A DNA stretch of 64,000 nt from an uncultured Victivallaceae bacterium (lineage in GTDB: Bacteria > Verrucomicrobiota > Lentisphaeria > Victivallales > Victivallaceae), in the NCBI GenBank assembly GCA_944389925.1, contig CALXOD010000011.1, forward strand, positions 1-64,000, written 5' to 3'. The notes below the pieces were generated by a model that saw only the letters and a program-made list of their open reading frames with translations, was not told where the DNA came from and did no database searches. Below are positions 1 to 64,000 of the stretch, piece by piece (position 1 is the first letter of the stretch; every line of letters starts with the position of its first letter). The position numbers and the translations under genes are program-made.

Positions 1-1
1 T

Positions 2-3000
2 ACGGATCCCGAAGCCGCCGCCCGGTATTTCGCCGAGGCGAACATCCCGCTGCTGGGACCGGGAAAACTTTATCGAAAATACGACGAATATCGGAAGGAT
101 CCGCGCGGTCTTGCCGGCGGCATGGCCAGCCAGAGCATCGCGGTACCGGAGCTGGACGGTGCAGCCAGAACCCAGCTGGTGGCTGCGTTGTTTCCCAATG
201 CGCGCGGCGTGGATGACCTCGCGCTGATTCCGGGCCGTATGGAAATGATGGCGAAACACGCCCGCCGCCTGGTTCGACTGAAACAACTGCCGAACCACGA
301 TAAAAAACTGGCCATCTTCTTTTATAAGGGCCCCGGTAAAAACGCCATGCACGCCGCCGGCATGGAGGTTGCGGATTCGCTGCTGGCCTTGCTGCGGCGT
401 CTGAAGGCCGAAGGATACGACACCGGCGAACTGCCACCTGATACACGTACTTTTCAGGAAAAAATCCAGAAGCACGCCGCCGTTTTCGGCACTTATGCCC
501 GTGGCGAAATCGAGCGCTTTTTACAAGACGGAGCGGAACGCATTCCGGTAGCATCCTATCGGCAATGGCGCATGGCGCAACTGCCGCCGGAACTAGTCGA
601 AGCAGTCGATCGCGAATACGGCCCCCCGCCCGGCGACTATCTGGCAACGGAAGTGGCGGGACAGCCAGCCATCGGACTTGGCGTACTGCGGTTCGGCAAG
701 GTGGCACTGCTGCCGCAACCACTTGCCGGGATCGGTAATGACACCTCAAAAATCATTCACGGTACGAAAAAAGCTCCACCACACCCCTATCTTGCCGCCT
801 ATCTCTGGGCGGAACATGGATTTCAGGCGGACGCCATTCTGCATTTCGGCACACACGGCAGTTTTGAATTTCTTCCGTGGCGACCACTCGGGCTGATCGG
901 CGACGACTGGCCGGACGCGCTGCTGGGAGCGATGCCGCACTTTTATTTATACATCATCAACAACATCGGCGAAGCCATGACCGCCAAGCGCCGCGGCAGT
1001 GCCGTCATCATCGACCATCTGACCGCGCCGTTCATGAACGCCGGTCTGCACGGTAAGCTGGCTGCACTTCACGAAAAACTCCACGCCGTTGAAAACACGG
1101 AAAATCCCCGCCTCGCCGCCGAATACCGCAAAAGCGTAGCGGCCGTAGCCCGCGCCGAAGACCTGTTCTCCGTTTTAAAACTCTCCGGAAACGGCGATCT
1201 GACCGACGCAGATCTGGAAAAACTGCACAACTATCTCCACGATGTAGAAGATTCCAAAGTCACTTCCGGTGTTTACATTCTCGGCCGCGCCTATACTCCG
1301 GAACAGGCCGCGGAGACCGCCGTTCTGATGGTGCGTGACGACCTTGCCGCTGCTCGGTTCCGGCGAGCGGTACAGTCCGGCACCACCTCACCACGGCAGC
1401 GAGACAACGCCCACTTCTATCAGGAACACTATCTTGAGCCGGCCGCTGCCGAACTGCGCACCGTTCTAGTTTCCAGAAAAGTTCCGGAAAACGATCCCGA
1501 TGCGGACGTATTCCGGGAAGTGCTGCGCTGCCGGACGGCGCTCCTGGATTCCACCAGCCGGGAGCTGGACAGTCTGATCAACGCCTTCAACGGTGGCTAT
1601 ATCGCCCCCGGTTCGGGCGGCAGTCCGATCCTGAATCCGGCGGCGATACCGACCGGACGCAATCTGTACGGCATTGATCCCGAACGCACTCCGACCCGGG
1701 AAAGCTACGCCGTCGGACGTCAGCTGGGAGAAGCCCTGATCGCCACCCGGTTGAAGGCGGATGGCCGCTATCCGCGCAAGATCGCCTTTTCTTTATGGGG
1801 CGGTGAATTCATCCGCACCCGGGGCGCGGACATCGGCGAAATTCTCTTTCTGCTCGGTGTGGAACCCATCTGGGATTCACGCGGTCGCGTCAACGATCTG
1901 AGACTCATTCCCGCCGCCGAACTGAAACGCCCGCGCATCGACGTGGCCGTGCAGACCTCCGGACAATTTCGCGGTATCGCTGCCAGCCGCATCCGCCTGA
2001 TCGATCGAGCGGTGCGCATGGCGGCAGCCGCCGACGCCGCGGAAGCGCTGCCCAACTTCGTCCGGGAAAACACCGTCGCCGCAGAAAAATCCATGCTGGA
2101 TGCCGGGCTGTCGCCTCAGGAAGCGCGCGATTTTGCCGCCGCTCGAATTTTCGGCCGGGTCAACAACGGCTTCGGTACTGGCGTTCGAGAACAGGTCGAG
2201 GATTCCGGCCGCTGGGAAAAAAGCGAAGAACTGGCCGAGCGCTATTTCGAAAACATGGGAACGCTGTATACGGAAAAACACTGGAACGTCCATTCCCCTG
2301 CCGCCGTCCGTGCCGCCCTGCTCCATACCGACGCGATCGTACATACCCGATCTTCCAGTCTGACCGGCCCGCTGTCGCTCGACGACGTCTATCAATTCAT
2401 GGGCGGTCTGAGTCTGGCCGTGAAAACCGTTACCGGCAAAGAAGCGCCCGCCGGTTTCAACGACCTGCGCAATCCCGGCCGTGCCCGCATTCAGGAAGCG
2501 TCGGAGGCCATCATGGTCGAAGCCGCCTCCACCATGCTCAATCCAAAATGGATCAAGGATTTACAGAATGAAGGAGCCAGTGCAGCAGACACTTTTGCAA
2601 AAACCATCCGCAACACGTTCGCCTGGTCGGCCCTGCGCCCGGACGTGATCCCCAACCATCTCTGGAACGAATACAAAGCCGTTTACATCGACGACCGCGA
2701 ACGCCTCGGTATGGATCGTTATTTTGCGGAAAAAAATCCGTATGCCCGCCAGGAACTCACCGCAGTCATGCTGGAGGCCGCGCGCAAAGGTTTCTGGAAA
2801 ACGGATGAAGCCACCCTGCGCCGCCTCGCGAAACTGCACGCGGATTCGGTCCGGAAACACACCCCGGGATGCAGCACCTTCGTCTGCGACAATGTGAAAT
2901 TGCGACAGTTCATCGCCGCCAACCTCGATCCGGCCGCAGCGGAAGCCTACGATCAGGCCGTCGCACGGATCCGGGCCGGCGCCGCGCAACCATCCGCACA

Positions 3001-3151
3001 GGTCGAAGGCATGACCCTGCGTGAACAGGAGACGCCGCGGGAAAAAACCGTTCGCTACCTCAAAACCTCCCTGCCGGTCATGATCATTGCCGCCGTGGCT
3101 TTACTGGCGGTATGGCTGGGCGGACGCCGAGCCCGCCGGACACAGGAATAA
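2..3151 (+). CDS. CobN/HmuS-like metal chelatase, membrane-anchored (5' truncated)
   Basis: Large chelatase subunit of the CobN/BchH family, which inserts metal into (or, in the HmuS branch, is linked to metal removal from) tetrapyrroles. The reading frame is open to the left edge, so the N-terminus lies outside the window; the ATG at 122 is internal. The family core is visible at about nt 835-900 (HFGTHGSFEFLPWRPLGL), followed by long conserved CobN-type segments such as GTGVREQVEDS and SGQFRGIAASR. The usual PGK after the HGxxE stretch is PWR here. The last 30 residues form one hydrophobic helix (SLPVMIIAAVALLAVWLG) followed by Arg-rich residues, as expected for a C-terminal membrane anchor. 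Soluble aerobic CobN lacks this; HmuS-type homologues of heme-uptake loci have such anchors (recalled knowledge). Partner subunits are not in the window. The CobN family is certain; cobalt chelation versus heme demetalation cannot be decided here. Confidence 0.85.
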   Translation, partial: TDPEAAARYFAEANIPLLGPGKLYRKYDEYRKDPRGLAGGMASQSIAVPELDGAARTQLVAALFPNARGVDDLALIPGRMEMMAKHARRLVRLKQLPNHDKKLAIFFYKGPGKNAMHAAGMEVADSLLALLRRLKAEGYDTGELPPDTRTFQEKIQKHAAVFGTYARGEIERFLQDGAERIPVASYRQWRMAQLPPELVEAVDREYGPPPGDYLATEVAGQPAIGLGVLRFGKVALLPQPLAGIGNDTSKIIHGTKKAPPHPYLAAYLWAEHGFQADAILHFGTHGSFEFLPWRPLGLIGDDWPDALLGAMPHFYLYIINNIGEAMTAKRRGSAVIIDHLTAPFMNAGLHGKLAALHEKLHAVENTENPRLAAEYRKSVAAVARAEDLFSVLKLSGNGDLTDADLEKLHNYLHDVEDSKVTSGVYILGRAYTPEQAAETAVLMVRDDLAAARFRRAVQSGTTSPRQRDNAHFYQEHYLEPAAAELRTVLVSRKVPENDPDADVFREVLRCRTALLDSTSRELDSLINAFNGGYIAPGSGGSPILNPAAIPTGRNLYGIDPERTPTRESYAVGRQLGEALIATRLKADGRYPRKIAFSLWGGEFIRTRGADIGEILFLLGVEPIWDSRGRVNDLRLIPAAELKRPRIDVAVQTSGQFRGIAASRIRLIDRAVRMAAAADAAEALPNFVRENTVAAEKSMLDAGLSPQEARDFAAARIFGRVNNGFGTGVREQVEDSGRWEKSEELAERYFENMGTLYTEKHWNVHSPAAVRAALLHTDAIVHTRSSSLTGPLSLDDVYQFMGGLSLAVKTVTGKEAPAGFNDLRNPGRARIQEASEAIMVEAASTMLNPKWIKDLQNEGASAADTFAKTIRNTFAWSALRPDVIPNHLWNEYKAVYIDDRERLGMDRYFAEKNPYARQELTAVMLEAARKGFWKTDEATLRRLAKLHADSVRKHTPGCSTFVCDNVKLRQFIAANLDPAAAEAYDQAVARIRAGAAQPSAQVEGMTLREQETPREKTVRYLKTSLPVMIIAAVALLAVWLGGRRARRTQE

Positions 3152-3298
3152 TCCATATCACGCAAGTTCCGGTGACGACCGCCTCATCCGGCAGGTTGTC
3201 CCCGGAATCTCTCCCCTTGGCAGCAGATGTTTTTCCGACACCTCGCTGCAAACACTCTTTTTCACCCGAATTCATGCCTCAAAATCCACCCTGAAGAC

Positions 3299-3326
3299 TT
3301 GAATTTCCCATCTCAGGAGCTATATT
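3299..3326 (+). promoter_or_regulatory. candidate sigma70-type promoter of the hydrogenase operon
   Basis: TTGAAT, 16-nt spacer, TATATT. It lies about 45 bases before the first gene of the hydrogenase operon and after the chelatase stop. Apart from this, the 218-base gap shows no hairpin terminator and no recognisable riboswitch. Confidence 0.35.
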
Positions 3327-3369
3327 TAAAAGGATTGGATAAAAAAATATCTAACTATGCGAAGACCGT

Positions 3370-3630
3370 ATGTCGAAACCGGAAATCACGATTTGTCTCG
3401 GAAGTTCCTGTTTTGCCCGGGGCAATGAACGAAATCTGCAGCTGATTGAGGAGTATCTGTCCAGCCATCACCTGGTGGATGAGGTGGATCTCCGGCTGGG
3501 CTGCTCGCTGTGCCAGGGGAAATGCGCCTCCGGACCGAACGTCACGATCAACGGCGTCACTTACGGCGGCGTAGATCCCGGTATGATGCTTGAATTGCTG
3601 AAGAACTTATTCAAGGAACAGCAGAAATGA
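3370..3630 (+). CDS. thioredoxin-like [2Fe-2S] ferredoxin, hydrogenase operon
   Basis: Small (86 aa) NuoE-type thioredoxin-like ferredoxin. Cys9 and Cys14 (CLGSSC) plus Cys48 and Cys52 (CQGKC) give the C-x4-C / C-x3-C ligand pattern of this family; Cys45 is an extra cysteine close to the second pair. It is a likely cytoplasmic electron carrier or subunit for the hydrogenase encoded immediately downstream, whose ATG overlaps this stop codon by four bases (ATGA). The Shine-Dalgarno in front of this ATG is weak. A second gene of the same kind precedes the catalytic hydrogenase at 6587, so each hydrogenase in the operon has its own ferredoxin. First gene of a five-gene operon. Confidence 0.85.
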   Translation: MSKPEITICLGSSCFARGNERNLQLIEEYLSSHHLVDEVDLRLGCSLCQGKCASGPNVTINGVTYGGVDPGMMLELLKNLFKEQQK

Positions 3631-5360
3631 ATCATGATTTTCCGGTTTTCACCGTGGAGAACAGCTGTCAGGACTGTTACAAATGCGTCCGTCATTGCCC
3701 CTGCAAAGCCATCCGGGTGGAAAACGGCCGTGCGGCGGTCATCCCGGAATTGTGCGTAAGCTGCGGACGCTGCGTCCGGGTCTGTCCCGCGGGTGCCAAG
3801 AAAATCCGCCCGGATCTGTCCCGGGGCCGCTTCCTGATGGGCAGAAAAAAAGCGGTTTACGCATCAATTGCACCAAGTTACGTCAGTTATTTCAAGGACA
3901 TCCCTCCACGGAATCTGATTGCGGCCATCCGGGCCCTCGGGTTTGCCGGAGTCAGTGAAACCGCACTCGGCGCCCAGGCGGTCAGCGCCGAAACCGCCCG
4001 CTATCTGGAACAGCAGCCCAACGGCGTCTATATTTCCAGCGCCTGTCCGGCGGCGGTCGATTATCTCCGCAAATATGCACCCGAATACTCAAAACGCATC
4101 GTCCCCCTGCTCTCTCCGCTTCTCTCCCACGCCAAGCTGCTGCGGCAGAAGTTCGGAGAGGAAATCGGCATCATCTTCTTCGGCCCCTGTGCGGCTAAAA
4201 AGCAGGAAGCGGATCGTCATAGTGATTTGCTGGATCTGGCCTTGACCTTCGGTGATCTTGCGGAATGGCTCAAACAGGAAAATATCGATCCCATGCTTCT
4301 TGATACCCGCGGTTGTGGATTTGTTCCGGAAAGTGCCGACGAAGGCCGCATCTACGCTGTGGAAGGCGGGATGAACGACACCTTGCGCGGCGGTGACGGG
4401 CACATTCAGTACCTGGCCATCTCCGGTCTGCTCAATGTGGAACGAATCCTGCGTCACGATCCGGCCTCCGCAGACCGCAAGGACTGTAAACTTTTCATTG
4501 AATGCCTGGCTTGCTCCGGCGGCTGCCTGAACGGTCCGGCCATGCCGGAAGCGGACAGTTCCCTTTCCGGAATTATCGCCACCGCCCGGGATTACGACGG
4601 TGCCAACAGTCGCGGTCGTACTGTGCCGGTCGCCATTGATGAGCCGGTTCATCCCGATGTTCCGGACCAACCGGAAATTACGGAAGCCCAGATCAAACAG
4701 GCGCTCGCTCAGGTCGGAAAACATACCCGGGCCGACGAACTCAATTGTGGCGGCTGCGGATACTTTACCTGCCGGGAATTTGCCCGGGCTCTCGTTACCG
4801 GCAAGGCGGAAAACGCCATGTGTCTGTCCTATCTGCGCCAGCTGGCGCAGAAGAAAAGCAACGCGCTTATCCGCTATATTCCCGCCGGTGTGGTTATCGT
4901 CGACCGGGACCTCAACATTATCGAGTGCAACCGGCATTTTGCGGAACTGTTCGACGAAAGCACTCGACTGGCCTATGAGGCGACCCCGGGGTTGCCGGGG
5001 GTGCCGCTCGGGAATATTGTCGACTTTGAAGAACTTTTCGCCGCAGCGCTGACTTCCGGCGGAGAGATGTTGCAGCCGCACTACGTAACCGGAGATAAAA
5101 TTCTGAATCTGAGCATTTTCACGATTGAACCGCATCAAATCGTAGGAGCGATCGCGCAGGACGTGACCAGCGTCGAAATGCATCGCGAACACATTTCCGA
5201 ACGCGCCCGGGAAGTCATTCGCAAAAATGTCATGACTGTACAGAAAATCGCCCATTATCTCGGGGAGCACATGGCTGAAACCGAAATTCTGTTGCGGGAG
5301 GTGGCCGGCGATTACCATTCCGGAGAAAAAAGTTCGGAGGCATCCCGCGATGACCAGTGA
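3627..5360 (+). CDS. PAS-containing sensory [FeFe]-hydrogenase (HfsB/HydS-like)
   Basis: 577 aa. Domain order: two [4Fe-4S] motifs (Cys14/17/20/24 and Cys43/46/49/53), an [FeFe]-hydrogenase H-cluster domain (about 70-310), a further Fe-S domain with Cys374/377/382/399, then a PAS-like domain (about 405-500) and a short helical tail. H-cluster motifs are L1 SSACPAAV (Cys140), L2 GPCAAKKQE (Cys188) and L3 ECLACSGGC (Cys296, Cys300), so the cluster ligands are kept. The proton-relay cysteine that precedes the L1 ligand in catalytic enzymes is Ala139, which is typical of sensory (group C) hydrogenases. The PAS domain and the SpoIIE phosphatase gene that follows, overlapping by 11 bases, support a signalling role: sensing H2 or redox state in the cytoplasm and controlling the phosphatase. 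Assignment as sensory is strong; the ligand sensed is inferred. Confidence 0.88.
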   Translation: MNHDFPVFTVENSCQDCYKCVRHCPCKAIRVENGRAAVIPELCVSCGRCVRVCPAGAKKIRPDLSRGRFLMGRKKAVYASIAPSYVSYFKDIPPRNLIAAIRALGFAGVSETALGAQAVSAETARYLEQQPNGVYISSACPAAVDYLRKYAPEYSKRIVPLLSPLLSHAKLLRQKFGEEIGIIFFGPCAAKKQEADRHSDLLDLALTFGDLAEWLKQENIDPMLLDTRGCGFVPESADEGRIYAVEGGMNDTLRGGDGHIQYLAISGLLNVERILRHDPASADRKDCKLFIECLACSGGCLNGPAMPEADSSLSGIIATARDYDGANSRGRTVPVAIDEPVHPDVPDQPEITEAQIKQALAQVGKHTRADELNCGGCGYFTCREFARALVTGKAENAMCLSYLRQLAQKKSNALIRYIPAGVVIVDRDLNIIECNRHFAELFDESTRLAYEATPGLPGVPLGNIVDFEELFAAALTSGGEMLQPHYVTGDKILNLSIFTIEPHQIVGAIAQDVTSVEMHREHISERAREVIRKNVMTVQKIAHYLGEHMAETEILLREVAGDYHSGEKSSEASRDDQ

Positions 5361-6567
5361 AAAGACGCCCACTTATGAACTTCCCTCCCCGGAAGAAACA
5401 TTTGTGGAGATTGAGTGCTGCAGCCGAACCAAAACCGGCGAAACCGCCTGCGGCGATGACTTCCGCAGTGTGCGCATCGCCGACGAGGGGCGCCATATTG
5501 CCGTCCTGTCTGACGGCCTCGGCAGCGGCATCAAAGCCAGTCTGCTCTCCAACATGACCACGACTATGGCCCTGGAATTCGTCCGGCGCAACATGGAAAT
5601 CGTACAGTCGGCAGAAATCATAATGGATACTCTTCCGGTCTGCGAATACCGGAAAATCAGCTATGCCACTTTCACCGTCTTCGACCTGCTCCCCGGCGGT
5701 CTGACCCGGGTGGTGGAGATGGACAATCCGCCGTTCATCCATCTGCGCAACGGTCATGATTTGAAGTGGCCCGCGGATATTCTATTTTCGGAACGCTGGC
5801 CGGACCGGAAGCTGGCGATTTCCAAATTCCGCATGGTGCAGGGAGATCGTCTAATCGCCTTTTCCGACGGCGTTACCCAGGCCGGGCTCGGGTCCGATGC
5901 CTGCAAATTCGGTTGGCGCCGGGAAGGCGCTCTGGCCTATATCCAGAAACTGGTGGATGCCGATCCCCTGATCTCCGCCCGGGAACTGTCTGAACGGGTG
6001 GTAGCGGAGGCGTGCACGAAAAATCCACAGCACCGTTGCATTGACGACATCAGCTGTCTGGTTATCTACCTGCGAAAGCCTCGGCGGCTGCGCCTGCTGA
6101 CCGGTCCGCCGTTCAATCAGGAGGATGACCGGGATTTTGCGGAAACCGTCCTGAATTTCGACGGGCATACCATCATTTGCGGGGGCACCACCGCCAACCT
6201 GGTAGCACGCGAACTGGGCCGTTCCATCAGTACCGATCTGAAATTGATCAAATATTGCGGCGGTCTTCCTCCGCCCTCGAAACTGCCCGGCGTCGATCTG
6301 GTCACGGAGGGCATTTTGACGCTGACCGAATGCGTCCGCCGGCTGGAATCCGGGGAATACCGGGATGCGCCGTTGCCGGTAAGCAATATCATCACCTTCC
6401 TGCTGGAGAGCGATGTTATCGAGTTCATCGTCGGCACCAAGGTAAATGAAGCTCATCAGGATCCCCGCTTGCCGGTGGATCTGGAAATCCGGCGCAATAT
6501 CATTAAGAAAATGAGTGGAATTCTTGAGGACAAATATCGCAAGAAAGTCATGATTCAATATTTCTGA
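5350..6567 (+). CDS. SpoIIE-type PP2C serine phosphatase, hydrogenase operon (HfsC-like)
   Basis: 405 aa. Residues about 15-235 are a SpoIIE/PP2C-like phosphatase with metal-binding acidic motifs: GDDF near residue 36, SDGLGSG at 54-60, FSDGVTQ and a DDISCLV motif near the end of the domain. The C-terminal third (from about 240) is a conserved extension of unknown function with CGGTTANLVARELG. The ATG overlaps the sensory-hydrogenase stop by 11 bases, implying translational coupling. Such phosphatases dephosphorylate STAS-domain anti-sigma antagonists; here the activity would be set by the PAS/H-cluster sensor. A STAS/HATPase pair is encoded at 30.6-31.4 kb, but a physical link is not shown. 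Cytoplasmic, no membrane segment. Confidence 0.85.
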   Translation: MTSEKTPTYELPSPEETFVEIECCSRTKTGETACGDDFRSVRIADEGRHIAVLSDGLGSGIKASLLSNMTTTMALEFVRRNMEIVQSAEIIMDTLPVCEYRKISYATFTVFDLLPGGLTRVVEMDNPPFIHLRNGHDLKWPADILFSERWPDRKLAISKFRMVQGDRLIAFSDGVTQAGLGSDACKFGWRREGALAYIQKLVDADPLISARELSERVVAEACTKNPQHRCIDDISCLVIYLRKPRRLRLLTGPPFNQEDDRDFAETVLNFDGHTIICGGTTANLVARELGRSISTDLKLIKYCGGLPPPSKLPGVDLVTEGILTLTECVRRLESGEYRDAPLPVSNIITFLLESDVIEFIVGTKVNEAHQDPRLPVDLEIRRNIIKKMSGILEDKYRKKVMIQYF

Positions 6568-6586
6568 ACGAAGAGGAGACCTTGTC

Positions 6587-6865
6587 ATGGGAAACGGTTC
6601 CAAACTGAAGGTCGAGATCTGTCTCGGCACCACCTGTTTCATTCTGGGGGCCTCGGAACTGCAGGATCTGGCGCAGTATCTCGAACCGGAACTGCTGGAC
6701 CGCGTGGATATCATCGGGCGTACCTGCCTGGGATTCTGCAAAGACCGGAAATTCGACGGTGCCCCCTTCGTCCGGCTGGACGAAAGCATCGTCATCGAAC
6801 GGGCCACCGTGGCCCGGGTTACAGAAAAGATAAAAGCCATGCTGAAAGAGAAAGACGCTGAATAA
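6587..6865 (+). CDS. thioredoxin-like [2Fe-2S] ferredoxin, second copy
   Basis: 92 aa, same fold class as the protein at 3370. Cluster ligands are Cys12 and Cys17 (CLGTTC) and Cys47 and Cys51 (CLGFC). A good Shine-Dalgarno (AGAGGAG) lies 8 bases before the ATG. It sits between the phosphatase and the catalytic hydrogenase; the next gene starts one base after its stop. It probably carries electrons between the PFOR/ferredoxin pool or NADH-linked partners and the hydrogenase, but no partner is fixed by the sequence. Confidence 0.83.
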   Translation: MGNGSKLKVEICLGTTCFILGASELQDLAQYLEPELLDRVDIIGRTCLGFCKDRKFDGAPFVRLDESIVIERATVARVTEKIKAMLKEKDAE

Positions 6866-6866
6866 A

Positions 6867-8312
6867 ATGCCGAGTATGAACAATGCCGCCGAACGAGTCC
6901 GGCGCGAACTGCTGATCCGGGTGATCCGCGGTGAGCTGGACGGAACCCTGGATCAGGAAATCGACCGGATTCCGATCGTCATGCGTCCATCCGACCAACC
7001 GGCTTCCCGTTGCTGCATTTACAAGGACCGGGCCGTTTTAAAGTATCGGCTGATGGGTATTCTCGGCTTCGGTGTGGAAGACGAAACCGATGAAGCCAAA
7101 CCCCTGCGTGAATATCTGGCCGAAGCCCGTCTCCGGCGGGAACCACCCAAGGAGGTACTCAGCGTCGCCCCGGTCGCCTGTTACGGTTGTATTGAATCCC
7201 ATTATGTCATTACCAATGCCTGCCGCGCCTGCTTTGCCCGGCCCTGCACCTTCTCCTGCCCCAAGCAGGCTATCACCGTCGGCCCCAAACAGGCGGAAAT
7301 TGACCACAGCAAGTGCATCGACTGCGGAAAATGTACCACAGTCTGTCCGTACAAAGCGATCATCCGGGTCCCAATTCCCTGCGAAGAAGCCTGTCCCACC
7401 GGTGCAATCCGCAAAGATGAGAGCGGCCGGGAATGGATCAATTTCGACACCTGCATCTCCTGTGGAAAATGCCTCAAGGCATGCCCGTTCAGCGCGGTAT
7501 TGGAACGTTCCCAGATTATCGAGGTAATCCGAGCGATGAAAGAGGGACGCCGGGTGGTGGCAATGGTCGCTCCGGCCATTATCGGCCAATTTCCGGCCAC
7601 TCTGGAGCAGCTGGCCGAAGGTCTGCGGAAAGCGGGATTCTCCGACATGCTGGAAGTTGCCTCTGGAGCGGAACTGACCGCACGCAACGAAGCGAAAGAA
7701 TTTTTTGAGCGTATGGAGCGTGGCGATCACCTGATGACCTCATCCTGCTGCCCGGCCTATGTGGAAGCAGTGCGCAAGCTGATTCCGGAAATGCGGAAAT
7801 TTGTTTCCGCCACCCCCTCCCCGATGGGTTATTCCGGGCGGCTGGCCAAAGAACGGGATCCCGAATGTGTAACGGTTTTCATCGGCCCCTGCGTCGCCAA
7901 GCGCAAAGAAGCCTGCTCGGATCCCAATGTCGATTACGTCATGACCTTTGAAGAGCTCGGTGCGCTCTTCGCTGCTCGAGAAATCAATCTGGGTACCCTG
8001 GAAGGGTTAAAATTGGAACGGGAAGCCGATCCCTATGCGCGCGGCTTCGGTGCGGGTTGTGGTGTGACCGCGGCGATTCTGCATGAAATGAGCGCCGGAG
8101 AAGGCCAGACTCCGCCCAAAATCGACGGCAAACTCATCAATCCATTGGACCGGAAGAATATGCGTCTGCTGAAACTGCATGCGCTCGGCAAACTTCCCGG
8201 AAATTTCCTCGAAGTCATGGCCTGCGAAGGCGGCTGCGTCGGTGGCCCTTGCGCCCTGGTAGATGCGGAAAAAGGCGGCGCTGCCGTTCGCAAACTGGCC
8301 CGGGAAGAATAG
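6867..8312 (+). CDS. [FeFe]-hydrogenase, group B-like, catalytic (HfsD-like)
   Basis: 481 aa. Reversible proton reduction to H2 at an H-cluster. The N-terminal half carries Cys-rich Fe-S segments (cysteines from about 105 to 131), then regular ferredoxin motifs at Cys150/153/156/160 and Cys196/199/202/206. H-cluster motifs are L1 TSSCCPAY (Cys294 proton relay, Cys295 ligand), L2 GPCVAKRKE (Cys342) and L3 MACEGGC (Cys453, Cys457). Unlike the sensor at 3627 it keeps the proton-relay cysteine, so it should be catalytic. The motif set and length fit the monomeric group B enzymes. Last gene of the operon, followed by a strong terminator. An alternative ATG lies at 6876. The maturases HydE/F/G are not in the window. 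Confidence 0.9.
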   Translation: MPSMNNAAERVRRELLIRVIRGELDGTLDQEIDRIPIVMRPSDQPASRCCIYKDRAVLKYRLMGILGFGVEDETDEAKPLREYLAEARLRREPPKEVLSVAPVACYGCIESHYVITNACRACFARPCTFSCPKQAITVGPKQAEIDHSKCIDCGKCTTVCPYKAIIRVPIPCEEACPTGAIRKDESGREWINFDTCISCGKCLKACPFSAVLERSQIIEVIRAMKEGRRVVAMVAPAIIGQFPATLEQLAEGLRKAGFSDMLEVASGAELTARNEAKEFFERMERGDHLMTSSCCPAYVEAVRKLIPEMRKFVSATPSPMGYSGRLAKERDPECVTVFIGPCVAKRKEACSDPNVDYVMTFEELGALFAAREINLGTLEGLKLEREADPYARGFGAGCGVTAAILHEMSAGEGQTPPKIDGKLINPLDRKNMRLLKLHALGKLPGNFLEVMACEGGCVGGPCALVDAEKGGAAVRKLAREE

Positions 8313-8336
8313 GCTCCCCTTTTCATCACCAGAAAA

Positions 8337-8377
8337 ATCCGGAGAGAAAGATCCGTTCTTCTCTCCGGATTTTTTTT
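8337..8377 (+). terminator. Rho-independent terminator of the hydrogenase operon
   Basis: Perfect 10-bp stem ATCCGGAGAG/CTCTCCGGAT (extended by A-T pairs) followed directly by eight T residues, 25 bases after the last hydrogenase stop. Confidence 0.9.
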
Positions 8378-8438
8378 ACTTAAAGAGTCTCTTTCACGGT
8401 TTTCCTGTAATCTTTTTTCCGCCGGGCGAGAATATCAT

Positions 8439-8475
8439 AAAAAAAACGGCAGATCGGATTTCTCCGATCCACCGT
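8439..8475 (-). terminator. Rho-independent terminator of the PFOR gene
   Basis: On the minus strand, a hairpin with GATCGGA/TCCGATC inner and ACGG/CCGT outer pairs is followed by a run of T, about 55 bases after the PFOR stop. It forms a back-to-back pair with the hydrogenase terminator in the convergent gap. Confidence 0.85.
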
Positions 8476-8530
8476 TTGAAAACATCCCGTCGTTTCCTCA
8501 ACGATCAGAATGCAGGCGTCCAGACAACGC

Positions 8531-12052
<3,522 letters not shown>

Positions 12053-12364
12053 TTTTTCCTCCGTTATGGATGTTGTATGGTATGACAAGCAAGTATTCCG
12101 GGTCTTCCCTGAATCTGACTATAACCGCTGCCACCCCTCGGTATCCTGTGCTATTTCAGCCTATGGCCGAAATACACATTCCGGAGTTTTTCTCCGGAAA
12201 TCAACCGGTTTAAAACTGTACACTCAATCCGGCGGATTTGCAACCGCACCAAATGATTTATCCATTCTTTTTTTTCACAACCGAAAACCATCATGTGCAA
12301 AAAAAACCGAATGGGAAGTCCATTCGGTTTTTTATCTTTCCGGCAATCCGCGGCACTGAATCCG
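12053..12364. other. intergenic region upstream of PFOR and downstream of rpmB
   Basis: No gene. It holds the PFOR Shine-Dalgarno next to 12052 and the rpmB terminator at 12299-12333. A PFOR promoter must lie here on the minus strand, but no convincing -35/-10 pair was found. Confidence 0.6.
12299..12333 (-). terminator. Rho-independent terminator of rpmB
   Basis: ACCGAATGG/CCATTCGGT stem with A and T runs on both sides, so it can work in both directions. It lies 32 bases after the rpmB stop. Confidence 0.88.
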
Positions 12365-12592
12365 TTACGCCTTCTGGAAATTCCCGGTACGGATGCAGGA
12401 GGTGCACAGCTTCACCGTCTTGACCGTGCCGCCCTCGCTGATTTTCACACTCTGCAGGTTCGGCTCAAAGGTCCGCTTCACATTTTTGACCACGTGCATC
12501 CCGATCCCGCCGGCCTTCTTCGCCAACCCCTTGCGGGTAATGCAGCCGCCCACTACTTTGCTCTTGCCGCAAAAATGACAAACATTGCTCAT
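12365..12592 (-). CDS. rpmB: 50S ribosomal protein L28
   Basis: 75 aa basic protein of the large ribosomal subunit. It starts MSNVCHFCGK with a CxxC pair and has a second CxxC (LCTSC) near the C-terminus, i.e. the zinc-binding form of L28. The family core GGIGMHVVKNVKRTFEPNLQ is present. Shine-Dalgarno GGGAG precedes the ATG. It is transcribed in the same direction as the tRNA-Lys gene 75 bases upstream and may share its transcript. Own terminator downstream. Confidence 0.95.
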   Translation of the reverse strand: MSNVCHFCGKSKVVGGCITRKGLAKKAGGIGMHVVKNVKRTFEPNLQSVKISEGGTVKTVKLCTSCIRTGNFQKA

Positions 12593-12667
12593 TTCCGATC
12601 TCCCCCGGCCGGGCAGCGCCTGCTCGGGCCGTTATTTGAATGTTTTTTATCTGCAAAAAATAAAAAA

Positions 12668-12743
12668 TGGTGGGTTGACTGGGACTCGAACCCAGGACCA
12701 CCGCCTTAAAAGGGCGATGCTCTACCGACTGAGCTATCAACCC
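12668..12743 (-). tRNA. tRNA-Lys (UUU)
   Basis: 76-nt cloverleaf including an encoded CCA. Acceptor GGGTTGA/TCAACCC with discriminator A; D arm GCTC/GAGC; anticodon stem TCGCC/GGCGG with loop CTTTTAA, anticodon TTT; T arm CTGGG TTCGAGT CCCAG. Confidence 0.97.
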
Positions 12744-12821
12744 ACCAGAATAACTTCCAGCGATTACGATTCGTTACTTTATCATATCAACACAAAAAAA
12801 TCAAGCTGAAAATATTTTTTT

Positions 12822-13739
12822 TCACATTTTTTCCCCAGTTTTCTCCGACTCCACCCGCTCTTGGGCCCCCACCAGCTCTTCCGCCCGAAAGGAACTGCGC
12901 ACCAGCGGTCCGGATGCAACATTCACAAACCCCATGGCCAGCGCTGCCTCCTGATATCGCTCGAACTGCTCCGGCGTCACATAACGCGCCAACGGCCAGT
13001 GCGAAGAAGACGGCGGCAGATACTGCCCCACCGTCAGCAGCGTCACTCCTGCATCGCGCAGATCGCGCATCGCCGCCAACACCTCCGAATCGTCCTCGCC
13101 CAGTCCCACCATCAGACCGGATTTTACCGGGATCCGGCGACCGCCTATTTCGGCCGCCAGTGCCAGAACCTTCAGTGAACGCCGGTAGGTTGCTCGACAA
13201 CGGATTTTTCCGGAAAGGCGCTCCACCGTTTCCAGATTATGATTGAAGACGGCGGGTCCCGCCGCCAACACCCGCCGTATGGCATCTGCATCACCGTTAA
13301 AATCCGGCGTCAGCACTTCGACTCCTGTTTCCGGAAGCCGCCGTCGAACCGCCTCAATCACCGCGGCAAAGCAGCCGGCACCACCATCGGGCAGATCATC
13401 CCGCGTCACACTGGTTATCACCACATAACGCAACTGCAATTTTGCCGCTGCCTCGGCCACCCGTTTCGCCTCGTCCGGTTCCGGCGGCAAAGGCTGTACG
13501 GCACAGGGAATCCCACAGAACCGGCAATTCCGGGTGCAATGATCCCCCATAATCAGAAACGTGGCGGTCCGCCGATGGAAACACTCGCCCAGATTCGGAC
13601 AACGGGCACCGGCACAGACCGTATTCAAACGCAAATCCCGCAACAACGCGGTAACCTCTTCCCGGCCGCTGCCGACCTCAACCTTCACCCGGATCCACGC
13701 CGGCAGACGCGGCCGGGGCAATCTCCCGGAATCGGCCAT
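12822..13739 (-). CDS. lipA: lipoyl synthase
   Basis: 305 aa radical-SAM enzyme that inserts two sulfurs into protein-bound octanoyl groups to make lipoate. Auxiliary-cluster motif Cys42-x4-Cys47-x5-Cys53 (CAGARCPNLGEC) and radical-SAM motif Cys68-x3-Cys72-x2-Cys75 (CTRNCRFC) are intact. The C-terminal RSSF motif supplies the serine ligand of the auxiliary cluster. Conserved FNHNLETV and TVGQYLPPS are present. The start is 3 bases after the fabF-like stop, so the two genes form an operon. The lipoate transferase and the 2-oxoacid dehydrogenase or glycine-cleavage targets are not in the window. Confidence 0.96.
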   Translation of the reverse strand: MADSGRLPRPRLPAWIRVKVEVGSGREEVTALLRDLRLNTVCAGARCPNLGECFHRRTATFLIMGDHCTRNCRFCGIPCAVQPLPPEPDEAKRVAEAAAKLQLRYVVITSVTRDDLPDGGAGCFAAVIEAVRRRLPETGVEVLTPDFNGDADAIRRVLAAGPAVFNHNLETVERLSGKIRCRATYRRSLKVLALAAEIGGRRIPVKSGLMVGLGEDDSEVLAAMRDLRDAGVTLLTVGQYLPPSSSHWPLARYVTPEQFERYQEAALAMGFVNVASGPLVRSSFRAEELVGAQERVESEKTGEKM

Positions 13740-13742
13740 CGC

Positions 13743-14972
13743 TCAGTTACCACAATCGGAAATCACCACACTGACGTTCGATCCGCCAAATGCAAAACTG
13801 TTCGACAACGCATGACGCACCCGGACCCCCTCCCGGTATTCGCGAATCAAATCAGCCCAGCCAAATTCCGGCTCGGGATTATCCAGATTGATGGAACGCG
13901 ACAGAAACTGCTTTTCCATCATAATGGAAGTAAAAATAATTTCCGCGGCTCCGGTTGCCCCCACCATATGACCGGTCTGAGATTTCGTACTGTTGATGGC
14001 AACCTTGCTGCCGAATACGTCCCGCAAGGCCGCCATCTCCACCGGATCCCCCACCGGCGTGGCGGTCCCGTGCGTATTCACATAGGTAACGTCGGATGGA
14101 CGCAATCCCGCATCCGCCACGGCCTGCCGCATGACCTCCATACAGGACGGAGCATCGGGCACCACCATGTCTGAAGCATTGCTGTTGGAGGCGACACCGC
14201 TGATTTCGCTGATGGGACGGGCACCGCGCCGGGTTACGCTGCGGCCGGATTCCAGAATCATATAACCGGCTCCACCGGCCAGCACAAATCCATCCCGATC
14301 CCGATCGAAGGGTCGGCTGGCAATTTCGGGCTGATCATTGTACTTGCGGGAAAGCGCGCGAATGGCATTAAACCCCAGCGCCTGAACCCAGTCCAGCTGC
14401 TCTGCTCCGCCGGCCACCACAATATCATAAAGACCGCTGCGAATCAGCCGGGCGGCGACCATGACCGCCAGAGCACTGCTGGCACAGGCGGCAGACACGT
14501 CGTACGACTCGCCTTTGAATCCAAATATCAGCGACAGATTGGAAATAGCCGAAGAAGGCATTACCCGCGGAACCACATACGGAGAAACGGTGCGCAACCT
14601 GCCGGAATCGTCAAATTTCCGGGTTTCCCCGAAAACCTCTCGGTAGTTGCTTCCTGCCACCCCACCGATTACGGCGATGCGCAGATGCGGCACTTCCTCC
14701 AGAGCGATTCCCGCCTCTGCCAGTGCTTCACTGACTGCCGCCACCGACATGACGCCGGTAGGAGGACAGAAACGCAACGTTTTCCGGTCAATCAGCGTCG
14801 TCGGCGGATTTTCATCCGCCAGACCACCGACCAGGCTCTCCAACTGATGGTCGACAAACTCGGGCACCCGGACCACGCCCGAACTGCCGTCCCGCAAAGC
14901 CTGCTCATTAGCCGCCAACCCGTTTCCCAGCGGCGTCACGAGACCGCGACCGGTGATGAACACTTTTTCCAT
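13743..14972 (-). CDS. fabF: beta-ketoacyl-ACP synthase (FabF/FabB family)
   Basis: 409 aa condensing enzyme of fatty-acid synthesis. The Cys-His-His triad is visible: SAACASS (Cys at about 163), NTHGTATPVGD, and KSQTGHMVGATGA. The NSFAFGGSNVSVVI C-terminal motif is also typical. Start set at the ATG giving MEKVFITGRG; GGAG lies 10 bases upstream. An ATG six bases earlier (14978) is equally possible, and the longer form from 14990 is unlikely. First gene of an operon with lipA, a linkage that makes sense because lipoate derives from octanoyl-ACP. FabF versus FabB cannot be settled from the motifs, and a role in a special lipid pathway is not excluded. Confidence 0.9.
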   Translation of the reverse strand: MEKVFITGRGLVTPLGNGLAANEQALRDGSSGVVRVPEFVDHQLESLVGGLADENPPTTLIDRKTLRFCPPTGVMSVAAVSEALAEAGIALEEVPHLRIAVIGGVAGSNYREVFGETRKFDDSGRLRTVSPYVVPRVMPSSAISNLSLIFGFKGESYDVSAACASSALAVMVAARLIRSGLYDIVVAGGAEQLDWVQALGFNAIRALSRKYNDQPEIASRPFDRDRDGFVLAGGAGYMILESGRSVTRRGARPISEISGVASNSNASDMVVPDAPSCMEVMRQAVADAGLRPSDVTYVNTHGTATPVGDPVEMAALRDVFGSKVAINSTKSQTGHMVGATGAAEIIFTSIMMEKQFLSRSINLDNPEPEFGWADLIREYREGVRVRHALSNSFAFGGSNVSVVISDCGN

Positions 14973-15099
14973 CGGCATCCCGCTCCACATTTTGAATCAT
15001 ACACAAGAATCCGCCATAATATAACCGGGTTCACGCCATTTTCTATGGAAACAGGGAAAATTCCGTGGAATATTTCAACAAATCACTGTATAGTAAGAT

Positions 15100-16128
15100 A
15101 TGAATCGAATATCTACAAACACACGACTGCTGGAAACCACGGATCTGAATATCGGATTTGCCGCCGGCGAAAAAGTTCTGCCGGTGGTCAGCTCCGTATC
15201 CTTTTACGTCGATGCCGGAGAAATTCTCGCACTCGTCGGCGAATCCGGTTGTGGAAAAAGTATCAGCTGCCTGGCTTTGACCCGGCTGCTGCCTTCGCCA
15301 CCGGCCCGGATCAAGGCAGGTGCCATCCGCTTTTATTCCTCAGAAGGAGCGGTGGAACTGCATCAGGCCCCTGCCCGGGCCTTGCGACGAATTCGAGGCG
15401 GCGGTATCGGCTACATTTTTCAGGAACCTTCTGCTTCGCTCAATCCGGTACTGCGTATTGGTGATCAGATCGCCGAAGCGATCGAACTGCATCGCCCGGA
15501 GGTCGAAGACGTGCGCGCCGAAGTTATTTCCCTGCTTACTCAAGTGGGAATTCCTGCTCCGGAGAGCCGTGCAGATGCCTACCCTCATGAACTTTCCGGC
15601 GGCATGCAGCAGCGCGTCATGATTGCCATGGCGCTGGCCGGCGCGCCCCGATTGCTGGTGGCGGATGAACCGACCACCGCATTGGACGTGACGATTCAAG
15701 CCCAGATTCTGGAATTGATCGACCGTACGCGAAAAGAACGCAATATGGGAGTAATCCTCGTCACCCACAACCTGGGCATCGTCGCCGAACTCGCGGATCG
15801 CGTCGCCGTCATGTATGCGGGAACCCTGGTGGAAAGCTGCGCCACGGAACCATTGCTCCAGTCACCAGCCCATCCTTATACCGCGGCTCTGCTGGCAGCG
15901 GTGCCGCGTTCCGGGTCAGGTCGTGCCCGGCTGACCACCATTCCGGGAGCCGTGCCGCCGCCGGGACAATATCCGCGCGGATGCCGATTTTTCGGTCGCT
16001 GTGAACACTGTGCGACTTTGTCGGAGGCACAGCAGCAGCTCTGTCGCGACCAACTGCCGGAAGAACGGGAAATCACTCCTGGCCATACCTGCCGCTGTCA
16101 TTATCCCTTAACGGAGAAAACCGGATGA
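15100..16128 (+). CDS. oligopeptide/dipeptide ABC transporter ATPase (OppD/DppD-like), orphan
   Basis: 342 aa cytoplasmic ATPase. Walker A GESGCGKS at 47-54, Q-loop FQEPSASLNP, signature LSGGMQQR, Walker B LLVADEPTTALD and the H-loop (VTHNLG) are complete. The C-terminal oligopeptide-transporter extension is present (HPYTAALLAAVPR, IPGAVPPPGQYPRGCRF, later cysteines as in the Fe-S form of OppD). No permease, binding protein or OppF partner lies nearby; the next gene overlaps by 4 bases (ATGA) and encodes a TPR protein. No clear Shine-Dalgarno precedes the ATG, and a TATAGT lies only 5 bases upstream of it, so the transcript may be nearly leaderless. Confidence 0.92.
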   Translation: MNRISTNTRLLETTDLNIGFAAGEKVLPVVSSVSFYVDAGEILALVGESGCGKSISCLALTRLLPSPPARIKAGAIRFYSSEGAVELHQAPARALRRIRGGGIGYIFQEPSASLNPVLRIGDQIAEAIELHRPEVEDVRAEVISLLTQVGIPAPESRADAYPHELSGGMQQRVMIAMALAGAPRLLVADEPTTALDVTIQAQILELIDRTRKERNMGVILVTHNLGIVAELADRVAVMYAGTLVESCATEPLLQSPAHPYTAALLAAVPRSGSGRARLTTIPGAVPPPGQYPRGCRFFGRCEHCATLSEAQQQLCRDQLPEEREITPGHTCRCHYPLTEKTG

Positions 16129-16721
16129 TCAAACAGTCAAAACTTTTCTGCCTGCTCATCCCTCTGGCCTGCGTGGTTCTGCTGACGACCCTGCTGGTGG
16201 CCACATACCGTTTCCCGACATACCGCCGGACTGCCACCGCCGCTGAGCGACAAAATTCCGCCCGGCTCGAACGGATCATGCAGAAACTTGGCCGTGCATA
16301 TTCGGAGGTAGAAGATGGTCGACTGGCCACCGCGGAGGTTATCCTGAAAGAAATTCTCCAGCATGAACAGCATCCGATGGCATTGCGGCTGCTGGGCCGT
16401 ATTTACTACGAAAGCGGTCGCTTCCCGGAAGCGGAGGAGATTTTCCGAAAACTGATCGATCGCAACATGTTCGATGCCCCGGCACACAATAATCTTGGAC
16501 AGGTGCTTTTCCGGCGCGGCCGATATCAGGAGTCTCTGGGAGAACTGCAGAAATCTCTGGAGCTGAATCCGGAATCTCCATTGGTTCATTTGAACTTATC
16601 CAGCGTTTACGCGGCGCTGAATGATCAGGAAGCCGCCCGACAACATTTTCTGGAAGCCCGAAAACGTCTGGGCGGCCCCGGCGGAGAGCTGGAAAACCAT
16701 ACGAACAAACCGAAAAAATGA
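16125..16721 (+). CDS. membrane-anchored TPR-repeat protein
   Basis: 198 aa. One N-terminal hydrophobic helix (about 8-26, LFCLLIPLACVVLLTTLLVA), then tetratricopeptide repeats from about 75 to 180 (AEVILKEILQHEQHPMALRLLGRIYYESGRF and similar helical pairs, each with the GRYxE/LxxNP pattern). It is predicted to expose the TPR region outside the cytoplasmic membrane as a protein-binding scaffold. Starts in an ATGA overlap with the OppD-like gene, and its own stop overlaps the mutL start by 4 bases, so all three are translationally coupled. No specific partner can be named. Confidence 0.8.
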   Translation: MIKQSKLFCLLIPLACVVLLTTLLVATYRFPTYRRTATAAERQNSARLERIMQKLGRAYSEVEDGRLATAEVILKEILQHEQHPMALRLLGRIYYESGRFPEAEEIFRKLIDRNMFDAPAHNNLGQVLFRRGRYQESLGELQKSLELNPESPLVHLNLSSVYAALNDQEAARQHFLEARKRLGGPGGELENHTNKPKK

Positions 16722-18646
16722 GCAAAATTCACGTCCTTTCCGAACACCTCAGCAACCGTATCGCCGCCGGCGAAGTCATCGAGCGTCCGGCATCAGTGCT
16801 TAAGGAACTGGTGGAAAACGCCATTGATGCCGGCGCCGACCGGATCCGCGTAGAAGTCGAGCGCGCAGGAACCCGCCTTATCGCCGTCTCCGACAACGGC
16901 TGCGGAATGGATCCCGATGACGCACTGCTGTCACTGGAACCGCACGGCACCAGCAAAATTCGGGAAGAAGCCGACATTGACCGTATCTGCACCCTGGGCT
17001 TCCGGGGGGAAGCGATTCCCTCCATTGCGGCTATTTCCCGTTTTTCCATTGAAACCCGCACAGCAGATGCGTTGGAGGGGTTCCGCGTGGAGGTTGCCGG
17101 AGGAAAAATTCTCGAAACACTGCCCGCCGGCTGTGCCCCGGGGACGACGGTGCGGGTGCGTGATCTTTTTTTCAACACCCCCGCGCGGAAAAAGTTTCTG
17201 AAAAGCCCGGCCACGGAAGAACACCACCTGGAAGAGGCCCTGCTGATGCTGGCCCTGCCCTATCCTCAGATTACCTTCGAATTGCTGATGGACGGGCGGC
17301 CCGCGATCCATTCGCCAGCCTCGAAACAGCTGGATTCCCGGTTACGGGCCTTTTTCGGTCGCCACTTCCAGGAACAGATGCTGCCGGTACAGCATCGTGA
17401 AAACGGAATTGAAATCAGCGGCTATATCGCTGCGCCGGGATTCACACGCAACAGCCGTCGCGAGCAGCGCACCTTCGTCAATGGCCGCGCCGTGGAATCC
17501 CCGGCACTTTACCGGGGACTGCGGGAAGGTTACGCAACGTTAAGTGATGCGGGGCGTTATCCGCCCTGTGTCCTTTTCCTCACGCTGGAGCCGACGGCGG
17601 TGGATGTAAACGTCCATCCGGCCAAACGCGAAGTCCGTTTCAAACAAGAATATGTCGTCTCCCGCGCAGTGGCGGCAGCAGTGGGAGCCGCACTCCGACG
17701 CCGCAGCACTCCGACCTCCGCGCTGGATCCCAAAGTGCCGATGGAGCCGCTGCTGGAAAGCGTCCGGGTGCATTATACCCCCTCTCCGGTACAACAAGAG
17801 GATTTCTTTGCCGCCTCGGAACAGGACCGTACGCCGCTGGCTCCCGCCTCGGAAACCGTCCCTGTTGCCCCCCCTCAGGACCTTTCGTCTGCTGTCAGCG
17901 GGAAAACCGGAGCCGCCAACGCGTTCTCCGGTCTGACGGATCGGCCCGATCTTTCTCATGATACAGAGACTCCAGCCCCCTCATCTCCCCGGCCGGAGAG
18001 TTCGAATACAACGGAGTCTGCCTCTCTCTCTCCCCGCACACCGCATCCGCTTCCCGGAGCCATGGTGTTTAACGGTAACTGGCCGACAGCGGTGATCGGA
18101 GTGCTGGATGACACCTATATTATTGCCTCCGGCCCGGCGGGGCTGGTGCTGGTGGACCAGCATGCCGCCCACGAACGAATCCTGTTTGAACAGCTGCTGC
18201 GGGACAGCAGCGCGGGCATACCGGCCCAGCGGCTGCTGTTGCCGCTCTCCGTGGAGTTACCGCGCACAGCAGCAGCGATGTTGTGGCGCAGCCGGGATCT
18301 GCTGGAAAAACTGGGCTTCGATCTGGAACCGCTGGGCAACCATACCATCATGTTGAACGCGGTTCCCGCCGCCCTGCCGACGGGAGATCTGGAAAAGTTG
18401 TTATTGGACATGCTGGCTGAATTAATCGACAACACTGCCGCGCGTCTGCCGCTGGAAGCTGAATTCGTGGCACGGGCCGCCTGCAAAGCCGCGATAAAAG
18501 CCCACGATCATCTGACGCCGGAGATGGCCCGGCAACTGCTGGAACAACTGGGCAAATGCCGCCAGGGCACCCTCTGCCCGCATGGTCGGCCGACTATGCT
18601 GACCATCACGCTGACCGAAATCGAACGCCGATTTGGTCGAAAATAA
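16718..18646 (+). CDS. mutL: DNA mismatch repair protein MutL
   Basis: 642 aa. N-terminal GHKL ATPase with ELVENAIDAGA, DNGCGM, GFRGEAIPSIAAIS and the NTPARKKFLK segment; a transducer domain follows to about 340; then a low-complexity linker rich in Pro/Ser/Glu (about 345-440); C-terminal dimerisation/endonuclease domain with DQHAAHERILFE (matching DQHA(x)2E(x)4E), ACKAAIK and CPHGRPT. The endonuclease motifs imply a nicking MutL of the kind found in bacteria without MutH. ATGA overlap with the TPR gene upstream. No mutS in the window. Confidence 0.97.
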   Translation: MSKIHVLSEHLSNRIAAGEVIERPASVLKELVENAIDAGADRIRVEVERAGTRLIAVSDNGCGMDPDDALLSLEPHGTSKIREEADIDRICTLGFRGEAIPSIAAISRFSIETRTADALEGFRVEVAGGKILETLPAGCAPGTTVRVRDLFFNTPARKKFLKSPATEEHHLEEALLMLALPYPQITFELLMDGRPAIHSPASKQLDSRLRAFFGRHFQEQMLPVQHRENGIEISGYIAAPGFTRNSRREQRTFVNGRAVESPALYRGLREGYATLSDAGRYPPCVLFLTLEPTAVDVNVHPAKREVRFKQEYVVSRAVAAAVGAALRRRSTPTSALDPKVPMEPLLESVRVHYTPSPVQQEDFFAASEQDRTPLAPASETVPVAPPQDLSSAVSGKTGAANAFSGLTDRPDLSHDTETPAPSSPRPESSNTTESASLSPRTPHPLPGAMVFNGNWPTAVIGVLDDTYIIASGPAGLVLVDQHAAHERILFEQLLRDSSAGIPAQRLLLPLSVELPRTAAAMLWRSRDLLEKLGFDLEPLGNHTIMLNAVPAALPTGDLEKLLLDMLAELIDNTAARLPLEAEFVARAACKAAIKAHDHLTPEMARQLLEQLGKCRQGTLCPHGRPTMLTITLTEIERRFGRK

Positions 18647-18678
18647 GGAAAAAAACACATTTTTTTACTTTTTTGAGC

Positions 18679-18706
18679 TTGCAAAAAAAGGTTTCGGCTG
18701 TAATTT
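18679..18706 (+). promoter_or_regulatory. candidate promoter of tRNA-Arg
   Basis: TTGCAA, 16-nt spacer, TAATTT, ending 22 bases before the tRNA. Confidence 0.4.
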
Positions 18707-18728
18707 AAGAAACGTTGTCACACTGAGT

Positions 18729-18805
18729 GCACCCATAGCTCAATTGGATAGAGCGTCTGGCTACGGACCAGAAGGTTTGGGGTTCAAATCCCTATGGGTG
18801 TACCA
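18729..18805 (+). tRNA. tRNA-Arg (ACG)
   Basis: 77-nt cloverleaf with encoded CCA. Acceptor GCACCCA/TGGGTGT (first pair G-U), anticodon stem TCTGG/CCAGA, loop CTACGGA with anticodon ACG (read as ICG after deamination), T arm TGGGG TTCAAAT CCCTA. Confidence 0.96.
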
Positions 18806-18810
18806 TTTTT

Positions 18811-19806
18811 TTATTGTTTTCCATTATTTTTGCTGCAGAAGCTTCTTTCTGACCTGTCCATGCTGCTTGCCGGAACATTTCCCTTGTTAACCGGCGGTGG
18901 AGCAGAAGCGGAATGACCGAGGAAAATGGTGTTGACATATTGCCCTGAAGCAGTTTCCACCAGATCGAATTGATGCAGCTCTCCGGCAACGGCAATCTTC
19001 CGGTACTGTCCCGGCGCGTGCCCCACCTTCCGCTTGAACAAGCCGGCAAAATAGTATTCGTTGGAAAAATGCAAGTCGGCGGCAATCTGCTTGATCGTCC
19101 GTCGGGTACTGCACAACAGTTCCTGCGCCGCCGCCAGCTTTCGCTTCAATAAGTACTGGTACGGAGTTTCTCCGAAATCCCGCCGGAAAATGCGAATAAC
19201 CTGAACCTCCGAACGATGCAGAATCCTGCCCATCGTCGCCAGATCCGGCATTGGATGGAAAATCTGTTTTTCCAGAAAATCGCGCAATGTCCGCCCCTCG
19301 TCGCTGATCGGCCCCTCAGCCTCCACCAGCGTCTGAACGTCCGCTGCCATCTGCATGATAATCGTACTGATAATCTCCGGTCCCAGCGGCAGATGCGCTT
19401 GTTCCGGATTTTTCCGTAATCGGCTCAATCCTTCGGTGAACAACTCCGGTCGGGAAAAACGTCGGACCCAGTGCACATGTTCCAGATCGTAGATGCGCAG
19501 CAGTTCACGAACCAGCAATCCGCTGACATTGAACCAGTGTTTCACCCAGGGATCATCCGAATCGGACCGGTATATGCGCCGCCCGCAATCCGGTACGAGG
19601 TACACGTCTCCGGCTTCGGGAAAAAATTCCGCATCATCCACGATCAGATGACCTCGTCCCCGCTCCACGTATTCGAAAACAAAATAGGCATCCAGTGCGC
19701 GCATATCAATGCAATAATTGCCATCACAATACGAACTCCCCGCCAGATGCAGTCGAAACGGCGACCGGGATGCCGCTTTCGGAGGAAAGATGAACTCCTC
19801 ATACAT
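18811..19806 (-). CDS. AraC-family transcriptional regulator
   Basis: 331 aa. N-terminal cupin-like sensor region (about 20-150, with GRGHLIVDDAEFFPEAGDVYLVP) and a C-terminal AraC double helix-turn-helix (about 205-305; RRTIKQIAADLHFSNEYYFAGLFK and GHAPGQYRK). Start set at the ATG giving MYEEFIF; AAGGA lies about 8 bases upstream, and an ATG two codons earlier is also possible. It is divergent from the prepilin-heparinase pair starting at 19933, so it most likely controls that pair in response to a sugar, as AraC regulators of carbohydrate genes do. The 3' end lies only 5 bases from the tRNA-Arg. Confidence 0.9.
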   Translation of the reverse strand: MYEEFIFPPKAASRSPFRLHLAGSSYCDGNYCIDMRALDAYFVFEYVERGRGHLIVDDAEFFPEAGDVYLVPDCGRRIYRSDSDDPWVKHWFNVSGLLVRELLRIYDLEHVHWVRRFSRPELFTEGLSRLRKNPEQAHLPLGPEIISTIIMQMAADVQTLVEAEGPISDEGRTLRDFLEKQIFHPMPDLATMGRILHRSEVQVIRIFRRDFGETPYQYLLKRKLAAAQELLCSTRRTIKQIAADLHFSNEYYFAGLFKRKVGHAPGQYRKIAVAGELHQFDLVETASGQYVNTIFLGHSASAPPPVNKGNVPASSMDRSERSFCSKNNGKQ

Positions 19807-19932
19807 GATCATAATCCTTATCATTTTATCTATAAAAAGCATTTTTTATCCATTTTTCTGTAATATAATATAATTAGATATAAAAAATTCAACCGCCAGA
19901 AAGATCTTCCCCCCAAAGAAAGGGCTCGGCTT

Positions 19933-20694
19933 ATGAAAAGGTTATTTTTCCGGTTCACGCTGATTGAACTCCTGGTGGTCATTGCCATCATCGCAATTCT
20001 GGCTGCCATGTTGTTGCCGTCTCTCAACAAGGCGCGGTCCAAAGCGCACCAGATCAGCTGCGTCAATCAGCTTAAGCAAATGGGACTGCTGGATGCCGTC
20101 TACACCGCGGACAACAACGATTTCATCATCCCCGCCGCCCGTCCCGGAGCGGACGGCGCCACCCGCTGGTATCAATATATGTACCGATACGAACGCGGCA
20201 TGTTTTCCCGAAAAGGCACTCGGGAAAGCGACGGTTCGGCGGTACCGCTGTGTCCGGCAGCCTATTCCGAACGAGGGTTGACCGACTATCTTTACTCCGG
20301 GACCTGGCCGGAATACAACCCGGATGCCGACAGTTCCGCCATTGCCTATTGCGGCGACTACGGGCGCAATAAGGAGGCCGGCTATCTTGCGTCAGAAAAC
20401 GTTCCCTGGACCAAACAGACTCAGATCGTCACGCCGGCACGGAAAATGGCGATCTTCGACGCCTACTACATGATCGAAGGGATCAATGCCTGGGCCACCG
20501 CAGACGATGTCTATCGGCTCCAGGGCGGCCGGGTCTCCTGGACCCGGCACGGCACCACCAGCGCGAATACGCTCTATTTCGATGGTCATGCCGCACCGCA
20601 ACAGCGCTTCCACAATCAGACGAAATACGGTTCGACGTACCTCCTCTACATTCACTGCGTGCTGACCAAGCGACGCAATCCCGCGGTGCAGTGA
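19933..20694 (+). CDS. prepilin-like protein (type II pseudopilin N-terminus, H-X-DG C-terminus)
   Basis: 253 aa. Short basic leader then [17 protein letters not shown]: prepilin-peptidase site with the conserved Glu five residues after the cleavage point, and one hydrophobic helix. The extracytoplasmic part ends with [16 protein letters not shown], a variant (ten intervening residues) of the H-X9-DG motif found in Planctomycetota and Lentisphaerota prepilins. Cysteines SCVNQLK after the helix and CPAAY mid-protein are family features. Shine-Dalgarno AAAGGG precedes the ATG; overlapping TATAAT hexamers at 19864-19874 are a likely -10. The heparinase-like gene begins one base after this stop, so the two are co-translated. 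Exact role unknown; it may be a pilus or secretion-tip subunit. Confidence 0.9.
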
Positions 20695-20695
20695 C

Positions 20696-23600
20696 ATGAA
20701 AACACGAATCAAAGGATTGACGCTGCTGTTACTCTGCCAGATTTTTGATGCGGCCGCCACCAATCTGCTGGATGCCGCACAACTCCAGCGGGGTGTTGGA
20801 CAGGTGGAGTTCATCCGGCAGGCCGGGAAGAGAATGATCCGGCTGACCGGGAAAACTCCGCAGCCGCCCCCCAATGGCAATGCTTATTTGAAGTTCCGGC
20901 TGAAACTTGATCGGCCGGTGTCGCTGACCGGCAAAGCGATTCGCTTCAAGGTCACTTCCCTCCGGTCTGAGCGCTATGGCGGCGTGATCTTCAACACCTT
21001 CGCTCCCGATGCGCACAAACCATCCTGGTCACTGATGCGATGGAACCGGAAACTATTTGCAAAAGAACCGGTTCCCATGGTAATTTCCGCCGGATCCGAC
21101 CGCACTTTGAAATGGCAGACAGCGCCGGGGCGGGACGATCAGATCGACCGGCTGGAATTTATGTTCGGCTCACCATTCGCGAACCAGGAAGGCGAATTTC
21201 TGATTTCCGACATTACAGTCGGCCCGGAACATTCTCCGGACGATCCGGAACTGCAGTTGGAAGCAGAACATTTTCGTTTTTCACCGAAACACCTGGAAAT
21301 CGTCACCGACCGCCGCTTCTCCGGCGGCAAAGGAATCCGCCTCCGCCCGGACACAGATCTGACGGAAGCGGAACTGGAAATGCAATTCGAAGTTCATCCA
21401 GGCCATTATGTTCTGACAACCACCGTCGCGGCCGAAGAACCCCTGGCCCGGCGATTGCAGGCAGCATCGAACAACGCCGATTCACCGCGAATCGGAGTAC
21501 GCTGCGATGATGGTCCATGGCGTAAACGGGTAGTTCTTTTCGCCCATGAAGCCCACAATCCTTTCCGGGAGCGTCCGATCCTGGATCTGCGGCTGGAAGG
21601 GGGTGTTCATCGCCTGCGCTTCCGTCTGCCGCCCGGCATCCAGCTGGACAAGTTGACGCTGGCGCCGTACCAACCGCCCAAAGTACCGGAAGCCGCAACC
21701 CGCTATCGTCCGACGGTTCTGCCACCGGAGGGACATCCGCGGGTGTTTCTCTCTGCCCGGACGCTCCCCACCATCCGCCGGAATCTGGAACTTCCGGAAA
21801 ACCGCGAAGTCTGGGATAAACTCCTGCAAACAGCAGCACAAACGATCCAACCACAAACTCAAGACGCGGAAATTTCCACCTGCGATCCGGCCTTTGAAAA
21901 ATATATGCAAGCCCGGGCCTTCGTCGCCCTGATGCGCAGCGACCGGAAACTTGCCGGAGAAACGGCGGCGGCCTTCCGGGATTATCTGGCGCAGATCCGG
22001 TATGACAACATGACCGACGTCACCCGGGCCATCGGGCATACGATTCTGACCGCGGCCCTGATTTACGACTGGTGTTTCGACGCCCTGACGCCGGCGGAAC
22101 GCGCCGCCATGGCCGAGAAGATGCTGGAACTGGCCGAGCAGACCGAAATCGGATATCCCCCCTTCAAGCAGGATGTCGTCAACGGACACGGCAACGAAAT
22201 GCAGTTCACCCGCGACCTGATCGCCATGGGCATCGCCCTTTATGGAGAGAATCCCCTGCCCTACCGGTACTGCACCTATCGTTTTTTTGAAGAAATTGTA
22301 CCGATGCACCGTTTCGAATACCGCAGTCTGTGGCACAATCAGGGAATGGCGTACGGCGTAGTCCGTTTCAGCGGCGACGTGATCGCCGCGCTGCTCTACG
22401 AACGTATGAACGGCGTCCAGGCCTTTCCGGCCTATGTGAAAAAACTGCCGTACAGCTGGTTTTATCTGCGGCTGCCGGACGGCACCATGTTTCGGGACGG
22501 CGATGATTTCTATATGACGAATCAGCGTGGATTATACTCCAGCAATTACGAAAGCACGTTTCTTTCCGCCGTCTACAGCGCCGATCCGGTGCTGAAGGGT
22601 GAATCGCAGCGGCAGGGCATCGACACCTGGAAATTCAACCACCCGGTGCAGTTCCTGCTGTTTAACGATCCGACCGTTCCGACACAACCGGATTACTCCC
22701 ACCTGCCGCTGACCCGTCTCATGCCGCCGCCATATCCGGCGATGGCCGCCCGGACCGGCTGGACCATGGGCGGCGACTCCCGCGATGCACTGGTATTTCT
22801 AAAGGGCGCCAACTATCAGTCTGTCGGTCATCAGCACCTTGACGCCGGGAGCTTCCAGCTTTATTATCGTGGACTGCAGGCGGTGGATCTCGGTATTTAT
22901 CTGCAGTTCGGCACACCGTACGACCGGAATTTCAATAAGCGCTCCATCGCCCACAACGTTCTGCTCGCCTACGATCCCGCCGAAAATTGGGGCTGGTTGG
23001 CCAATGACGGCGGCCAACAGTATTTCTGCGGCTGGCCGAGCGGGAAATCGCCTTCCAACCTTCAGGAAATGCTGGAAAAATCCCGAAATGGTACCATGCT
23101 GGCCGCCGCTTTCGGCCCGGATCGAAAACGGCCGTTCTACAGCTTTTTCAAAAACGATCTGACCGCGGCTTATACGAAAAAAATCAACCGCTATGTGCGC
23201 AGTTTCGTTTTCCTCCATACCGGGCGTACCGGACAACCTGCCGCGCTGGTGGTATTCGACCGGGTACTCACCTCCGACGACGCCGTCCGAACCTGGTTTC
23301 AACTCAATACGCTGAGCGCACCGGAACGGCGGGAACGAACCTTCATCTCCCGATACGGAGCGGGACAACTGACCACCCGGCTGCTGCTGCCGCAGGAGCC
23401 GCTGACGGTGGAGACGCACTCCGGGCCGGACTCGCGGCGGGTGTTCGGCAAAGAATACGCCATTCCCCCGACCGGACTTCCGGAAGAAAACGGCACCCGA
23501 ACCATGATCGCCCCCACCGTCCAGAAACAGGATACCCGGTTTCTCGCGATCCTGCAACCGGGAGATCCGGATGTGGAACCGTCCCCGGTATCACTTCGCG

Positions 23601-23896
23601 AAAGCCCCACGCATCTGGAATTGACATTGGCGGACACGCTGCTGGTGTTGGGCGGAAACTTCTCCCCGGTATCCGATACGGTGAAAATAGTCGTTCCGGA
23701 ATCAGTGTCCCGGGTGGTATTCGCCGATTTTTCCGCCGGTAAGTGGACGGTTTGCTCGGACTCCGGTACCGGAAACAGGGAAACCTTCACCACCGCTCCC
23801 GGACAATTATGCGGCACCTTGTTTCTGAAACCAGGCACCTACCGACTGGAGCGGACTGCCCTACCTGTTGTCTCGACTCCGGCAGAATCCCTTTGA
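20696..23896 (+). CDS. secreted heparinase II/III-like polysaccharide lyase
   Basis: 1066 aa. N-terminal signal peptide (MKTRIKGLTLLLLCQIF...), an N-terminal beta region (about 25-330), an alpha/alpha-toroid (about 345-620; HPRVFLSARTLPTIRRN, YDWCFDALTPAERAAM, NGHGNEMQF) and a C-terminal heparinase II/III beta-sandwich domain (GHQHLDAGSFQLYYRG near 710, RSIAHNVLL). Members cleave uronic-acid-containing glycans by beta-elimination; the substrate cannot be told from motifs. The N-terminal region resembles that of the protein at 52503 (PSWSLMRWNRKLF versus PAWSFLSWDQPVG). Co-translated with the prepilin at 19933 and probably controlled by the divergent AraC regulator. Alternative: a lyase-fold protein without activity. 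Confidence 0.82.
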   Translation: MKTRIKGLTLLLLCQIFDAAATNLLDAAQLQRGVGQVEFIRQAGKRMIRLTGKTPQPPPNGNAYLKFRLKLDRPVSLTGKAIRFKVTSLRSERYGGVIFNTFAPDAHKPSWSLMRWNRKLFAKEPVPMVISAGSDRTLKWQTAPGRDDQIDRLEFMFGSPFANQEGEFLISDITVGPEHSPDDPELQLEAEHFRFSPKHLEIVTDRRFSGGKGIRLRPDTDLTEAELEMQFEVHPGHYVLTTTVAAEEPLARRLQAASNNADSPRIGVRCDDGPWRKRVVLFAHEAHNPFRERPILDLRLEGGVHRLRFRLPPGIQLDKLTLAPYQPPKVPEAATRYRPTVLPPEGHPRVFLSARTLPTIRRNLELPENREVWDKLLQTAAQTIQPQTQDAEISTCDPAFEKYMQARAFVALMRSDRKLAGETAAAFRDYLAQIRYDNMTDVTRAIGHTILTAALIYDWCFDALTPAERAAMAEKMLELAEQTEIGYPPFKQDVVNGHGNEMQFTRDLIAMGIALYGENPLPYRYCTYRFFEEIVPMHRFEYRSLWHNQGMAYGVVRFSGDVIAALLYERMNGVQAFPAYVKKLPYSWFYLRLPDGTMFRDGDDFYMTNQRGLYSSNYESTFLSAVYSADPVLKGESQRQGIDTWKFNHPVQFLLFNDPTVPTQPDYSHLPLTRLMPPPYPAMAARTGWTMGGDSRDALVFLKGANYQSVGHQHLDAGSFQLYYRGLQAVDLGIYLQFGTPYDRNFNKRSIAHNVLLAYDPAENWGWLANDGGQQYFCGWPSGKSPSNLQEMLEKSRNGTMLAAAFGPDRKRPFYSFFKNDLTAAYTKKINRYVRSFVFLHTGRTGQPAALVVFDRVLTSDDAVRTWFQLNTLSAPERRERTFISRYGAGQLTTRLLLPQEPLTVETHSGPDSRRVFGKEYAIPPTGLPEENGTRTMIAPTVQKQDTRFLAILQPGDPDVEPSPVSLRESPTHLELTLADTLLVLGGNFSPVSDTVKIVVPESVSRVVFADFSAGKWTVCSDSGTGNRETFTTAPGQLCGTLFLKPGTYRLERTALPVVSTPAESL

Positions 23897-24260
23897 GAAA
23901 CCGTCGCATGCTCGGAGAAACGATTGCGGCAACAGTCGGAAGATGATTGGCGCCGCTCCCCGGCAATGTCTTCACCTCAAGCTCGTGCGAATGCACCACA
24001 GCGAAAAAAACGCATGGGAGAGCTCTTTCGGCAACCTCTTGAGATCCACGTCCGGCGCGCTGAACTTTTCACCCTGGCGCGAAGTTTTCATTCATTTAAT
24101 AGAGCTTGGAAATCCGATTGTGAATTGCTTTTCCCTTGTATTGGCAATCCCCCTATTGCCAAGGGTTCGGAAGTATTTTTTTATGGTCCTGCATGAGAGA
24201 ATGAGCTTGCTGTGCCCCCTCCTAATGCCGCCTCACAACGGCAGCATTAAACGGCAATTT
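23897..24260. other. gene-free stretch with an unexplained open segment
   Basis: No recognisable gene in 364 bases between two convergent genes. A 90-codon open frame (23924-24196, plus strand) and an overlapping longer frame have no family I recognise and no good start site. A perfect inverted repeat TTGGCAAT/ATTGCCAA (24141-24162, 6-nt loop) could form a hairpin, but the T run follows only after some 13 bases, so it is not a standard terminator. Confidence 0.4.
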
Positions 24261-25277
24261 TCACGGTCGGCGGAATTGTGATTCCCATACCCGCCATTTT
24301 TCGGGAGTCATTTCCCATTCACAGTAAATCGCACAGCCCGTATAATTCCCCGATGGCTTTGCCGCCAGAATCCCGGATAGTGCCGCAGCAAGATGTTCGA
24401 CCCGCGGATGATGATACCCGGTCCCGGCATCTTCGTAGGCTGGCACACCCAGCAACAGCCGGCAATCAGTTCCCGCCAGCGTCTTCTGCAACTCCTGTGT
24501 CCATTGAGTCATCAAGCGAATATAAAACTTCTCCAGCTTGATGGAAGTATCGTACATCATAACTGCCATTTGATCGCATCGTTTCGCCACTTCAGCCAAA
24601 TACGGCAGCTCCCAATGCACATCGGGACAAGGATGCCAAAAGGTCGGAGGCGGATATGCTGCCACGCTCAAAATCCGTCCGGACAAAACCGGGCGCAAAC
24701 TCTCAAGCAGCAGGAGGAAATCGGAATTTCCGGAAGGAAGAGGTTCGATATTCACCTGTACACCGGCCAATCGCGGATGCATTGTCAGCAATTTCTTTAC
24801 CGAATCAACGAACCCCTGCCGCCAGCGCCGGTTCTCAAGTCGGGCAGAGTCTCCCAGAACCCCGCCGATCCACGGAATCACCGCGATCCCGGCGGCCTCC
24901 GTGACATCCAGGAAACGCTCCACTTGCACACTGTCATAAGGAGCTATTGCACCGCTGAACTGAGCCGGGCAGAGATGTGGATACACAAAACGGATATTCT
25001 GCGACTTCAATTGCTGTGCCAGCCGCTCCACTTTTTCGACAGAACGAAAATCATTCACGTTGCGGGAATTACGCTGGAACCAGGAATCATCCCCCAACCA
25101 GCCATGTCCCAGCCAGATGGCGTTCTGGCCCCGGTCCAATCGCCCGCACTCCTCCCCCGTTCCCGGCGACCACAGCCAGTACAGCAAAAAGGGAATACCC
25201 GCCACAATAGCGAGCACGGCCCCAATTCGCAACAAACTATCCTTTAATTTTCTCACAAATTTCGACAGTTCTGTCAA
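24261..25277 (-). CDS. membrane-anchored GH18-like TIM-barrel protein
   Basis: Up to 338 aa. One N-terminal hydrophobic helix (about 17-35, IGAVLAIVAGIPFLLYWLW) anchors an extracytoplasmic domain resembling glycoside hydrolase family 18: LAGVQVNIEPL sits where GH18 has its DxxDxDxE strand, MAVMMYDTSI resembles the MxYD strand, and the C-terminal AIYCEWEMTPEKWRVWESQF resembles the last barrel strand. Only one acidic residue (Glu in NIEPL) is clear, so the activity is uncertain. No ATG opens the frame: TTG at 25277 gives the longest form, and an in-frame TTG pair near 25235 follows AAAGGA and may be the true start. Single gene, no visible terminator. Confidence 0.6.
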   Translation of the reverse strand: MTELSKFVRKLKDSLLRIGAVLAIVAGIPFLLYWLWSPGTGEECGRLDRGQNAIWLGHGWLGDDSWFQRNSRNVNDFRSVEKVERLAQQLKSQNIRFVYPHLCPAQFSGAIAPYDSVQVERFLDVTEAAGIAVIPWIGGVLGDSARLENRRWRQGFVDSVKKLLTMHPRLAGVQVNIEPLPSGNSDFLLLLESLRPVLSGRILSVAAYPPPTFWHPCPDVHWELPYLAEVAKRCDQMAVMMYDTSIKLEKFYIRLMTQWTQELQKTLAGTDCRLLLGVPAYEDAGTGYHHPRVEHLAAALSGILAAKPSGNYTGCAIYCEWEMTPEKWRVWESQFRRP

Positions 25278-25424
25278 TTGCCACGTCTCTGAAAAATTTC
25301 TGTCCAGCGATTCAATATAACCGGTCTGAAGGTTTCATACAATCCCCTCTGAAAAGAATCATCCGCTTCCTGGTCTCAATCGGAACTGGAAGCCTGCGGC
25401 TTTTTCCAGGCGGATGATTGGCAG

Positions 25425-25452
25425 TTGTATTTTACTTTTTTTTGACTATAGT
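25425..25452 (+). promoter_or_regulatory. candidate promoter of the prepilin gene at 25500
   Basis: TTGTAT, 16-nt spacer, TATAGT, about 48 bases before the start codon. Confidence 0.35.
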
Positions 25453-25499
25453 ACAAAAAGCAAACACGATCATCAAACATCACACCAGGAGGACGGGAA

Positions 25500-26267
25500 A
25501 TGAAACCTATGCACAGCAAAGTTCGGCTTTTCACCTTGATCGAATTACTGGTAGTGATTGCCATCATCGCCATCCTCGCGGCAATGCTGCTGCCCGCCTT
25601 GAATAAAGCCCGGGCACAGGCGCAGAAAATCTCGTGCATCAACAATCAGAAAACCCTCATCACTGCCACCATCATGTATACCGGAGATTATGACTTTTTC
25701 CCGGTACTGAACGCGGCATCCGGTGCAGTCCCTTTTAGTTATTTCGGTTTTGCCAACTGGAAATGGCAGCTGGCTCCTTATCTCGGACTCAGCGGACTGG
25801 AGACTCCGACGTCCGCCACGGAAGGCGTCAATGTGCGGCAACTCGGACGCGGCCCCTTCGGCTGCCCGTCCTGGACCAACGGCAGTGCCGGATTCACGAT
25901 CCCGCAAAATAAACAATCGTTCTTCGGTGGTTACGGCTACAATTGGGGCAGCGGCAATATCAGTGGCGTACCTCAAGGGTTAGGCTATCTGGGGATTTAT
26001 GTCAAGCCCAATACCGTTACCAAACCGGCGGAAACACTGGTAACCGGAGATGGAGCCGATGCCCTGACTGGAGAAACGCAAGGCGCGGTACTTTATATGA
26101 ATGGAAGCGGGCCAGGCATTGGAGACCGACATGATAATGGAATCAATGTCAGCTGGGTCGACGGACATGCCAGTTACATGAAAAAAACGGAATTGATGCG
26201 CGGCAAATCCAGTCCCTCCCTCAGTACAGCGAACGAATATAAATATTATTATCTACGCATCAAATAA
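25500..26267 (+). CDS. prepilin-like protein with H-X9-DG motif
   Basis: 255 aa. [17 protein letters not shown] leader/helix, [14 protein letters not shown] after the helix, GCPSW mid-protein, and a C-terminal [16 protein letters not shown] that matches H-X9-DG exactly. Strong Shine-Dalgarno (AGGAGG) 9 bases before the ATG. It appears to be transcribed alone: a G+C-rich hairpin follows at 26289. Exported through the membrane and cleaved by a prepilin peptidase (not in the window). No enzyme gene is directly attached; the nearest downstream gene is another, broken prepilin copy. Confidence 0.9.
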
Positions 26268-26288
26268 CAGAATCCCGCCTCTGCGGCA

Positions 26289-26324
26289 GCAGGAAACCGG
26301 CTTTCTGCCGGTTTCCCTGCTTTG
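26289..26324 (+). terminator. hairpin terminator after the prepilin gene
   Basis: GCAGGAAACCGGC/GCCGGTTTCCCTGC stem with one bulge and a 5-nt loop, 22 bases after the stop; the T run is short (TTTG). Confidence 0.5.
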
Positions 26325-26563
26325 TCCAGTGTCTTCCTCTGGGGACGTTTTCTGTACTCCGCGGCATCGCAGGATTCAGACAGATGAATCTCTAACTCTT
26401 ACCACGGCAAAAACCTGACAGAATCGCCCGCCGCCCTCTCCGGGACTTTGTCCTGATTGAAAAAGTCGTATCATGATCCGGTACGAAAAAACGGAAAAGC
26501 ACAAAACTATCCAAATATATCCACAAAAATTCAGTTTTTTTGATCCTGTATCGAAAATTATGA

Positions 26564-26592
26564 TTCACAATTTTTCTTTCTTCTGTTATAAT
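26564..26592 (+). promoter_or_regulatory. near-consensus promoter of the broken prepilin gene
   Basis: TTCACA, 17-nt spacer, TATAAT. The -10 context (GTTATAATTAA) is shared with the promoter at 48943-48971 in front of another prepilin gene. Confidence 0.6.
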
Positions 26593-26701
26593 TAATAAGC
26601 AAAATTGGGCCGGTTTGCCTTGCACGGCACTGACGAGCTGCCGACCATGAATATAGATGGCCAGAGACGTTGTCAATGATTCAACCCAAAGGAACAACCA
26701 T

Positions 26702-27506
26702 ATGAAAATCTCACATGCAACATCTTGTCGAACGTTTACGTTGATCTAACTTCTGGTCGTCATTGCGATCATCGCCATTCTGGCCGGCATGTTGCTGCCC
26801 GCACTGAACCGGGCCCGCGCTACCGCCTATAAGGCCAGTTGTCTGAGCAATCAGAAGCAATTTGGTCAGGCCAGTGCCATGTACGGCAGTGATACCGACT
26901 ATCTGCCGGCCGCTTGTAAAAGTGGTTATACCATCAATGGTGTCAATATGGGAACCACCGCCTGGAAAGGTATTCTGGCACTCTACATCGGTAATACGGA
27001 CAAGCTGGCCAATAAGGACACCTATGCCGATGTCATCAACAGCTAAGGTATTCCGGTGCCCCACCTGGCGTCTGGAAGGCATCAGCAATGAATCCCATCG
27101 AAACGCTCTGGCAGATACATTCCGAAATTACGGCGGCGGCTACGGTATCCCCTATGTAGCAACTCTGACTTATCCCTCCAACCGCCGTTACATTGGTTAC
27201 AACGGCGTCTTTCAGAAAACCAATGCAGTCAAACAACCATCGGCTACCATCATGTTCGGCGAAAGTGATGATTCCGGTCAAGGAGCGACTAGTGCAGGAA
27301 ACTATTCGTTCGTCTACAATAATGGTCCTGGTTCCGCGTCGCGCCGTCCTTATGGCCGTCATGACAACTATTCCCAGATGACACTGAGCTGGGTAGATGG
27401 CCATGCCAGTTCCATGAGTAACCAGGAAATCACTGCCGGGAAGCCGATTGTCGGACAGTCCGCCACGGACAATTTCCGTTACTATTTCTGGATGGACAAG
27501 AAATAA
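26702..27506 (+). pseudogene. prepilin-like gene with a nonsense codon and a frameshift
   Basis: The promoter, Shine-Dalgarno (AAAGGA) and ATG at 26702 are intact and the product begins like a prepilin (CRTFTLI), but the codon for the conserved Glu+5 is TAA (26747-26749). Translation past it restores [19 protein letters not shown] and the rest of the family pattern up to a second stop at 27044; the remainder (KVFRCPTWRLEG to [18 protein letters not shown] and YYFWMDKK) continues in another frame. So there is one nonsense change at a function-critical residue and one frameshift near 27036-27050. The intact gene would be about 265 aa. It precedes the beta-helix gene at 27607, with a terminator between. 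Confidence 0.85.
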
Positions 27507-27532
27507 AGGACACTTCGGAAATTATGCAATCC

Positions 27533-27566
27533 AAAAATGGCGCGATAACGATCGCGCCATTTTTTT
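27533..27566 (+). terminator. Rho-independent terminator after the broken prepilin gene
   Basis: AAATGGCGCGAT/ATCGCGCCATTT stem, 4-nt loop, followed by T residues. It separates the pseudogene from the beta-helix gene. Confidence 0.92.
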
Positions 27567-27606
27567 CCCGATCAACCACTGATTTTTTGATGAAGGAAGA
27601 ACGCTT

Positions 27607-28842
27607 ATGAACTTTTCCCGTCTTCTGCTTTTTGGCATGCTGTTTCTGGGATTGACTGCAGGGCGAGTAATGGCGGACGCCACGCTCTTTATCGCACCGG
27701 AAAAATGCGGCAACGGCAGCGGGGAATCCGATGCCGATGCCGCATTGTGGACCGATCCCGCATTCTGGAAATCCGTTGCGGCCAAGTTGAAACAGGAACC
27801 CATAACCGTGCAGTTTGCCCCGGGCATCTACAATGTCCGCCATAATCCTGCCACCCGCAAGGGCAACGGTCTTGACATCAACCGCCCCGGCCATGAAAAA
27901 TATCTGTTGACACTCCGGGGGGCTCCAGACTTCACCACCGTCATCCAGCGTGACCCGGGGGATCCCGTGGACGCGGTTTCCGCCAATTTCGCCACATTGA
28001 TGCAGATCCGCCGGCCCCAAAACCTGCGCATCACCGGCCTGCGGTTCACCGGAAACACCCCCATCGCCTATGGTCTGCAGTTACGTGAGGCGCAGGACGT
28101 TACCATTGACCATTGCCGTTTCGTCGACATGCCGGGCGTCTACTACGGTGCCACCGGTGTCAACGGCAGCACTTCGCGAAACATCACCTGGGAAAACTGT
28201 CATTTTGAAAATGTCGGCACGGAAATTTCCGCACATATGATCTACAATGCCAACGGAGCCCGTGATCTCGCCATCCGCAACTGTACATTCATCAACACTC
28301 CGGGAGACTTCATCCGCTTCCGCAACGGCTGCCGGAATATTCTGGTTGAAAACTGTTCCTTCCTCATGCCGGAAGTGAAAACGCCGATCGACTACCCGTT
28401 CATCAGTCTGCCGCTTTTCAACTCCCGCGATCCGCGCAGCACCGATCCGGAAATCACCAAGCGGCCGTTCGAATATTTCGGTGGCAACATCACGATCCGC
28501 AACAATACTTTCACACGGCAATCCGCACCGAAAGCAGGCGGCCGTGCTGTGGTGCTGATGTTCCACAACTCAAACTTTACGCCGCCGGGAGTCGAGCTGT
28601 TGTTCAATCGTGAGGACATTGCCCATTTTCGGGGCCTGTCGGATGCGGAAGCACGCGCGTGGTTGAACAAGCGCACCGGCATCGATACCACCGCCGTCAC
28701 CCTGGAAAATAACAAGGTAAACAGCCACACACTGGATCAGGTGGTCTATGAGTGCTGGCCCAACGGCAGAGATCCGCAGCGTTATCCGGATGAAGAATAC
28801 AAAAATCTCTTTGACCTGACCCGGCTTGTCAACAAACAATAA
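27607..28842 (+). CDS. secreted right-handed parallel beta-helix protein
   Basis: 411 aa. Signal peptide (about 1-24, FSRLLLFGMLFLGLTAGRVMA), then a pectate-lyase-like parallel beta-helix with repeats such as NLRITGLRFTGNTP, DVTIDHCRFVDM, NITWENCHFENV, LAIRNCTFINTP and ILVENCSFLMP, and a late NITIRNNTFTRQ rung. This fold is used by polysaccharide lyases and glycosidases and by surface binding proteins; catalytic residues cannot be assigned. Shine-Dalgarno AAGGAAG precedes the ATG. It follows the broken prepilin gene but has a terminator in between, so it needs its own promoter, which was not identified. Confidence 0.8.
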   Translation: MNFSRLLLFGMLFLGLTAGRVMADATLFIAPEKCGNGSGESDADAALWTDPAFWKSVAAKLKQEPITVQFAPGIYNVRHNPATRKGNGLDINRPGHEKYLLTLRGAPDFTTVIQRDPGDPVDAVSANFATLMQIRRPQNLRITGLRFTGNTPIAYGLQLREAQDVTIDHCRFVDMPGVYYGATGVNGSTSRNITWENCHFENVGTEISAHMIYNANGARDLAIRNCTFINTPGDFIRFRNGCRNILVENCSFLMPEVKTPIDYPFISLPLFNSRDPRSTDPEITKRPFEYFGGNITIRNNTFTRQSAPKAGGRAVVLMFHNSNFTPPGVELLFNREDIAHFRGLSDAEARAWLNKRTGIDTTAVTLENNKVNSHTLDQVVYECWPNGRDPQRYPDEEYKNLFDLTRLVNKQ

Positions 28843-28891
28843 TCATCGGGGATCGGTCCCATCGCCTCTCCCCTGCATTTCTTATGAACCC

Positions 28892-28936
28892 AAACACCAC
28901 CGTTCCTTATGCGGGAATCGGTGGTGTTACTCTTTT
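28892..28936 (+). terminator. terminator after the beta-helix gene
   Basis: AACACCACCG/CGGTGGTGTT stem with an inner TTCC/GGAA pairing, followed by ACTCTTTTT. Confidence 0.65.
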
Positions 28937-28968
28937 TCTGATCTGCCGCTCGAGGCGGAACATGTACC

Positions 28969-30486
28969 TCAATCTACAAAAAGATCACGGCTGGCGAATT
29001 TCGGTTCGCTGGTAAGATTGATTCCGAGTTTACGAAGACCGGCTTCATCTCCCGGTGTCGGCAAATGCGTCAAATGCATCTCACAGCCGGACAACCGCCG
29101 CAGATTCCGCATCGCCAGCCCGGCCGCCGGGTTGGCGGGCACGCTGACGCTCAGGGCAATCAAAGCCTCGCCGAGGTCCAGACTGACCCGTTTGCTTTTC
29201 AGGAAATCTTTCTTGAGCATTCCCACTGAATCGATTACCTCCGGAGAGATCAGCAACAATTCATCCGGCAACCCCGCCAGCATTTTGATAGCGTTGATCA
29301 CACAACTGGCCGCCGCATGCATCAACGGCGAATTCTTGCCGGTAATAATGGTCCCGTCCGGAAGCTGCAGGGCAGCCCCGCAATAGATGTTATCACTGCC
29401 CTTGTCCTGCTGCTGCGTCGCCTCACGGGCGGCATTGCGCGCAGGCGCCACCACAGAACGATCCTCTTCCACCGCACCGACCTCATCCATCAGCAGCTTG
29501 ACCCGATCCACCGTCTGCTGGTCGGTCATCCCCAGTGCGTATTCGCACCGATAACGGAAATAACGCCGGATAATCTCCTGCGTGGCAGCCCGACGCACCG
29601 CCTCATCATCTACAATGGAAAACCCCACCCGGTTCACCCCCATATCGGTTGGCGACCGGTACAACTGATCGTTATCCATAATCTTGGCGCAAATCCGCCG
29701 CACTACCGGAAAAATTTCAATATCCCGGTTGTAATTGATCGCGGTCTTGTCATAAGCTTCCAGGTGAAACGGATCGACCATATTCACATCTCCGATGTCC
29801 GCCGTCGCCGCTTCATAAGCAAGGTTGACCGGATGTTTCAGCGGAAGATTCCATACCGGGAACGTCTCGAATTTGGCATAGCCGGCAGAGACGCCGCGTT
29901 TCTGTTCGTGATAAACCTGCGACAGACAGGTCGCCATTTTACCGGAACTGGGACCGGGACCGGTAACGATCACAATCGGTTTTTCGGTCTCAATAAATTC
30001 ATTGGCACCGTATCCTTCGTCGCTGACGATGGTATCCAGATCAGTGGGATACCCCTGAATCGCCCGGTGTGCGTAAACCCGGATGCCCAGTCGGGTCAAT
30101 TTGTTGATAAAGGTTTTCACCACCGGCTGGTCGGCATATCGAGTGACAACCACGGCCTTCACATCCAGCCCCCAGTCGCGCAGATTGTCGATGATCCGCA
30201 AGGTATCCGCATCATAGGCGATGCCGAAATCAGCACGGATTTTCTTGCGCTCAATGTCTCCGGCGAAAATGCAGATGACAATATCGATTTTGTCCTTGAG
30301 TTTCTGCAACAGGCGCATTTTCACGTTCGGGTCGAAGCCCGGCAGAATCCGGGCGGCATGATAATCATAAGCCAGCTTGCCGCCGAACTCCAGATACAGT
30401 TTATTATCAAAGCGTGCCGCCCGTTCCAGGATGGCCCGTGATTGTTCTTCCAGATACTTTTCGTTGTCAAACGCGCGTGCTGTCAT
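28969..30486 (-). CDS. DUF1846 family protein
   Basis: 505 aa from the ATG giving MTARAFDNEKYLEEQ (AGAGGG just upstream); ATGs at 30501 and 30534 would add a short non-conserved tail. The sequence matches DUF1846 along its length: LYLEFGGKLAYDYHAARILPGF near the start, VTGPGPSSGKMATCLSQVYHE (a P-loop-like segment) near 190-210, and SPTDMGVNRVG with a DD pair in the middle. Cytoplasmic. The family is widespread in anaerobic bacteria; its function is not established to my knowledge. Last gene of a possible minus-strand group with the STAS/HATPase pair (134-base gap). Confidence 0.92.
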   Translation of the reverse strand: MTARAFDNEKYLEEQSRAILERAARFDNKLYLEFGGKLAYDYHAARILPGFDPNVKMRLLQKLKDKIDIVICIFAGDIERKKIRADFGIAYDADTLRIIDNLRDWGLDVKAVVVTRYADQPVVKTFINKLTRLGIRVYAHRAIQGYPTDLDTIVSDEGYGANEFIETEKPIVIVTGPGPSSGKMATCLSQVYHEQKRGVSAGYAKFETFPVWNLPLKHPVNLAYEAATADIGDVNMVDPFHLEAYDKTAINYNRDIEIFPVVRRICAKIMDNDQLYRSPTDMGVNRVGFSIVDDEAVRRAATQEIIRRYFRYRCEYALGMTDQQTVDRVKLLMDEVGAVEEDRSVVAPARNAAREATQQQDKGSDNIYCGAALQLPDGTIITGKNSPLMHAAASCVINAIKMLAGLPDELLLISPEVIDSVGMLKKDFLKSKRVSLDLGEALIALSVSVPANPAAGLAMRNLRRLSGCEMHLTHLPTPGDEAGLRKLGINLTSEPKFASRDLFVD

Positions 30487-30620
30487 TTCCCTCTTTCCCA
30501 TCTTCTTTATTTCCGCGGCGTTGCGCGCCGTCATCAGCTAAAAAAAAACTCCGCCGCACTTCCGGAATCACCGGCAGCGGACAGAGGCGGTTCCCCAAAG
30601 TCTGCAGTTCCGCTTCCGGG

Positions 30621-30971
30621 TTAGCAGGCGGGCACTTCTCCCGTAAAAGAAGCCTCCGCAGCTTCGATCGAAGCGAACGAAGCAAAATGCCGTGCCAGCC
30701 CGCTCAACTGAAAAACCCGCTGAATTTTCTCCGAGGCATTCGCCACCGCAAACCGCCCGTTGCGTTCGCGCATGTCTTTAGCACCGATCAGAATCGAACG
30801 CAGCCCCGCACTGCTCAAGTAGGTGAGTTCCGCGAAATCGAAAATCAACGCCATGCAACCTTCCTTGCAGACGGCCGCAATCGCCGCATCCGCCTCGGGC
30901 GCCGTCATCGAATTCAACTCCCCGGAAAAACTTATCACGGTGCAATTCCGCCGCTGTGTCACGCTGATCAT
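30621..30971 (-). CDS. STAS-domain anti-sigma factor antagonist
   Basis: 116 aa SpoIIAA/RsbV-like STAS domain. VISFSGELNSMTAPE is the first beta-alpha unit, and YLSSAGLRSI contains the conserved phosphorylatable serine (Ser54). In partner switching the HATPase kinase phosphorylates this serine and a PP2C phosphatase removes it. The gene overlaps the upstream HATPase gene by 4 bases (ATGA). No sigma factor is adjacent. The only PP2C/SpoIIE phosphatase seen in the window is in the hydrogenase operon. Confidence 0.92.
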   Translation of the reverse strand: MISVTQRRNCTVISFSGELNSMTAPEADAAIAAVCKEGCMALIFDFAELTYLSSAGLRSILIGAKDMRERNGRFAVANASEKIQRVFQLSGLARHFASFASIEAAEASFTGEVPAC

Positions 30972-31390
30972 CTCCGACCTGCCTCTCCAATCGTAAATTC
31001 AAGAATATTTCGATTCTCTTCCCGCCGATATTTCAGATTTTCCACCAGAGCCCGCACCAGCGACACGCCCAGTCTGCCGATGGACTGCCCCCTCACATCT
31101 GCCGCGATCTCGACCGGTCCCGCCTCCGTCAACGGGTTGAATGCGCGTCCATCGTCAGTCAAACATACCCGGACCGCCCCCTTGTGAAAATCCAACGCCA
31201 CGCCAATCTCATGCCCGGCCCGGTCATCATAACCGTACTTGATGATGTTGGAAATCAACTCCTCCAGCGCCAGACGCAATGCGTAACGGGAATCCCCGGA
31301 CAGCTCCGCAAATCCGGGCAGCGTCATAACCTGCCGGTCCAATTCCGCCAGATCCGTCCATTGATTGCGTACGGAATAATACAACCGCAT
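30968..31390 (-). CDS. RsbW/SpoIIAB-like HATPase (anti-sigma regulatory kinase)
   Basis: 140 aa GHKL-fold ATP-binding protein. N-box ALEELISNIIKYGYDD and G1-box DDGRAFNP are clear, and a G2-like GRLGVSLVRAL follows. In this family the protein binds either a sigma factor or a STAS antagonist, phosphorylating the latter. GGAG lies 4 bases before the ATG. First gene of the pair with the STAS protein. Whether it binds a sigma factor or another target is not known. Confidence 0.9.
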   Translation of the reverse strand: MRLYYSVRNQWTDLAELDRQVMTLPGFAELSGDSRYALRLALEELISNIIKYGYDDRAGHEIGVALDFHKGAVRVCLTDDGRAFNPLTEAGPVEIAADVRGQSIGRLGVSLVRALVENLKYRREENRNILEFTIGEAGRR

Positions 31391-31523
31391 TTGACTCCGG
31401 CCTCTCTGATCTTCACCCTCCAGAAATTACGCTTTTAAACGGATTTTTCAAGCCCGAAACCGAAATTATTTTGTATTTGCCGCCGTCCTTTTCTCCCCAA
31501 AACCGGAGAGCCAATCGCCCCCG

Positions 31524-31577
31524 CTAAAAAAACAACGGAGAGAGAAAGGCCTTCCATTCCGGAAGTTTTTCTCTCCC
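31524..31577 (-). terminator. Rho-independent terminator of the sialate O-acetylesterase gene
   Basis: On the minus strand, GGAGAGAAAAA pairs with TTTCTCTCTCC around a short inner hairpin (CTTCCGGAATGGAAG), followed by GTTG and seven T, about 25 bases after the stop. Confidence 0.85.
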
Positions 31578-31600
31578 CTGCAGTCGGTCTTCCCGGACGG

Positions 31601-33790
31601 TTATTCCAGTTCAGCCAACACCCAGAGCGTGGCGCTTTTCAACGTCTTGCTGTACTGGGAGAAAGTCCAGTCCGGATTACCGGTCGGGGCATTGCCGATG
31701 CCGATTTCCGCATCAGGCCCGGCAACCCAGCGATTGTAGGCGAATACGGTCTGCTTTTCCGCTGTATTGTGAACCTGCATCGAACCGTATCCCGGCTTGT
31801 ATACTGGCGCTGGGGCATCCCCGAAGTCGAACGTTTCGGAAGAAGCTCCCGGCACCTTCGCCACATTCGGCGCCGTATAATTCGAACACCAGAACTCGAT
31901 ATTACCGCGTTCAAACGTTCCGGTCTTCACGCCGGGCACGTTGGAATGCACCTCCAGATTGGTCACAAACGTCTGGTATTTGCGTCCCATGGAGAATGTC
32001 GGCACCCCCATATAGCGCAGCTCCGTATCAAAAGGATCCATGGCACACCACACATACTGGCCGGTCCCGTCGGTCTTTTCCAGCCGGACCAGATAACCGA
32101 TCCGCTTGACTTTTCCCTTCAGTGCCGAACTGTAATCCAGATCATATTTTGCCGCGACCGCAGCGTTTTTGTCTCCAGCAAGCATATTGCAGCGAAACAC
32201 CATCTTATATTTTCCGGCCTCCGGCACCCATTCGGCCAGCTCCTCCGCCGACACCGGCTGCGCTGCCCGGAATGCCCCCAGCGGCAATCCCGCTTCGTTG
32301 GTCAGATTCGGCTCTGCAAGCTGATTCCAGGCGAACCGGATCTGCCGGGCCTCCGGCACCTTGTCACTGGAAACCAGTAATTTATTTCCGGCCATTTCCA
32401 CATGGGCCGGATGAAAGACACAATCCGGACCGGCAAGTTCGAACCAGTTCGGTTCCTTGCCGTCGCGGGTCTTCCAAGTCTGCACGTGACGACCGGTGAT
32501 CTCCACAACACTGCCCTTAAACTCAATCCGATCCGGAGCAGGACAATCTGCCGCCAGTTCCGTCCGGCCGTAATCGCGTTTCAGCGCCAGCAGTGCCAGG
32601 CGGCGCCCCACGGTTTCCTTGTCTTTGGGATGAATATCGTTGAGCATGCCGACATCGTTGATCACCGCCATGCCGGCTTTCGGAAAAGTATCCGCAAAGC
32701 GCTGCTGCACTTCCCAGATCACCGGAAGCCGGAAGGCATCTCCTTTGTAATCATACGGCGCAAGCTGGGCAAAATAAAAGGACATGTCCGGATTGTTGAA
32801 CACTTCCCGCCAACCGCGTACCAGTGCCTCCATTTTACTGTAATACGCAGCACCGTCTCCCAGGTTGGCCTCGCCCTGATACCAGATGGCCCCGCGAATG
32901 CCGTAGGGGGCCAGCGGATGAATCATACCGTTATACAACGCCGCGACCGTGCCCCGGGTCGCCGTACTGAATACTTTCGGAAAAGCCGGAGGGGCCGGAG
33001 GAACGTCCTGCCGAGCCACTGCCTCCCGATAGCGTTGCAGCCAGACAGTATAGATTTCTTCCGTTTTTTTCGTCAACGCCGCATAAGCAGCAGTACCACC
33101 GGTACGTGACTCCACCTCTTCGGCCAGCGCCGCCAGCTCCGGAAGCTGTTTCAGACCGCACAACGGGGTCCAGGGCTCAATCCGGGTACCGCTCCAGCAG
33201 GAAAGGATCAACCCAACCGGCACCTTCAATTCCCGGTACAGCTCTCGCCCGAAAAAATACCCCACGCCGGAAAACGGTCCGACCGTTTCCGGCGAACAGA
33301 TCTGCCAGGCAGCCTGCAACTCGGTCTGCGGCCGCACCGCCGGTTGCCGAGGAGCTTTGAAAAGCCGGATCATGGGATATTCGCCGGCACCGGCAATCGC
33401 CTCTTTACCGGTTTTCGAATTGGCGACGGTCCATTCCATATTCGACTGGCCGCCGCAGAGCCAGACTTCTCCGAACATTACGTTTTTGAACACGCGCGGC
33501 GAATCGCTCCCCGCTACTGTCAGCTCATACGGTCCACCGGCGGCAAACGGCCCGATTGCAATCCGGAAGTTGCCCTGCTCGTCGGCTTTTCCGGAAAATT
33601 GCTTTCCGGCAATTGAGACCGTGATCGCTTCTCCAGGCGCCCCTTTGCCCCACACCGGCACTGCCCGATCCCGCTGCAGTACCATGTTGTCTGAAAAAAT
33701 AGACGGCAGATTCAGTTCGGCTGCACGACCGGTCACGGCCGCCAGCAGCATCAATGCACATAGCGGCAGGATCCTTTTGCCCACTCTCAT
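31601..33790 (-). CDS. secreted sialate O-acetylesterase-like SGNH esterase
   Basis: 729 aa. Signal peptide (about 1-23, ILPLCALMLLAAVTGRA). N-terminal beta domain LPSIFSDNMVLQRDRAVPVWG is the standard opening of bacterial sialate O-acetylesterases. The nucleophile is Ser116 in GGQSNMEW; GAIWYQGEAN carries oxyanion-hole residues; the Asp-His pair is DIHPKDK near 388. The C-terminal 200 residues are an extra beta-rich domain not needed for catalysis. These enzymes remove O-acetyl groups from sialic acids or other acetylated glycans, in periplasm or outside. Shine-Dalgarno AAGGAG upstream. Divergent from the Gfo/Idh/MocA gene at 34020. Confidence 0.9.
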   Translation of the reverse strand: MRVGKRILPLCALMLLAAVTGRAAELNLPSIFSDNMVLQRDRAVPVWGKGAPGEAITVSIAGKQFSGKADEQGNFRIAIGPFAAGGPYELTVAGSDSPRVFKNVMFGEVWLCGGQSNMEWTVANSKTGKEAIAGAGEYPMIRLFKAPRQPAVRPQTELQAAWQICSPETVGPFSGVGYFFGRELYRELKVPVGLILSCWSGTRIEPWTPLCGLKQLPELAALAEEVESRTGGTAAYAALTKKTEEIYTVWLQRYREAVARQDVPPAPPAFPKVFSTATRGTVAALYNGMIHPLAPYGIRGAIWYQGEANLGDGAAYYSKMEALVRGWREVFNNPDMSFYFAQLAPYDYKGDAFRLPVIWEVQQRFADTFPKAGMAVINDVGMLNDIHPKDKETVGRRLALLALKRDYGRTELAADCPAPDRIEFKGSVVEITGRHVQTWKTRDGKEPNWFELAGPDCVFHPAHVEMAGNKLLVSSDKVPEARQIRFAWNQLAEPNLTNEAGLPLGAFRAAQPVSAEELAEWVPEAGKYKMVFRCNMLAGDKNAAVAAKYDLDYSSALKGKVKRIGYLVRLEKTDGTGQYVWCAMDPFDTELRYMGVPTFSMGRKYQTFVTNLEVHSNVPGVKTGTFERGNIEFWCSNYTAPNVAKVPGASSETFDFGDAPAPVYKPGYGSMQVHNTAEKQTVFAYNRWVAGPDAEIGIGNAPTGNPDWTFSQYSKTLKSATLWVLAELE

Positions 33791-33853
33791 AACTGGAACT
33801 CCTTCCCTTTAAAGATTTCTCTTCCTTGGCCCGCCCCACAAAACAATAGAACT

Positions 33854-33882
33854 ATTATATGTGCTCTTTTTCCAAAAAGCAA
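33854..33882 (-). promoter_or_regulatory. promoter of the sialate O-acetylesterase gene
   Basis: Minus strand TTGCTT, 17-nt spacer, TATAAT, about 64 bases before the ATG. Confidence 0.6.
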
Positions 33883-33924
33883 ATAAAAACCACAAAGATT
33901 CCTTCTGTCCCGAACAGGATTCAT

Positions 33925-33953
33925 TTGCGGAGCTTCGCTTTCCGTGATATAGT
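33925..33953 (+). promoter_or_regulatory. candidate promoter of the Gfo/Idh/MocA gene
   Basis: TTGCGG, 17-nt spacer, TATAGT, about 66 bases before the ATG; divergent from the esterase promoter. Confidence 0.45.
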
Positions 33954-34019
33954 AAGGAACGGTTGAACTCTGTTTTTTTCAGCTGAAAATCCCCCATTTT
34001 TGAGGAAAGGCATCACGTC

Positions 34020-35282
34020 ATGACCAAGGGAGTCATCATCGCCGGCGCCGGTCGCGGCCTGGTCTTTGCCAAATTGATCGCGGCGGCCAACCCGGAGAGC
34101 CGCCGGAGAAATATCCAGAACTGCGTCGACTGGATGCAGCTGAGCAACAATACCCAGAGTCGTCCGCTCAACCGGACGATTGCCGCCATCGTGGACTGCA
34201 ACACCACCGCCCATGAGCGCATCCGCCGGGAACTGGACGAATGCGGTCTGACGGAATGCGCCATTTACAGCTCCTTGGAAAACGCACTGGATGAAATTCC
34301 CGAAGAACAGGCCGATGCCGTCATGATCGTCACTCCGAATACTACCCACGCGGATCTGACAGAACTGGCGCTTGCCCGGCACCGCCATGTTTTTCTGGAA
34401 AAACCCATCGCCGCCTCCTGGCCCGATGTGGTACGGATCTCCCGGGCGGCGGCCGCCGCTCCGGACCGTGTGGTGCTGCTCGGCTTCGTACTGCGTTATT
34501 CCAATTTCTACCGCCGTATCAAAGAAATCTGCGACAGCGGCATCCTTGGAAACATCGTGATGATTCAGGCCAATGAACGTCTGGATATGGCACAAGGCTC
34601 CTCCTATCGCCGGGGATGGCGGCGCAAAATCGCCGCCACCGGCGGCTCCATGAATGAAAAGTGTTCCCACGACCTGGATATTCTCTGCTGGCTCAAGGAG
34701 CGTCAGGGGACGCCCGTTGCCGTATTCTCTGCCGGCGGCAGGGAGCTCTTCCCGCCCAAGGACGGACCGGATCGTTGCCCCGACTGCACCGACCGCAATT
34801 GCCCCTTCCGGCTGACCCCGGAAAAACTGCGCCGCGCCAAGGGCAGTTTCAAGCGGGATCTGCAGCTGGCCGACCAATGCATCTTCCGCACCGACGCCGA
34901 TGTCCGGACCAATCAGAGCGTAACGGTTCTGTTTTCCGACGGCACGCAGGCGCTGTTTACCATGATGATGTACAGTGGCAAACCAGGCCGGGATATTCTG
35001 ATCCACGGCACTACCGCCATGCTCGAAGGTGAATATCAGAGCGGCAAAATCGAATTGACCAATTACCGTACCGGTGAAGTGATCGACCGCTCCTCCCGGC
35101 TCGCCGAGTGGCACGGCGGCGGTGACGCGCTGGTGCTTAATGATTTTTTCGACTGCATCGACATGAACGGAAAACCGATCAGTCGTCTTGATGACGGCAT
35201 TGCCGCCACGCGTCTGGCGCTGGCTGCAGACCGAAGTTGCGACGAACAGCGGCTGGTCCGTCTCGAAGAATTTTCGCTTTAA
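34020..35282 (+). CDS. Gfo/Idh/MocA-family NAD(P)-dependent oxidoreductase
   Basis: 420 aa cytoplasmic dehydrogenase. Rossmann motif GVIIAGAGRGLVFAKL at the N-terminus, VMIVTPNTTHADL, and the signature EKP in HVFLEKPIAASW. The following GFVLRYSNFYRRIKEI and GGSMNEKCSHDLDILCWL contain the substrate-site Tyr and the catalytic-type His-Asp. A Cys cluster (CPDCTDRNCPF) in the middle is unusual and may bind a metal structurally. The family oxidises or reduces sugars, inositols and uronic acids. Shine-Dalgarno GAGGAAAGG. The heparinase-like gene follows 115 bases later on the same strand, consistent with intracellular processing of the released sugars. Confidence 0.9.
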   Translation: MTKGVIIAGAGRGLVFAKLIAAANPESRRRNIQNCVDWMQLSNNTQSRPLNRTIAAIVDCNTTAHERIRRELDECGLTECAIYSSLENALDEIPEEQADAVMIVTPNTTHADLTELALARHRHVFLEKPIAASWPDVVRISRAAAAAPDRVVLLGFVLRYSNFYRRIKEICDSGILGNIVMIQANERLDMAQGSSYRRGWRRKIAATGGSMNEKCSHDLDILCWLKERQGTPVAVFSAGGRELFPPKDGPDRCPDCTDRNCPFRLTPEKLRRAKGSFKRDLQLADQCIFRTDADVRTNQSVTVLFSDGTQALFTMMMYSGKPGRDILIHGTTAMLEGEYQSGKIELTNYRTGEVIDRSSRLAEWHGGGDALVLNDFFDCIDMNGKPISRLDDGIAATRLALAADRSCDEQRLVRLEEFSL

Positions 35283-35397
35283 AAGCCCCGTCCGGAGCGG
35301 CTGCTCCTTTGGATCTGACGGAAGCATTTGCATTTTCCTGCCGGCAGTGTCATATTTTCCCATACAAATGGGAACTAAATCCAAAGGAGGTCTTTGC

Positions 35398-37644
35398 ATG
35401 CGGAAATCACTATTCCTGGGAGGGCTCGTCTGGAGCGTGCTCGCCGCCGTTTCTCCGGTGGCGGGGGGAGACGATACCGGACTGCTGCGCGACGGTCAAT
35501 GGTTCCAGCGATTGCGTCCTGACCACCCCCGGTTGTTTCTCAACGCGGACATGCTGCCCGCGCTGCGGGAACGCGCCGCCACGGTCGCTCAAGCGGATTT
35601 CGATGCTTTGAAAAAAGAGGTGGACGCCCTCCCGGAAGACGCTCCGGCCATCCTGAAAACCGACCTCTTCGAACAGCTGCCGGACGGAACCATCAAACCG
35701 CACACCCCCTCGCAGCGGGGTACCATGCTGTTTCGCTACAACGGCAGCGATCAGGCGGTGCGCGCCGCCCTGCTCTATCTGCTCACCGGAGAGAAGCGCT
35801 ATCTTGAAAAGGCCAAGGCGTATTTGAAACTCGCCAATCACGTCCTCGCCTGGACTGCCCGCGCCGGCGTCTGGGCCGACCTGCTCGGTAACACCCGGGT
35901 AAACGCCCTCGCCGCCTGGGACTGGATTTATAACGACCTCACTCCGGATGAACGCCGGGTGCTGCTGCTGCCGATGCTGGATTACATCACCAAGTCACAG
36001 CCGGACGGCGTCTACCAGTTCCGCCGCACCATCGGCGGCCCCACCGACGGCAACTACGGCGAGCGCAGCCTCGAATGGTACGCCGGAATCGCCGCGGCGG
36101 GAACCGGCATCGACGACGAGCGTGCGGAGAAAATGCTGCGCCGCGGAGCACAACTCTTCGTCGATATGATGGATTACCGGGAGCGGGTTTCCGGTGGATC
36201 CGGCCTGCTCTCCGCCATCACCGTCGGGTACAGTTTCGGCGCCTATCCCTATGCCACGTTCAACTTTCTCCACACCTGGAAAGCCGCCTTCGGCGATGAC
36301 CTGAGCACTCGCTGGACCCAGATGTGCGATTATCCCGTCTGGTTTGAATGGTCGGCCATCCGCCTGGATCCGACCGGGAAATTTCTGTACTGGGGCATCG
36401 GAGACCTCGAGCACCGAAACAACATGCTCTCCTGTTACGAAATGTACACCCATCTGGCACAGTCAGTCCACTTCTATGGCGCGGCGCATCCGGACAAGGC
36501 GGAACAGGCCTATGCCCTGATGTCCCGGCTTCCGGAAAAACAGCAGAAACTGCTGCCGCGTTACCCGTTTCTGCCCTTCCTGCTGACCGGCTTCGATCCG
36601 GACCGGGTCGCCACGGCCGATCCGTCGAAGATCCAGTACGGGCCTTATTTCTACGCGCCCTCGTTCGGGGTTCTGTTCATGCGTTCCGGTAACGGGGAGA
36701 ACGACACGTTCGCCAGTTTCCGCTTCGGCTCCGCCAACGGCAACCATCAGCATTACGACGAACTGAGCTTCATCATCTACAAAAAGAACTTCCTCGCTCT
36801 CGATGCCGGCAGCCGCTGCGAAACAGCGCATCACCACATGTACGCCGCCCAGAGTGTCGCCCACAATACATTGCTGATCCATCAGGAGCGGGAACCGGTA
36901 GCCCCCTTCTGGAAAGCGTGGGGTTACAAGCCGGACGGCAAAACCTATTACAACCACGGCGGTCAGAACAACAAGGAAAAGGCTCGGGCGCTGGCCCTGC
37001 GCAACACGCCGGATTTCCTCTATGCCGCCGGCGACGCCACCGCCAGCTACTCCGCGGAGAAATGCCGGGAGGCCGTCCGCCAGTTCGTCTGGCTCAAACC
37101 CGATCTTTTCGTCATCTACGACCGCGTCACCTCAGTCAAACCGGATCAGAAAAAGGAATTTCTGCTCCATACGCAGAATCGCCCCATGGAAATCGATGCG
37201 CGTACCCGCCGCGCCGAACACGACGGCGTACTCTTCATCCGCACCCTGTTGCCGGAAAAGGCTGCTTTCCATCAGGAAGGCGGACCGGGGCGGGAATTTT
37301 TCGCCTCGGGACGGAACTGGGAAATCAACGATTCTCCGGACTGGGACAAAACCTACCGTCTGACCGGGAAATGGCGGCTGGAAGTCAGCGACGCCATCCC
37401 GCATGAACGGACCGAATTTCTCCATGTCCTGCAGGCCGCCCTGCCGGAAACCAAACGGATGGTGGATACCGAACTTTTCCGCGACGGCGATTGCGACGGC
37501 GTCCGCCTGACTGATCCGGCGGGCACCCGCTGGGAACTGCGGTTCAATCGGACCGGAACGGTCGGGCTGCATCTGCGGCAAACCGACGCGGACGACAAGG
37601 TCATTTTCGACGGTCCGCTCTCCGGGGTGGAAAACACCCTCTGA
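35398..37644 (+). CDS. secreted heparinase II/III-like protein
   Basis: 748 aa. The start at 35398 is fixed by AAAGGAGGT 6 bases upstream; the frame is open further 5' but that part is the tail of the previous gene in another frame. Signal peptide MRKSLFLGGLVWSVLAAVSPVAGG. Alpha/alpha-toroid with DHPRLFLNADMLPALRE near 45, WDWIYNDLTPDERRVLL near 175 and ERSLEWYAGIAAAG; heparinase II/III beta domain with NGNHQHYDELSFIIYK near 447 and AQSVAHNTLLIHQ. Predicted lyase for acidic glycans, substrate unknown. Shorter than the protein at 20696 because it lacks the N-terminal beta region. Probably co-transcribed with the Gfo/Idh/MocA gene. Confidence 0.85.
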   Translation: MRKSLFLGGLVWSVLAAVSPVAGGDDTGLLRDGQWFQRLRPDHPRLFLNADMLPALRERAATVAQADFDALKKEVDALPEDAPAILKTDLFEQLPDGTIKPHTPSQRGTMLFRYNGSDQAVRAALLYLLTGEKRYLEKAKAYLKLANHVLAWTARAGVWADLLGNTRVNALAAWDWIYNDLTPDERRVLLLPMLDYITKSQPDGVYQFRRTIGGPTDGNYGERSLEWYAGIAAAGTGIDDERAEKMLRRGAQLFVDMMDYRERVSGGSGLLSAITVGYSFGAYPYATFNFLHTWKAAFGDDLSTRWTQMCDYPVWFEWSAIRLDPTGKFLYWGIGDLEHRNNMLSCYEMYTHLAQSVHFYGAAHPDKAEQAYALMSRLPEKQQKLLPRYPFLPFLLTGFDPDRVATADPSKIQYGPYFYAPSFGVLFMRSGNGENDTFASFRFGSANGNHQHYDELSFIIYKKNFLALDAGSRCETAHHHMYAAQSVAHNTLLIHQEREPVAPFWKAWGYKPDGKTYYNHGGQNNKEKARALALRNTPDFLYAAGDATASYSAEKCREAVRQFVWLKPDLFVIYDRVTSVKPDQKKEFLLHTQNRPMEIDARTRRAEHDGVLFIRTLLPEKAAFHQEGGPGREFFASGRNWEINDSPDWDKTYRLTGKWRLEVSDAIPHERTEFLHVLQAALPETKRMVDTELFRDGDCDGVRLTDPAGTRWELRFNRTGTVGLHLRQTDADDKVIFDGPLSGVENTL

Positions 37645-37676
37645 TTTCCTATCGCTTTCCTTGGCGAACCCTCAAT

Positions 37677-37717
37677 AAAAAAAACGGCTGCCGGGATTTT
37701 TCCGGCAGCCGTTTTTC
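37677..37717. terminator. bidirectional terminator between convergent genes
   Basis: AAAACGGCTGCCGG/CCGGCAGCCGTTTT stem with A run before and T run after; serves the lyase gene (plus) and the gene ending at 37733 (minus). Confidence 0.92.
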
Positions 37718-37732
37718 TGCTCTCCGACCGGT

Positions 37733-40700
37733 TCAGTTTCGACTCAGATCCAGCGCCAGCAATTCCCCTGTGGCAGAACCTGCCAGCAGCCGGTCTCCGA
37801 TCCGATCCAGCGTCAGTACCGCCCCGGACAGACGGCCGACCTGTTGCATCGTCCCATTTCCTTCAAACCGCACGATCGCACCGTCATCCAATCCGAAATA
37901 CAGAACACCGTCTTCCGCAATCAGTGTGCGCGGTCCGGCAGGAAGCGCCACTACGCGAAAAAGTTTCAACTGCTGGTCAAAGATATACACTTTGCCGTTG
38001 GCGGTCGCGACGATGATATCCGTTGCACCATTCTGGTCGAAGTCGACCACAGCGGCGCAGCGCATAGTTGTGTCGATGAGAGCGGGGCGCTCATACCACG
38101 GCGTGGCGGAAGCAGCCGTCTTGCCTGCTCCGAAATTCGCTTCATTCAATGCCTTCCCTTCGGCATCACGCAGCACCAGGCGGTTCTGCACACCATTGAA
38201 GACATTCGCCACACGCCATTCGCCGTCGCTGTTCCGAAAATACAGGACAAACTGCTGCGATACCTGACTGAAACCGAATGAACCCAGATTATCCTGCAAT
38301 CCCCGATTCCAGCCGATCATGGAAATCTTCAGATCCTTCGTCATTCGATGCAGATCCGGACCGCCGCTGACCAGACGCCGGAGTAATACATCATCACTCC
38401 CCGGCACAGGAATCATTTCCTCTACCGGACCGTACAGCACGTACAAACGCTTCTGCAGTTGTCCCTGCGCATTCAGCACTTCCACAGTACCGGCACTGCC
38501 AACGTACAGAACGTCACCGCGTGGAAGAATACTCCGGATTCCCGGCACCGCCGATTTATGATGATACGGTCCGAATTGCAACATCTCCGGAGCCATTTCC
38601 GAGGTAAAAGTCCAGCGGGCCGTTCCCTGGAGATCCCACGCGCACAGTTTTTCGTCCATGCAACCGGCCAGCAACAGGCCGGTCTCCGGCCACCAGGCAA
38701 GACGACCGATCGCCCCGGAGGTCTCACGCTGCCAGAGCACTCGCCCGTCGGCGGGATCCAGCAATCGCAGAACTTTCCCGGAAGCAAGTGCGATTTTGCC
38801 GTCCGCCACACAACTGACACCGGCATACGGAGCCACTTTCTGACTCCAGAGAACCGGCAGCGGAGCCTCCGGCAGTGGAGCGGCTGGTGTTGCCGCCGGA
38901 CGGGCCTTCAATGCCACTTCCGCCAGCTCTCTCACCGCGGCGTCTCCGGCGCTCAAGCTACCGGTATTTCCCGAAACGGTCAACGTCTCCTGCGGCGTTC
39001 GCAATACGAATCCATCCTTTGTCCAGCTCCAGAGCGCCGGTTCCGGCGTGGCCAGTGCCACCCCGTCAGCAGTCTCTGCTGTGCCCCGGGTAGCTTCCGG
39101 AGCTCCGGTGCGGACGATGGAGGCAAAACGCACTACGTCCCCGCGCTTCAGGGCTCCGGTATCCAGCTGCCAGGTGAGAATTTCCGGACCGCAAAGATAG
39201 GTATTCCAGGGAGTTTTCTCCAGTGTTTCCGCAGCATCGGCGCTGGTGCTGAGCGTGTACTCCCGGGCACCACCGGCCAGATTCAGACGCAGGTGATAAT
39301 CGCCGTTGGCGGCACGGCCCATCCGGCTTACGTTGAATTGCGATGCGAACCGGTTGTCCAACCGGGCCGATTCCATATCGCGAACCGCCGTCAAGGTATC
39401 GGCGGCGATCAGATATTCTCCGCGTTTTCCCAGCCAGGTACGCTGCCAGTCGAAACCGTTGAAATTTTTCACCAGTCCGGTAATCCAGTAATAAGGACCG
39501 GCCGAACCGGCAGAGAGAATATCGCTGTAAAAAGGCTGCTGCAAATCGGCAAGATGGTTGCCGAACGGAGTCAGAGTGTTTTCAAATCCGCGCAGCACCG
39601 GTGCCCCGGCCAGCGTTCCGTTGACCAGAGAAAAATTATGCTGAGTTTCGCGAATCCCGAAGTCATAACGGGTATCAACCAGCAGATAGTCGCCGTTTCG
39701 GTCAGGCGCGGTACGAAAACTGAGATATTGCAGCTCCGTTTCCTGCGGCGCATCGGGGCGGGCGGTGCGGAAGAAATTCCATTTTCCGAGATTTTCGCGG
39801 ATGCTGTCGCGCGGATACGGCGTCGTCGGCCAGAAAGACTGCCCGATGCGAAACTCGTCAAGGTTGAAAACCGTGTTGGAGGCTACTCCAGCGGTCTTCT
39901 TGTTGTTCAACATATCGATCAGCCCCTGATCCTGCGCCAGATACGCCCCCGCAAGAAGCGTCCACAAACTGGTGTAAAGCCCGTTTCGATCATCATTGCC
40001 CGGTGCCAGATCCGACAGCAGCGACAACCCGCGGGCGTAATCACGCAGTCCCGGATGATCCACATAGCGGTGCCCCTGCAAAATGGCGTAATAAAACTGC
40101 AACTCGGTATTGGTATTCATCCAGTAAAGCGGAATATGCCCATTAATGATCGCCGTGTAAAGCGGTTCCATAGCGTTTTTCCCAAAACGCAGACCTTCCG
40201 CGGTGTCAAAAGAGGGATAGTCTTTGTTCAGATACCGTGCCGCCGTATAAACCAGCAGAGCCTCCCAACCGGCGTGACGATCGGGACGAACCGGTTTGTA
40301 TTCCTGATAACGCCGGTAGGGGTTGGTATAATCGTCCCGGGTCATACGGTAAACCAGCAGCTCGTAAATCTTCTGAATCACCTGCAGCCGCTCCGCATCG
40401 GAAAAAAGCGGATTCTCATCGACCAGATCCCAGTAGAGCAGCATGAACTGCCCGCGATAATGATAAACCTTGACGATCGGCTCCCGGCGGTCGTGATACG
40501 CCTCATCGTCGCGTTCAAAAAGTTCGTCCAGCGTGGCCTGGTCTTTGGGAAAAGCCAGACGCATGAATTCGTTCTTGTAATACGGATCATTGGTGATATA
40601 GAGCATGGCAAGATTCTTCGCCAGGGAGTTCCAGCCGAAATACCCCTTGTTGCCGTATCCAGCCGATTCTTCCCAGAGCGGAATATCCTTGACATCGCGC

Positions 40701-41716
40701 GCCACCCGGTAGGCCGGGGAAAGCGTCGCATCCGAAAGAAACCCCAGTGCGAGTTCACCGCGGACGCCCCGGGACTTTTCCAGATGACCGATCAATTTTT
40801 CGACGGCGGCGGCATCGCCCGCCGGATCGCTGCCGCCGGCCAGAATCACGTTATGATGGTCGCCGAAGGGATTGTGCAGACTGCGCACCTCGTTACCGCC
40901 GACACCCGGATAACGCGCATCCAGCAGCGTAAAGTGCCGGTTGTACAAATTGGAGATGGTCCGGTTGCGGTCCCGGTTGCCGATGACGATGAGGTTCCGG
41001 TCCAGCCGGTCGGCGTTTTCATAAGCGGTATGCGACAGCACCGGCAAAGTGACGCCAGTCAACCGGGAAATGACCGCATTGAGTTTAGCAGCAAGCGCCG
41101 CATCGCCGACAATGGCGGCGGCAGCCTGACCGTTCTGCACCAGAGCAGTAGTCAGATGGCGGTCTTTCAATTCAATTTTAACTTTTCCCAGACGGCTTGC
41201 CGGAGTGGGCGGTGCAGGGACCTGAGACGGCGGCGCCCCAATGTGCAGAAACGGCTTGCGAAATGCCGCCTTGCCGGGGCGCTTCTGCAATTGCAGATAA
41301 AATTCCGCGCTCTTAACCGGTTTCCCGGGCACATAGGTACGGCTGTAGGTACGCCACGCGGCGTCACTCCCGGGAGTGCAACCGAAATTCACCCAGTTGG
41401 TCCGGCTCCCGTCGGTGTGAAGCAAATCCACCCGGCAGCCGAAATTGCCGTCCATTTTTCCGGGAACGGATTCCGCCATGGCTTCGCAGCCAAACGTCAA
41501 TGGCTGAACCTCTTTTTGATTCAGTTCCACCGTCTGCCGAACCACGCTGACGGTCTTCTCGTCGGGATTGACGATGGTGTACACACCGTCTTTCAGCGTC
41601 GTCGTCTGCGGATTGCCGATCGTAAGCGGTTCTTTGAGCAAATTGGCGTCATCCGCCGTAACGGCACAGAGCCACCCTGCCAGCAGCAATCCCCCCCAAA
41701 TCATCCTTCTTCTCAT
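37733..41716 (-). CDS. large secreted toroid-domain protein with C-terminal PQQ-like beta-propeller
   Basis: 1327 aa. The ATG at 41716 is preceded by AGGAGA (8 bases); upstream ATGs at 41731 and 41821 are less likely. Signal peptide MRRRMIWGGLLLAGWLCAVTA. N-terminal beta region (to about 190), a middle part of helical toroid type (about 340-640) leading to a heparinase-like beta domain (YLLVDTRYDFGIRETQHNFS near 690). From about 980 to the end, PQQ-like propeller blades (VLRLLDPADGRVLWQRETSG, LLLAGCMDEKLCAWDLQGTA, LLAGSATGELLALDLSRN). Similar in plan to the lyase-propeller fusion at 52503 but with a different propeller type. The lyase assignment is weaker here since the HxH motif is not seen. 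Single gene with its own promoter and operator-like palindrome. Confidence 0.7.
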   Translation of the reverse strand: MRRRMIWGGLLLAGWLCAVTADDANLLKEPLTIGNPQTTTLKDGVYTIVNPDEKTVSVVRQTVELNQKEVQPLTFGCEAMAESVPGKMDGNFGCRVDLLHTDGSRTNWVNFGCTPGSDAAWRTYSRTYVPGKPVKSAEFYLQLQKRPGKAAFRKPFLHIGAPPSQVPAPPTPASRLGKVKIELKDRHLTTALVQNGQAAAAIVGDAALAAKLNAVISRLTGVTLPVLSHTAYENADRLDRNLIVIGNRDRNRTISNLYNRHFTLLDARYPGVGGNEVRSLHNPFGDHHNVILAGGSDPAGDAAAVEKLIGHLEKSRGVRGELALGFLSDATLSPAYRVARDVKDIPLWEESAGYGNKGYFGWNSLAKNLAMLYITNDPYYKNEFMRLAFPKDQATLDELFERDDEAYHDRREPIVKVYHYRGQFMLLYWDLVDENPLFSDAERLQVIQKIYELLVYRMTRDDYTNPYRRYQEYKPVRPDRHAGWEALLVYTAARYLNKDYPSFDTAEGLRFGKNAMEPLYTAIINGHIPLYWMNTNTELQFYYAILQGHRYVDHPGLRDYARGLSLLSDLAPGNDDRNGLYTSLWTLLAGAYLAQDQGLIDMLNNKKTAGVASNTVFNLDEFRIGQSFWPTTPYPRDSIRENLGKWNFFRTARPDAPQETELQYLSFRTAPDRNGDYLLVDTRYDFGIRETQHNFSLVNGTLAGAPVLRGFENTLTPFGNHLADLQQPFYSDILSAGSAGPYYWITGLVKNFNGFDWQRTWLGKRGEYLIAADTLTAVRDMESARLDNRFASQFNVSRMGRAANGDYHLRLNLAGGAREYTLSTSADAAETLEKTPWNTYLCGPEILTWQLDTGALKRGDVVRFASIVRTGAPEATRGTAETADGVALATPEPALWSWTKDGFVLRTPQETLTVSGNTGSLSAGDAAVRELAEVALKARPAATPAAPLPEAPLPVLWSQKVAPYAGVSCVADGKIALASGKVLRLLDPADGRVLWQRETSGAIGRLAWWPETGLLLAGCMDEKLCAWDLQGTARWTFTSEMAPEMLQFGPYHHKSAVPGIRSILPRGDVLYVGSAGTVEVLNAQGQLQKRLYVLYGPVEEMIPVPGSDDVLLRRLVSGGPDLHRMTKDLKISMIGWNRGLQDNLGSFGFSQVSQQFVLYFRNSDGEWRVANVFNGVQNRLVLRDAEGKALNEANFGAGKTAASATPWYERPALIDTTMRCAAVVDFDQNGATDIIVATANGKVYIFDQQLKLFRVVALPAGPRTLIAEDGVLYFGLDDGAIVRFEGNGTMQQVGRLSGAVLTLDRIGDRLLAGSATGELLALDLSRN

Positions 41717-41809
41717 CCCGCTTCTCCTCATTTTATCGAAGCGTCCCTCCGAAAGACCTCCTTCGGCTCCACCGCCGCAGCGCTCCCGGAAAATTCGTTT
41801 CTGCTTTTT

Positions 41810-41830
41810 ATTATAATGCAATGCGCATTG
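41810..41830 (-). promoter_or_regulatory. -10 element with adjacent 12-bp palindromic operator candidate
   Basis: Minus strand TATAAT (41810-41815) with the perfect palindrome CAATGCGCATTG (41819-41830) directly upstream, where the -35/-10 spacer would be. The -35 itself is poor, as in promoters that need or are blocked by a regulator. Confidence 0.5.
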
Positions 41831-41906
41831 GGAAAAATTGTATTTTTTTACGATTTATTGCACCTTTATCCTCTCAAAACCGGCCTCAGAGACCGCCCGT
41901 CCTCCG

Positions 41907-43037
41907 TCAAAACGACGTGTACAGTGCCGCCAGCGCCCCCCCCATCGCCTCCGCATAAAGCACCGGATCATCCCGATAATAAATCCAGGTTCCTCCCGGC
42001 CGGTCGGTCAGTTCAAAAGCAAAACGTCCTGTCTCTTCCACCCGGGTCAATACGCAAGGGCGCAGGCCGCTGGAAATTTCCGTATCGTCCATTCGCATTT
42101 CCGCTGCCGGAATCAGCCGGAAAGCGCCATCCCTGCGCCGGACCAGCCGCCGCTGCGTCACGCACTGCCAGACGGCACTTTCCCAGACGTTATGCCGCCG
42201 GGTGGCCAGCTGCAGCAATTCCGCTTCCGGCGGCGATTCCGTCACTGCCCGGAGAAAATCGGGTCGGTTTTTGCGATATAAGGCATAGCAGAGATAGCTC
42301 GCCAGCTCTTTCCTCATGTCGCGGATAAAACCGAGTCCAGGAAGACAGTAATAGGTGTTGAACCGTCCCATCGCCACCGGTCCGCGCTCACATGCGCATG
42401 GGTAAAGCGCCAGTGGCAATCCGGAACGAAGCAGTGCGACGAATGCATACGGATCCAGCTGCACGTTCCACTCCAGATACCCCGGTGCGCCGGGGGCGAC
42501 GGGTAGTTGTTCACCGGTTTCCCAATCCACCTCAAAACAGTCGCCGGTCGAAGTTCCGGCGCACAGATGAATGCAGCCGACCTTTTCCCGGAACAACACC
42601 GGATCACGGTTGAAGGCCGCCGCCACCGACCGGCAGGAACAGAAAATCAAAATATCAACCTTCTCTTCCGCCTCGCGCAGAATCTTCAAAATCAGGTTGA
42701 TCGCCGATTCGTAAAAGGCGTTGCCGTCTGCCATCCGGTCGTCAATCGACCGCATCGGCGTGAACGGCGAAATGCCATATGGTACCGCCCGGCCGAAAAT
42801 ATAATTGAGCTGTGTGACCGGCACGATCCCGGGTTCACGCGGACCGCCGGAGTCCGTGGCCTGTCCGTCGTCACCGCGTTCCTCAGGCGGCAGCCGAAAA
42901 CGTTCGGTCACGTCCAGCACCACCCCGCGCAGATCAATTTCGGGCAGTCCGTAAGCCGCGATCAGGTCAAAATTGTCACCGGGATCCTGATGCGGGTGAT
43001 ACAAATCCGTACAATCAATCACCGGAATTTTTAACAT
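41907..43037 (-). CDS. nucleoside-hydrolase-like protein
   Basis: 376 aa, cytoplasmic. Residues 4-30 (IPVIDCTDLYHPHQDPGDNFDL) resemble the Ca-binding DxDxGxDD strand of inosine-uridine nucleoside hydrolases but with an insertion between the two halves. DILIFCSCRSVAAAFNRDP fits the GPLTNLA strand, and EWNVQLDPYAFVALLRSGLPLALYP fits the conserved EWN(x)3DP segment. Members cleave N-glycosidic bonds of nucleosides; with the altered metal site the substrate may differ. The ATG comes one base after the stop of the prepilin gene at 43039, so the regulator, prepilin and this gene form one operon. Confident on the fold, not on the activity. Confidence 0.68.
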   Translation of the reverse strand: MLKIPVIDCTDLYHPHQDPGDNFDLIAAYGLPEIDLRGVVLDVTERFRLPPEERGDDGQATDSGGPREPGIVPVTQLNYIFGRAVPYGISPFTPMRSIDDRMADGNAFYESAINLILKILREAEEKVDILIFCSCRSVAAAFNRDPVLFREKVGCIHLCAGTSTGDCFEVDWETGEQLPVAPGAPGYLEWNVQLDPYAFVALLRSGLPLALYPCACERGPVAMGRFNTYYCLPGLGFIRDMRKELASYLCYALYRKNRPDFLRAVTESPPEAELLQLATRRHNVWESAVWQCVTQRRLVRRRDGAFRLIPAAEMRMDDTEISSGLRPCVLTRVEETGRFAFELTDRPGGTWIYYRDDPVLYAEAMGGALAALYTSF

Positions 43038-43038
43038 C

Positions 43039-43773
43039 TTATTTCACCGCAATCCAGTATTCCAACATATCCGCATTGGTGGCTGTACCGGGATAACCGG
43101 AAGCGTATTTCTGAGCCTTCTCATTGACGGCATGTCCATCGGAAAAAACAAAATTGCAGTTCATGGAGCCGTGTTTGCCGATCACCACATCATTGGAGTA
43201 ACGATTAGGACTGGCAATATAATAACCACGCCGCTCAAAAAACTCTCCGGCAGCGGTAACGTAACCAACTTCCGCCAGGGCAATGATCTTCGATGCCCGA
43301 CGAATAGAAGTCACCTTCAAAGCCGTCCAGCGCTGACTGATGCCGCGCGCCCCGTCAACGGCCAAATAGCGATGACCATTGATCCCATACGCCGGATTGA
43401 ATCCGGCATACTCCGTCGCCAATGGATCGGAAGCCGCCGCCAGTTTGCGGATGTCAATCGAACTTGCCTCGTCAGCATCCGGGCAGAGGAACGCCATGCC
43501 CCCTCCTTTCGCGACCGTCCCGGCCAGGCGATTGGTCCATAGCGGATACCAGCTGTCCGTATCACTCATGATCGGGGGAAAATAGTCCTGAAAATCACCC
43601 GTATAAAGCATCAGATAGGTACCGATCTGCCTGCCGTTGGAAAGACATTTGATCGCCTTCGCCTTGGAGCGTGCCTGATTCAGCGCCGGCAGCAGCATGG
43701 AGGCGAGAATGGCAATGATCGCAATTACGATCAGCAGCTCAATCAGCGTGAAGGAACGGCGTGACTTCTTCAT
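43039..43773 (-). CDS. prepilin-like protein with H-X-DG motif
   Basis: 244 aa. [20 protein letters not shown] leader/helix, [20 protein letters not shown] mid-protein, and [17 protein letters not shown] near the end. The only Met before the leader is at 43773, so its start lies inside the 3' end of the upstream regulator gene (35-base overlap in another frame). AGGAA lies about 12 bases upstream. Middle gene of the operon regulator - prepilin - nucleoside-hydrolase-like protein. Extracytoplasmic after prepilin-peptidase cleavage. Confidence 0.9.
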
Positions 43774-44818
43774 GATGTGCTTGATTCCTGTCTGTTGAAT
43801 ATTGGGTATTTCCTGGAGATTCAAGATGAACATGCAGATAAATTCTTGCCCCGCCACAGCCGGGACGGCGAATCCGCCGCAGCGCCTCCTCCAACGCCAG
43901 TTCGCCTCCATTGCGCCAATCCGGCAATATGGCCGGAGTCACCGGCCCGTAATCCGGCACCAGCAGTGCCTTGCCGTCCATGGATAAAATCACCAGTTCC
44001 TCCACCGGCAGCTCCCGCCCACATCCTTTGCGGTAATGCAATGCACAACCATGCAAATGCGTCCCACCGGTAAACAGATACCCGATGTCATTCCGGGAGA
44101 AATCGGTTTTCTCCACCACCCGGCACTCCGACCATACCGCCGCAAACGCCTCTGCCCGGCGCCGCGTTACCGGGGCATCAAAGTTGACCACCTGCACTTC
44201 CCGGATCCCGCGTTCCCGGAAAAAATCCGCCGCCAGTTCCGCCGCCTCAAAAGGATCCAGCGAAATCGGCGATACCAATCCCCCATACCGCCGGTCCATC
44301 TCCACTCCGACCACCGGAACCCGCAACGGCAACTCCGAATATACCTGATCATAGCTGCCCACCACAATGACCGCGTCACACCGATCATTCAGAGTCGTCA
44401 ACATCTCCCGGGCCATATTTTTCTCCCGGGGAATGTAGTAGGGAATGGCAAAAAACTCCACCCCTACTCCATGTCGTGCCGCCGCATCCAGAATGCCCCG
44501 TACCACATAGAACCCATAATTCTTCTCATGGGAACTGTCCTGGACGATGGCAATCCTCGGCCCATTCCAGCTCTTGCCCCTCTCCGGTATCATGGAACCG
44601 GCGACAAAGACCCCAGATCGGGCACGGCACTCCAGCAGTCCCTTATCCCGCAACATCCAGAGTCCGCGGCGAGCCATATCAGTATTGATGCCAAAACGTT
44701 CCGCCAGCATCCGCAGCGAAGGAAGACGGCACCCCGGTCCCCAGAAACCGGCAGCAATCTTTGCTTCGATATCATCGGTCATTCGTTGATAACCGGGCTT
44801 TCGAGCTTCGCGTCTCAT
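43739..44818 (-). CDS. GntR/LacI-type hybrid transcriptional regulator
   Basis: 359 aa. N-terminal GntR winged helix (about 10-72; [35 protein letters not shown]) joined to a LacI/GalR-like periplasmic-binding-protein sensor (about 85-340; [48 protein letters not shown]). Ligand probably a sugar. First gene of its operon; the leader carries a direct repeat at the predicted transcription start, pointing to autoregulation. Paralogue of the regulator at 51355 (same domain plan, both with DIGYxF and a VDGK/MDGK segment near the end). Confidence 0.9.
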
Positions 44819-44828
44819 GGCACCCCCA

Positions 44829-44847
44829 ATCTGTTAGCATCTGTTAG
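44829..44847 (-). promoter_or_regulatory. direct-repeat operator candidate upstream of the GntR/LacI-type gene
   Basis: Two perfect copies of CTAACAGAT (minus strand) spaced with a 10-base period, overlapping the expected transcription start and lying just downstream of the -10. Confidence 0.6.
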
Positions 44848-44850
44848 ACA

Positions 44851-44879
44851 ATTATACAACAAAACCATTTAAAAGGCAA
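44851..44879 (-). promoter_or_regulatory. promoter of the regulator-prepilin-hydrolase operon
   Basis: Minus strand TTGCCT, 17-nt spacer, TATAAT, placed directly before the direct-repeat operator. Confidence 0.6.
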
Positions 44880-45007
44880 GAGCCGCCCTTACATTTTTCA
44901 AACAAAAATCATAGAATCTATTCCCAGTCTCCGGATCCGCAATCTGACAACCTGCATAAGAAACTTCCCCCCATAAAAAAAAATCAAAAAAAGTTTGTCT
45001 AAACTAA

Positions 45008-45035
45008 TTGAAATATCCACAATACCCTGTATAGT
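45008..45035 (+). promoter_or_regulatory. candidate promoter of the Cys/Lys-repeat gene
   Basis: TTGAAA, 16-nt spacer, TATAGT, about 225 bases before the start codon at 45261. Confidence 0.5.
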
Positions 45036-45153
45036 AAAAAAAGAATTAAAAAAACAAATCACTCCACATTTACGCCCATAACACAAAAAAAACAACACAA
45101 CCGGCAATCTATTAAAATGCCATAATCCTTGTTATCAAAAGATTTTTTAAAAG

Positions 45154-45177
45154 ATTAATTAGGCAAGACTAATTAAT
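45154..45177 (+). promoter_or_regulatory. inverted repeat in the leader of the Cys/Lys-repeat gene
   Basis: ATTAATTAG, 6-nt loop, CTAATTAAT: perfect 9-bp arms. Either an operator or an RNA hairpin; 83 bases before the ATG. Confidence 0.5.
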
Positions 45178-45260
45178 ATCGATAGCCAATCAGCCTGGAA
45201 CATGAATCTTATCGGGAAACCATGAAGGTTTCCTTCAAAAAACAAATGAAAGGAAAAAAC

Positions 45261-45794
45261 ATGAACAGAATGAAAAAAATGGCCCCCTGGATGATCGCCG
45301 GTCTCCTCAGCTTTAACCTGAGCGCTTTTGCGGCCGAATCGGCGTCGCCCACAGTGGCGGTACCGGCAGAAAAAGAGCTGCAAAAAGCCACCATATCTGA
45401 AAACATCTGCGCCTCCCCCAAAGATAGCATCTGCCGCAAGCAGGCTTCCTGCGACAAAAAAAAGAACACGTCCTGCAACAAAAAGATGGATTGCAGCAAA
45501 GAAAAGAACCTCTGCGACAAAAAGACGGATTGCGGCAAAGGAAAGAACCTCTGCGACAAAAAGACGGATTGCGGCAAAAAAAAGAGCCTCTGCGACAAAA
45601 AGATGGATTGCAGCAAAGAAAAGAGCACTTCCTGCAGCAAGGGGAAGACGTCTTTAAAAACGTCCCGGTCCCCCCTCGCCGCCACCTGCGATCGCAGCGC
45701 CCAGACAGAAGCGAAGAATAATGTCGCCGGGACTTCCGCAACCAACAATAGTGTGAAGGCGCCGATTGCACCAGCCACTCCGGTCAAGCGGTAA
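45261..45794 (+). CDS. secreted Cys/Lys-rich tandem-repeat protein
   Basis: 177 aa from the ATG at 45261 (AAAGGA 6 bases upstream). Signal peptide (about 1-27, [23 protein letters not shown]). The mature part has a cysteine- and lysine-rich segment (residues about 55-130) with four tandem 13-14-residue units of the type [13 protein letters not shown], then a Ser/Thr/Ala/Pro-rich tail. No family recognised. The Cys-x5-Cys and Cys-x6-Cys spacing with charged residues suggests metal binding or disulfide ladders, by analogy with small Cys-rich exported proteins; this is inference. Followed after 88 bases by a prepilin gene on the same strand, with no terminator seen between, so it could be co-transcribed. 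Confidence 0.8.
45462..45620 (+). repeat. in-frame tandem repeat, four units of 39-42 bases
   Basis: Units at 45462-45503, 45504-45542, 45543-45581 and 45582-45620. Units 2 and 3 are nearly identical; unit length is a multiple of three, so copy number can change without loss of frame. Confidence 0.92.
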
Positions 45795-45882
45795 TCTCGC
45801 CATCAGACAGGGCAACAATCCCATTGGCGGAACTGAAGGGACGTCTTCTTCTTCCGCCAATGGTCAGGAGATTCATGCAAAC

Positions 45883-46716
45883 ATGAGACAAAAAAATTCT
45901 TTTACCTTGATTGAGCTGCTGGTGGTCATCGCGATCATCGCATTGCTTGCAGGCATGCTGATGCCGGCTCTGGGAAAGGCCCGGAATATGGCGAAGAAAA
46001 GCTCCTGCTCCAATAACCTGAAGCAACTTGCCACGGGAGCTATTCTTTACAGTGCAGACCATGACGACTGGATGGCCGGTGCCACCGGCGGCTGGTGTTG
46101 CGGTCGAAGCACATGGATCGCCGGAAATGTCAATCAGCGCCGGGTCGATCTACGCACCAACGGCCTGATCACCCCATATATCAGCAACAACCTCCGGGTG
46201 AAATGCTGCCCGGATGTCGCAGAATTCGCCCTTAACCAGTTAGGACCACAGGAGTCAGTTCCGGATATGGCCACTTCCTCTTCCGTAGGAGAATGCCGCG
46301 GCGGCGGATACGGTATGAATGCGCTGTTCGGCTTCCGCAATCGGACATCGCCGATGCGGGTTCGCGCCTCTGCCATCGTCAGCCCCAGCCGGGCAGTCAT
46401 GCTCAGCGATACCAAACTGGACTGGAGCGATACTCTTACCGTTTACCCCTACTATCTTCTGCCACGGACATTACCCGGTACCGTCAATAGCGGTACGGCT
46501 GCCAACTGGGGAGCGACTCAGCATTTCCGCCATCTCGGCACCGCCAATGTCGCCTGGGCGGACGGTCATGTCAGCGCCGAGCGGCCGGGTGAATTTGACA
46601 CCACGGAATACGCCCTGACGGAAAACATCGGCTGGATCGGCACCAATGATTCATGGTACTGTCTTCTGAAAAACGACTTCACTGATCTAAATATAAAACC
46701 GGGTGATTACCGGTAG
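45883..46716 (+). CDS. prepilin-like protein with H-X9-DG-type motif
   Basis: 277 aa from the ATG at 45883 (CAGGAG 12 bases upstream). [18 protein letters not shown] leader/helix, [17 protein letters not shown], a Cys-rich spot (WCCGRSTW), KCCPDV mid-protein, and [16 protein letters not shown] at the end (H-X9-DG spacing kept). Precedes the membrane protein at 46730 and the FMN-binding lipoprotein at 47257 on the same strand. Role unknown; its placement again couples a prepilin with other cell-surface proteins. Confidence 0.9.
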
Positions 46717-46729
46717 AAAATCTGTTGTT

Positions 46730-47176
46730 ATGAAACTCAAAAAACGCTATTTTGCTTATGCAGCCTGCGCGGCATTGGCAATTTCATTACTGATCTGGGC
46801 TCATTATGACCCCCCTTATATGGCGGAACTGAAAAAAACCACCCCGGTAGAGAGTGCAACGGAAGAACCGCTGGCGGTTGTCGCTGATGCCCTGGAAGCG
46901 GTAAAAACACAGAACCGGCAACAGTTGTTCCAGCTGATGCTGATCAAAGACTCCACGGAATTTCAACGATATGCCGGCATCCTTCAGAAAGGCGGGGAGC
47001 TTTTTCCGATAGAAACAGCTGGTTGCCGAAAGCTGGTAAACAGCCATAGAAGTGACAATGTCTCTGTATACATATACAGTCATCCACGCCGCAAAACCTA
47101 TCAGTTCACTCTGTTGCGAGATACCGACGGGCAATACCGGATCCGCAGTATATCCCTCGCCCGGCAGCGTCCCTGA
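46730..47176 (+). CDS. single-pass membrane protein of unknown function
   Basis: 148 aa. One N-terminal hydrophobic helix (about 5-24, YFAYAACAALAISLLIWAH) and a charged extracytoplasmic domain that resembles small NTF2-like accessory domains only loosely (LQKGGELFPIETAGC, YQFTLLRDTDGQYRIRSISL). I do not recognise the family. The ATG at 46730 is used; a GTG at 46703 in frame would start inside the previous gene. Lies 13 bases after the prepilin stop, so it is in the same transcript, and 80 bases before the FMN-binding lipoprotein. Confidence 0.65.
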   Translation: MKLKKRYFAYAACAALAISLLIWAHYDPPYMAELKKTTPVESATEEPLAVVADALEAVKTQNRQQLFQLMLIKDSTEFQRYAGILQKGGELFPIETAGCRKLVNSHRSDNVSVYIYSHPRRKTYQFTLLRDTDGQYRIRSISLARQRP

Positions 47177-47256
47177 CTCATGCCGGACGGTGTAACGTAC
47201 CGAATCTTCATCCCCTGTCCCTCATCGCCCCTTAACCTTCAAGGATTCTCTCATTT

Positions 47257-47865
47257 ATGAAACAATCACTCATCCTCACCATTTCCGTTGTTCTGGCTGC
47301 CCATCTTCTGTCAAGCGGCTGCGATCAACCGCCACCAGCCGCAGCCGGAAAAACATCCCCCGCTCCGCCCCAGGCAACCTCTCCGGAAGCGCCCCCCCTA
47401 TCTTCCACCGCCGACTTGCAACAGTTCCGCGCGGATCTTGTTAAACTTCTACCGGATTTCGCCACCTGGGGCGCAACCCGGAACCGGCGGACGGAACTCC
47501 TGGATCAGGACGGTCGCAGGATCGGATATCTGCTGATCGCGCCTGCCAACCGTACCACCCGTACGAAAGGATATCGGGATGTCATCTCTGTCGCAGCTAT
47601 TCTTTCTCCGGAAAATCGAGTCATAGGCGTGATTCTCGGCGCTCACCGGGAAACACCGCGCTACCTGCAAAAACTCCGTACTGCCTCCTACTTCGAACAG
47701 TGGAACGGACTCACTCCGGAAGAAGCCGCGCAACAACAGGTTGATGCTGTAACCGGCGCAACTTTGTCCTGCAATGCCATCGCAGCGGAACTACGGGATG
47801 TTTTCCAGCCTGAATCACCTGTCACGGGAATGGCCGCGCCCCCTTCCCCGTCCCCATCGGAGTAA
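47257..47865 (+). CDS. lipoprotein with covalent-FMN-binding domain (RnfG/NqrC-type)
   Basis: 202 aa. Lipoprotein signal with lipobox LLSSGC (Cys22), a Pro/Ala-rich linker (24-52), then an FMN-binding domain (about 55-185). The flavinylation motif is VDAVTGATLS with Thr169 as the expected attachment residue; IGVILGAHRETP fits the conserved region before it. Such domains carry FMN bound through a phosphoester to Thr, attached by ApbE outside the cytoplasm; an apbE gene lies at 57267. The protein probably works in extracytoplasmic electron transfer. Shine-Dalgarno AAGGAT. No Rnf or Nqr partners are in the window. Confidence 0.85.
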   Translation: MKQSLILTISVVLAAHLLSSGCDQPPPAAAGKTSPAPPQATSPEAPPLSSTADLQQFRADLVKLLPDFATWGATRNRRTELLDQDGRRIGYLLIAPANRTTRTKGYRDVISVAAILSPENRVIGVILGAHRETPRYLQKLRTASYFEQWNGLTPEEAAQQQVDAVTGATLSCNAIAAELRDVFQPESPVTGMAAPPSPSPSE

Positions 47866-47911
47866 GGCTCTACCAGAAAAACCGGCAAACCTGCCGTCGA
47901 GATGCCCCATC

Positions 47912-47939
47912 AGCAGTCCCCCCCCACCCGGGGACTGCT
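47912..47939. other. perfect 10-bp hairpin between convergent genes
   Basis: AGCAGTCCCC/GGGGACTGCT with an 8-nt loop between the FMN-lipoprotein and AraC stops. No T run on either strand, so termination here is unproven. Confidence 0.5.
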
Positions 47940-47976
47940 CATAAGCGCCGCAGAGAGGGGGGGACGGCTTCCTCTC

Positions 47977-48813
47977 TTATGTACTTCGGTTGCGGAATGC
48001 TGCCGGAGAATAGCCGTATACGGCTCTGAAGGCCTTGCAGAAATAGCTGATATTGTTGTAGCCGCATTCCACGGCAATTTCCTTGATATTTTTGTTGGAT
48101 GCCTGCAGCATCTGCGCGGCAAAACGCATCTTGATATTAATGATAAGCTCCTGTGGCGGCATGCCGGAGATCTCCCGGATCCGACGCGAAAAATACCAGC
48201 GACTGATATGACAACTCTGCGCCAGATCCTCCACGGTAATTCTTTCCGCCATACGTTGAAGGCAGATACGATGCACCGTGTTCAACAGCTGATTGGCCTG
48301 ATCGTCCGCCGGTACAGTACATTCCGACAGCAAAGCCATGGCAAACTCATAGGCCCTGGCCGAGGCGGCATGAGGAGACTGCAGCAGCTCCACCTCCCCC
48401 AACATCCGGCGCAGAAGCATCACCGCCGGAGACTGTGCCGTCTGCCGCAGCAGGAACCCGTATTTCCGGCGATACTGGCCCAGCAGCCGGATAATCCCCT
48501 CACCGCACAAAGTCGCAAATAAAAACTCCCAGCCATCAGATTGTTTCGGCAGGTAATAGCAATGATCTTCCGGAATCATCAGCAACATGCTCTGTCCGGG
48601 AAGAACGGCATACCGTTGTTTCCCCATCGCCAATTCCCCTTGTCCGGCCAGACAATGCTGCCATATGACAATCGGCCGGTTACCGCGGGCCAAGCCGTGA
48701 AAACAATAACTGTGGTCCGTCACGCATTGATGGCCAAAATTAATCAACATTGCGGGCAGAGAATCAAACTGCTCGTCAAATAAAAAATTATGAATCGTCT
48801 TCCTGGACCGCAT
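47977..48813 (-). CDS. AraC-family transcriptional regulator
   Basis: 278 aa from the ATG at 48813 (GGGAAGG 9 bases upstream). The ATG at 48840 lies almost at the predicted transcription start and lacks a Shine-Dalgarno. N-terminal cupin-like sensor (VIWQHCLAGQGELAMG, AVLPGQSMLLMIPEDHCYY) and C-terminal double helix-turn-helix (ITVEDLAQSCHISRWYFSRR, IKEIAVECGYNNISYFCKAF, YGYSPAAFR). Divergent from the frameshifted prepilin gene at 49037 and its followers, which are its likely targets. Ligand unknown. Confidence 0.9.
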   Translation of the reverse strand: MRSRKTIHNFLFDEQFDSLPAMLINFGHQCVTDHSYCFHGLARGNRPIVIWQHCLAGQGELAMGKQRYAVLPGQSMLLMIPEDHCYYLPKQSDGWEFLFATLCGEGIIRLLGQYRRKYGFLLRQTAQSPAVMLLRRMLGEVELLQSPHAASARAYEFAMALLSECTVPADDQANQLLNTVHRICLQRMAERITVEDLAQSCHISRWYFSRRIREISGMPPQELIINIKMRFAAQMLQASNKNIKEIAVECGYNNISYFCKAFRAVYGYSPAAFRNRST

Positions 48814-48846
48814 GGGGGTCGACCTTCCCAAACTTGTCATGATTTC

Positions 48847-48877
48847 ATAATATCGACGTTCGAAAGGAATCTGTCAA
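48847..48877 (-). promoter_or_regulatory. candidate promoter of the AraC-family gene
   Basis: Minus strand perfect TTGACA, 19-nt spacer, TATTAT; predicted start about 25 bases before the ATG at 48813. Confidence 0.4.
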
Positions 48878-48942
48878 GCGGAAGGAATGTTTTCCTGCGT
48901 TTTCTGGTGCACATTTCCAATATAAATGGCATACTTTTACCA

Positions 48943-48971
48943 TTTACAACAAAAATAAATTTTGTTATAAT
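48943..48971 (+). promoter_or_regulatory. near-consensus promoter of the prepilin gene at 49037
   Basis: TTTACA, 17-nt spacer, TATAAT, with the same GTTATAATTAA context as at 26587. Confidence 0.6.
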
Positions 48972-49036
48972 TAACATCAGAACACGTGGAGACACGTCGC
49001 GACGATACCGGGTAACAGAAATCAAGGAATAATAAG

Positions 49037-49814
49037 ATGAAAAAAACTTTTACCCTGATCGAATTGCTGGTGGTGATTGCCATCATCGCCATCCTTGCCG
49101 CCATGTTGCTGCCGGCTCTGGGACGAGCCAGGGAAACCGCTCAGAAAGCGGCCTGTATCAGCAATCTGAAACAGCAGGGTATCGGCCTGGCGTCCTATAT
49201 TAACGAAGGTGACTATTTCCCGTTCATGAATGTGGTCGTATACGGGGATCCTTTCGACTTTGCCAGCTGGAAGCTGCAGATTGCGCATCAGCTGGGCATC
49301 CCCAGCGGCAGCGGGAGTCCGCTCTGGTATGTAAAAAAACGGTTTATTGCCTCCGGAGTTTTTCATTGTCCCCTGTGGCTCAATGAAAAAATACAGTCCC
49401 CCGGAGCCCGTATGGCTGGCGATTGGGATGACATCAATCATCTCAATTATTTCGGAGGCGGCTATGGTTATGCTTTCGCGGGAGCTCCGTCCTACCTCGG
49501 CTACGGCTGGAAAGGGACCAAGGCCGTCCAGATCCGTCGTCCGGCACTGACCATCGTCGTGGGTGAATCCGCAGATCCTGGCCAATACCAGCATTGGACA
49601 GAACGCCATTCTGTACGGCAATGCGGGGAATCACTATATCAACGGACGACATGACAACTATAGTGTCATGCCGGTATTATGGGCAGACTGCCATGTTTCC
49701 GCCATGCGTAATCTGGAAATCATCCAGGGACAACCCTATGATCGCGGCGGAGTTTCCAAATTCAGTGGCGAGGAAGGCAACAATAACTACTACTTCTACA
49801 AAGGCGCGAAATGA
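49037..49814 (+). pseudogene. prepilin-like gene with a frameshift near its 3' end
   Basis: The ATG (AAGGAATAA upstream) opens [37 protein letters not shown] and VVGESADPG, all family features. The frame then runs into about 30 unrelated residues and a stop at 49654. The expected C-terminus ([32 protein letters not shown]) lies in the +1 frame up to 49814, so a one-base gain or two-base loss occurred around 49566-49610. Even in the restored protein the motif reads ADC instead of ADG. Full length would be about 258 aa. It may be a sequencing error, a phase-variable state or a decaying gene. First gene before the UroD-like gene. Confidence 0.75.
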
Positions 49815-49944
49815 ATCTCCTTCCGGCGACAAGTCCAGCCTCCGCGGCAGCGCCGGATAAACCGTAAAAGAGCAAACGGGTCGGAATTTCTCAGGCAGAA
49901 CACTGTCCGGAAATTCCGTCTCTATATGGATGAAAGGTAAGACA

Positions 49945-51021
49945 ATGATTTCGTTGGAAAAAGCTGCGGCATTGATTCCGCCTCTGCCGGACAATTACCG
50001 GGAACGCATCGCACGTCATGAAGCATTCTGGCGAGGCGAATTAACCGACGGCCCCCTGCTCCACGTCTGTACCCCGAGGAAAAATGTCGCCATCCAATAT
50101 CCTCCGGATAAACGAAAATGGGAAGATGCCGATTATTTTGCCCTTTCAGCTCTGCAGCGGTGTGCCGCCACGGAGTTTCTCGCCGATGCCATCCCCAGTG
50201 TGTTTCCAGATATCGGTCCTGATTTTCTGGCCGCCTGTTTTCTGGGGCGGCTGCGTTTTGTCGAAACCACCTCACACCTGACACCGACCCTGGAGAAATG
50301 GGAGGATCTGAATCAGCTGAAATTCGATCCGACGAATGTTTACTTCCGAAAAATGCTGGAATATTACGAAAAACTGCTGCCCTACGCCGGAGAAAAATTT
50401 TTAGTCAACCTCCCCGACTTCCATGGCAATGCTGACTGTCTTGCCGCATGGAGAGGCCCGGAAAATCTGTGCATGGACCTATTTGACAATCCGCAAATGG
50501 TACACGACGGATTAAAATTCGTAGGCCGGGAATTCAAAAAGATATTTCATTATTTCTACGAATTACTTGCTACCCGTCACCTGCCTTGTCACGCCTGGAT
50601 CAACCTGTGTGCGGAGCGCGCCTACGGGATCCCCAGCTGTGACTTCAGCTACATGATTGGAACGGACCATTTCGAAGAGTTTTTAGCTGCCCCGATCAGC
50701 GAAGAATGCCGGATGTGTGATTACAATATCTTCCATGTGGATGGTGAAGGGGTTCTGAAACATCTGGACCGGATCCTGTCATTTCCCAATGTACAGGTCA
50801 TCCAATGGGTTCCGGGAGCGAACCATGGGACGGCTAAAGACTGGATCGAAGTCTATCAGCGCTGCTACAGAGCAGGAAAAAGCGTTCAAATCGGCATCAC
50901 CTATGACGACCTGGAAGCGGTCTTCAAGCATCTGATTCCGGAACGTACCATGCTGCTGTACTATGCCTCCACCCGGGAAGAAGCAGACTGTGTGATCAAA
51001 AGAATCAAACGCTGGCAGTAA
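49945..51021 (+). CDS. UroD-like (uroporphyrinogen decarboxylase superfamily) protein
   Basis: 358 aa from the ATG at 49945 (AAAGGT 8 bases upstream). TIM-barrel protein of the UroD/MtaA/methionine-synthase superfamily: PSVFPDIGPDF near the N-terminus, FLVNLPDFHGNADCLAAWRGPENLCMDLFDNP in the middle, IFHVDGEGVLKHLDRILSFPNVQVIQWVPG and a C-terminal GVTYDDLE-like strand (IGITYDDLEAVFKHL). Members of this branch, often near glycoside hydrolases in gut and marine anaerobes, are not true heme enzymes; some act as corrinoid methyltransferases. Function here unknown. Between a prepilin gene and a GntR/LacI-type regulator. Confidence 0.75.
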   Translation: MISLEKAAALIPPLPDNYRERIARHEAFWRGELTDGPLLHVCTPRKNVAIQYPPDKRKWEDADYFALSALQRCAATEFLADAIPSVFPDIGPDFLAACFLGRLRFVETTSHLTPTLEKWEDLNQLKFDPTNVYFRKMLEYYEKLLPYAGEKFLVNLPDFHGNADCLAAWRGPENLCMDLFDNPQMVHDGLKFVGREFKKIFHYFYELLATRHLPCHAWINLCAERAYGIPSCDFSYMIGTDHFEEFLAAPISEECRMCDYNIFHVDGEGVLKHLDRILSFPNVQVIQWVPGANHGTAKDWIEVYQRCYRAGKSVQIGITYDDLEAVFKHLIPERTMLLYYASTREEADCVIKRIKRWQ

Positions 51022-51354
51022 AGGTCCTGATTGCCTGGAGCAGCTGCAAAAAGTATGGATGTTATTCCGGTGAACTGGGCAAAACCACCTGCATTCATCT
51101 CCTGTTCGTGCCGGAAAACAGCGGCTGGTACTCGGCTGCCCTTTTCTCGCCGTCACCGGCACCGCGGTGAAGCGGAGAAACGCCGCGGCTCAAAATCGCC
51201 GATCACCGCCAGCAGGACATCCCTGTCAAGCAATCACTGCAATCAGAAAATCAGCACAAAAATTCCGGAACAACGTGTTCCACTGTTGCATTGTGTCTCA
51301 TTTCGTGTTATACTTCCTTCAATAATGATGGAGTACGATTTTCTGAGCGGAGCC
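51022..51354. other. intergenic region before the second GntR/LacI-type regulator
   Basis: 333 bases. The regulator's frame stays open through part of it but codes for nothing recognisable. Contains the promoter at 51286-51314. Confidence 0.6.
51286..51314 (+). promoter_or_regulatory. promoter of the GntR/LacI-type regulator gene
   Basis: TTGCAT, 17-nt spacer, TATACT. The predicted start near 51321 argues for translation from the ATG at 51355 rather than 51325 or 51328. Confidence 0.6.
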
Positions 51355-52467
51355 ATGGATCCAGTCTCCTCTAATTGCAGTCGGCCGGAGATCGCGTCCG
51401 ATCTGATTGATTACCTGAATGCGCAGATTCTCACCGGGGTCTATCTGCCGGGAGCTCGCCTGCCTTCTGTCCGGGCTCTGATGCGGCGATTCAACCTGTG
51501 TTACAGCTCCACGCTCAATGGCATTAATTACCTCTGCAGCCAGGGGGTGCTGGAAAAAGTGCCGAAACGCGGCATCTATGTGCGCGGCGGCGCCCGCAAC
51601 CGGCCGAATGGCGGCAAAGGACTGATCGGCGTCATCACGCATTTCCCGCACTTCACGGATCCGGATGTCGATCATGGCTTCGTGTACACAGCACTTGGAG
51701 CGGTCCAGAAAATGGCGGCGGATTTCGGGTATCCGCTCCTGCCGATTCCGCTGGAAGACACCCGCTTGCTCTGTCAGTGCCTCGCTGCGCTGGAGAAGTG
51801 CGACGCCCTGATCATCATGAAATCTCTGGATGTTGCACTGCAATCACTGGATATTCGCGTTCCGGCTGCAGGTATGATGCTGGAAAACGATTTCGGTGGT
51901 CGAGTATCGATCGTGGAAATTGATCCTTTCACCACAGCCCGGCAGGCGCTTGTCTACTTTCAGCGGCATGGCTGCCGCAAAGTTGCTATTTTCTCAGACC
52001 CCAGGCCGGTTTACCGGCACCGGGGGAAAATTTTTGAATATATCTGGAAAGATCAGGGCGGCGAGATTGCCGACTGGGTGGTGGCCAATGCGCAAATACC
52101 CCGACAGGATCATTATCCCTTCTGCCGGGATATCGGTTATTTTTTTACTTCCGACCACCTCTGTGAACGTTGTGCCCGACCGTTTCTGGAACGAACCGGA
52201 CAGGAATTGATGGATTACTGTACCGTACTGTCCGTGGACGGGAAAAGCCTGATCTGTCCGGAATTCTGTCCGGTTCCAACCATAGCGATGGACTGGAAAA
52301 TGATCGGCCGGGCTGTTTTCGAGGAAGTCGTGTCGCGTCTGGAAAATCCGACGCGCCCGGCCCGGCGGATTTTTCTGAGCGGCAGATTAACGGAGCCGGC
52401 CCGAACCGGAGAGTCCCGCCGTCCGGCCGGAAAAAAGATATCAGCGGAACGTTTATCCATTCTATAA
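51355..52467 (+). CDS. GntR/LacI-type hybrid transcriptional regulator
   Basis: 370 aa from the ATG at 51355; ATGs at 51325/51328 are possible but sit at the predicted transcription start. N-terminal GntR winged helix (about 10-75; ARLPSVRALMRRFNLCYSST, VLEKVPKRGIYVRG) and LacI/GalR-like sensor domain (about 85-335; LIGVITHFPHFTDPDVDHG, CDALIIMKS, VPAAGMMLENDFGG, HGCRKVAIFSDP). A cysteine pair HLCERC is notable late in the sensor. The C-terminal 25 residues are basic and non-conserved. The lyase-propeller gene begins 35 bases after the stop, so this regulator probably controls it; no terminator lies between. Confidence 0.9.
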   Translation: MDPVSSNCSRPEIASDLIDYLNAQILTGVYLPGARLPSVRALMRRFNLCYSSTLNGINYLCSQGVLEKVPKRGIYVRGGARNRPNGGKGLIGVITHFPHFTDPDVDHGFVYTALGAVQKMAADFGYPLLPIPLEDTRLLCQCLAALEKCDALIIMKSLDVALQSLDIRVPAAGMMLENDFGGRVSIVEIDPFTTARQALVYFQRHGCRKVAIFSDPRPVYRHRGKIFEYIWKDQGGEIADWVVANAQIPRQDHYPFCRDIGYFFTSDHLCERCARPFLERTGQELMDYCTVLSVDGKSLICPEFCPVPTIAMDWKMIGRAVFEEVVSRLENPTRPARRIFLSGRLTEPARTGESRRPAGKKISAERLSIL

Positions 52468-52502
52468 TCACTCGCCTGAACAAGAAAGGAGCCGAACCAA
52501 AC

Positions 52503-55500
52503 ATGAAATCATCGTTGTTGCTCTCCGGCCTGCTGGTGCTGGCCGGAACCGCCGGTGCCGTCGACCTGTTGACGACACTGAAACCATCCGACGTGAAGAA
52601 AGAAGTCGGTGATTTCCAACTGGTGAAAGTGGACGGAAAAAACGCCGTCCGGCTGTCCGGCATCACCGGTTCCGGAGTCAATGGAAAAAATCTCTACCTG
52701 AACGGCTCCATCCGGTTGCCGCAAACGGTCAATCTGGAAGGGAAAACTTTGCAACTGACGGTTCAATCCGCACACCCTGCGCCCGGATTCTATGTCCGAG
52801 CCTACAATGCGCAGGGACAAAAGCCCGCCTGGAGTTTTCTCTCCTGGGATCAGCCGGTAGGCCAGACTCCCCGCACCATCAGTCTGACCCCCGGACGCAA
52901 CCGGGCCCTGAACTGGGAAAAGGCAGTGACCTCCGGCGACAAGGCGGATCGGATCAACCGTCTGCAATTTTTTGTCGGTACGCCGAATGAAAAAACCAAA
53001 GTGGACCTCCTGATTACCGGCTTGCAGGTGATTCCGGAAATTCCGCTTAAGGACGATCCGCCGCTTCCCGGCAGTCCGGGGGCCGGAGCCCCGGCGCTGA
53101 CCAAGGTCGTCGACCTGCCGACGGAAACTGTCCTGGTAAAAGACGGTAAGGCCGTATTTGAAATTCTCCATCCGGACTCCGCTCCGGGCAAAGCCGCTGC
53201 GGAGAAAATTGCCGCTGCCGTGAAAAAAACGACCGGCGCCACAGTCTCCTGCCGCCCCGGCACTGACGCCGACCGGATTCCGAAACAAACCACGATCATG
53301 CTGGGGAACATTTTCAGCAACCCGGCGCTGAAAGTCCTGTATACCCGCAAACAGACCGCCGTAGACGAATTTCTCCCCGGCAAAGGCGGGTATACCGTAG
53401 AATCCATTCTGGAGCCTTTCCGGCGCGGGCAGGACGTGATTGTACTTGGTGCCTCAGACGACGCCGGTCTTGACGCGGCAGCAACAGCCTTTCTTGCCGA
53501 ACTGGCCAAACAGCCGGCCGGTGAAGATCTGAAACTCCCGCTCACTTTCAAGAAAAAATACACGTCACGGATCCGCGGCGGCGAAAAGAAGGAAAACCAT
53601 ATTGCCGATGGGCTCAAAACCGCTCGGAACCGGCTTGATCAGGGCATTCACACCTCGCTTGGCGGTCAGCTTGCCGGAATTGCACAGAACTATCTGCTGC
53701 ACCGTAACCCCGATGATGCCAAACTGTATGTGGAAGTCGCCAAACTGTATGCGGACAGCGCCAAGAGCGACCCGCGCAAATTCGGCGGCGCCTGGGGTTT
53801 CGACAGCGACTTTCCTTCCTATGAAGCCATTTCCGGCTGGGACCTCATCGAACACGATCCGGTTCTGACCGCTGAAGACCGCCTGGCGGCCGGTAACGTG
53901 CTGCTCCGCTGGCTCCATGAAGCCATCGCCGCCGAAGCCCGCGGTGGAATCCGGGGGACCGGTCCGGTCAGCAATCACCTGACCTTCGCCTCTCTGGGAA
54001 CGATGGCCGGCTCCTTCTATTTCGGCAAATACTACAGCGATGTGCTGCAGGAACCGGCCATGTGGGAAAAAATCATCCGTCACAACTTCGCCCGTCAGAC
54101 CGCGCATGGCAAAGCGCATGATGATTGCGACAGCTATCAGTGGCTGACCTGGCGTCATATCATGGTGTATACCATGGCCATGCCGGATGAAACCATCTTC
54201 AACAACGGTGTCGGCCGCCGCGTTCTGGAAGTCTGCGGAACCACCATGGACAACCTCGGTGCACAGGCGCCCTACGGCGACACCAGCGGCTGGGCCTCCT
54301 CCTCCAGCGATCGAATCGTGCTTGACATGTACCATGCTGCCACTCGTGACAAACTGGTGGCAAAACTGCTGGAAATCAAACGTCAGACTCCGCGTACCCT
54401 CGTGCCCGGCATGTTTTACGGTGAGGTCCATGCGGAAGACACGCAGGTGCTGGACGGCGTGAAAATCATCCCGCTGGATCCCGGCTACTACAAACACATC
54501 GCCGCGGAAGGCGTAGTTCCTCCGCTGAAGCAGTGCTTTGACAAGTTCTCCTTCCGGGAAAAACTGGATCCGGAAGCGCTTTACGTTCTTGTGGACGGCA
54601 TCAATAACGGCGGTCATCGCCATGCTGACGCGAACAGTGTGTTGCGTTATTCACACTTCGGCCGCGACTGGCTGGCTGAAAATGACTACATCAAAAATCA
54701 GCAGAAATACCACAACTCCCTGCTGCTGCTCTACAATGGAGAATCGTTCCCGCTTCCGGATTATATGGCGGTAGCGGATACTGGCGATACCCCGGACTTC
54801 GGTTACGTCGTCGTCCGTGCCGCCGGTGTCGGTCCGACCGACTGGCTCCGGTACTATGTCTGGCTGAAAAAAGACAACGCCTGGCTGGTCATTGACGAAG
54901 TCATTGCCGGCAAGGACGGCCAATATCGACTGAAACAGCGTTGGAACGGCATCGGCGATGTGACCGAAAAACCCGACGGCTATGAATTGGAACAGCAGGG
55001 TTCCTCCGTCCGGCTCCAGACCGCCGGCAACGCCACATTGACCGTATATGACGATCCTGATCTTGGCCGCCAGTGGGCCAGCTATCCTTTCGCTAAACCG
55101 GTTGCCCATGTGATGGACCAGACCCGGGAAACCACCCTCAAAGCCGGAGAAAAAGTCCAGCTGATTGCTCTCTGGCATGGAGCTTCCGGCAAACAGCCGG
55201 TTCCGGAATGGGCGGTAGACGCCGCCGCGGACGGATTCCGCGTCAACACCGGAGCCCGGCAGTATGCCATCCAGCCCGGCAAAGACGGCAAGCTGAATAT
55301 TCAGATGACGGAAAGCACCGTCCCCGTCGCCCCGCGCACCAAAGCTGCTGCCGGAGACAAGGAAGAAACCGCTCCGGCGATCACGCCCGAATGGCGCACT
55401 TCGCAGAGCAGCGGCGGTCTGACGGAGCTGAGTGCCCCCGGCATCGCCGAAGCACTGGGAATGACCCTGAACGGGACCAAACCGGCAAAAGCCAATGTCT

Positions 55501-56942
55501 TCATTGCAGAAGCCGGAAACAAACTTTCGGCGGCCATCGATGGCACCTGTACTGAAGGTGGTGATTCGGTCATGTTCGATCCCGACACCCAGGTGGTTCT
55601 GAACTATCAGTTTGCTGCGCAGCAGGAAATCTGTGCCGTGGAACTGCAACTCTGGTGGTCGTCCACCTCCAGCCGCAATACAGCCTACAAACTGATGACT
55701 GCGGAAGTGGAAATGAGCAACGACAATTTCCGCAGCGACGTGCGTAAGGTCTATACGTTCGATGCCAGCCGGGAAAGTCATCCCAACTTCGGGCATCCGG
55801 TTCGCTTCCTGTTCGAATTCCCGGCACAGAAAGCCCGTGAAGTACGCCTGACGCTGACGCCTCAGAAAGACACGGCCATTTATCTCGGCGAAGCGACGCT
55901 GCTCGGCCATCCCGCGCCCGGCACCCGTCTCCCCGCCCGCCAGGCGGAATTCACTCAGGTGATCCGGGTTCAGGATGCCCGGGGAGATTATCTGGCCGCA
56001 GGCAGTGAAAACGGCAATCTCTTCTTCTACTCCCTCGACGGCAAGCCGCTGGATACGCTCAAAATCGGGGCCAAGATCAATGATCTGGCTGCACTCGACG
56101 TAGACGGAGACGGCGAAAACGAACTGCTGCTCGCCTGCCGCGACGCGTATCTGCGCGCTATCAAACGCGATGGGAAAGAACTGTGGAAGACCAAGTTCGA
56201 ACAGTATCGTCTCTATCCGGATGTAACCATCGTCAAAACCGCCGACCTCGACGGTGACGGCAAGGACGAAATTCTGGTCGGCTGCGACAACTGGCGTACC
56301 TACGCGCTGGATCGCAATGGCAAGGAAATCTGGCGGTTTGAAGTGGTTCATCCCACCCGCGCCGTGGAAGTTGCCGACATCGACGGCGACGGCAAGCCGG
56401 AAGTGCTGTGCGGCACCCGGTATATGTGGGCAACCGTGCTGGACCACCAGGGGAATAAACTCTGGGGCGGACGCTTCGGCGTCGGCTGCCGTGCGATCAC
56501 CGCACCGCTGAACGGCCAGGGGAAAAATCGCAACGTCGTTATCGGCATTGACAGTGGGAAAGTCTCGTTCCACGACCGCAACGGTCAGGAATTCAAATCC
56601 TTCCTGACTGGAGATGAAATTTTCATGATGGACACCGCTGTACCGCGCAACGGCCAGGAAGATATCTTCGTGGCCTCCTACAACGGTTATGTCTACCGGT
56701 TCACATCGGATGGGAAACTCATCTGGTGCCGGGCGCTGCCGGACAGTGTGGTCGTCGTACGCGCCCTGCCCGACGGCGGTGCGGTCGCCGGTACAATCGG
56801 CGGCGATGTTTGTCTCCTGACGCCGGACGGAAAAATCCGCGGTCAGGTCCAGCTCCATGGTCGGATTGCGGACATTCTGGTCGACGGGCAGGAACTCCGC
56901 GTCGTGAGCCAGGGTGGTGAAATTGCCACGCTCAAATTCTGA
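52503..56942 (+). CDS. secreted heparinase II/III-like lyase fused to FG-GAP-type beta-propeller
   Basis: 1479 aa. Start at 52503 with GGAG 10 bases upstream; the frame is open further upstream but that part is not coding. Signal peptide MKSSLLLSGLLVLAGTAGA. N-terminal beta domain (to about 180, PAWSFLSWDQPVG), a region of alpha/beta type around 215-340 resembling the N-terminal domain of some glycosidases (AAEKIAAAVKKTTGATV), an alpha/alpha-toroid (about 365-620), heparinase II/III domain (NNGGHRHADANSVLRYSH near 703, QKYHNSLLLL), a discoidin-like beta domain (about 980-1140) and from about 1150 a propeller with calcium-type repeats DVDGDGENE, DLDGDGKDE and DIDGDGKPE. Likely extracellular lyase with a binding or scaffolding propeller. 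In operon with the regulator upstream; terminator downstream. Confidence 0.82.
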   Translation: MKSSLLLSGLLVLAGTAGAVDLLTTLKPSDVKKEVGDFQLVKVDGKNAVRLSGITGSGVNGKNLYLNGSIRLPQTVNLEGKTLQLTVQSAHPAPGFYVRAYNAQGQKPAWSFLSWDQPVGQTPRTISLTPGRNRALNWEKAVTSGDKADRINRLQFFVGTPNEKTKVDLLITGLQVIPEIPLKDDPPLPGSPGAGAPALTKVVDLPTETVLVKDGKAVFEILHPDSAPGKAAAEKIAAAVKKTTGATVSCRPGTDADRIPKQTTIMLGNIFSNPALKVLYTRKQTAVDEFLPGKGGYTVESILEPFRRGQDVIVLGASDDAGLDAAATAFLAELAKQPAGEDLKLPLTFKKKYTSRIRGGEKKENHIADGLKTARNRLDQGIHTSLGGQLAGIAQNYLLHRNPDDAKLYVEVAKLYADSAKSDPRKFGGAWGFDSDFPSYEAISGWDLIEHDPVLTAEDRLAAGNVLLRWLHEAIAAEARGGIRGTGPVSNHLTFASLGTMAGSFYFGKYYSDVLQEPAMWEKIIRHNFARQTAHGKAHDDCDSYQWLTWRHIMVYTMAMPDETIFNNGVGRRVLEVCGTTMDNLGAQAPYGDTSGWASSSSDRIVLDMYHAATRDKLVAKLLEIKRQTPRTLVPGMFYGEVHAEDTQVLDGVKIIPLDPGYYKHIAAEGVVPPLKQCFDKFSFREKLDPEALYVLVDGINNGGHRHADANSVLRYSHFGRDWLAENDYIKNQQKYHNSLLLLYNGESFPLPDYMAVADTGDTPDFGYVVVRAAGVGPTDWLRYYVWLKKDNAWLVIDEVIAGKDGQYRLKQRWNGIGDVTEKPDGYELEQQGSSVRLQTAGNATLTVYDDPDLGRQWASYPFAKPVAHVMDQTRETTLKAGEKVQLIALWHGASGKQPVPEWAVDAAADGFRVNTGARQYAIQPGKDGKLNIQMTESTVPVAPRTKAAAGDKEETAPAITPEWRTSQSSGGLTELSAPGIAEALGMTLNGTKPAKANVFIAEAGNKLSAAIDGTCTEGGDSVMFDPDTQVVLNYQFAAQQEICAVELQLWWSSTSSRNTAYKLMTAEVEMSNDNFRSDVRKVYTFDASRESHPNFGHPVRFLFEFPAQKAREVRLTLTPQKDTAIYLGEATLLGHPAPGTRLPARQAEFTQVIRVQDARGDYLAAGSENGNLFFYSLDGKPLDTLKIGAKINDLAALDVDGDGENELLLACRDAYLRAIKRDGKELWKTKFEQYRLYPDVTIVKTADLDGDGKDEILVGCDNWRTYALDRNGKEIWRFEVVHPTRAVEVADIDGDGKPEVLCGTRYMWATVLDHQGNKLWGGRFGVGCRAITAPLNGQGKNRNVVIGIDSGKVSFHDRNGQEFKSFLTGDEIFMMDTAVPRNGQEDIFVASYNGYVYRFTSDGKLIWCRALPDSVVVVRALPDGGAVAGTIGGDVCLLTPDGKIRGQVQLHGRIADILVDGQELRVVSQGGEIATLKF

Positions 56943-56979
56943 CCGGTAATCACGGTTTACGGACATTCCCGTGAACCGG

Positions 56980-57014
56980 CAACCGGCGGACTGTTGTCCG
57001 CCGGTTGTTTTTTT
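56980..57014 (+). terminator. Rho-independent terminator of the lyase-propeller gene
   Basis: CAACCGGCGGAC/GTCCGCCGGTTG perfect 12-bp stem, 4-nt loop, then seven T residues. Confidence 0.95.
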
Positions 57015-57266
57015 GGGGGTGGGTATCCCGGAGTTTTCTTCACTCCTTCTACCCAAGCCCCTGCAGGATTGCAGCAGACGTTATGATCTGAATCCCCCTC
57101 CCCTCCGGAAAAACCCCAGAACTGAAATCGTCCCCCATCAGACGTAGCTCCTCGATCCGTTTTGCGAAACAATGCCCTTCTGGATACAAAGCACAACCGT
57201 CCGAAAAATAATGGACATACGCAAAAGAAAAAGTGTCAGGAAGAATCCAGCAGCGCGGATGACTCG
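57015..57266. other. intergenic region between the lyase-propeller and apbE genes
   Basis: Convergent gap of 324 bases counted from 56943. Beyond the terminator nothing is recognisable: no gene, no second hairpin with a T run for apbE. Confidence 0.6.
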
Positions 57267-58358
57267 TCAGCGTTTAACCACAGTTTCCGCATCCGGATAG
57301 AAGTAAAACTCGGAATCTTTCAAATTTTTGTCGCGAATGAACGCTTCACCGCGGATAAACGCCGTCGTGGAATAAATATCCGCACGCAACGCACTTGGAG
57401 CCACAACCGTGACCGCCAGCATTCCCGTTGCCGGTTCGCCGGTGGCAACGTTCATGATATGCGCATATTTCCGCCCCTGAATCACCACAAAGCGTTCATA
57501 ATCGCCGCTGGTTGCCACCGACTGATCGAGCATTTCCAGTTTCCGCTCCAGCACCGCATGGCCACCGTGCGGATCACGAATGGCAATCCGGTAATGTGTC
57601 CGCCCCGGCGGCGGTTCCGGCAGTACCCGCAAATTGCCGCCGAGGTCGATGATGCCCCGACGCACGCCCAGCGCCAGCACCGCCTCAGCCGCCTTGTCCA
57701 CGGCAAAGCCTTTGGCAATGCCACCAAGATCAAAGGACATGCCCGGAACGGGAAAACGCACGCTGCGATGCGCGTCGTCAAACACTACCCGATTCAGACC
57801 GATGCGTTTTTTCGCCTCCGCAATTTCCGCCGCCGATGGCAGAGAATCCCCCCGTTTCCGATAGAATCCCCAGAGATCCATCAGCGGCTTGGCCGTGATG
57901 TCAAACGCCCCTTCGGAAAATTCATAAGCCTCTCGAGCCGCCGTCAGAACTTCCCACAATTCCTCTGAACAGACGAACGGCTTTTCCGCTGCTGTCGCAT
58001 TCAGTCGGGAGAGTTCACTCGCCGGATCAAAGAGATTGCAGATACCCTGAATCCGCAGAAATGTCTCGCGAACCGCCTTCGCCGCGTTTTCCGCCTCCTC
58101 ACGGTCGCCGTAAAACGCTACCGCAGCTCGGGTCCCCATCATGGGGAACTCCAGCACCAACCGTTCCGCCTCTCCTCCATTTCCGGCAACTTTTGGTTCA
58201 GACGCAACCGTTCCCTCCCCGGAAGGTGCCGCAGCCTGCTCACCCCGGAACCACGCCAGCCCAATCCCCACTGCGGCAATGGCAACCAACGTCCAGACAT
58301 ACTGGCTGCGGCTCATGGCAACGGGTTCGGGCGTGTTTTCCGGGGAGTGCTCGTTCAT
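57267..58358 (-). CDS. apbE: FAD:protein FMN transferase
   Basis: 363 aa. N-terminal anchor helix (about 20-38, YVWTLVAIAAVGIGLAWF) holds an extracytoplasmic ApbE domain. Seen: MMGTRAAVAFYG, LSRLNATAAEKP, GAFDITAKPLMDLWGFYR, FDLGGIAKGFAVDKAAE, GIIDLGGNLRVL, SVATSGDYERF and HIMNVATGEPA, plus the late ALRADIYSTTAFI where Mg-binding Asp and Thr lie. It transfers FMN from FAD to Thr of (S/T)GAT motifs; the lipoprotein at 47257 is a candidate acceptor. Starts 8 bases after the ileS stop with GAGG in that gap, so it is co-transcribed with ileS. Confidence 0.95.
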   Translation of the reverse strand: MNEHSPENTPEPVAMSRSQYVWTLVAIAAVGIGLAWFRGEQAAAPSGEGTVASEPKVAGNGGEAERLVLEFPMMGTRAAVAFYGDREEAENAAKAVRETFLRIQGICNLFDPASELSRLNATAAEKPFVCSEELWEVLTAAREAYEFSEGAFDITAKPLMDLWGFYRKRGDSLPSAAEIAEAKKRIGLNRVVFDDAHRSVRFPVPGMSFDLGGIAKGFAVDKAAEAVLALGVRRGIIDLGGNLRVLPEPPPGRTHYRIAIRDPHGGHAVLERKLEMLDQSVATSGDYERFVVIQGRKYAHIMNVATGEPATGMLAVTVVAPSALRADIYSTTAFIRGEAFIRDKNLKDSEFYFYPDAETVVKR

Positions 58359-58366
58359 CGAAAACC

Positions 58367-61300
58367 TCAGAGTTTTTCCACCACCACGGCGCAGACCGCC
58401 TCATTCACCGTCAGCTCCACCGCATCTTCCGGCGGCGCTTCAGTCAGCTGAAATTCCCGCGCCAGGGTTTCTTCCTGGATATACGCACGGAACGACTCCA
58501 GCGCGGCCCGGAACGACATCGGAGCAAAGCAGAGCACCCGAATCCGATCGGCCACGTCAAAATTCCGTTCCTTGCGCAAATTCTGCAATCGGCTGACAAA
58601 TTCCCGGGCAAAACCTTCTGCCTCCAGCTCCGGCGTCAAGGCCGTTTCCAACGCAATGGTCACACCGTTCCCGGTGGCCACCGCCATGCCGCCCTTTTCC
58701 TCCCGCTGCACCAGCAGATCGCCTTCGGCAATTTCCGCACTGGTTCCGTCCGAAAACACCAGCGTCCGATTTTCCCCCTTCAGAATCGCCCCGATTTCAG
58801 CGGAAGTCAAGGCGGCAATTTGCGCTGCCGCTTCTTTCATATGACGCCCCAGCCGCCCGCCAAGCACCTTGAAGTTGGCTTTCGCACTGCGCCGCACCAG
58901 TGAATCCTCTTCAGCACTGAGTTCCACCTGTTTGACATTCAACTCGTCGGCAATGATCTGGAAAGTGCCTTCCAGCAGCGCCGCCGCCTCCGCGTCCGGC
59001 GCCACCAGGACTGCCCGGGCCAGCGGTTGACGTACTTTCAAATTGTGCTGAGTACGCAGGAAACGCCCGAGTGAAACCGCATTCATGGTCAGCTCCATCT
59101 GACGCTCCAATGCGACGTCGCGGCAGTCATCCGGTTCGGGGAAATCGCAGAGATGCACCGATTCCGGCATCGACTCCGTCCGCAGTGTCCGATAGATCGC
59201 TTCGGTAGTAAAGGGAATAAACGGTGCTGCCGTCTTCGCAAAGGTCAACAGCACATAATACAAGGTGGCATAGGCATCGCTTTTATCCGCATCGTCCTGA
59301 CTTTTCCAGAAACGCCGCCGGCTGCGGCGGATGTACCAGTTGGTCAGATCGTCCACGAATTTCGAAAAACGGTTGGCCGCCTTCTGCAAATTGTAGTGAT
59401 CCAGCTCCGTGCGCACCTCCTCGACCATCTGCGACAGAGAGGAGAGAATCCAGCGGTCCAGCACATTCGATACCGTCGGACAGCGGCCGTCGCCGGACGG
59501 CTGCCAGTGGTCGACGTTGGCATAGGTAGTAAAGAAACTGAGCGCGTTCCACATCGGAATCATCACGCTGCGCAGCACCTCTTTGACGCCTGCTTCAGAG
59601 AACTTCAGGTCCTCGGCGCGCACGACCTGACTGCCCAGCATGAACAGACGCAAGGCATCCGCACCATAACGATCAACCACTGTCATCGGATCCGGATAAT
59701 TCTTTTTGCGCTTGGACATCTTCTGTCCGTCTTCGGCCAGCACCAGTCCGTTGACGATCACGTTCCGGAACGGCGGCCGGTCGAAAAGCGCCGCGCCCAG
59801 CACCACGAGCGTATAGAACCATCCCCGGGTCTGATCCAGCCCTTCTGCAATGAAATCCGCCGGAAAGTGAGCTTCAAAATGTTCCTTGTTCTCAAACGGA
59901 TAGTGCTCCTGCGCATACGGCATGGATCCGGATTCAAACCAGCAGTCCAGCACCTCCGGCACCCGCCGCAACGGCGATTTCCCGGTAGGCGACGGAATTT
60001 CCAGTTTATCGACGAAATGCTTGTGCAAATCGGCCACCTTGCATCCGGTCAGCGACTCCAGCTCGGCGGCACTGCCGACGCAAATCGCCTCTCCTTCGGC
60101 GTTGCGCCAGATCGGCAGCGGCGTGCCCCAATAACGGTTACGGCCGATATTCCAGTCGCGGGCATTTTCCAGCCATTTTCCGAAGCGGCCGTCTTTGATG
60201 TGCGGCGGCATCCAGTTGATCTGGCGATTGGCCTGAATCATCCGTTCCTTAACCGCGTCAATGCGGACAAACCAGGTCGGAAATGCCCGGTAGATCAACG
60301 GACTGTCACACCGCCAGCAATGCGGATAGTTATGTTTGATCTGGCCGCGGTGTACCAGTTTCCCCTCCGCCTTGAGCCGGGCGATGATGTCCTTGTCGCA
60401 GTCCTTGACATAACGCCCTTCATAGTCGGGAACTTCCGCGGTAAAGGCGCACTCCTTGTCGATCGGGCATACTTCCGGAATATGATAAAGTTTACAGACT
60501 GCGTTGTCGTCCTCACCGAAGCCCGGCGCCGTGTGCACGATCCCCGTCCCGTCCTCGGTACTGACGAAATCGCCGCAGAGCACCCGGAACGCTCCGCCGG
60601 CAGCACGGTCCGCGAAATAATCGAAAAGGGGTTCATACGTGCGCCCTTCGAGCTCACGACCCTTGCCGTGCCAGACGATTTCCGGCGTGTCTTTGTAATA
60701 CGTCCCGACCCGGGCAGCAGCCATGATGTAATATTCGTCGCCATCCTTGATCTTGACATAATCAATCTCGGGCCCTACGACCAGCGCCAGATTGGACGGC
60801 AGCGTCCACGGCGTAGTGGTCCAGGCCAGGAACCAGGTATTTTCCTCGTTCCGCGCCCGGAAGCGAATGGTGATGGCCGGATCGGTTACCTCAGCATACC
60901 CCTGATTGGCTTCAAAGTTGGACAGCGGTGTCGCGCAACGCGGGCAGTACGGCAGAATTTTGTAGCCTTCGTAAATCAGTCCCTTATCCCAGAGGGTGCG
61001 GAATACCCACCAGATGGATTCCATATAGTTGCGGTCCATCGTCCGGTAGCCGTTCCGGAAATCCACCCAGCGGCCCATCCGGGAAACCACCTGCTCCCAC
61101 TCGGAGGTGTAACGCAGAACAATGGAACGGCAGCTTTCATTGAAACGGTCGATCCCATAGGCTTCAATGTCACGCTTGCTGGCAAGATGGAGTTCCTTTT
61201 CCATCTCGTTTTCGACCGGAAGGCCGTGGCAGTCCCATCCGAAAGTACGGCGGACATAATTTCCCCGCATGGTGCGATAACGCGGAATCACATCTTTGAT

Positions 61301-61510
61301 CGTCCCCGCCAGCAGATGCCCGTAATGCGGCAGTCCGGTGGCAAAGGGAGGACCGTCATAAAAGACAAATTCCTGGTTTCCCTCCCGGTTTTTCAAAGAT
61401 TTTTCAAAAACGCCCGCCTCGCGCCAGTAGGAGAGCACCTCCTGTTCCACCGCGGCAAAATCCACTTGACTGCCGATCTCTCTGAACATCTTTCCGTCCG
61501 CTTCTTCCAT
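58367..61510 (-). CDS. ileS: isoleucyl-tRNA synthetase, type II (eukaryote-like)
   Basis: About 1047 aa, charging tRNA-Ile. Class I motifs: HYGH in LPHYGHLLAGTIKD and KMSKR in KMSKRKKNYPDP. The editing domain has WTTTPWTLPSN and GTGIVHTAPGFGEDD; zinc-type pairs are YCPRCATPLS and CWRCDSPLIYR. The GTIKD, KRKKNYPDP and long C-terminal region match the type II group, which also contains eukaryotic enzymes and is intrinsically mupirocin-resistant. The start is uncertain: ATG at 61510 (GGATGG upstream), 61489 (homologues begin about here) or further upstream inside the previous gene. No T-box leader was seen. Confidence 0.95.
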   Translation of the reverse strand: MEEADGKMFREIGSQVDFAAVEQEVLSYWREAGVFEKSLKNREGNQEFVFYDGPPFATGLPHYGHLLAGTIKDVIPRYRTMRGNYVRRTFGWDCHGLPVENEMEKELHLASKRDIEAYGIDRFNESCRSIVLRYTSEWEQVVSRMGRWVDFRNGYRTMDRNYMESIWWVFRTLWDKGLIYEGYKILPYCPRCATPLSNFEANQGYAEVTDPAITIRFRARNEENTWFLAWTTTPWTLPSNLALVVGPEIDYVKIKDGDEYYIMAAARVGTYYKDTPEIVWHGKGRELEGRTYEPLFDYFADRAAGGAFRVLCGDFVSTEDGTGIVHTAPGFGEDDNAVCKLYHIPEVCPIDKECAFTAEVPDYEGRYVKDCDKDIIARLKAEGKLVHRGQIKHNYPHCWRCDSPLIYRAFPTWFVRIDAVKERMIQANRQINWMPPHIKDGRFGKWLENARDWNIGRNRYWGTPLPIWRNAEGEAICVGSAAELESLTGCKVADLHKHFVDKLEIPSPTGKSPLRRVPEVLDCWFESGSMPYAQEHYPFENKEHFEAHFPADFIAEGLDQTRGWFYTLVVLGAALFDRPPFRNVIVNGLVLAEDGQKMSKRKKNYPDPMTVVDRYGADALRLFMLGSQVVRAEDLKFSEAGVKEVLRSVMIPMWNALSFFTTYANVDHWQPSGDGRCPTVSNVLDRWILSSLSQMVEEVRTELDHYNLQKAANRFSKFVDDLTNWYIRRSRRRFWKSQDDADKSDAYATLYYVLLTFAKTAAPFIPFTTEAIYRTLRTESMPESVHLCDFPEPDDCRDVALERQMELTMNAVSLGRFLRTQHNLKVRQPLARAVLVAPDAEAAALLEGTFQIIADELNVKQVELSAEEDSLVRRSAKANFKVLGGRLGRHMKEAAAQIAALTSAEIGAILKGENRTLVFSDGTSAEIAEGDLLVQREEKGGMAVATGNGVTIALETALTPELEAEGFAREFVSRLQNLRKERNFDVADRIRVLCFAPMSFRAALESFRAYIQEETLAREFQLTEAPPEDAVELTVNEAVCAVVVEKL

Positions 61511-61535
61511 AAAATCCATCCATTCACGGGTCCGG

Positions 61536-62264
61536 TCACGCATCCGTCCGGACAACCGATTCGACATTCTGATATTTCACCCGCACCGTCTTGCCGGTAC
61601 CGGCCACTACGCAAATCATAAAATCATCCTGCATCGAGCGCACCGCATCGATCAGCACCGTGCCCCCGCCGTTCCCCAACTCCAGCACAAACGGTCCCGG
61701 TCGGCTGCCTTCGCCATCCACCGGCTGATCCTGCAAATACATCTTGACCGGAGACTCCGGCGCGGCAGGGGAAGTCGCCGGAGTCGCAGCCGTCGCTACG
61801 GCAGGAGCCGCTTCCGCCTCCATTTTGAATACCTCTTCGGGCACTTCAGAAGGATCAATTCCCTGGGTGGCGGCAATCCGGTTACGCCGCCGGGCTTCCC
61901 GCCCCGCCTGCATGGCAGAAAAACGCTCCGCCATTTCCGAACGTCGTGCCTCCGTGGCGGCCTCTTCTGCTGCTTCGGCCTCGGCCACCGCCCGTTCCTC
62001 ACCCATTTGAATATGCTGCGCCAGCCACAGCGGATACACATACGGCAGCAGCAGTCCGAAAATAAAATGTTTCGTCACCTTCTGCCGGAACAGTTCCGCC
62101 ACGGTCGCGGCAAAAAACGCACTGCCGAACCAGACAGCAAACAACAGAAAGAAAAACAGCAACGTTCCCCAGCCAGGCAGCCCGTAATGCCAGATCAGCG
62201 AAACTTCGCTCAGAATCAACGACAGAAACGAAGCCGCCGCCGCCAGAATTTTGCCGAGAATCAT
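61536..62264 (-). CDS. membrane protein of unknown function with coiled-coil and C-terminal beta domain
   Basis: 242 aa from the ATG at 62264, which has GGAGG 5 bases upstream (the upstream ATG at 62276 overlaps that site). Two N-terminal hydrophobic helices (about 5-20 and 34-60, WGTLLFFFLLFAVWFGSAFF) and a weaker third (about 70-85), an Ala/Glu/Arg-rich helical part (about 92-125), a Pro/Ala-rich linker, and a C-terminal beta domain (VKMYLQDQPVDG, GGGTVLIDAVRSMQDDFMICVV). Family not recognised. Its 3' end lies 25 bases before the ileS start used here, so it heads an operon with ileS and apbE. Confidence 0.65.
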   Translation of the reverse strand: MILGKILAAAASFLSLILSEVSLIWHYGLPGWGTLLFFFLLFAVWFGSAFFAATVAELFRQKVTKHFIFGLLLPYVYPLWLAQHIQMGEERAVAEAEAAEEAATEARRSEMAERFSAMQAGREARRRNRIAATQGIDPSEVPEEVFKMEAEAAPAVATAATPATSPAAPESPVKMYLQDQPVDGEGSRPGPFVLELGNGGGTVLIDAVRSMQDDFMICVVAGTGKTVRVKYQNVESVVRTDA

Positions 62265-62383
62265 ATCGACCTCCATGTGCCGGATTTTACCGTGTCATTG
62301 TCATACATATCCAGTAATATAGCCTGTTTACAGACTTTTTCGAGAAAACGCCCGGAGATTTTAGCGGATTTTCTCCGAATGAG

Positions 62384-62412
62384 TTGCAATCAGTGCCTTT
62401 CTGCGCTATTTT
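62384..62412 (+). promoter_or_regulatory. candidate promoter of the SpoU methyltransferase gene
   Basis: TTGCAA, 17-nt spacer, TATTTT. The -10 ends only 9 bases before the ATG and no Shine-Dalgarno is visible, so the mRNA may be leaderless. Confidence 0.45.
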
Positions 62413-62421
62413 CTTCCCATC

Positions 62422-62943
62422 ATGAATACGGAAACACGCCCCATTACTCTGGTTCTTGACCGGTTGCGCAGTGCACACAATACCGGCAACATCTTCCGGA
62501 TCGCCGAAGCCATCGGCGCCCGGGAGATCATCGCCTGCGGTTACACGCCCGCCCCCCCCCATCCGAAACTGGCAAAAACCGCTATGGGCACCGACCTTCT
62601 TGTCCCGTGTCGGGTCTTCCCCACGTCTCTGGATGCGGTTCGGGCGCTGCGAGCGGAGCACTACCGGATGATCCTGGCAGCGGAACCGCTCCCGGGAAGC
62701 CGCTTCGCCTGGGAAATGGATTACCAGTTCCCGCTGGCGCTGGTACTCGGCAACGAAGCGCTCGGGGTCGCCCCGGAGACGCTCGCTGAATGCGACGGCA
62801 TGGTCAGTTTGCCGATGTTCGGGGCGAAAGCCTCCATCAATGTCGGCAATGCAGCCGCGGCCATTCTTTATGCCGTCCTCGCCCGTAGCGGCATGGTTCC
62901 CGCCACACCGCCAATTGTCGCGTCTGAAGGAGATTCAATCTAA
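62422..62943 (+). CDS. TrmH/SpoU-family RNA 2'-O-methyltransferase
   Basis: 173 aa, a short single-domain SPOUT enzyme. Motif 1 RSAHNTGNIFRIAEAIG (Arg is the catalytic-type residue), motif 2 LVLGNEALGV and motif 3 LPMFGAKASINVGNAAAAILYA form the SAM-binding knot. It methylates ribose in tRNA or rRNA; which position cannot be told. Possibly leaderless (see promoter). Its last 9 bases overlap the 3' end of the convergent bioC gene. Confidence 0.92.
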   Translation: MNTETRPITLVLDRLRSAHNTGNIFRIAEAIGAREIIACGYTPAPPHPKLAKTAMGTDLLVPCRVFPTSLDAVRALRAEHYRMILAAEPLPGSRFAWEMDYQFPLALVLGNEALGVAPETLAECDGMVSLPMFGAKASINVGNAAAAILYAVLARSGMVPATPPIVASEGDSI

Positions 62944-63729
62944 GTCCGCCCTACGCCGCCCCGCGAGAATCAGCGGATGATAAGTCAGCGTCACCCCGCC
63001 GTCCGCCGTCCCGAACTGTTCCCGGTAGGCATGGCAGAACTCCTGCAATCGCCCCCGGGTCCAGCGGCCGCCCGCGCCGGGCGCGGAAACCCCCGTGGCC
63101 CGGATGTGTCGCAACACCTCCTCCGGAGAATCAAAACACAGTTGCAGAACTTCCTCGTGCCGAGCCTCCAGCTCGAAATACTGCCGCATCCACGCCTCCC
63201 AGACCGCCGGTTCCGGATAATGCAATCCGGCACCGGTCAATGCGGCCGGTTCCGCAAAATTCCGCGGTCCGAATACCGAAAATACCAGCAGTCCCCCCGA
63301 CACCGTCCGCTCCGCAATCCGCCGCAGCAACTGTTCCGGTTCGTGCAACCATTGAAAAACCGCGTTTGCCGTCGTCAGGTTCAAGGCTTCCGGCAAGGGC
63401 AGCAGTTCCACGTTTCCTTTCAGAAACCGGCAATTCGGCAATATTTCCGCCCACTTTGCACCAGCTGGGACCAAATCGTTCAACACCAGTTCATCCCAGC
63501 TGAAACGCTCCGCCAGAAGCCTGGTCAGCCCCCCTTCAGCACCACAGCCGATTTCGAAAATCCGGCCGAAATGCGCTGTCGGAGCCAGTTGCGAAATCAA
63601 TTCCGTCACCTGTTCGGCCATCATTCGCTGTACCGTCGCCGCGGCTGCATACGTCGCCGCACTCCGCCGGAACCGATGGGCAATCCAGTCGGACGCCGGC
63701 ATTTCGATTGTTTTCTTCTCAGGCGCCAA
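62935..63729 (-). CDS. bioC: malonyl-ACP O-methyltransferase BioC
   Basis: 264 aa SAM-dependent methyltransferase that caps malonyl-ACP to start pimelate synthesis for biotin. HRFRRSAATYAAAATVQ at the N-terminus, FEIGCGAEGGLTRLL as SAM motif, NAVFQWLHEPEQLLRR and FSVFGPRNFAEP are BioC features. The start is TTG at 63729: a perfect GGAGGTGAT lies 5 bases upstream, inside the bioG end; the next ATG (63702) has no such site. Overlaps bioG by 11 bases. Ends 9 bases inside the convergent SpoU gene. Confidence 0.9.
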   Translation of the reverse strand: MAPEKKTIEMPASDWIAHRFRRSAATYAAAATVQRMMAEQVTELISQLAPTAHFGRIFEIGCGAEGGLTRLLAERFSWDELVLNDLVPAGAKWAEILPNCRFLKGNVELLPLPEALNLTTANAVFQWLHEPEQLLRRIAERTVSGGLLVFSVFGPRNFAEPAALTGAGLHYPEPAVWEAWMRQYFELEARHEEVLQLCFDSPEEVLRHIRATGVSAPGAGGRWTRGRLQEFCHAYREQFGTADGGVTLTYHPLILAGRRRADLD

Positions 63730-64000
63730 GCTCCATCACCTCCCTCCAGGTATGGCAGCACCACAAGGGATCGTGCGGCAGATCCAGCTCCGCCACCCGG
63801 GTTTCCGATAGGCGCGCCCAGGCCGCCCGGAGCGCCGCCGCCCCGAAAATCCGGTCTCGCGTACCGATCACCGCACGATCAAACACGTTGTGCACCGGCT
63901 CCCGCTGTATCGCTTCCTCCAGAAAATGCAATTCCCGCTGCTGTTCGAGCGGATTCCGCACTGGAAACGTTCCTCCCGTGCCCCCCCGGCAGCGCCGGTA
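63719..64000 (-). CDS. bioG: pimeloyl-ACP methyl esterase BioG (5' truncated by window edge)
   Basis: C-terminal about 93 residues; the frame is open to the right edge, so the GTG at 63961 is not the start. The tail fits the DUF452/BioG family: a Cys-containing YRRC segment near the edge, RNPLEQQRELHFLEEAI, the AVIGTRDRIFGAAALRAAW strand-helix typical of the alpha/beta-hydrolase end, and a late His (CCHTWREV) suited to the catalytic triad. BioG removes the methyl ester from pimeloyl-ACP. The directly following bioC gene supports the call. A bioA/B/D/F set should lie further right, outside the window. Confidence 0.75.
   Translation of the reverse strand, partial: YRRCRGGTGGTFPVRNPLEQQRELHFLEEAIQREPVHNVFDRAVIGTRDRIFGAAALRAAWARLSETRVAELDLPHDPLWCCHTWREVMELGA

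Follow-up and report, generated by a model that had tools for sequence, protein, structure and literature searches.

A Cys/Lys repeat gene at the head of a pseudopilin cassette with a predicted DtxR-type operator in Lentisphaeria: a possible metal-starvation system

The window, which is the whole stretch of 64,000 nucleotides that was analysed, raises the question of what a secreted repeat protein rich in Cys and Lys does directly upstream of a prepilin gene. The original prediction described this product (here termed CK) as a protein of unknown family and proposed that it binds metal or forms a disulfide-linked envelope protein. Going beyond that prediction, the analysis places the prepilin, an NTF2-like protein and an FMN_bind protein in one cassette with CK and finds an operator at 45157-45174. 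The features of the locus are as follows.

44992-45009, no strand: second operator-like site AGTTTGTCTAAACTAATT (19.9 bits, 18-bp PWM), 269 nt upstream of CK
45157-45174, no strand: palindromic DtxR-type operator AATTAGGCAAGACTAATT (14/14 consensus positions, 0/300 shuffles)
45250-45254, + strand: Shine-Dalgarno-like AAGGA, 6 nt before the ATG at 45261
45261-45794, + strand: CK gene, secreted Cys/Lys repeat protein (ORF, repeat, synteny, dN/dS)
45261-45332, + strand: putative CK signal peptide, with probable cleavage after AFA (sequence and a crude signal-peptide rule)
45455-45624, + strand: CK repeat array of 39 nt or 13 aa (TRF and repeat search)
45883-46716, + strand: Cys-bearing type IV pseudopilin (Pfam N_methyl and DUF1559; conserved body)
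46730-47176, + strand: membrane-anchored NTF2-like protein (AlphaFold pLDDT 86; NTF2-like matches in the PDB)
47257-47865, + strand: FMN_bind (RnfG/NqrC-like) lipoprotein with the flavinylation-type motif VDAVTGAT (PF04205, E 1.1e-9)

The CK ORF encodes a 177-aa protein with 13 Cys. An in-frame ATG further upstream, at 45222, has no Shine-Dalgarno sequence, whereas the ATG at 45261 is served by AAGGA, and the CK starts of relatives are mostly preceded by a purine-rich stretch too. The claimed signal peptide is borne out by the sequence and the crude rule. If cleavage after residue 24 is assumed, the mature protein has 153 aa with all 13 Cys, and its 34 K+R against 17 D+E (pI 9.4) agree with the highly basic character that had been proposed. 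The tandem repeat is indeed in frame: TRF assigns a period of 39 nt, 4.3 copies and 89% matches, and a repeat search finds five copies exactly 39 nt apart, the inner of which are 89-92% identical. The Cys spacings (7,5,7,5,6,5,6,5,6,5,7,17) point to regular inner units and degenerate outer ones.

No family in Pfam or NCBIfam matches the CK protein, in line with its description as a member of an unknown family. This includes metallothionein-type and other curated Cys-rich families, and no metal-binding domain is recognised in CK or in those repeat proteins of relatives that were scanned. The CK proteins of nine relatives jointly gave only weak, sub-cut-off matches to curated models, and an Rfam scan of 44800-48000 gave no match up to E 1. 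A protein search of the bacterium's own genome (2.8 Mb, 69 contigs) with CK yields one copy, and a CK homology search in genome_contigs found nothing. Among 100 relatives, nine weak matches besides CK itself (E 0.001-0.1) were left aside, and nothing comparable appeared. Plain homology finds no CK relative because the repeats evolve fast.

Gene order recovers what sequence similarity misses. With the NTF2-like and FMN_bind proteins as queries against the 100 relatives, seven loci (L050-L055 and L057) were found in which a CK-type ORF and a pilin recur with NTF2-like and FMN_bind genes. Four more cassettes (L079, L092, L093 and L133) came from profile searches of the order (137 genomes), class (197) and phylum (387); some pilin scores in the phylum survey took in seven candidates per genome, and the cassette count is possibly low. 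In total, a signal-peptide-bearing Cys/Lys(/His/Met) repeat gene lies directly upstream of a Cys-bearing pseudopilin in 12 genomes of the class Lentisphaeria, the window included. Five of these are uncultured Lentisphaeria or Victivallales MAGs, three of which come from the rumen. The genes share one strand and are spaced by -31 to +314 nt (11 cassettes; L133 left out). Membrane-anchored NTF2-like protein(s) follow the pilin in 11 of the 12. The FMN_bind lipoprotein is present in eight; the L133 contig ends at this point, and because the gene was not seen next to the L079, L092 and L093 cassettes, it is not part of the cassette core.

A rule that combines a signal peptide (the author's own crude rule, not SignalP) with a Cys/Lys/His score of at least 15 is passed by all 12 cassettes. 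The bacterium's own genome has a very large pilin repertoire, with 63 exact matches to the prepilin coding motif; only the window locus among these 63 passes, some of the control loci ending at contig ends (e.g. L175, 333 bases). Upstream of five pilins from related yet distinct subfamilies (L134, L137, L139, L141 and L142) there is no CK-type gene. G180, a thirteenth genome, also has a pilin and NTF2-like genes but is kept outside the 12, as no CK was seen on its broken contigs: one locus (L094) has a pilin of a second type and an NTF2-like gene without CK, and another (L097) an NTF2 fragment at the contig edge. Weak NTF2-profile matches in G020, G125, G176 and G178 (E 5e-10 to 6e-4) are likewise without a CK gene.

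The CK proteins themselves barely align, with 18-28% identity to the window CK in seven relatives, and their length differs even between related species (144 versus 120 aa; 199 versus 240 aa). In two pairs of related genomes CK is nevertheless under purifying selection, with dN/dS of 0.136/1.01 and 0.199/1.51 (about 0.13). Set beside the 55-65% identity of the pilin body in five relatives, these values mean that CK keeps its composition and its place while the sequence drifts. A frame without conservation in relatives was named at the outset as evidence against the gene. Position and composition are conserved across the 12 genomes, although distant genomes share no alignable CK sequence. A chance ORF or an artefact of another frame is ruled out by dN/dS and synteny, and the CK reading frame is judged real on these comparative grounds.

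The prepilin gene predicted just downstream starts 88 nt after CK. Its product scores 30.4 bits with PF07963 (N_methyl; cut-off 21.2) and 19.3 with TIGR04294 (H-X9-DG; cut-off 19), and itself has conserved Cys. Across orders, its body keeps 55-65% identity to that of five relatives, which come from the family of the bacterium itself, from a second family in its order and from a further family in the class. The AlphaFold model of the pseudopilin (pLDDT 40) was left unused. The next protein matches no Pfam family. In its AlphaFold model an N-terminal TM helix precedes an NTF2-like domain, for which the best PDB match has Z 10.4 over 102 residues (rmsd 3.1) and the best Foldseek match E 9.6e-3 (prob 0.99); a sequence profile gave only four weak PDB matches, three of them to designed proteins. 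Flavinylated FMN_bind lipoproteins carry a D..(S/T)GAT-type motif. In an alignment of eight FMN_bind sequences D163, A168 and T169 are invariant, and in L052, L053 and L054 the G of the motif is replaced by R. In a doubled cassette at L052 (6819-7514, - strand), one ORF seems to join an NTF2-like domain to a shortened FMN_bind part from which the TGAT-type motif is missing. In the repeat proteins at L092 (8579-9178) and L093 (5482-6204) there is also an insert that is not repetitive (CDSSTITLVLPCGHDVK type); L052 has one of a similar kind. The window cassette is flanked by two very long ORFs (37733-41821, - strand; 52170-56942, + strand); to the eye, the C-terminal parts of both resemble beta-propellers.

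The consensus AATTAGNCNNGNCTAATT occurs, at one mismatch or fewer, in a single place in the bacterium's own genome, and lies within 400 nt upstream of 10 of the 12 CK genes (at least 11/14 positions), each with no more than 4/300 shuffles; the L052 and L057 sites are at about -440. A PWM scan of 36 loci (407,021 bases) yields 43 sites of at least 14 bits, whereas each of 10 block shuffles yields 0-2; nine of the 43 are the CK sites on which the PWM was trained. By the author's sorting, 18 sites lie upstream of CK, five between CK and pilin, two before feoAB, 16 before sister FMN_bind genes and two before a pilin, and none elsewhere. As a check on circularity from the training, an independent PWM built from sister FMN_bind promoters only recovers a site in 10 of the 12 CK promoters (at most 2/1000 shuffles). 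The FMN_bind locus L056 has no operator. A site of the same type precedes feoAB in L057 and in the bacterium's own genome, where it is weak (14.6 bits, 11/14 positions). Two own-genome prepilin loci of one shared region (L148 and L149) carry a site; there, on a short contig (C8; L229, 1-4931), the operator has prepilin genes and a gene of the MotA/ExbB family in its vicinity.

The window operator resembles the published DtxR sites TTAGGTTAG(G/C)CTAACCTAA and TAAGGCAAGCCTAAATTAG (PMC1382209). Compared with shuffles, a Fur box upstream of CK gains no higher score in 11 of the 12 loci (L052, 8/200). The only PF02742 match in the bacterium's own genome is a 249-aa DtxR-like ORF 24 nt from the feoB end, and a DtxR-family gene (PF02742 over cut-off) is present in 14 of the 16 genomes searched. 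No such gene turned up in G181, a cassette genome, or in G180, both of them incomplete assemblies. A protein of this family would be the one that binds the operator, and the CK gene very probably belongs to a DtxR-type metal regulon cassette. The gene, the cassette, the operator, the site type common with feoAB and the DtxR-family gene are all read from sequence. DtxR-family proteins may respond to Mn as well as to Fe. In the G058 cassette a DtxR/MntR-type gene follows FMN_bind, and MntR models give its product the highest scores, though all stay below cut-off. Mn could take the place of iron.

Could the Cys/Lys/His-rich protein instead be a sink, a secreted metallothionein-like product induced by metal excess? 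Its composition would suit such detoxification. In several loci, however, the operator coincides with or directly follows a -10-like hexamer (author's reading), and it is shared with feoAB, which serve uptake; both points agree with repression by metal and expression in shortage and make a detoxifying role very unlikely. The same site type weighs on the second function that had been proposed, a disulfide-linked structural or adhesive envelope protein in which cross-linked repeats and pseudopilin form a coat or fibre and the metal operator only times expression. Cys pairs at constant spacing, the fast change in repeat number and sequence, and the constant neighbourhood of a pseudopilin that has conserved Cys of its own all speak for it. 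The repeats of L051 and L052, however, place one Cys per 11-12 residues together with His and Met, a pattern more ligand-like than cross-link-like, and the operator type is shared with feoAB. Such a coat or fibre is therefore considered unlikely, if less so than detoxification. For metal binding, which had been the other proposal, these Cys/His/Met-rich repeats in relatives and the operator type provide indirect support, and we lean slightly towards a CK repeat protein that would bind metal.

The reading preferred here is that CK heads a cassette for metal starvation, most likely iron starvation; the full scheme of metal capture, display, reduction and uptake has an even chance at best. In metal shortage a DtxR-family repressor would release the operator and the operon would be turned on. 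The CK protein would then be exported and, in the periplasm or on the cell surface, probably bind iron or some other thiophilic metal. Its display or movement is probably the task of the dedicated Cys-bearing pseudopilin, acting via a pilus-like machine of type II/IV. The NTF2-like membrane protein may serve as a scaffold, and the FMN_bind lipoprotein, where present, would pass electrons outward to reduce the bound metal, after which FeoAB would import Fe2+. Sequence gives good support to the regulatory step; the identity of the metal, its binding and reduction, and the surface assembly are parts that we infer. FeoA/FeoB follow the L057 cassette and ApbE stands divergently to the L053 cassette, which speaks for this reading; against it, each adjoins only one cassette in 12.

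A variant keeps the iron and changes the ligand. As a heme trap, CK would ligate heme iron through Cys/His and pair Lys with the propionates; heme would pass to a CobN-like dechelatase and its iron through FeoAB. Sister operons with the same operator do encode FMN_bind and CobN-like proteins (L063 and L081, the latter also with a pilin), and a further operator lies near pilin and ExbB-like genes in the bacterium's own genome. Within the CK cassettes no CobN-like gene was seen, and the window repeats lack the CP heme-regulatory motif, so that a heme trap is improbable, though it ranks above detoxification.

FMN_bind, pseudopilin and DtxR each belong to a known kind. What the open-access papers searched did not show, a weak negative, is a Cys/Lys repeat protein that evolves fast and is paired with a Cys-bearing pseudopilin of its own under a metal operator. 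It is a doubtful but distinct prospect that the CK proteins are the founding members of a new class of metal scavengers: gene-encoded, unmodified polypeptides that a dedicated pseudopilin brings to the surface, a flavinylated reductase unloads and a DtxR-type regulator switches. Lentisphaeria genomes are rich in pseudopilin genes for which no assigned role was found. Here a conserved subfamily goes together with a secreted repeat protein and with a set of metal-responsive sites to which feoAB also belongs, and this makes a role for such pseudopilins testable. The preferred scheme would point to a route of iron acquisition in rumen and gut anaerobes via flavin and cysteine repeats.

Among known systems, bufferins share with CK the Sec signal peptide, repeated Cys motifs and a proposed metal chelation outside the cytoplasm. 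The GKC units of L050 also resemble EGKCG bufferins (PMC12452194) and suggested an MNIO-modified RiPP precursor. CK differs in its partners (pseudopilin, NTF2-like, FMN_bind) and in matching no NCBIfam or Pfam model. None of the 12 cassette genomes has a DUF692/MNIO gene, and the control search matches in 2 of 14 known genomes. A bufferin-like precursor is ruled out for enzymes recognisable by PF05114 and is otherwise barely credible.

Flavinylation has been linked before to iron assimilation, through clusters with P19 or with DsbD/DUF3570/DUF4266 (eLife 2021, PMC8238504). They resemble the CK cassette in their extracytosolic FMN_bind and their iron link, and one class has a small secreted Cys protein, DUF4266; the window cassette differs by its pseudopilin and repeat protein. 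No P19, DsbD, DUF3570 or DUF4266 match (Pfam) occurs among the window cassette proteins scanned, and the main text of that paper has no mention of pilin or Lentisphaer. In Bacteroides, CobN-like HmuS/BtuS and FeoAB serve the use of heme iron (PMC12583661 and PMC6460266). FeoAB belongs to the site set here too, and the CobN-like proteins of the sister operons are related to HmuS/BtuS by domain; the CK cassette itself differs in having no such gene. These CobN-like proteins (L063, 6594-10715; L081, 5119-6465), which stand beside operator-controlled FMN_bind operons, form a possible Lentisphaeria heme-iron system of their own. With H-X9-DG/DUF1559 pseudopilins, finally, the window pseudopilin shares the prepilin N-terminus and the C-terminal DGH motif; unlike them, it belongs to a Cys-bearing subfamily that is conserved across orders and tied to CK.
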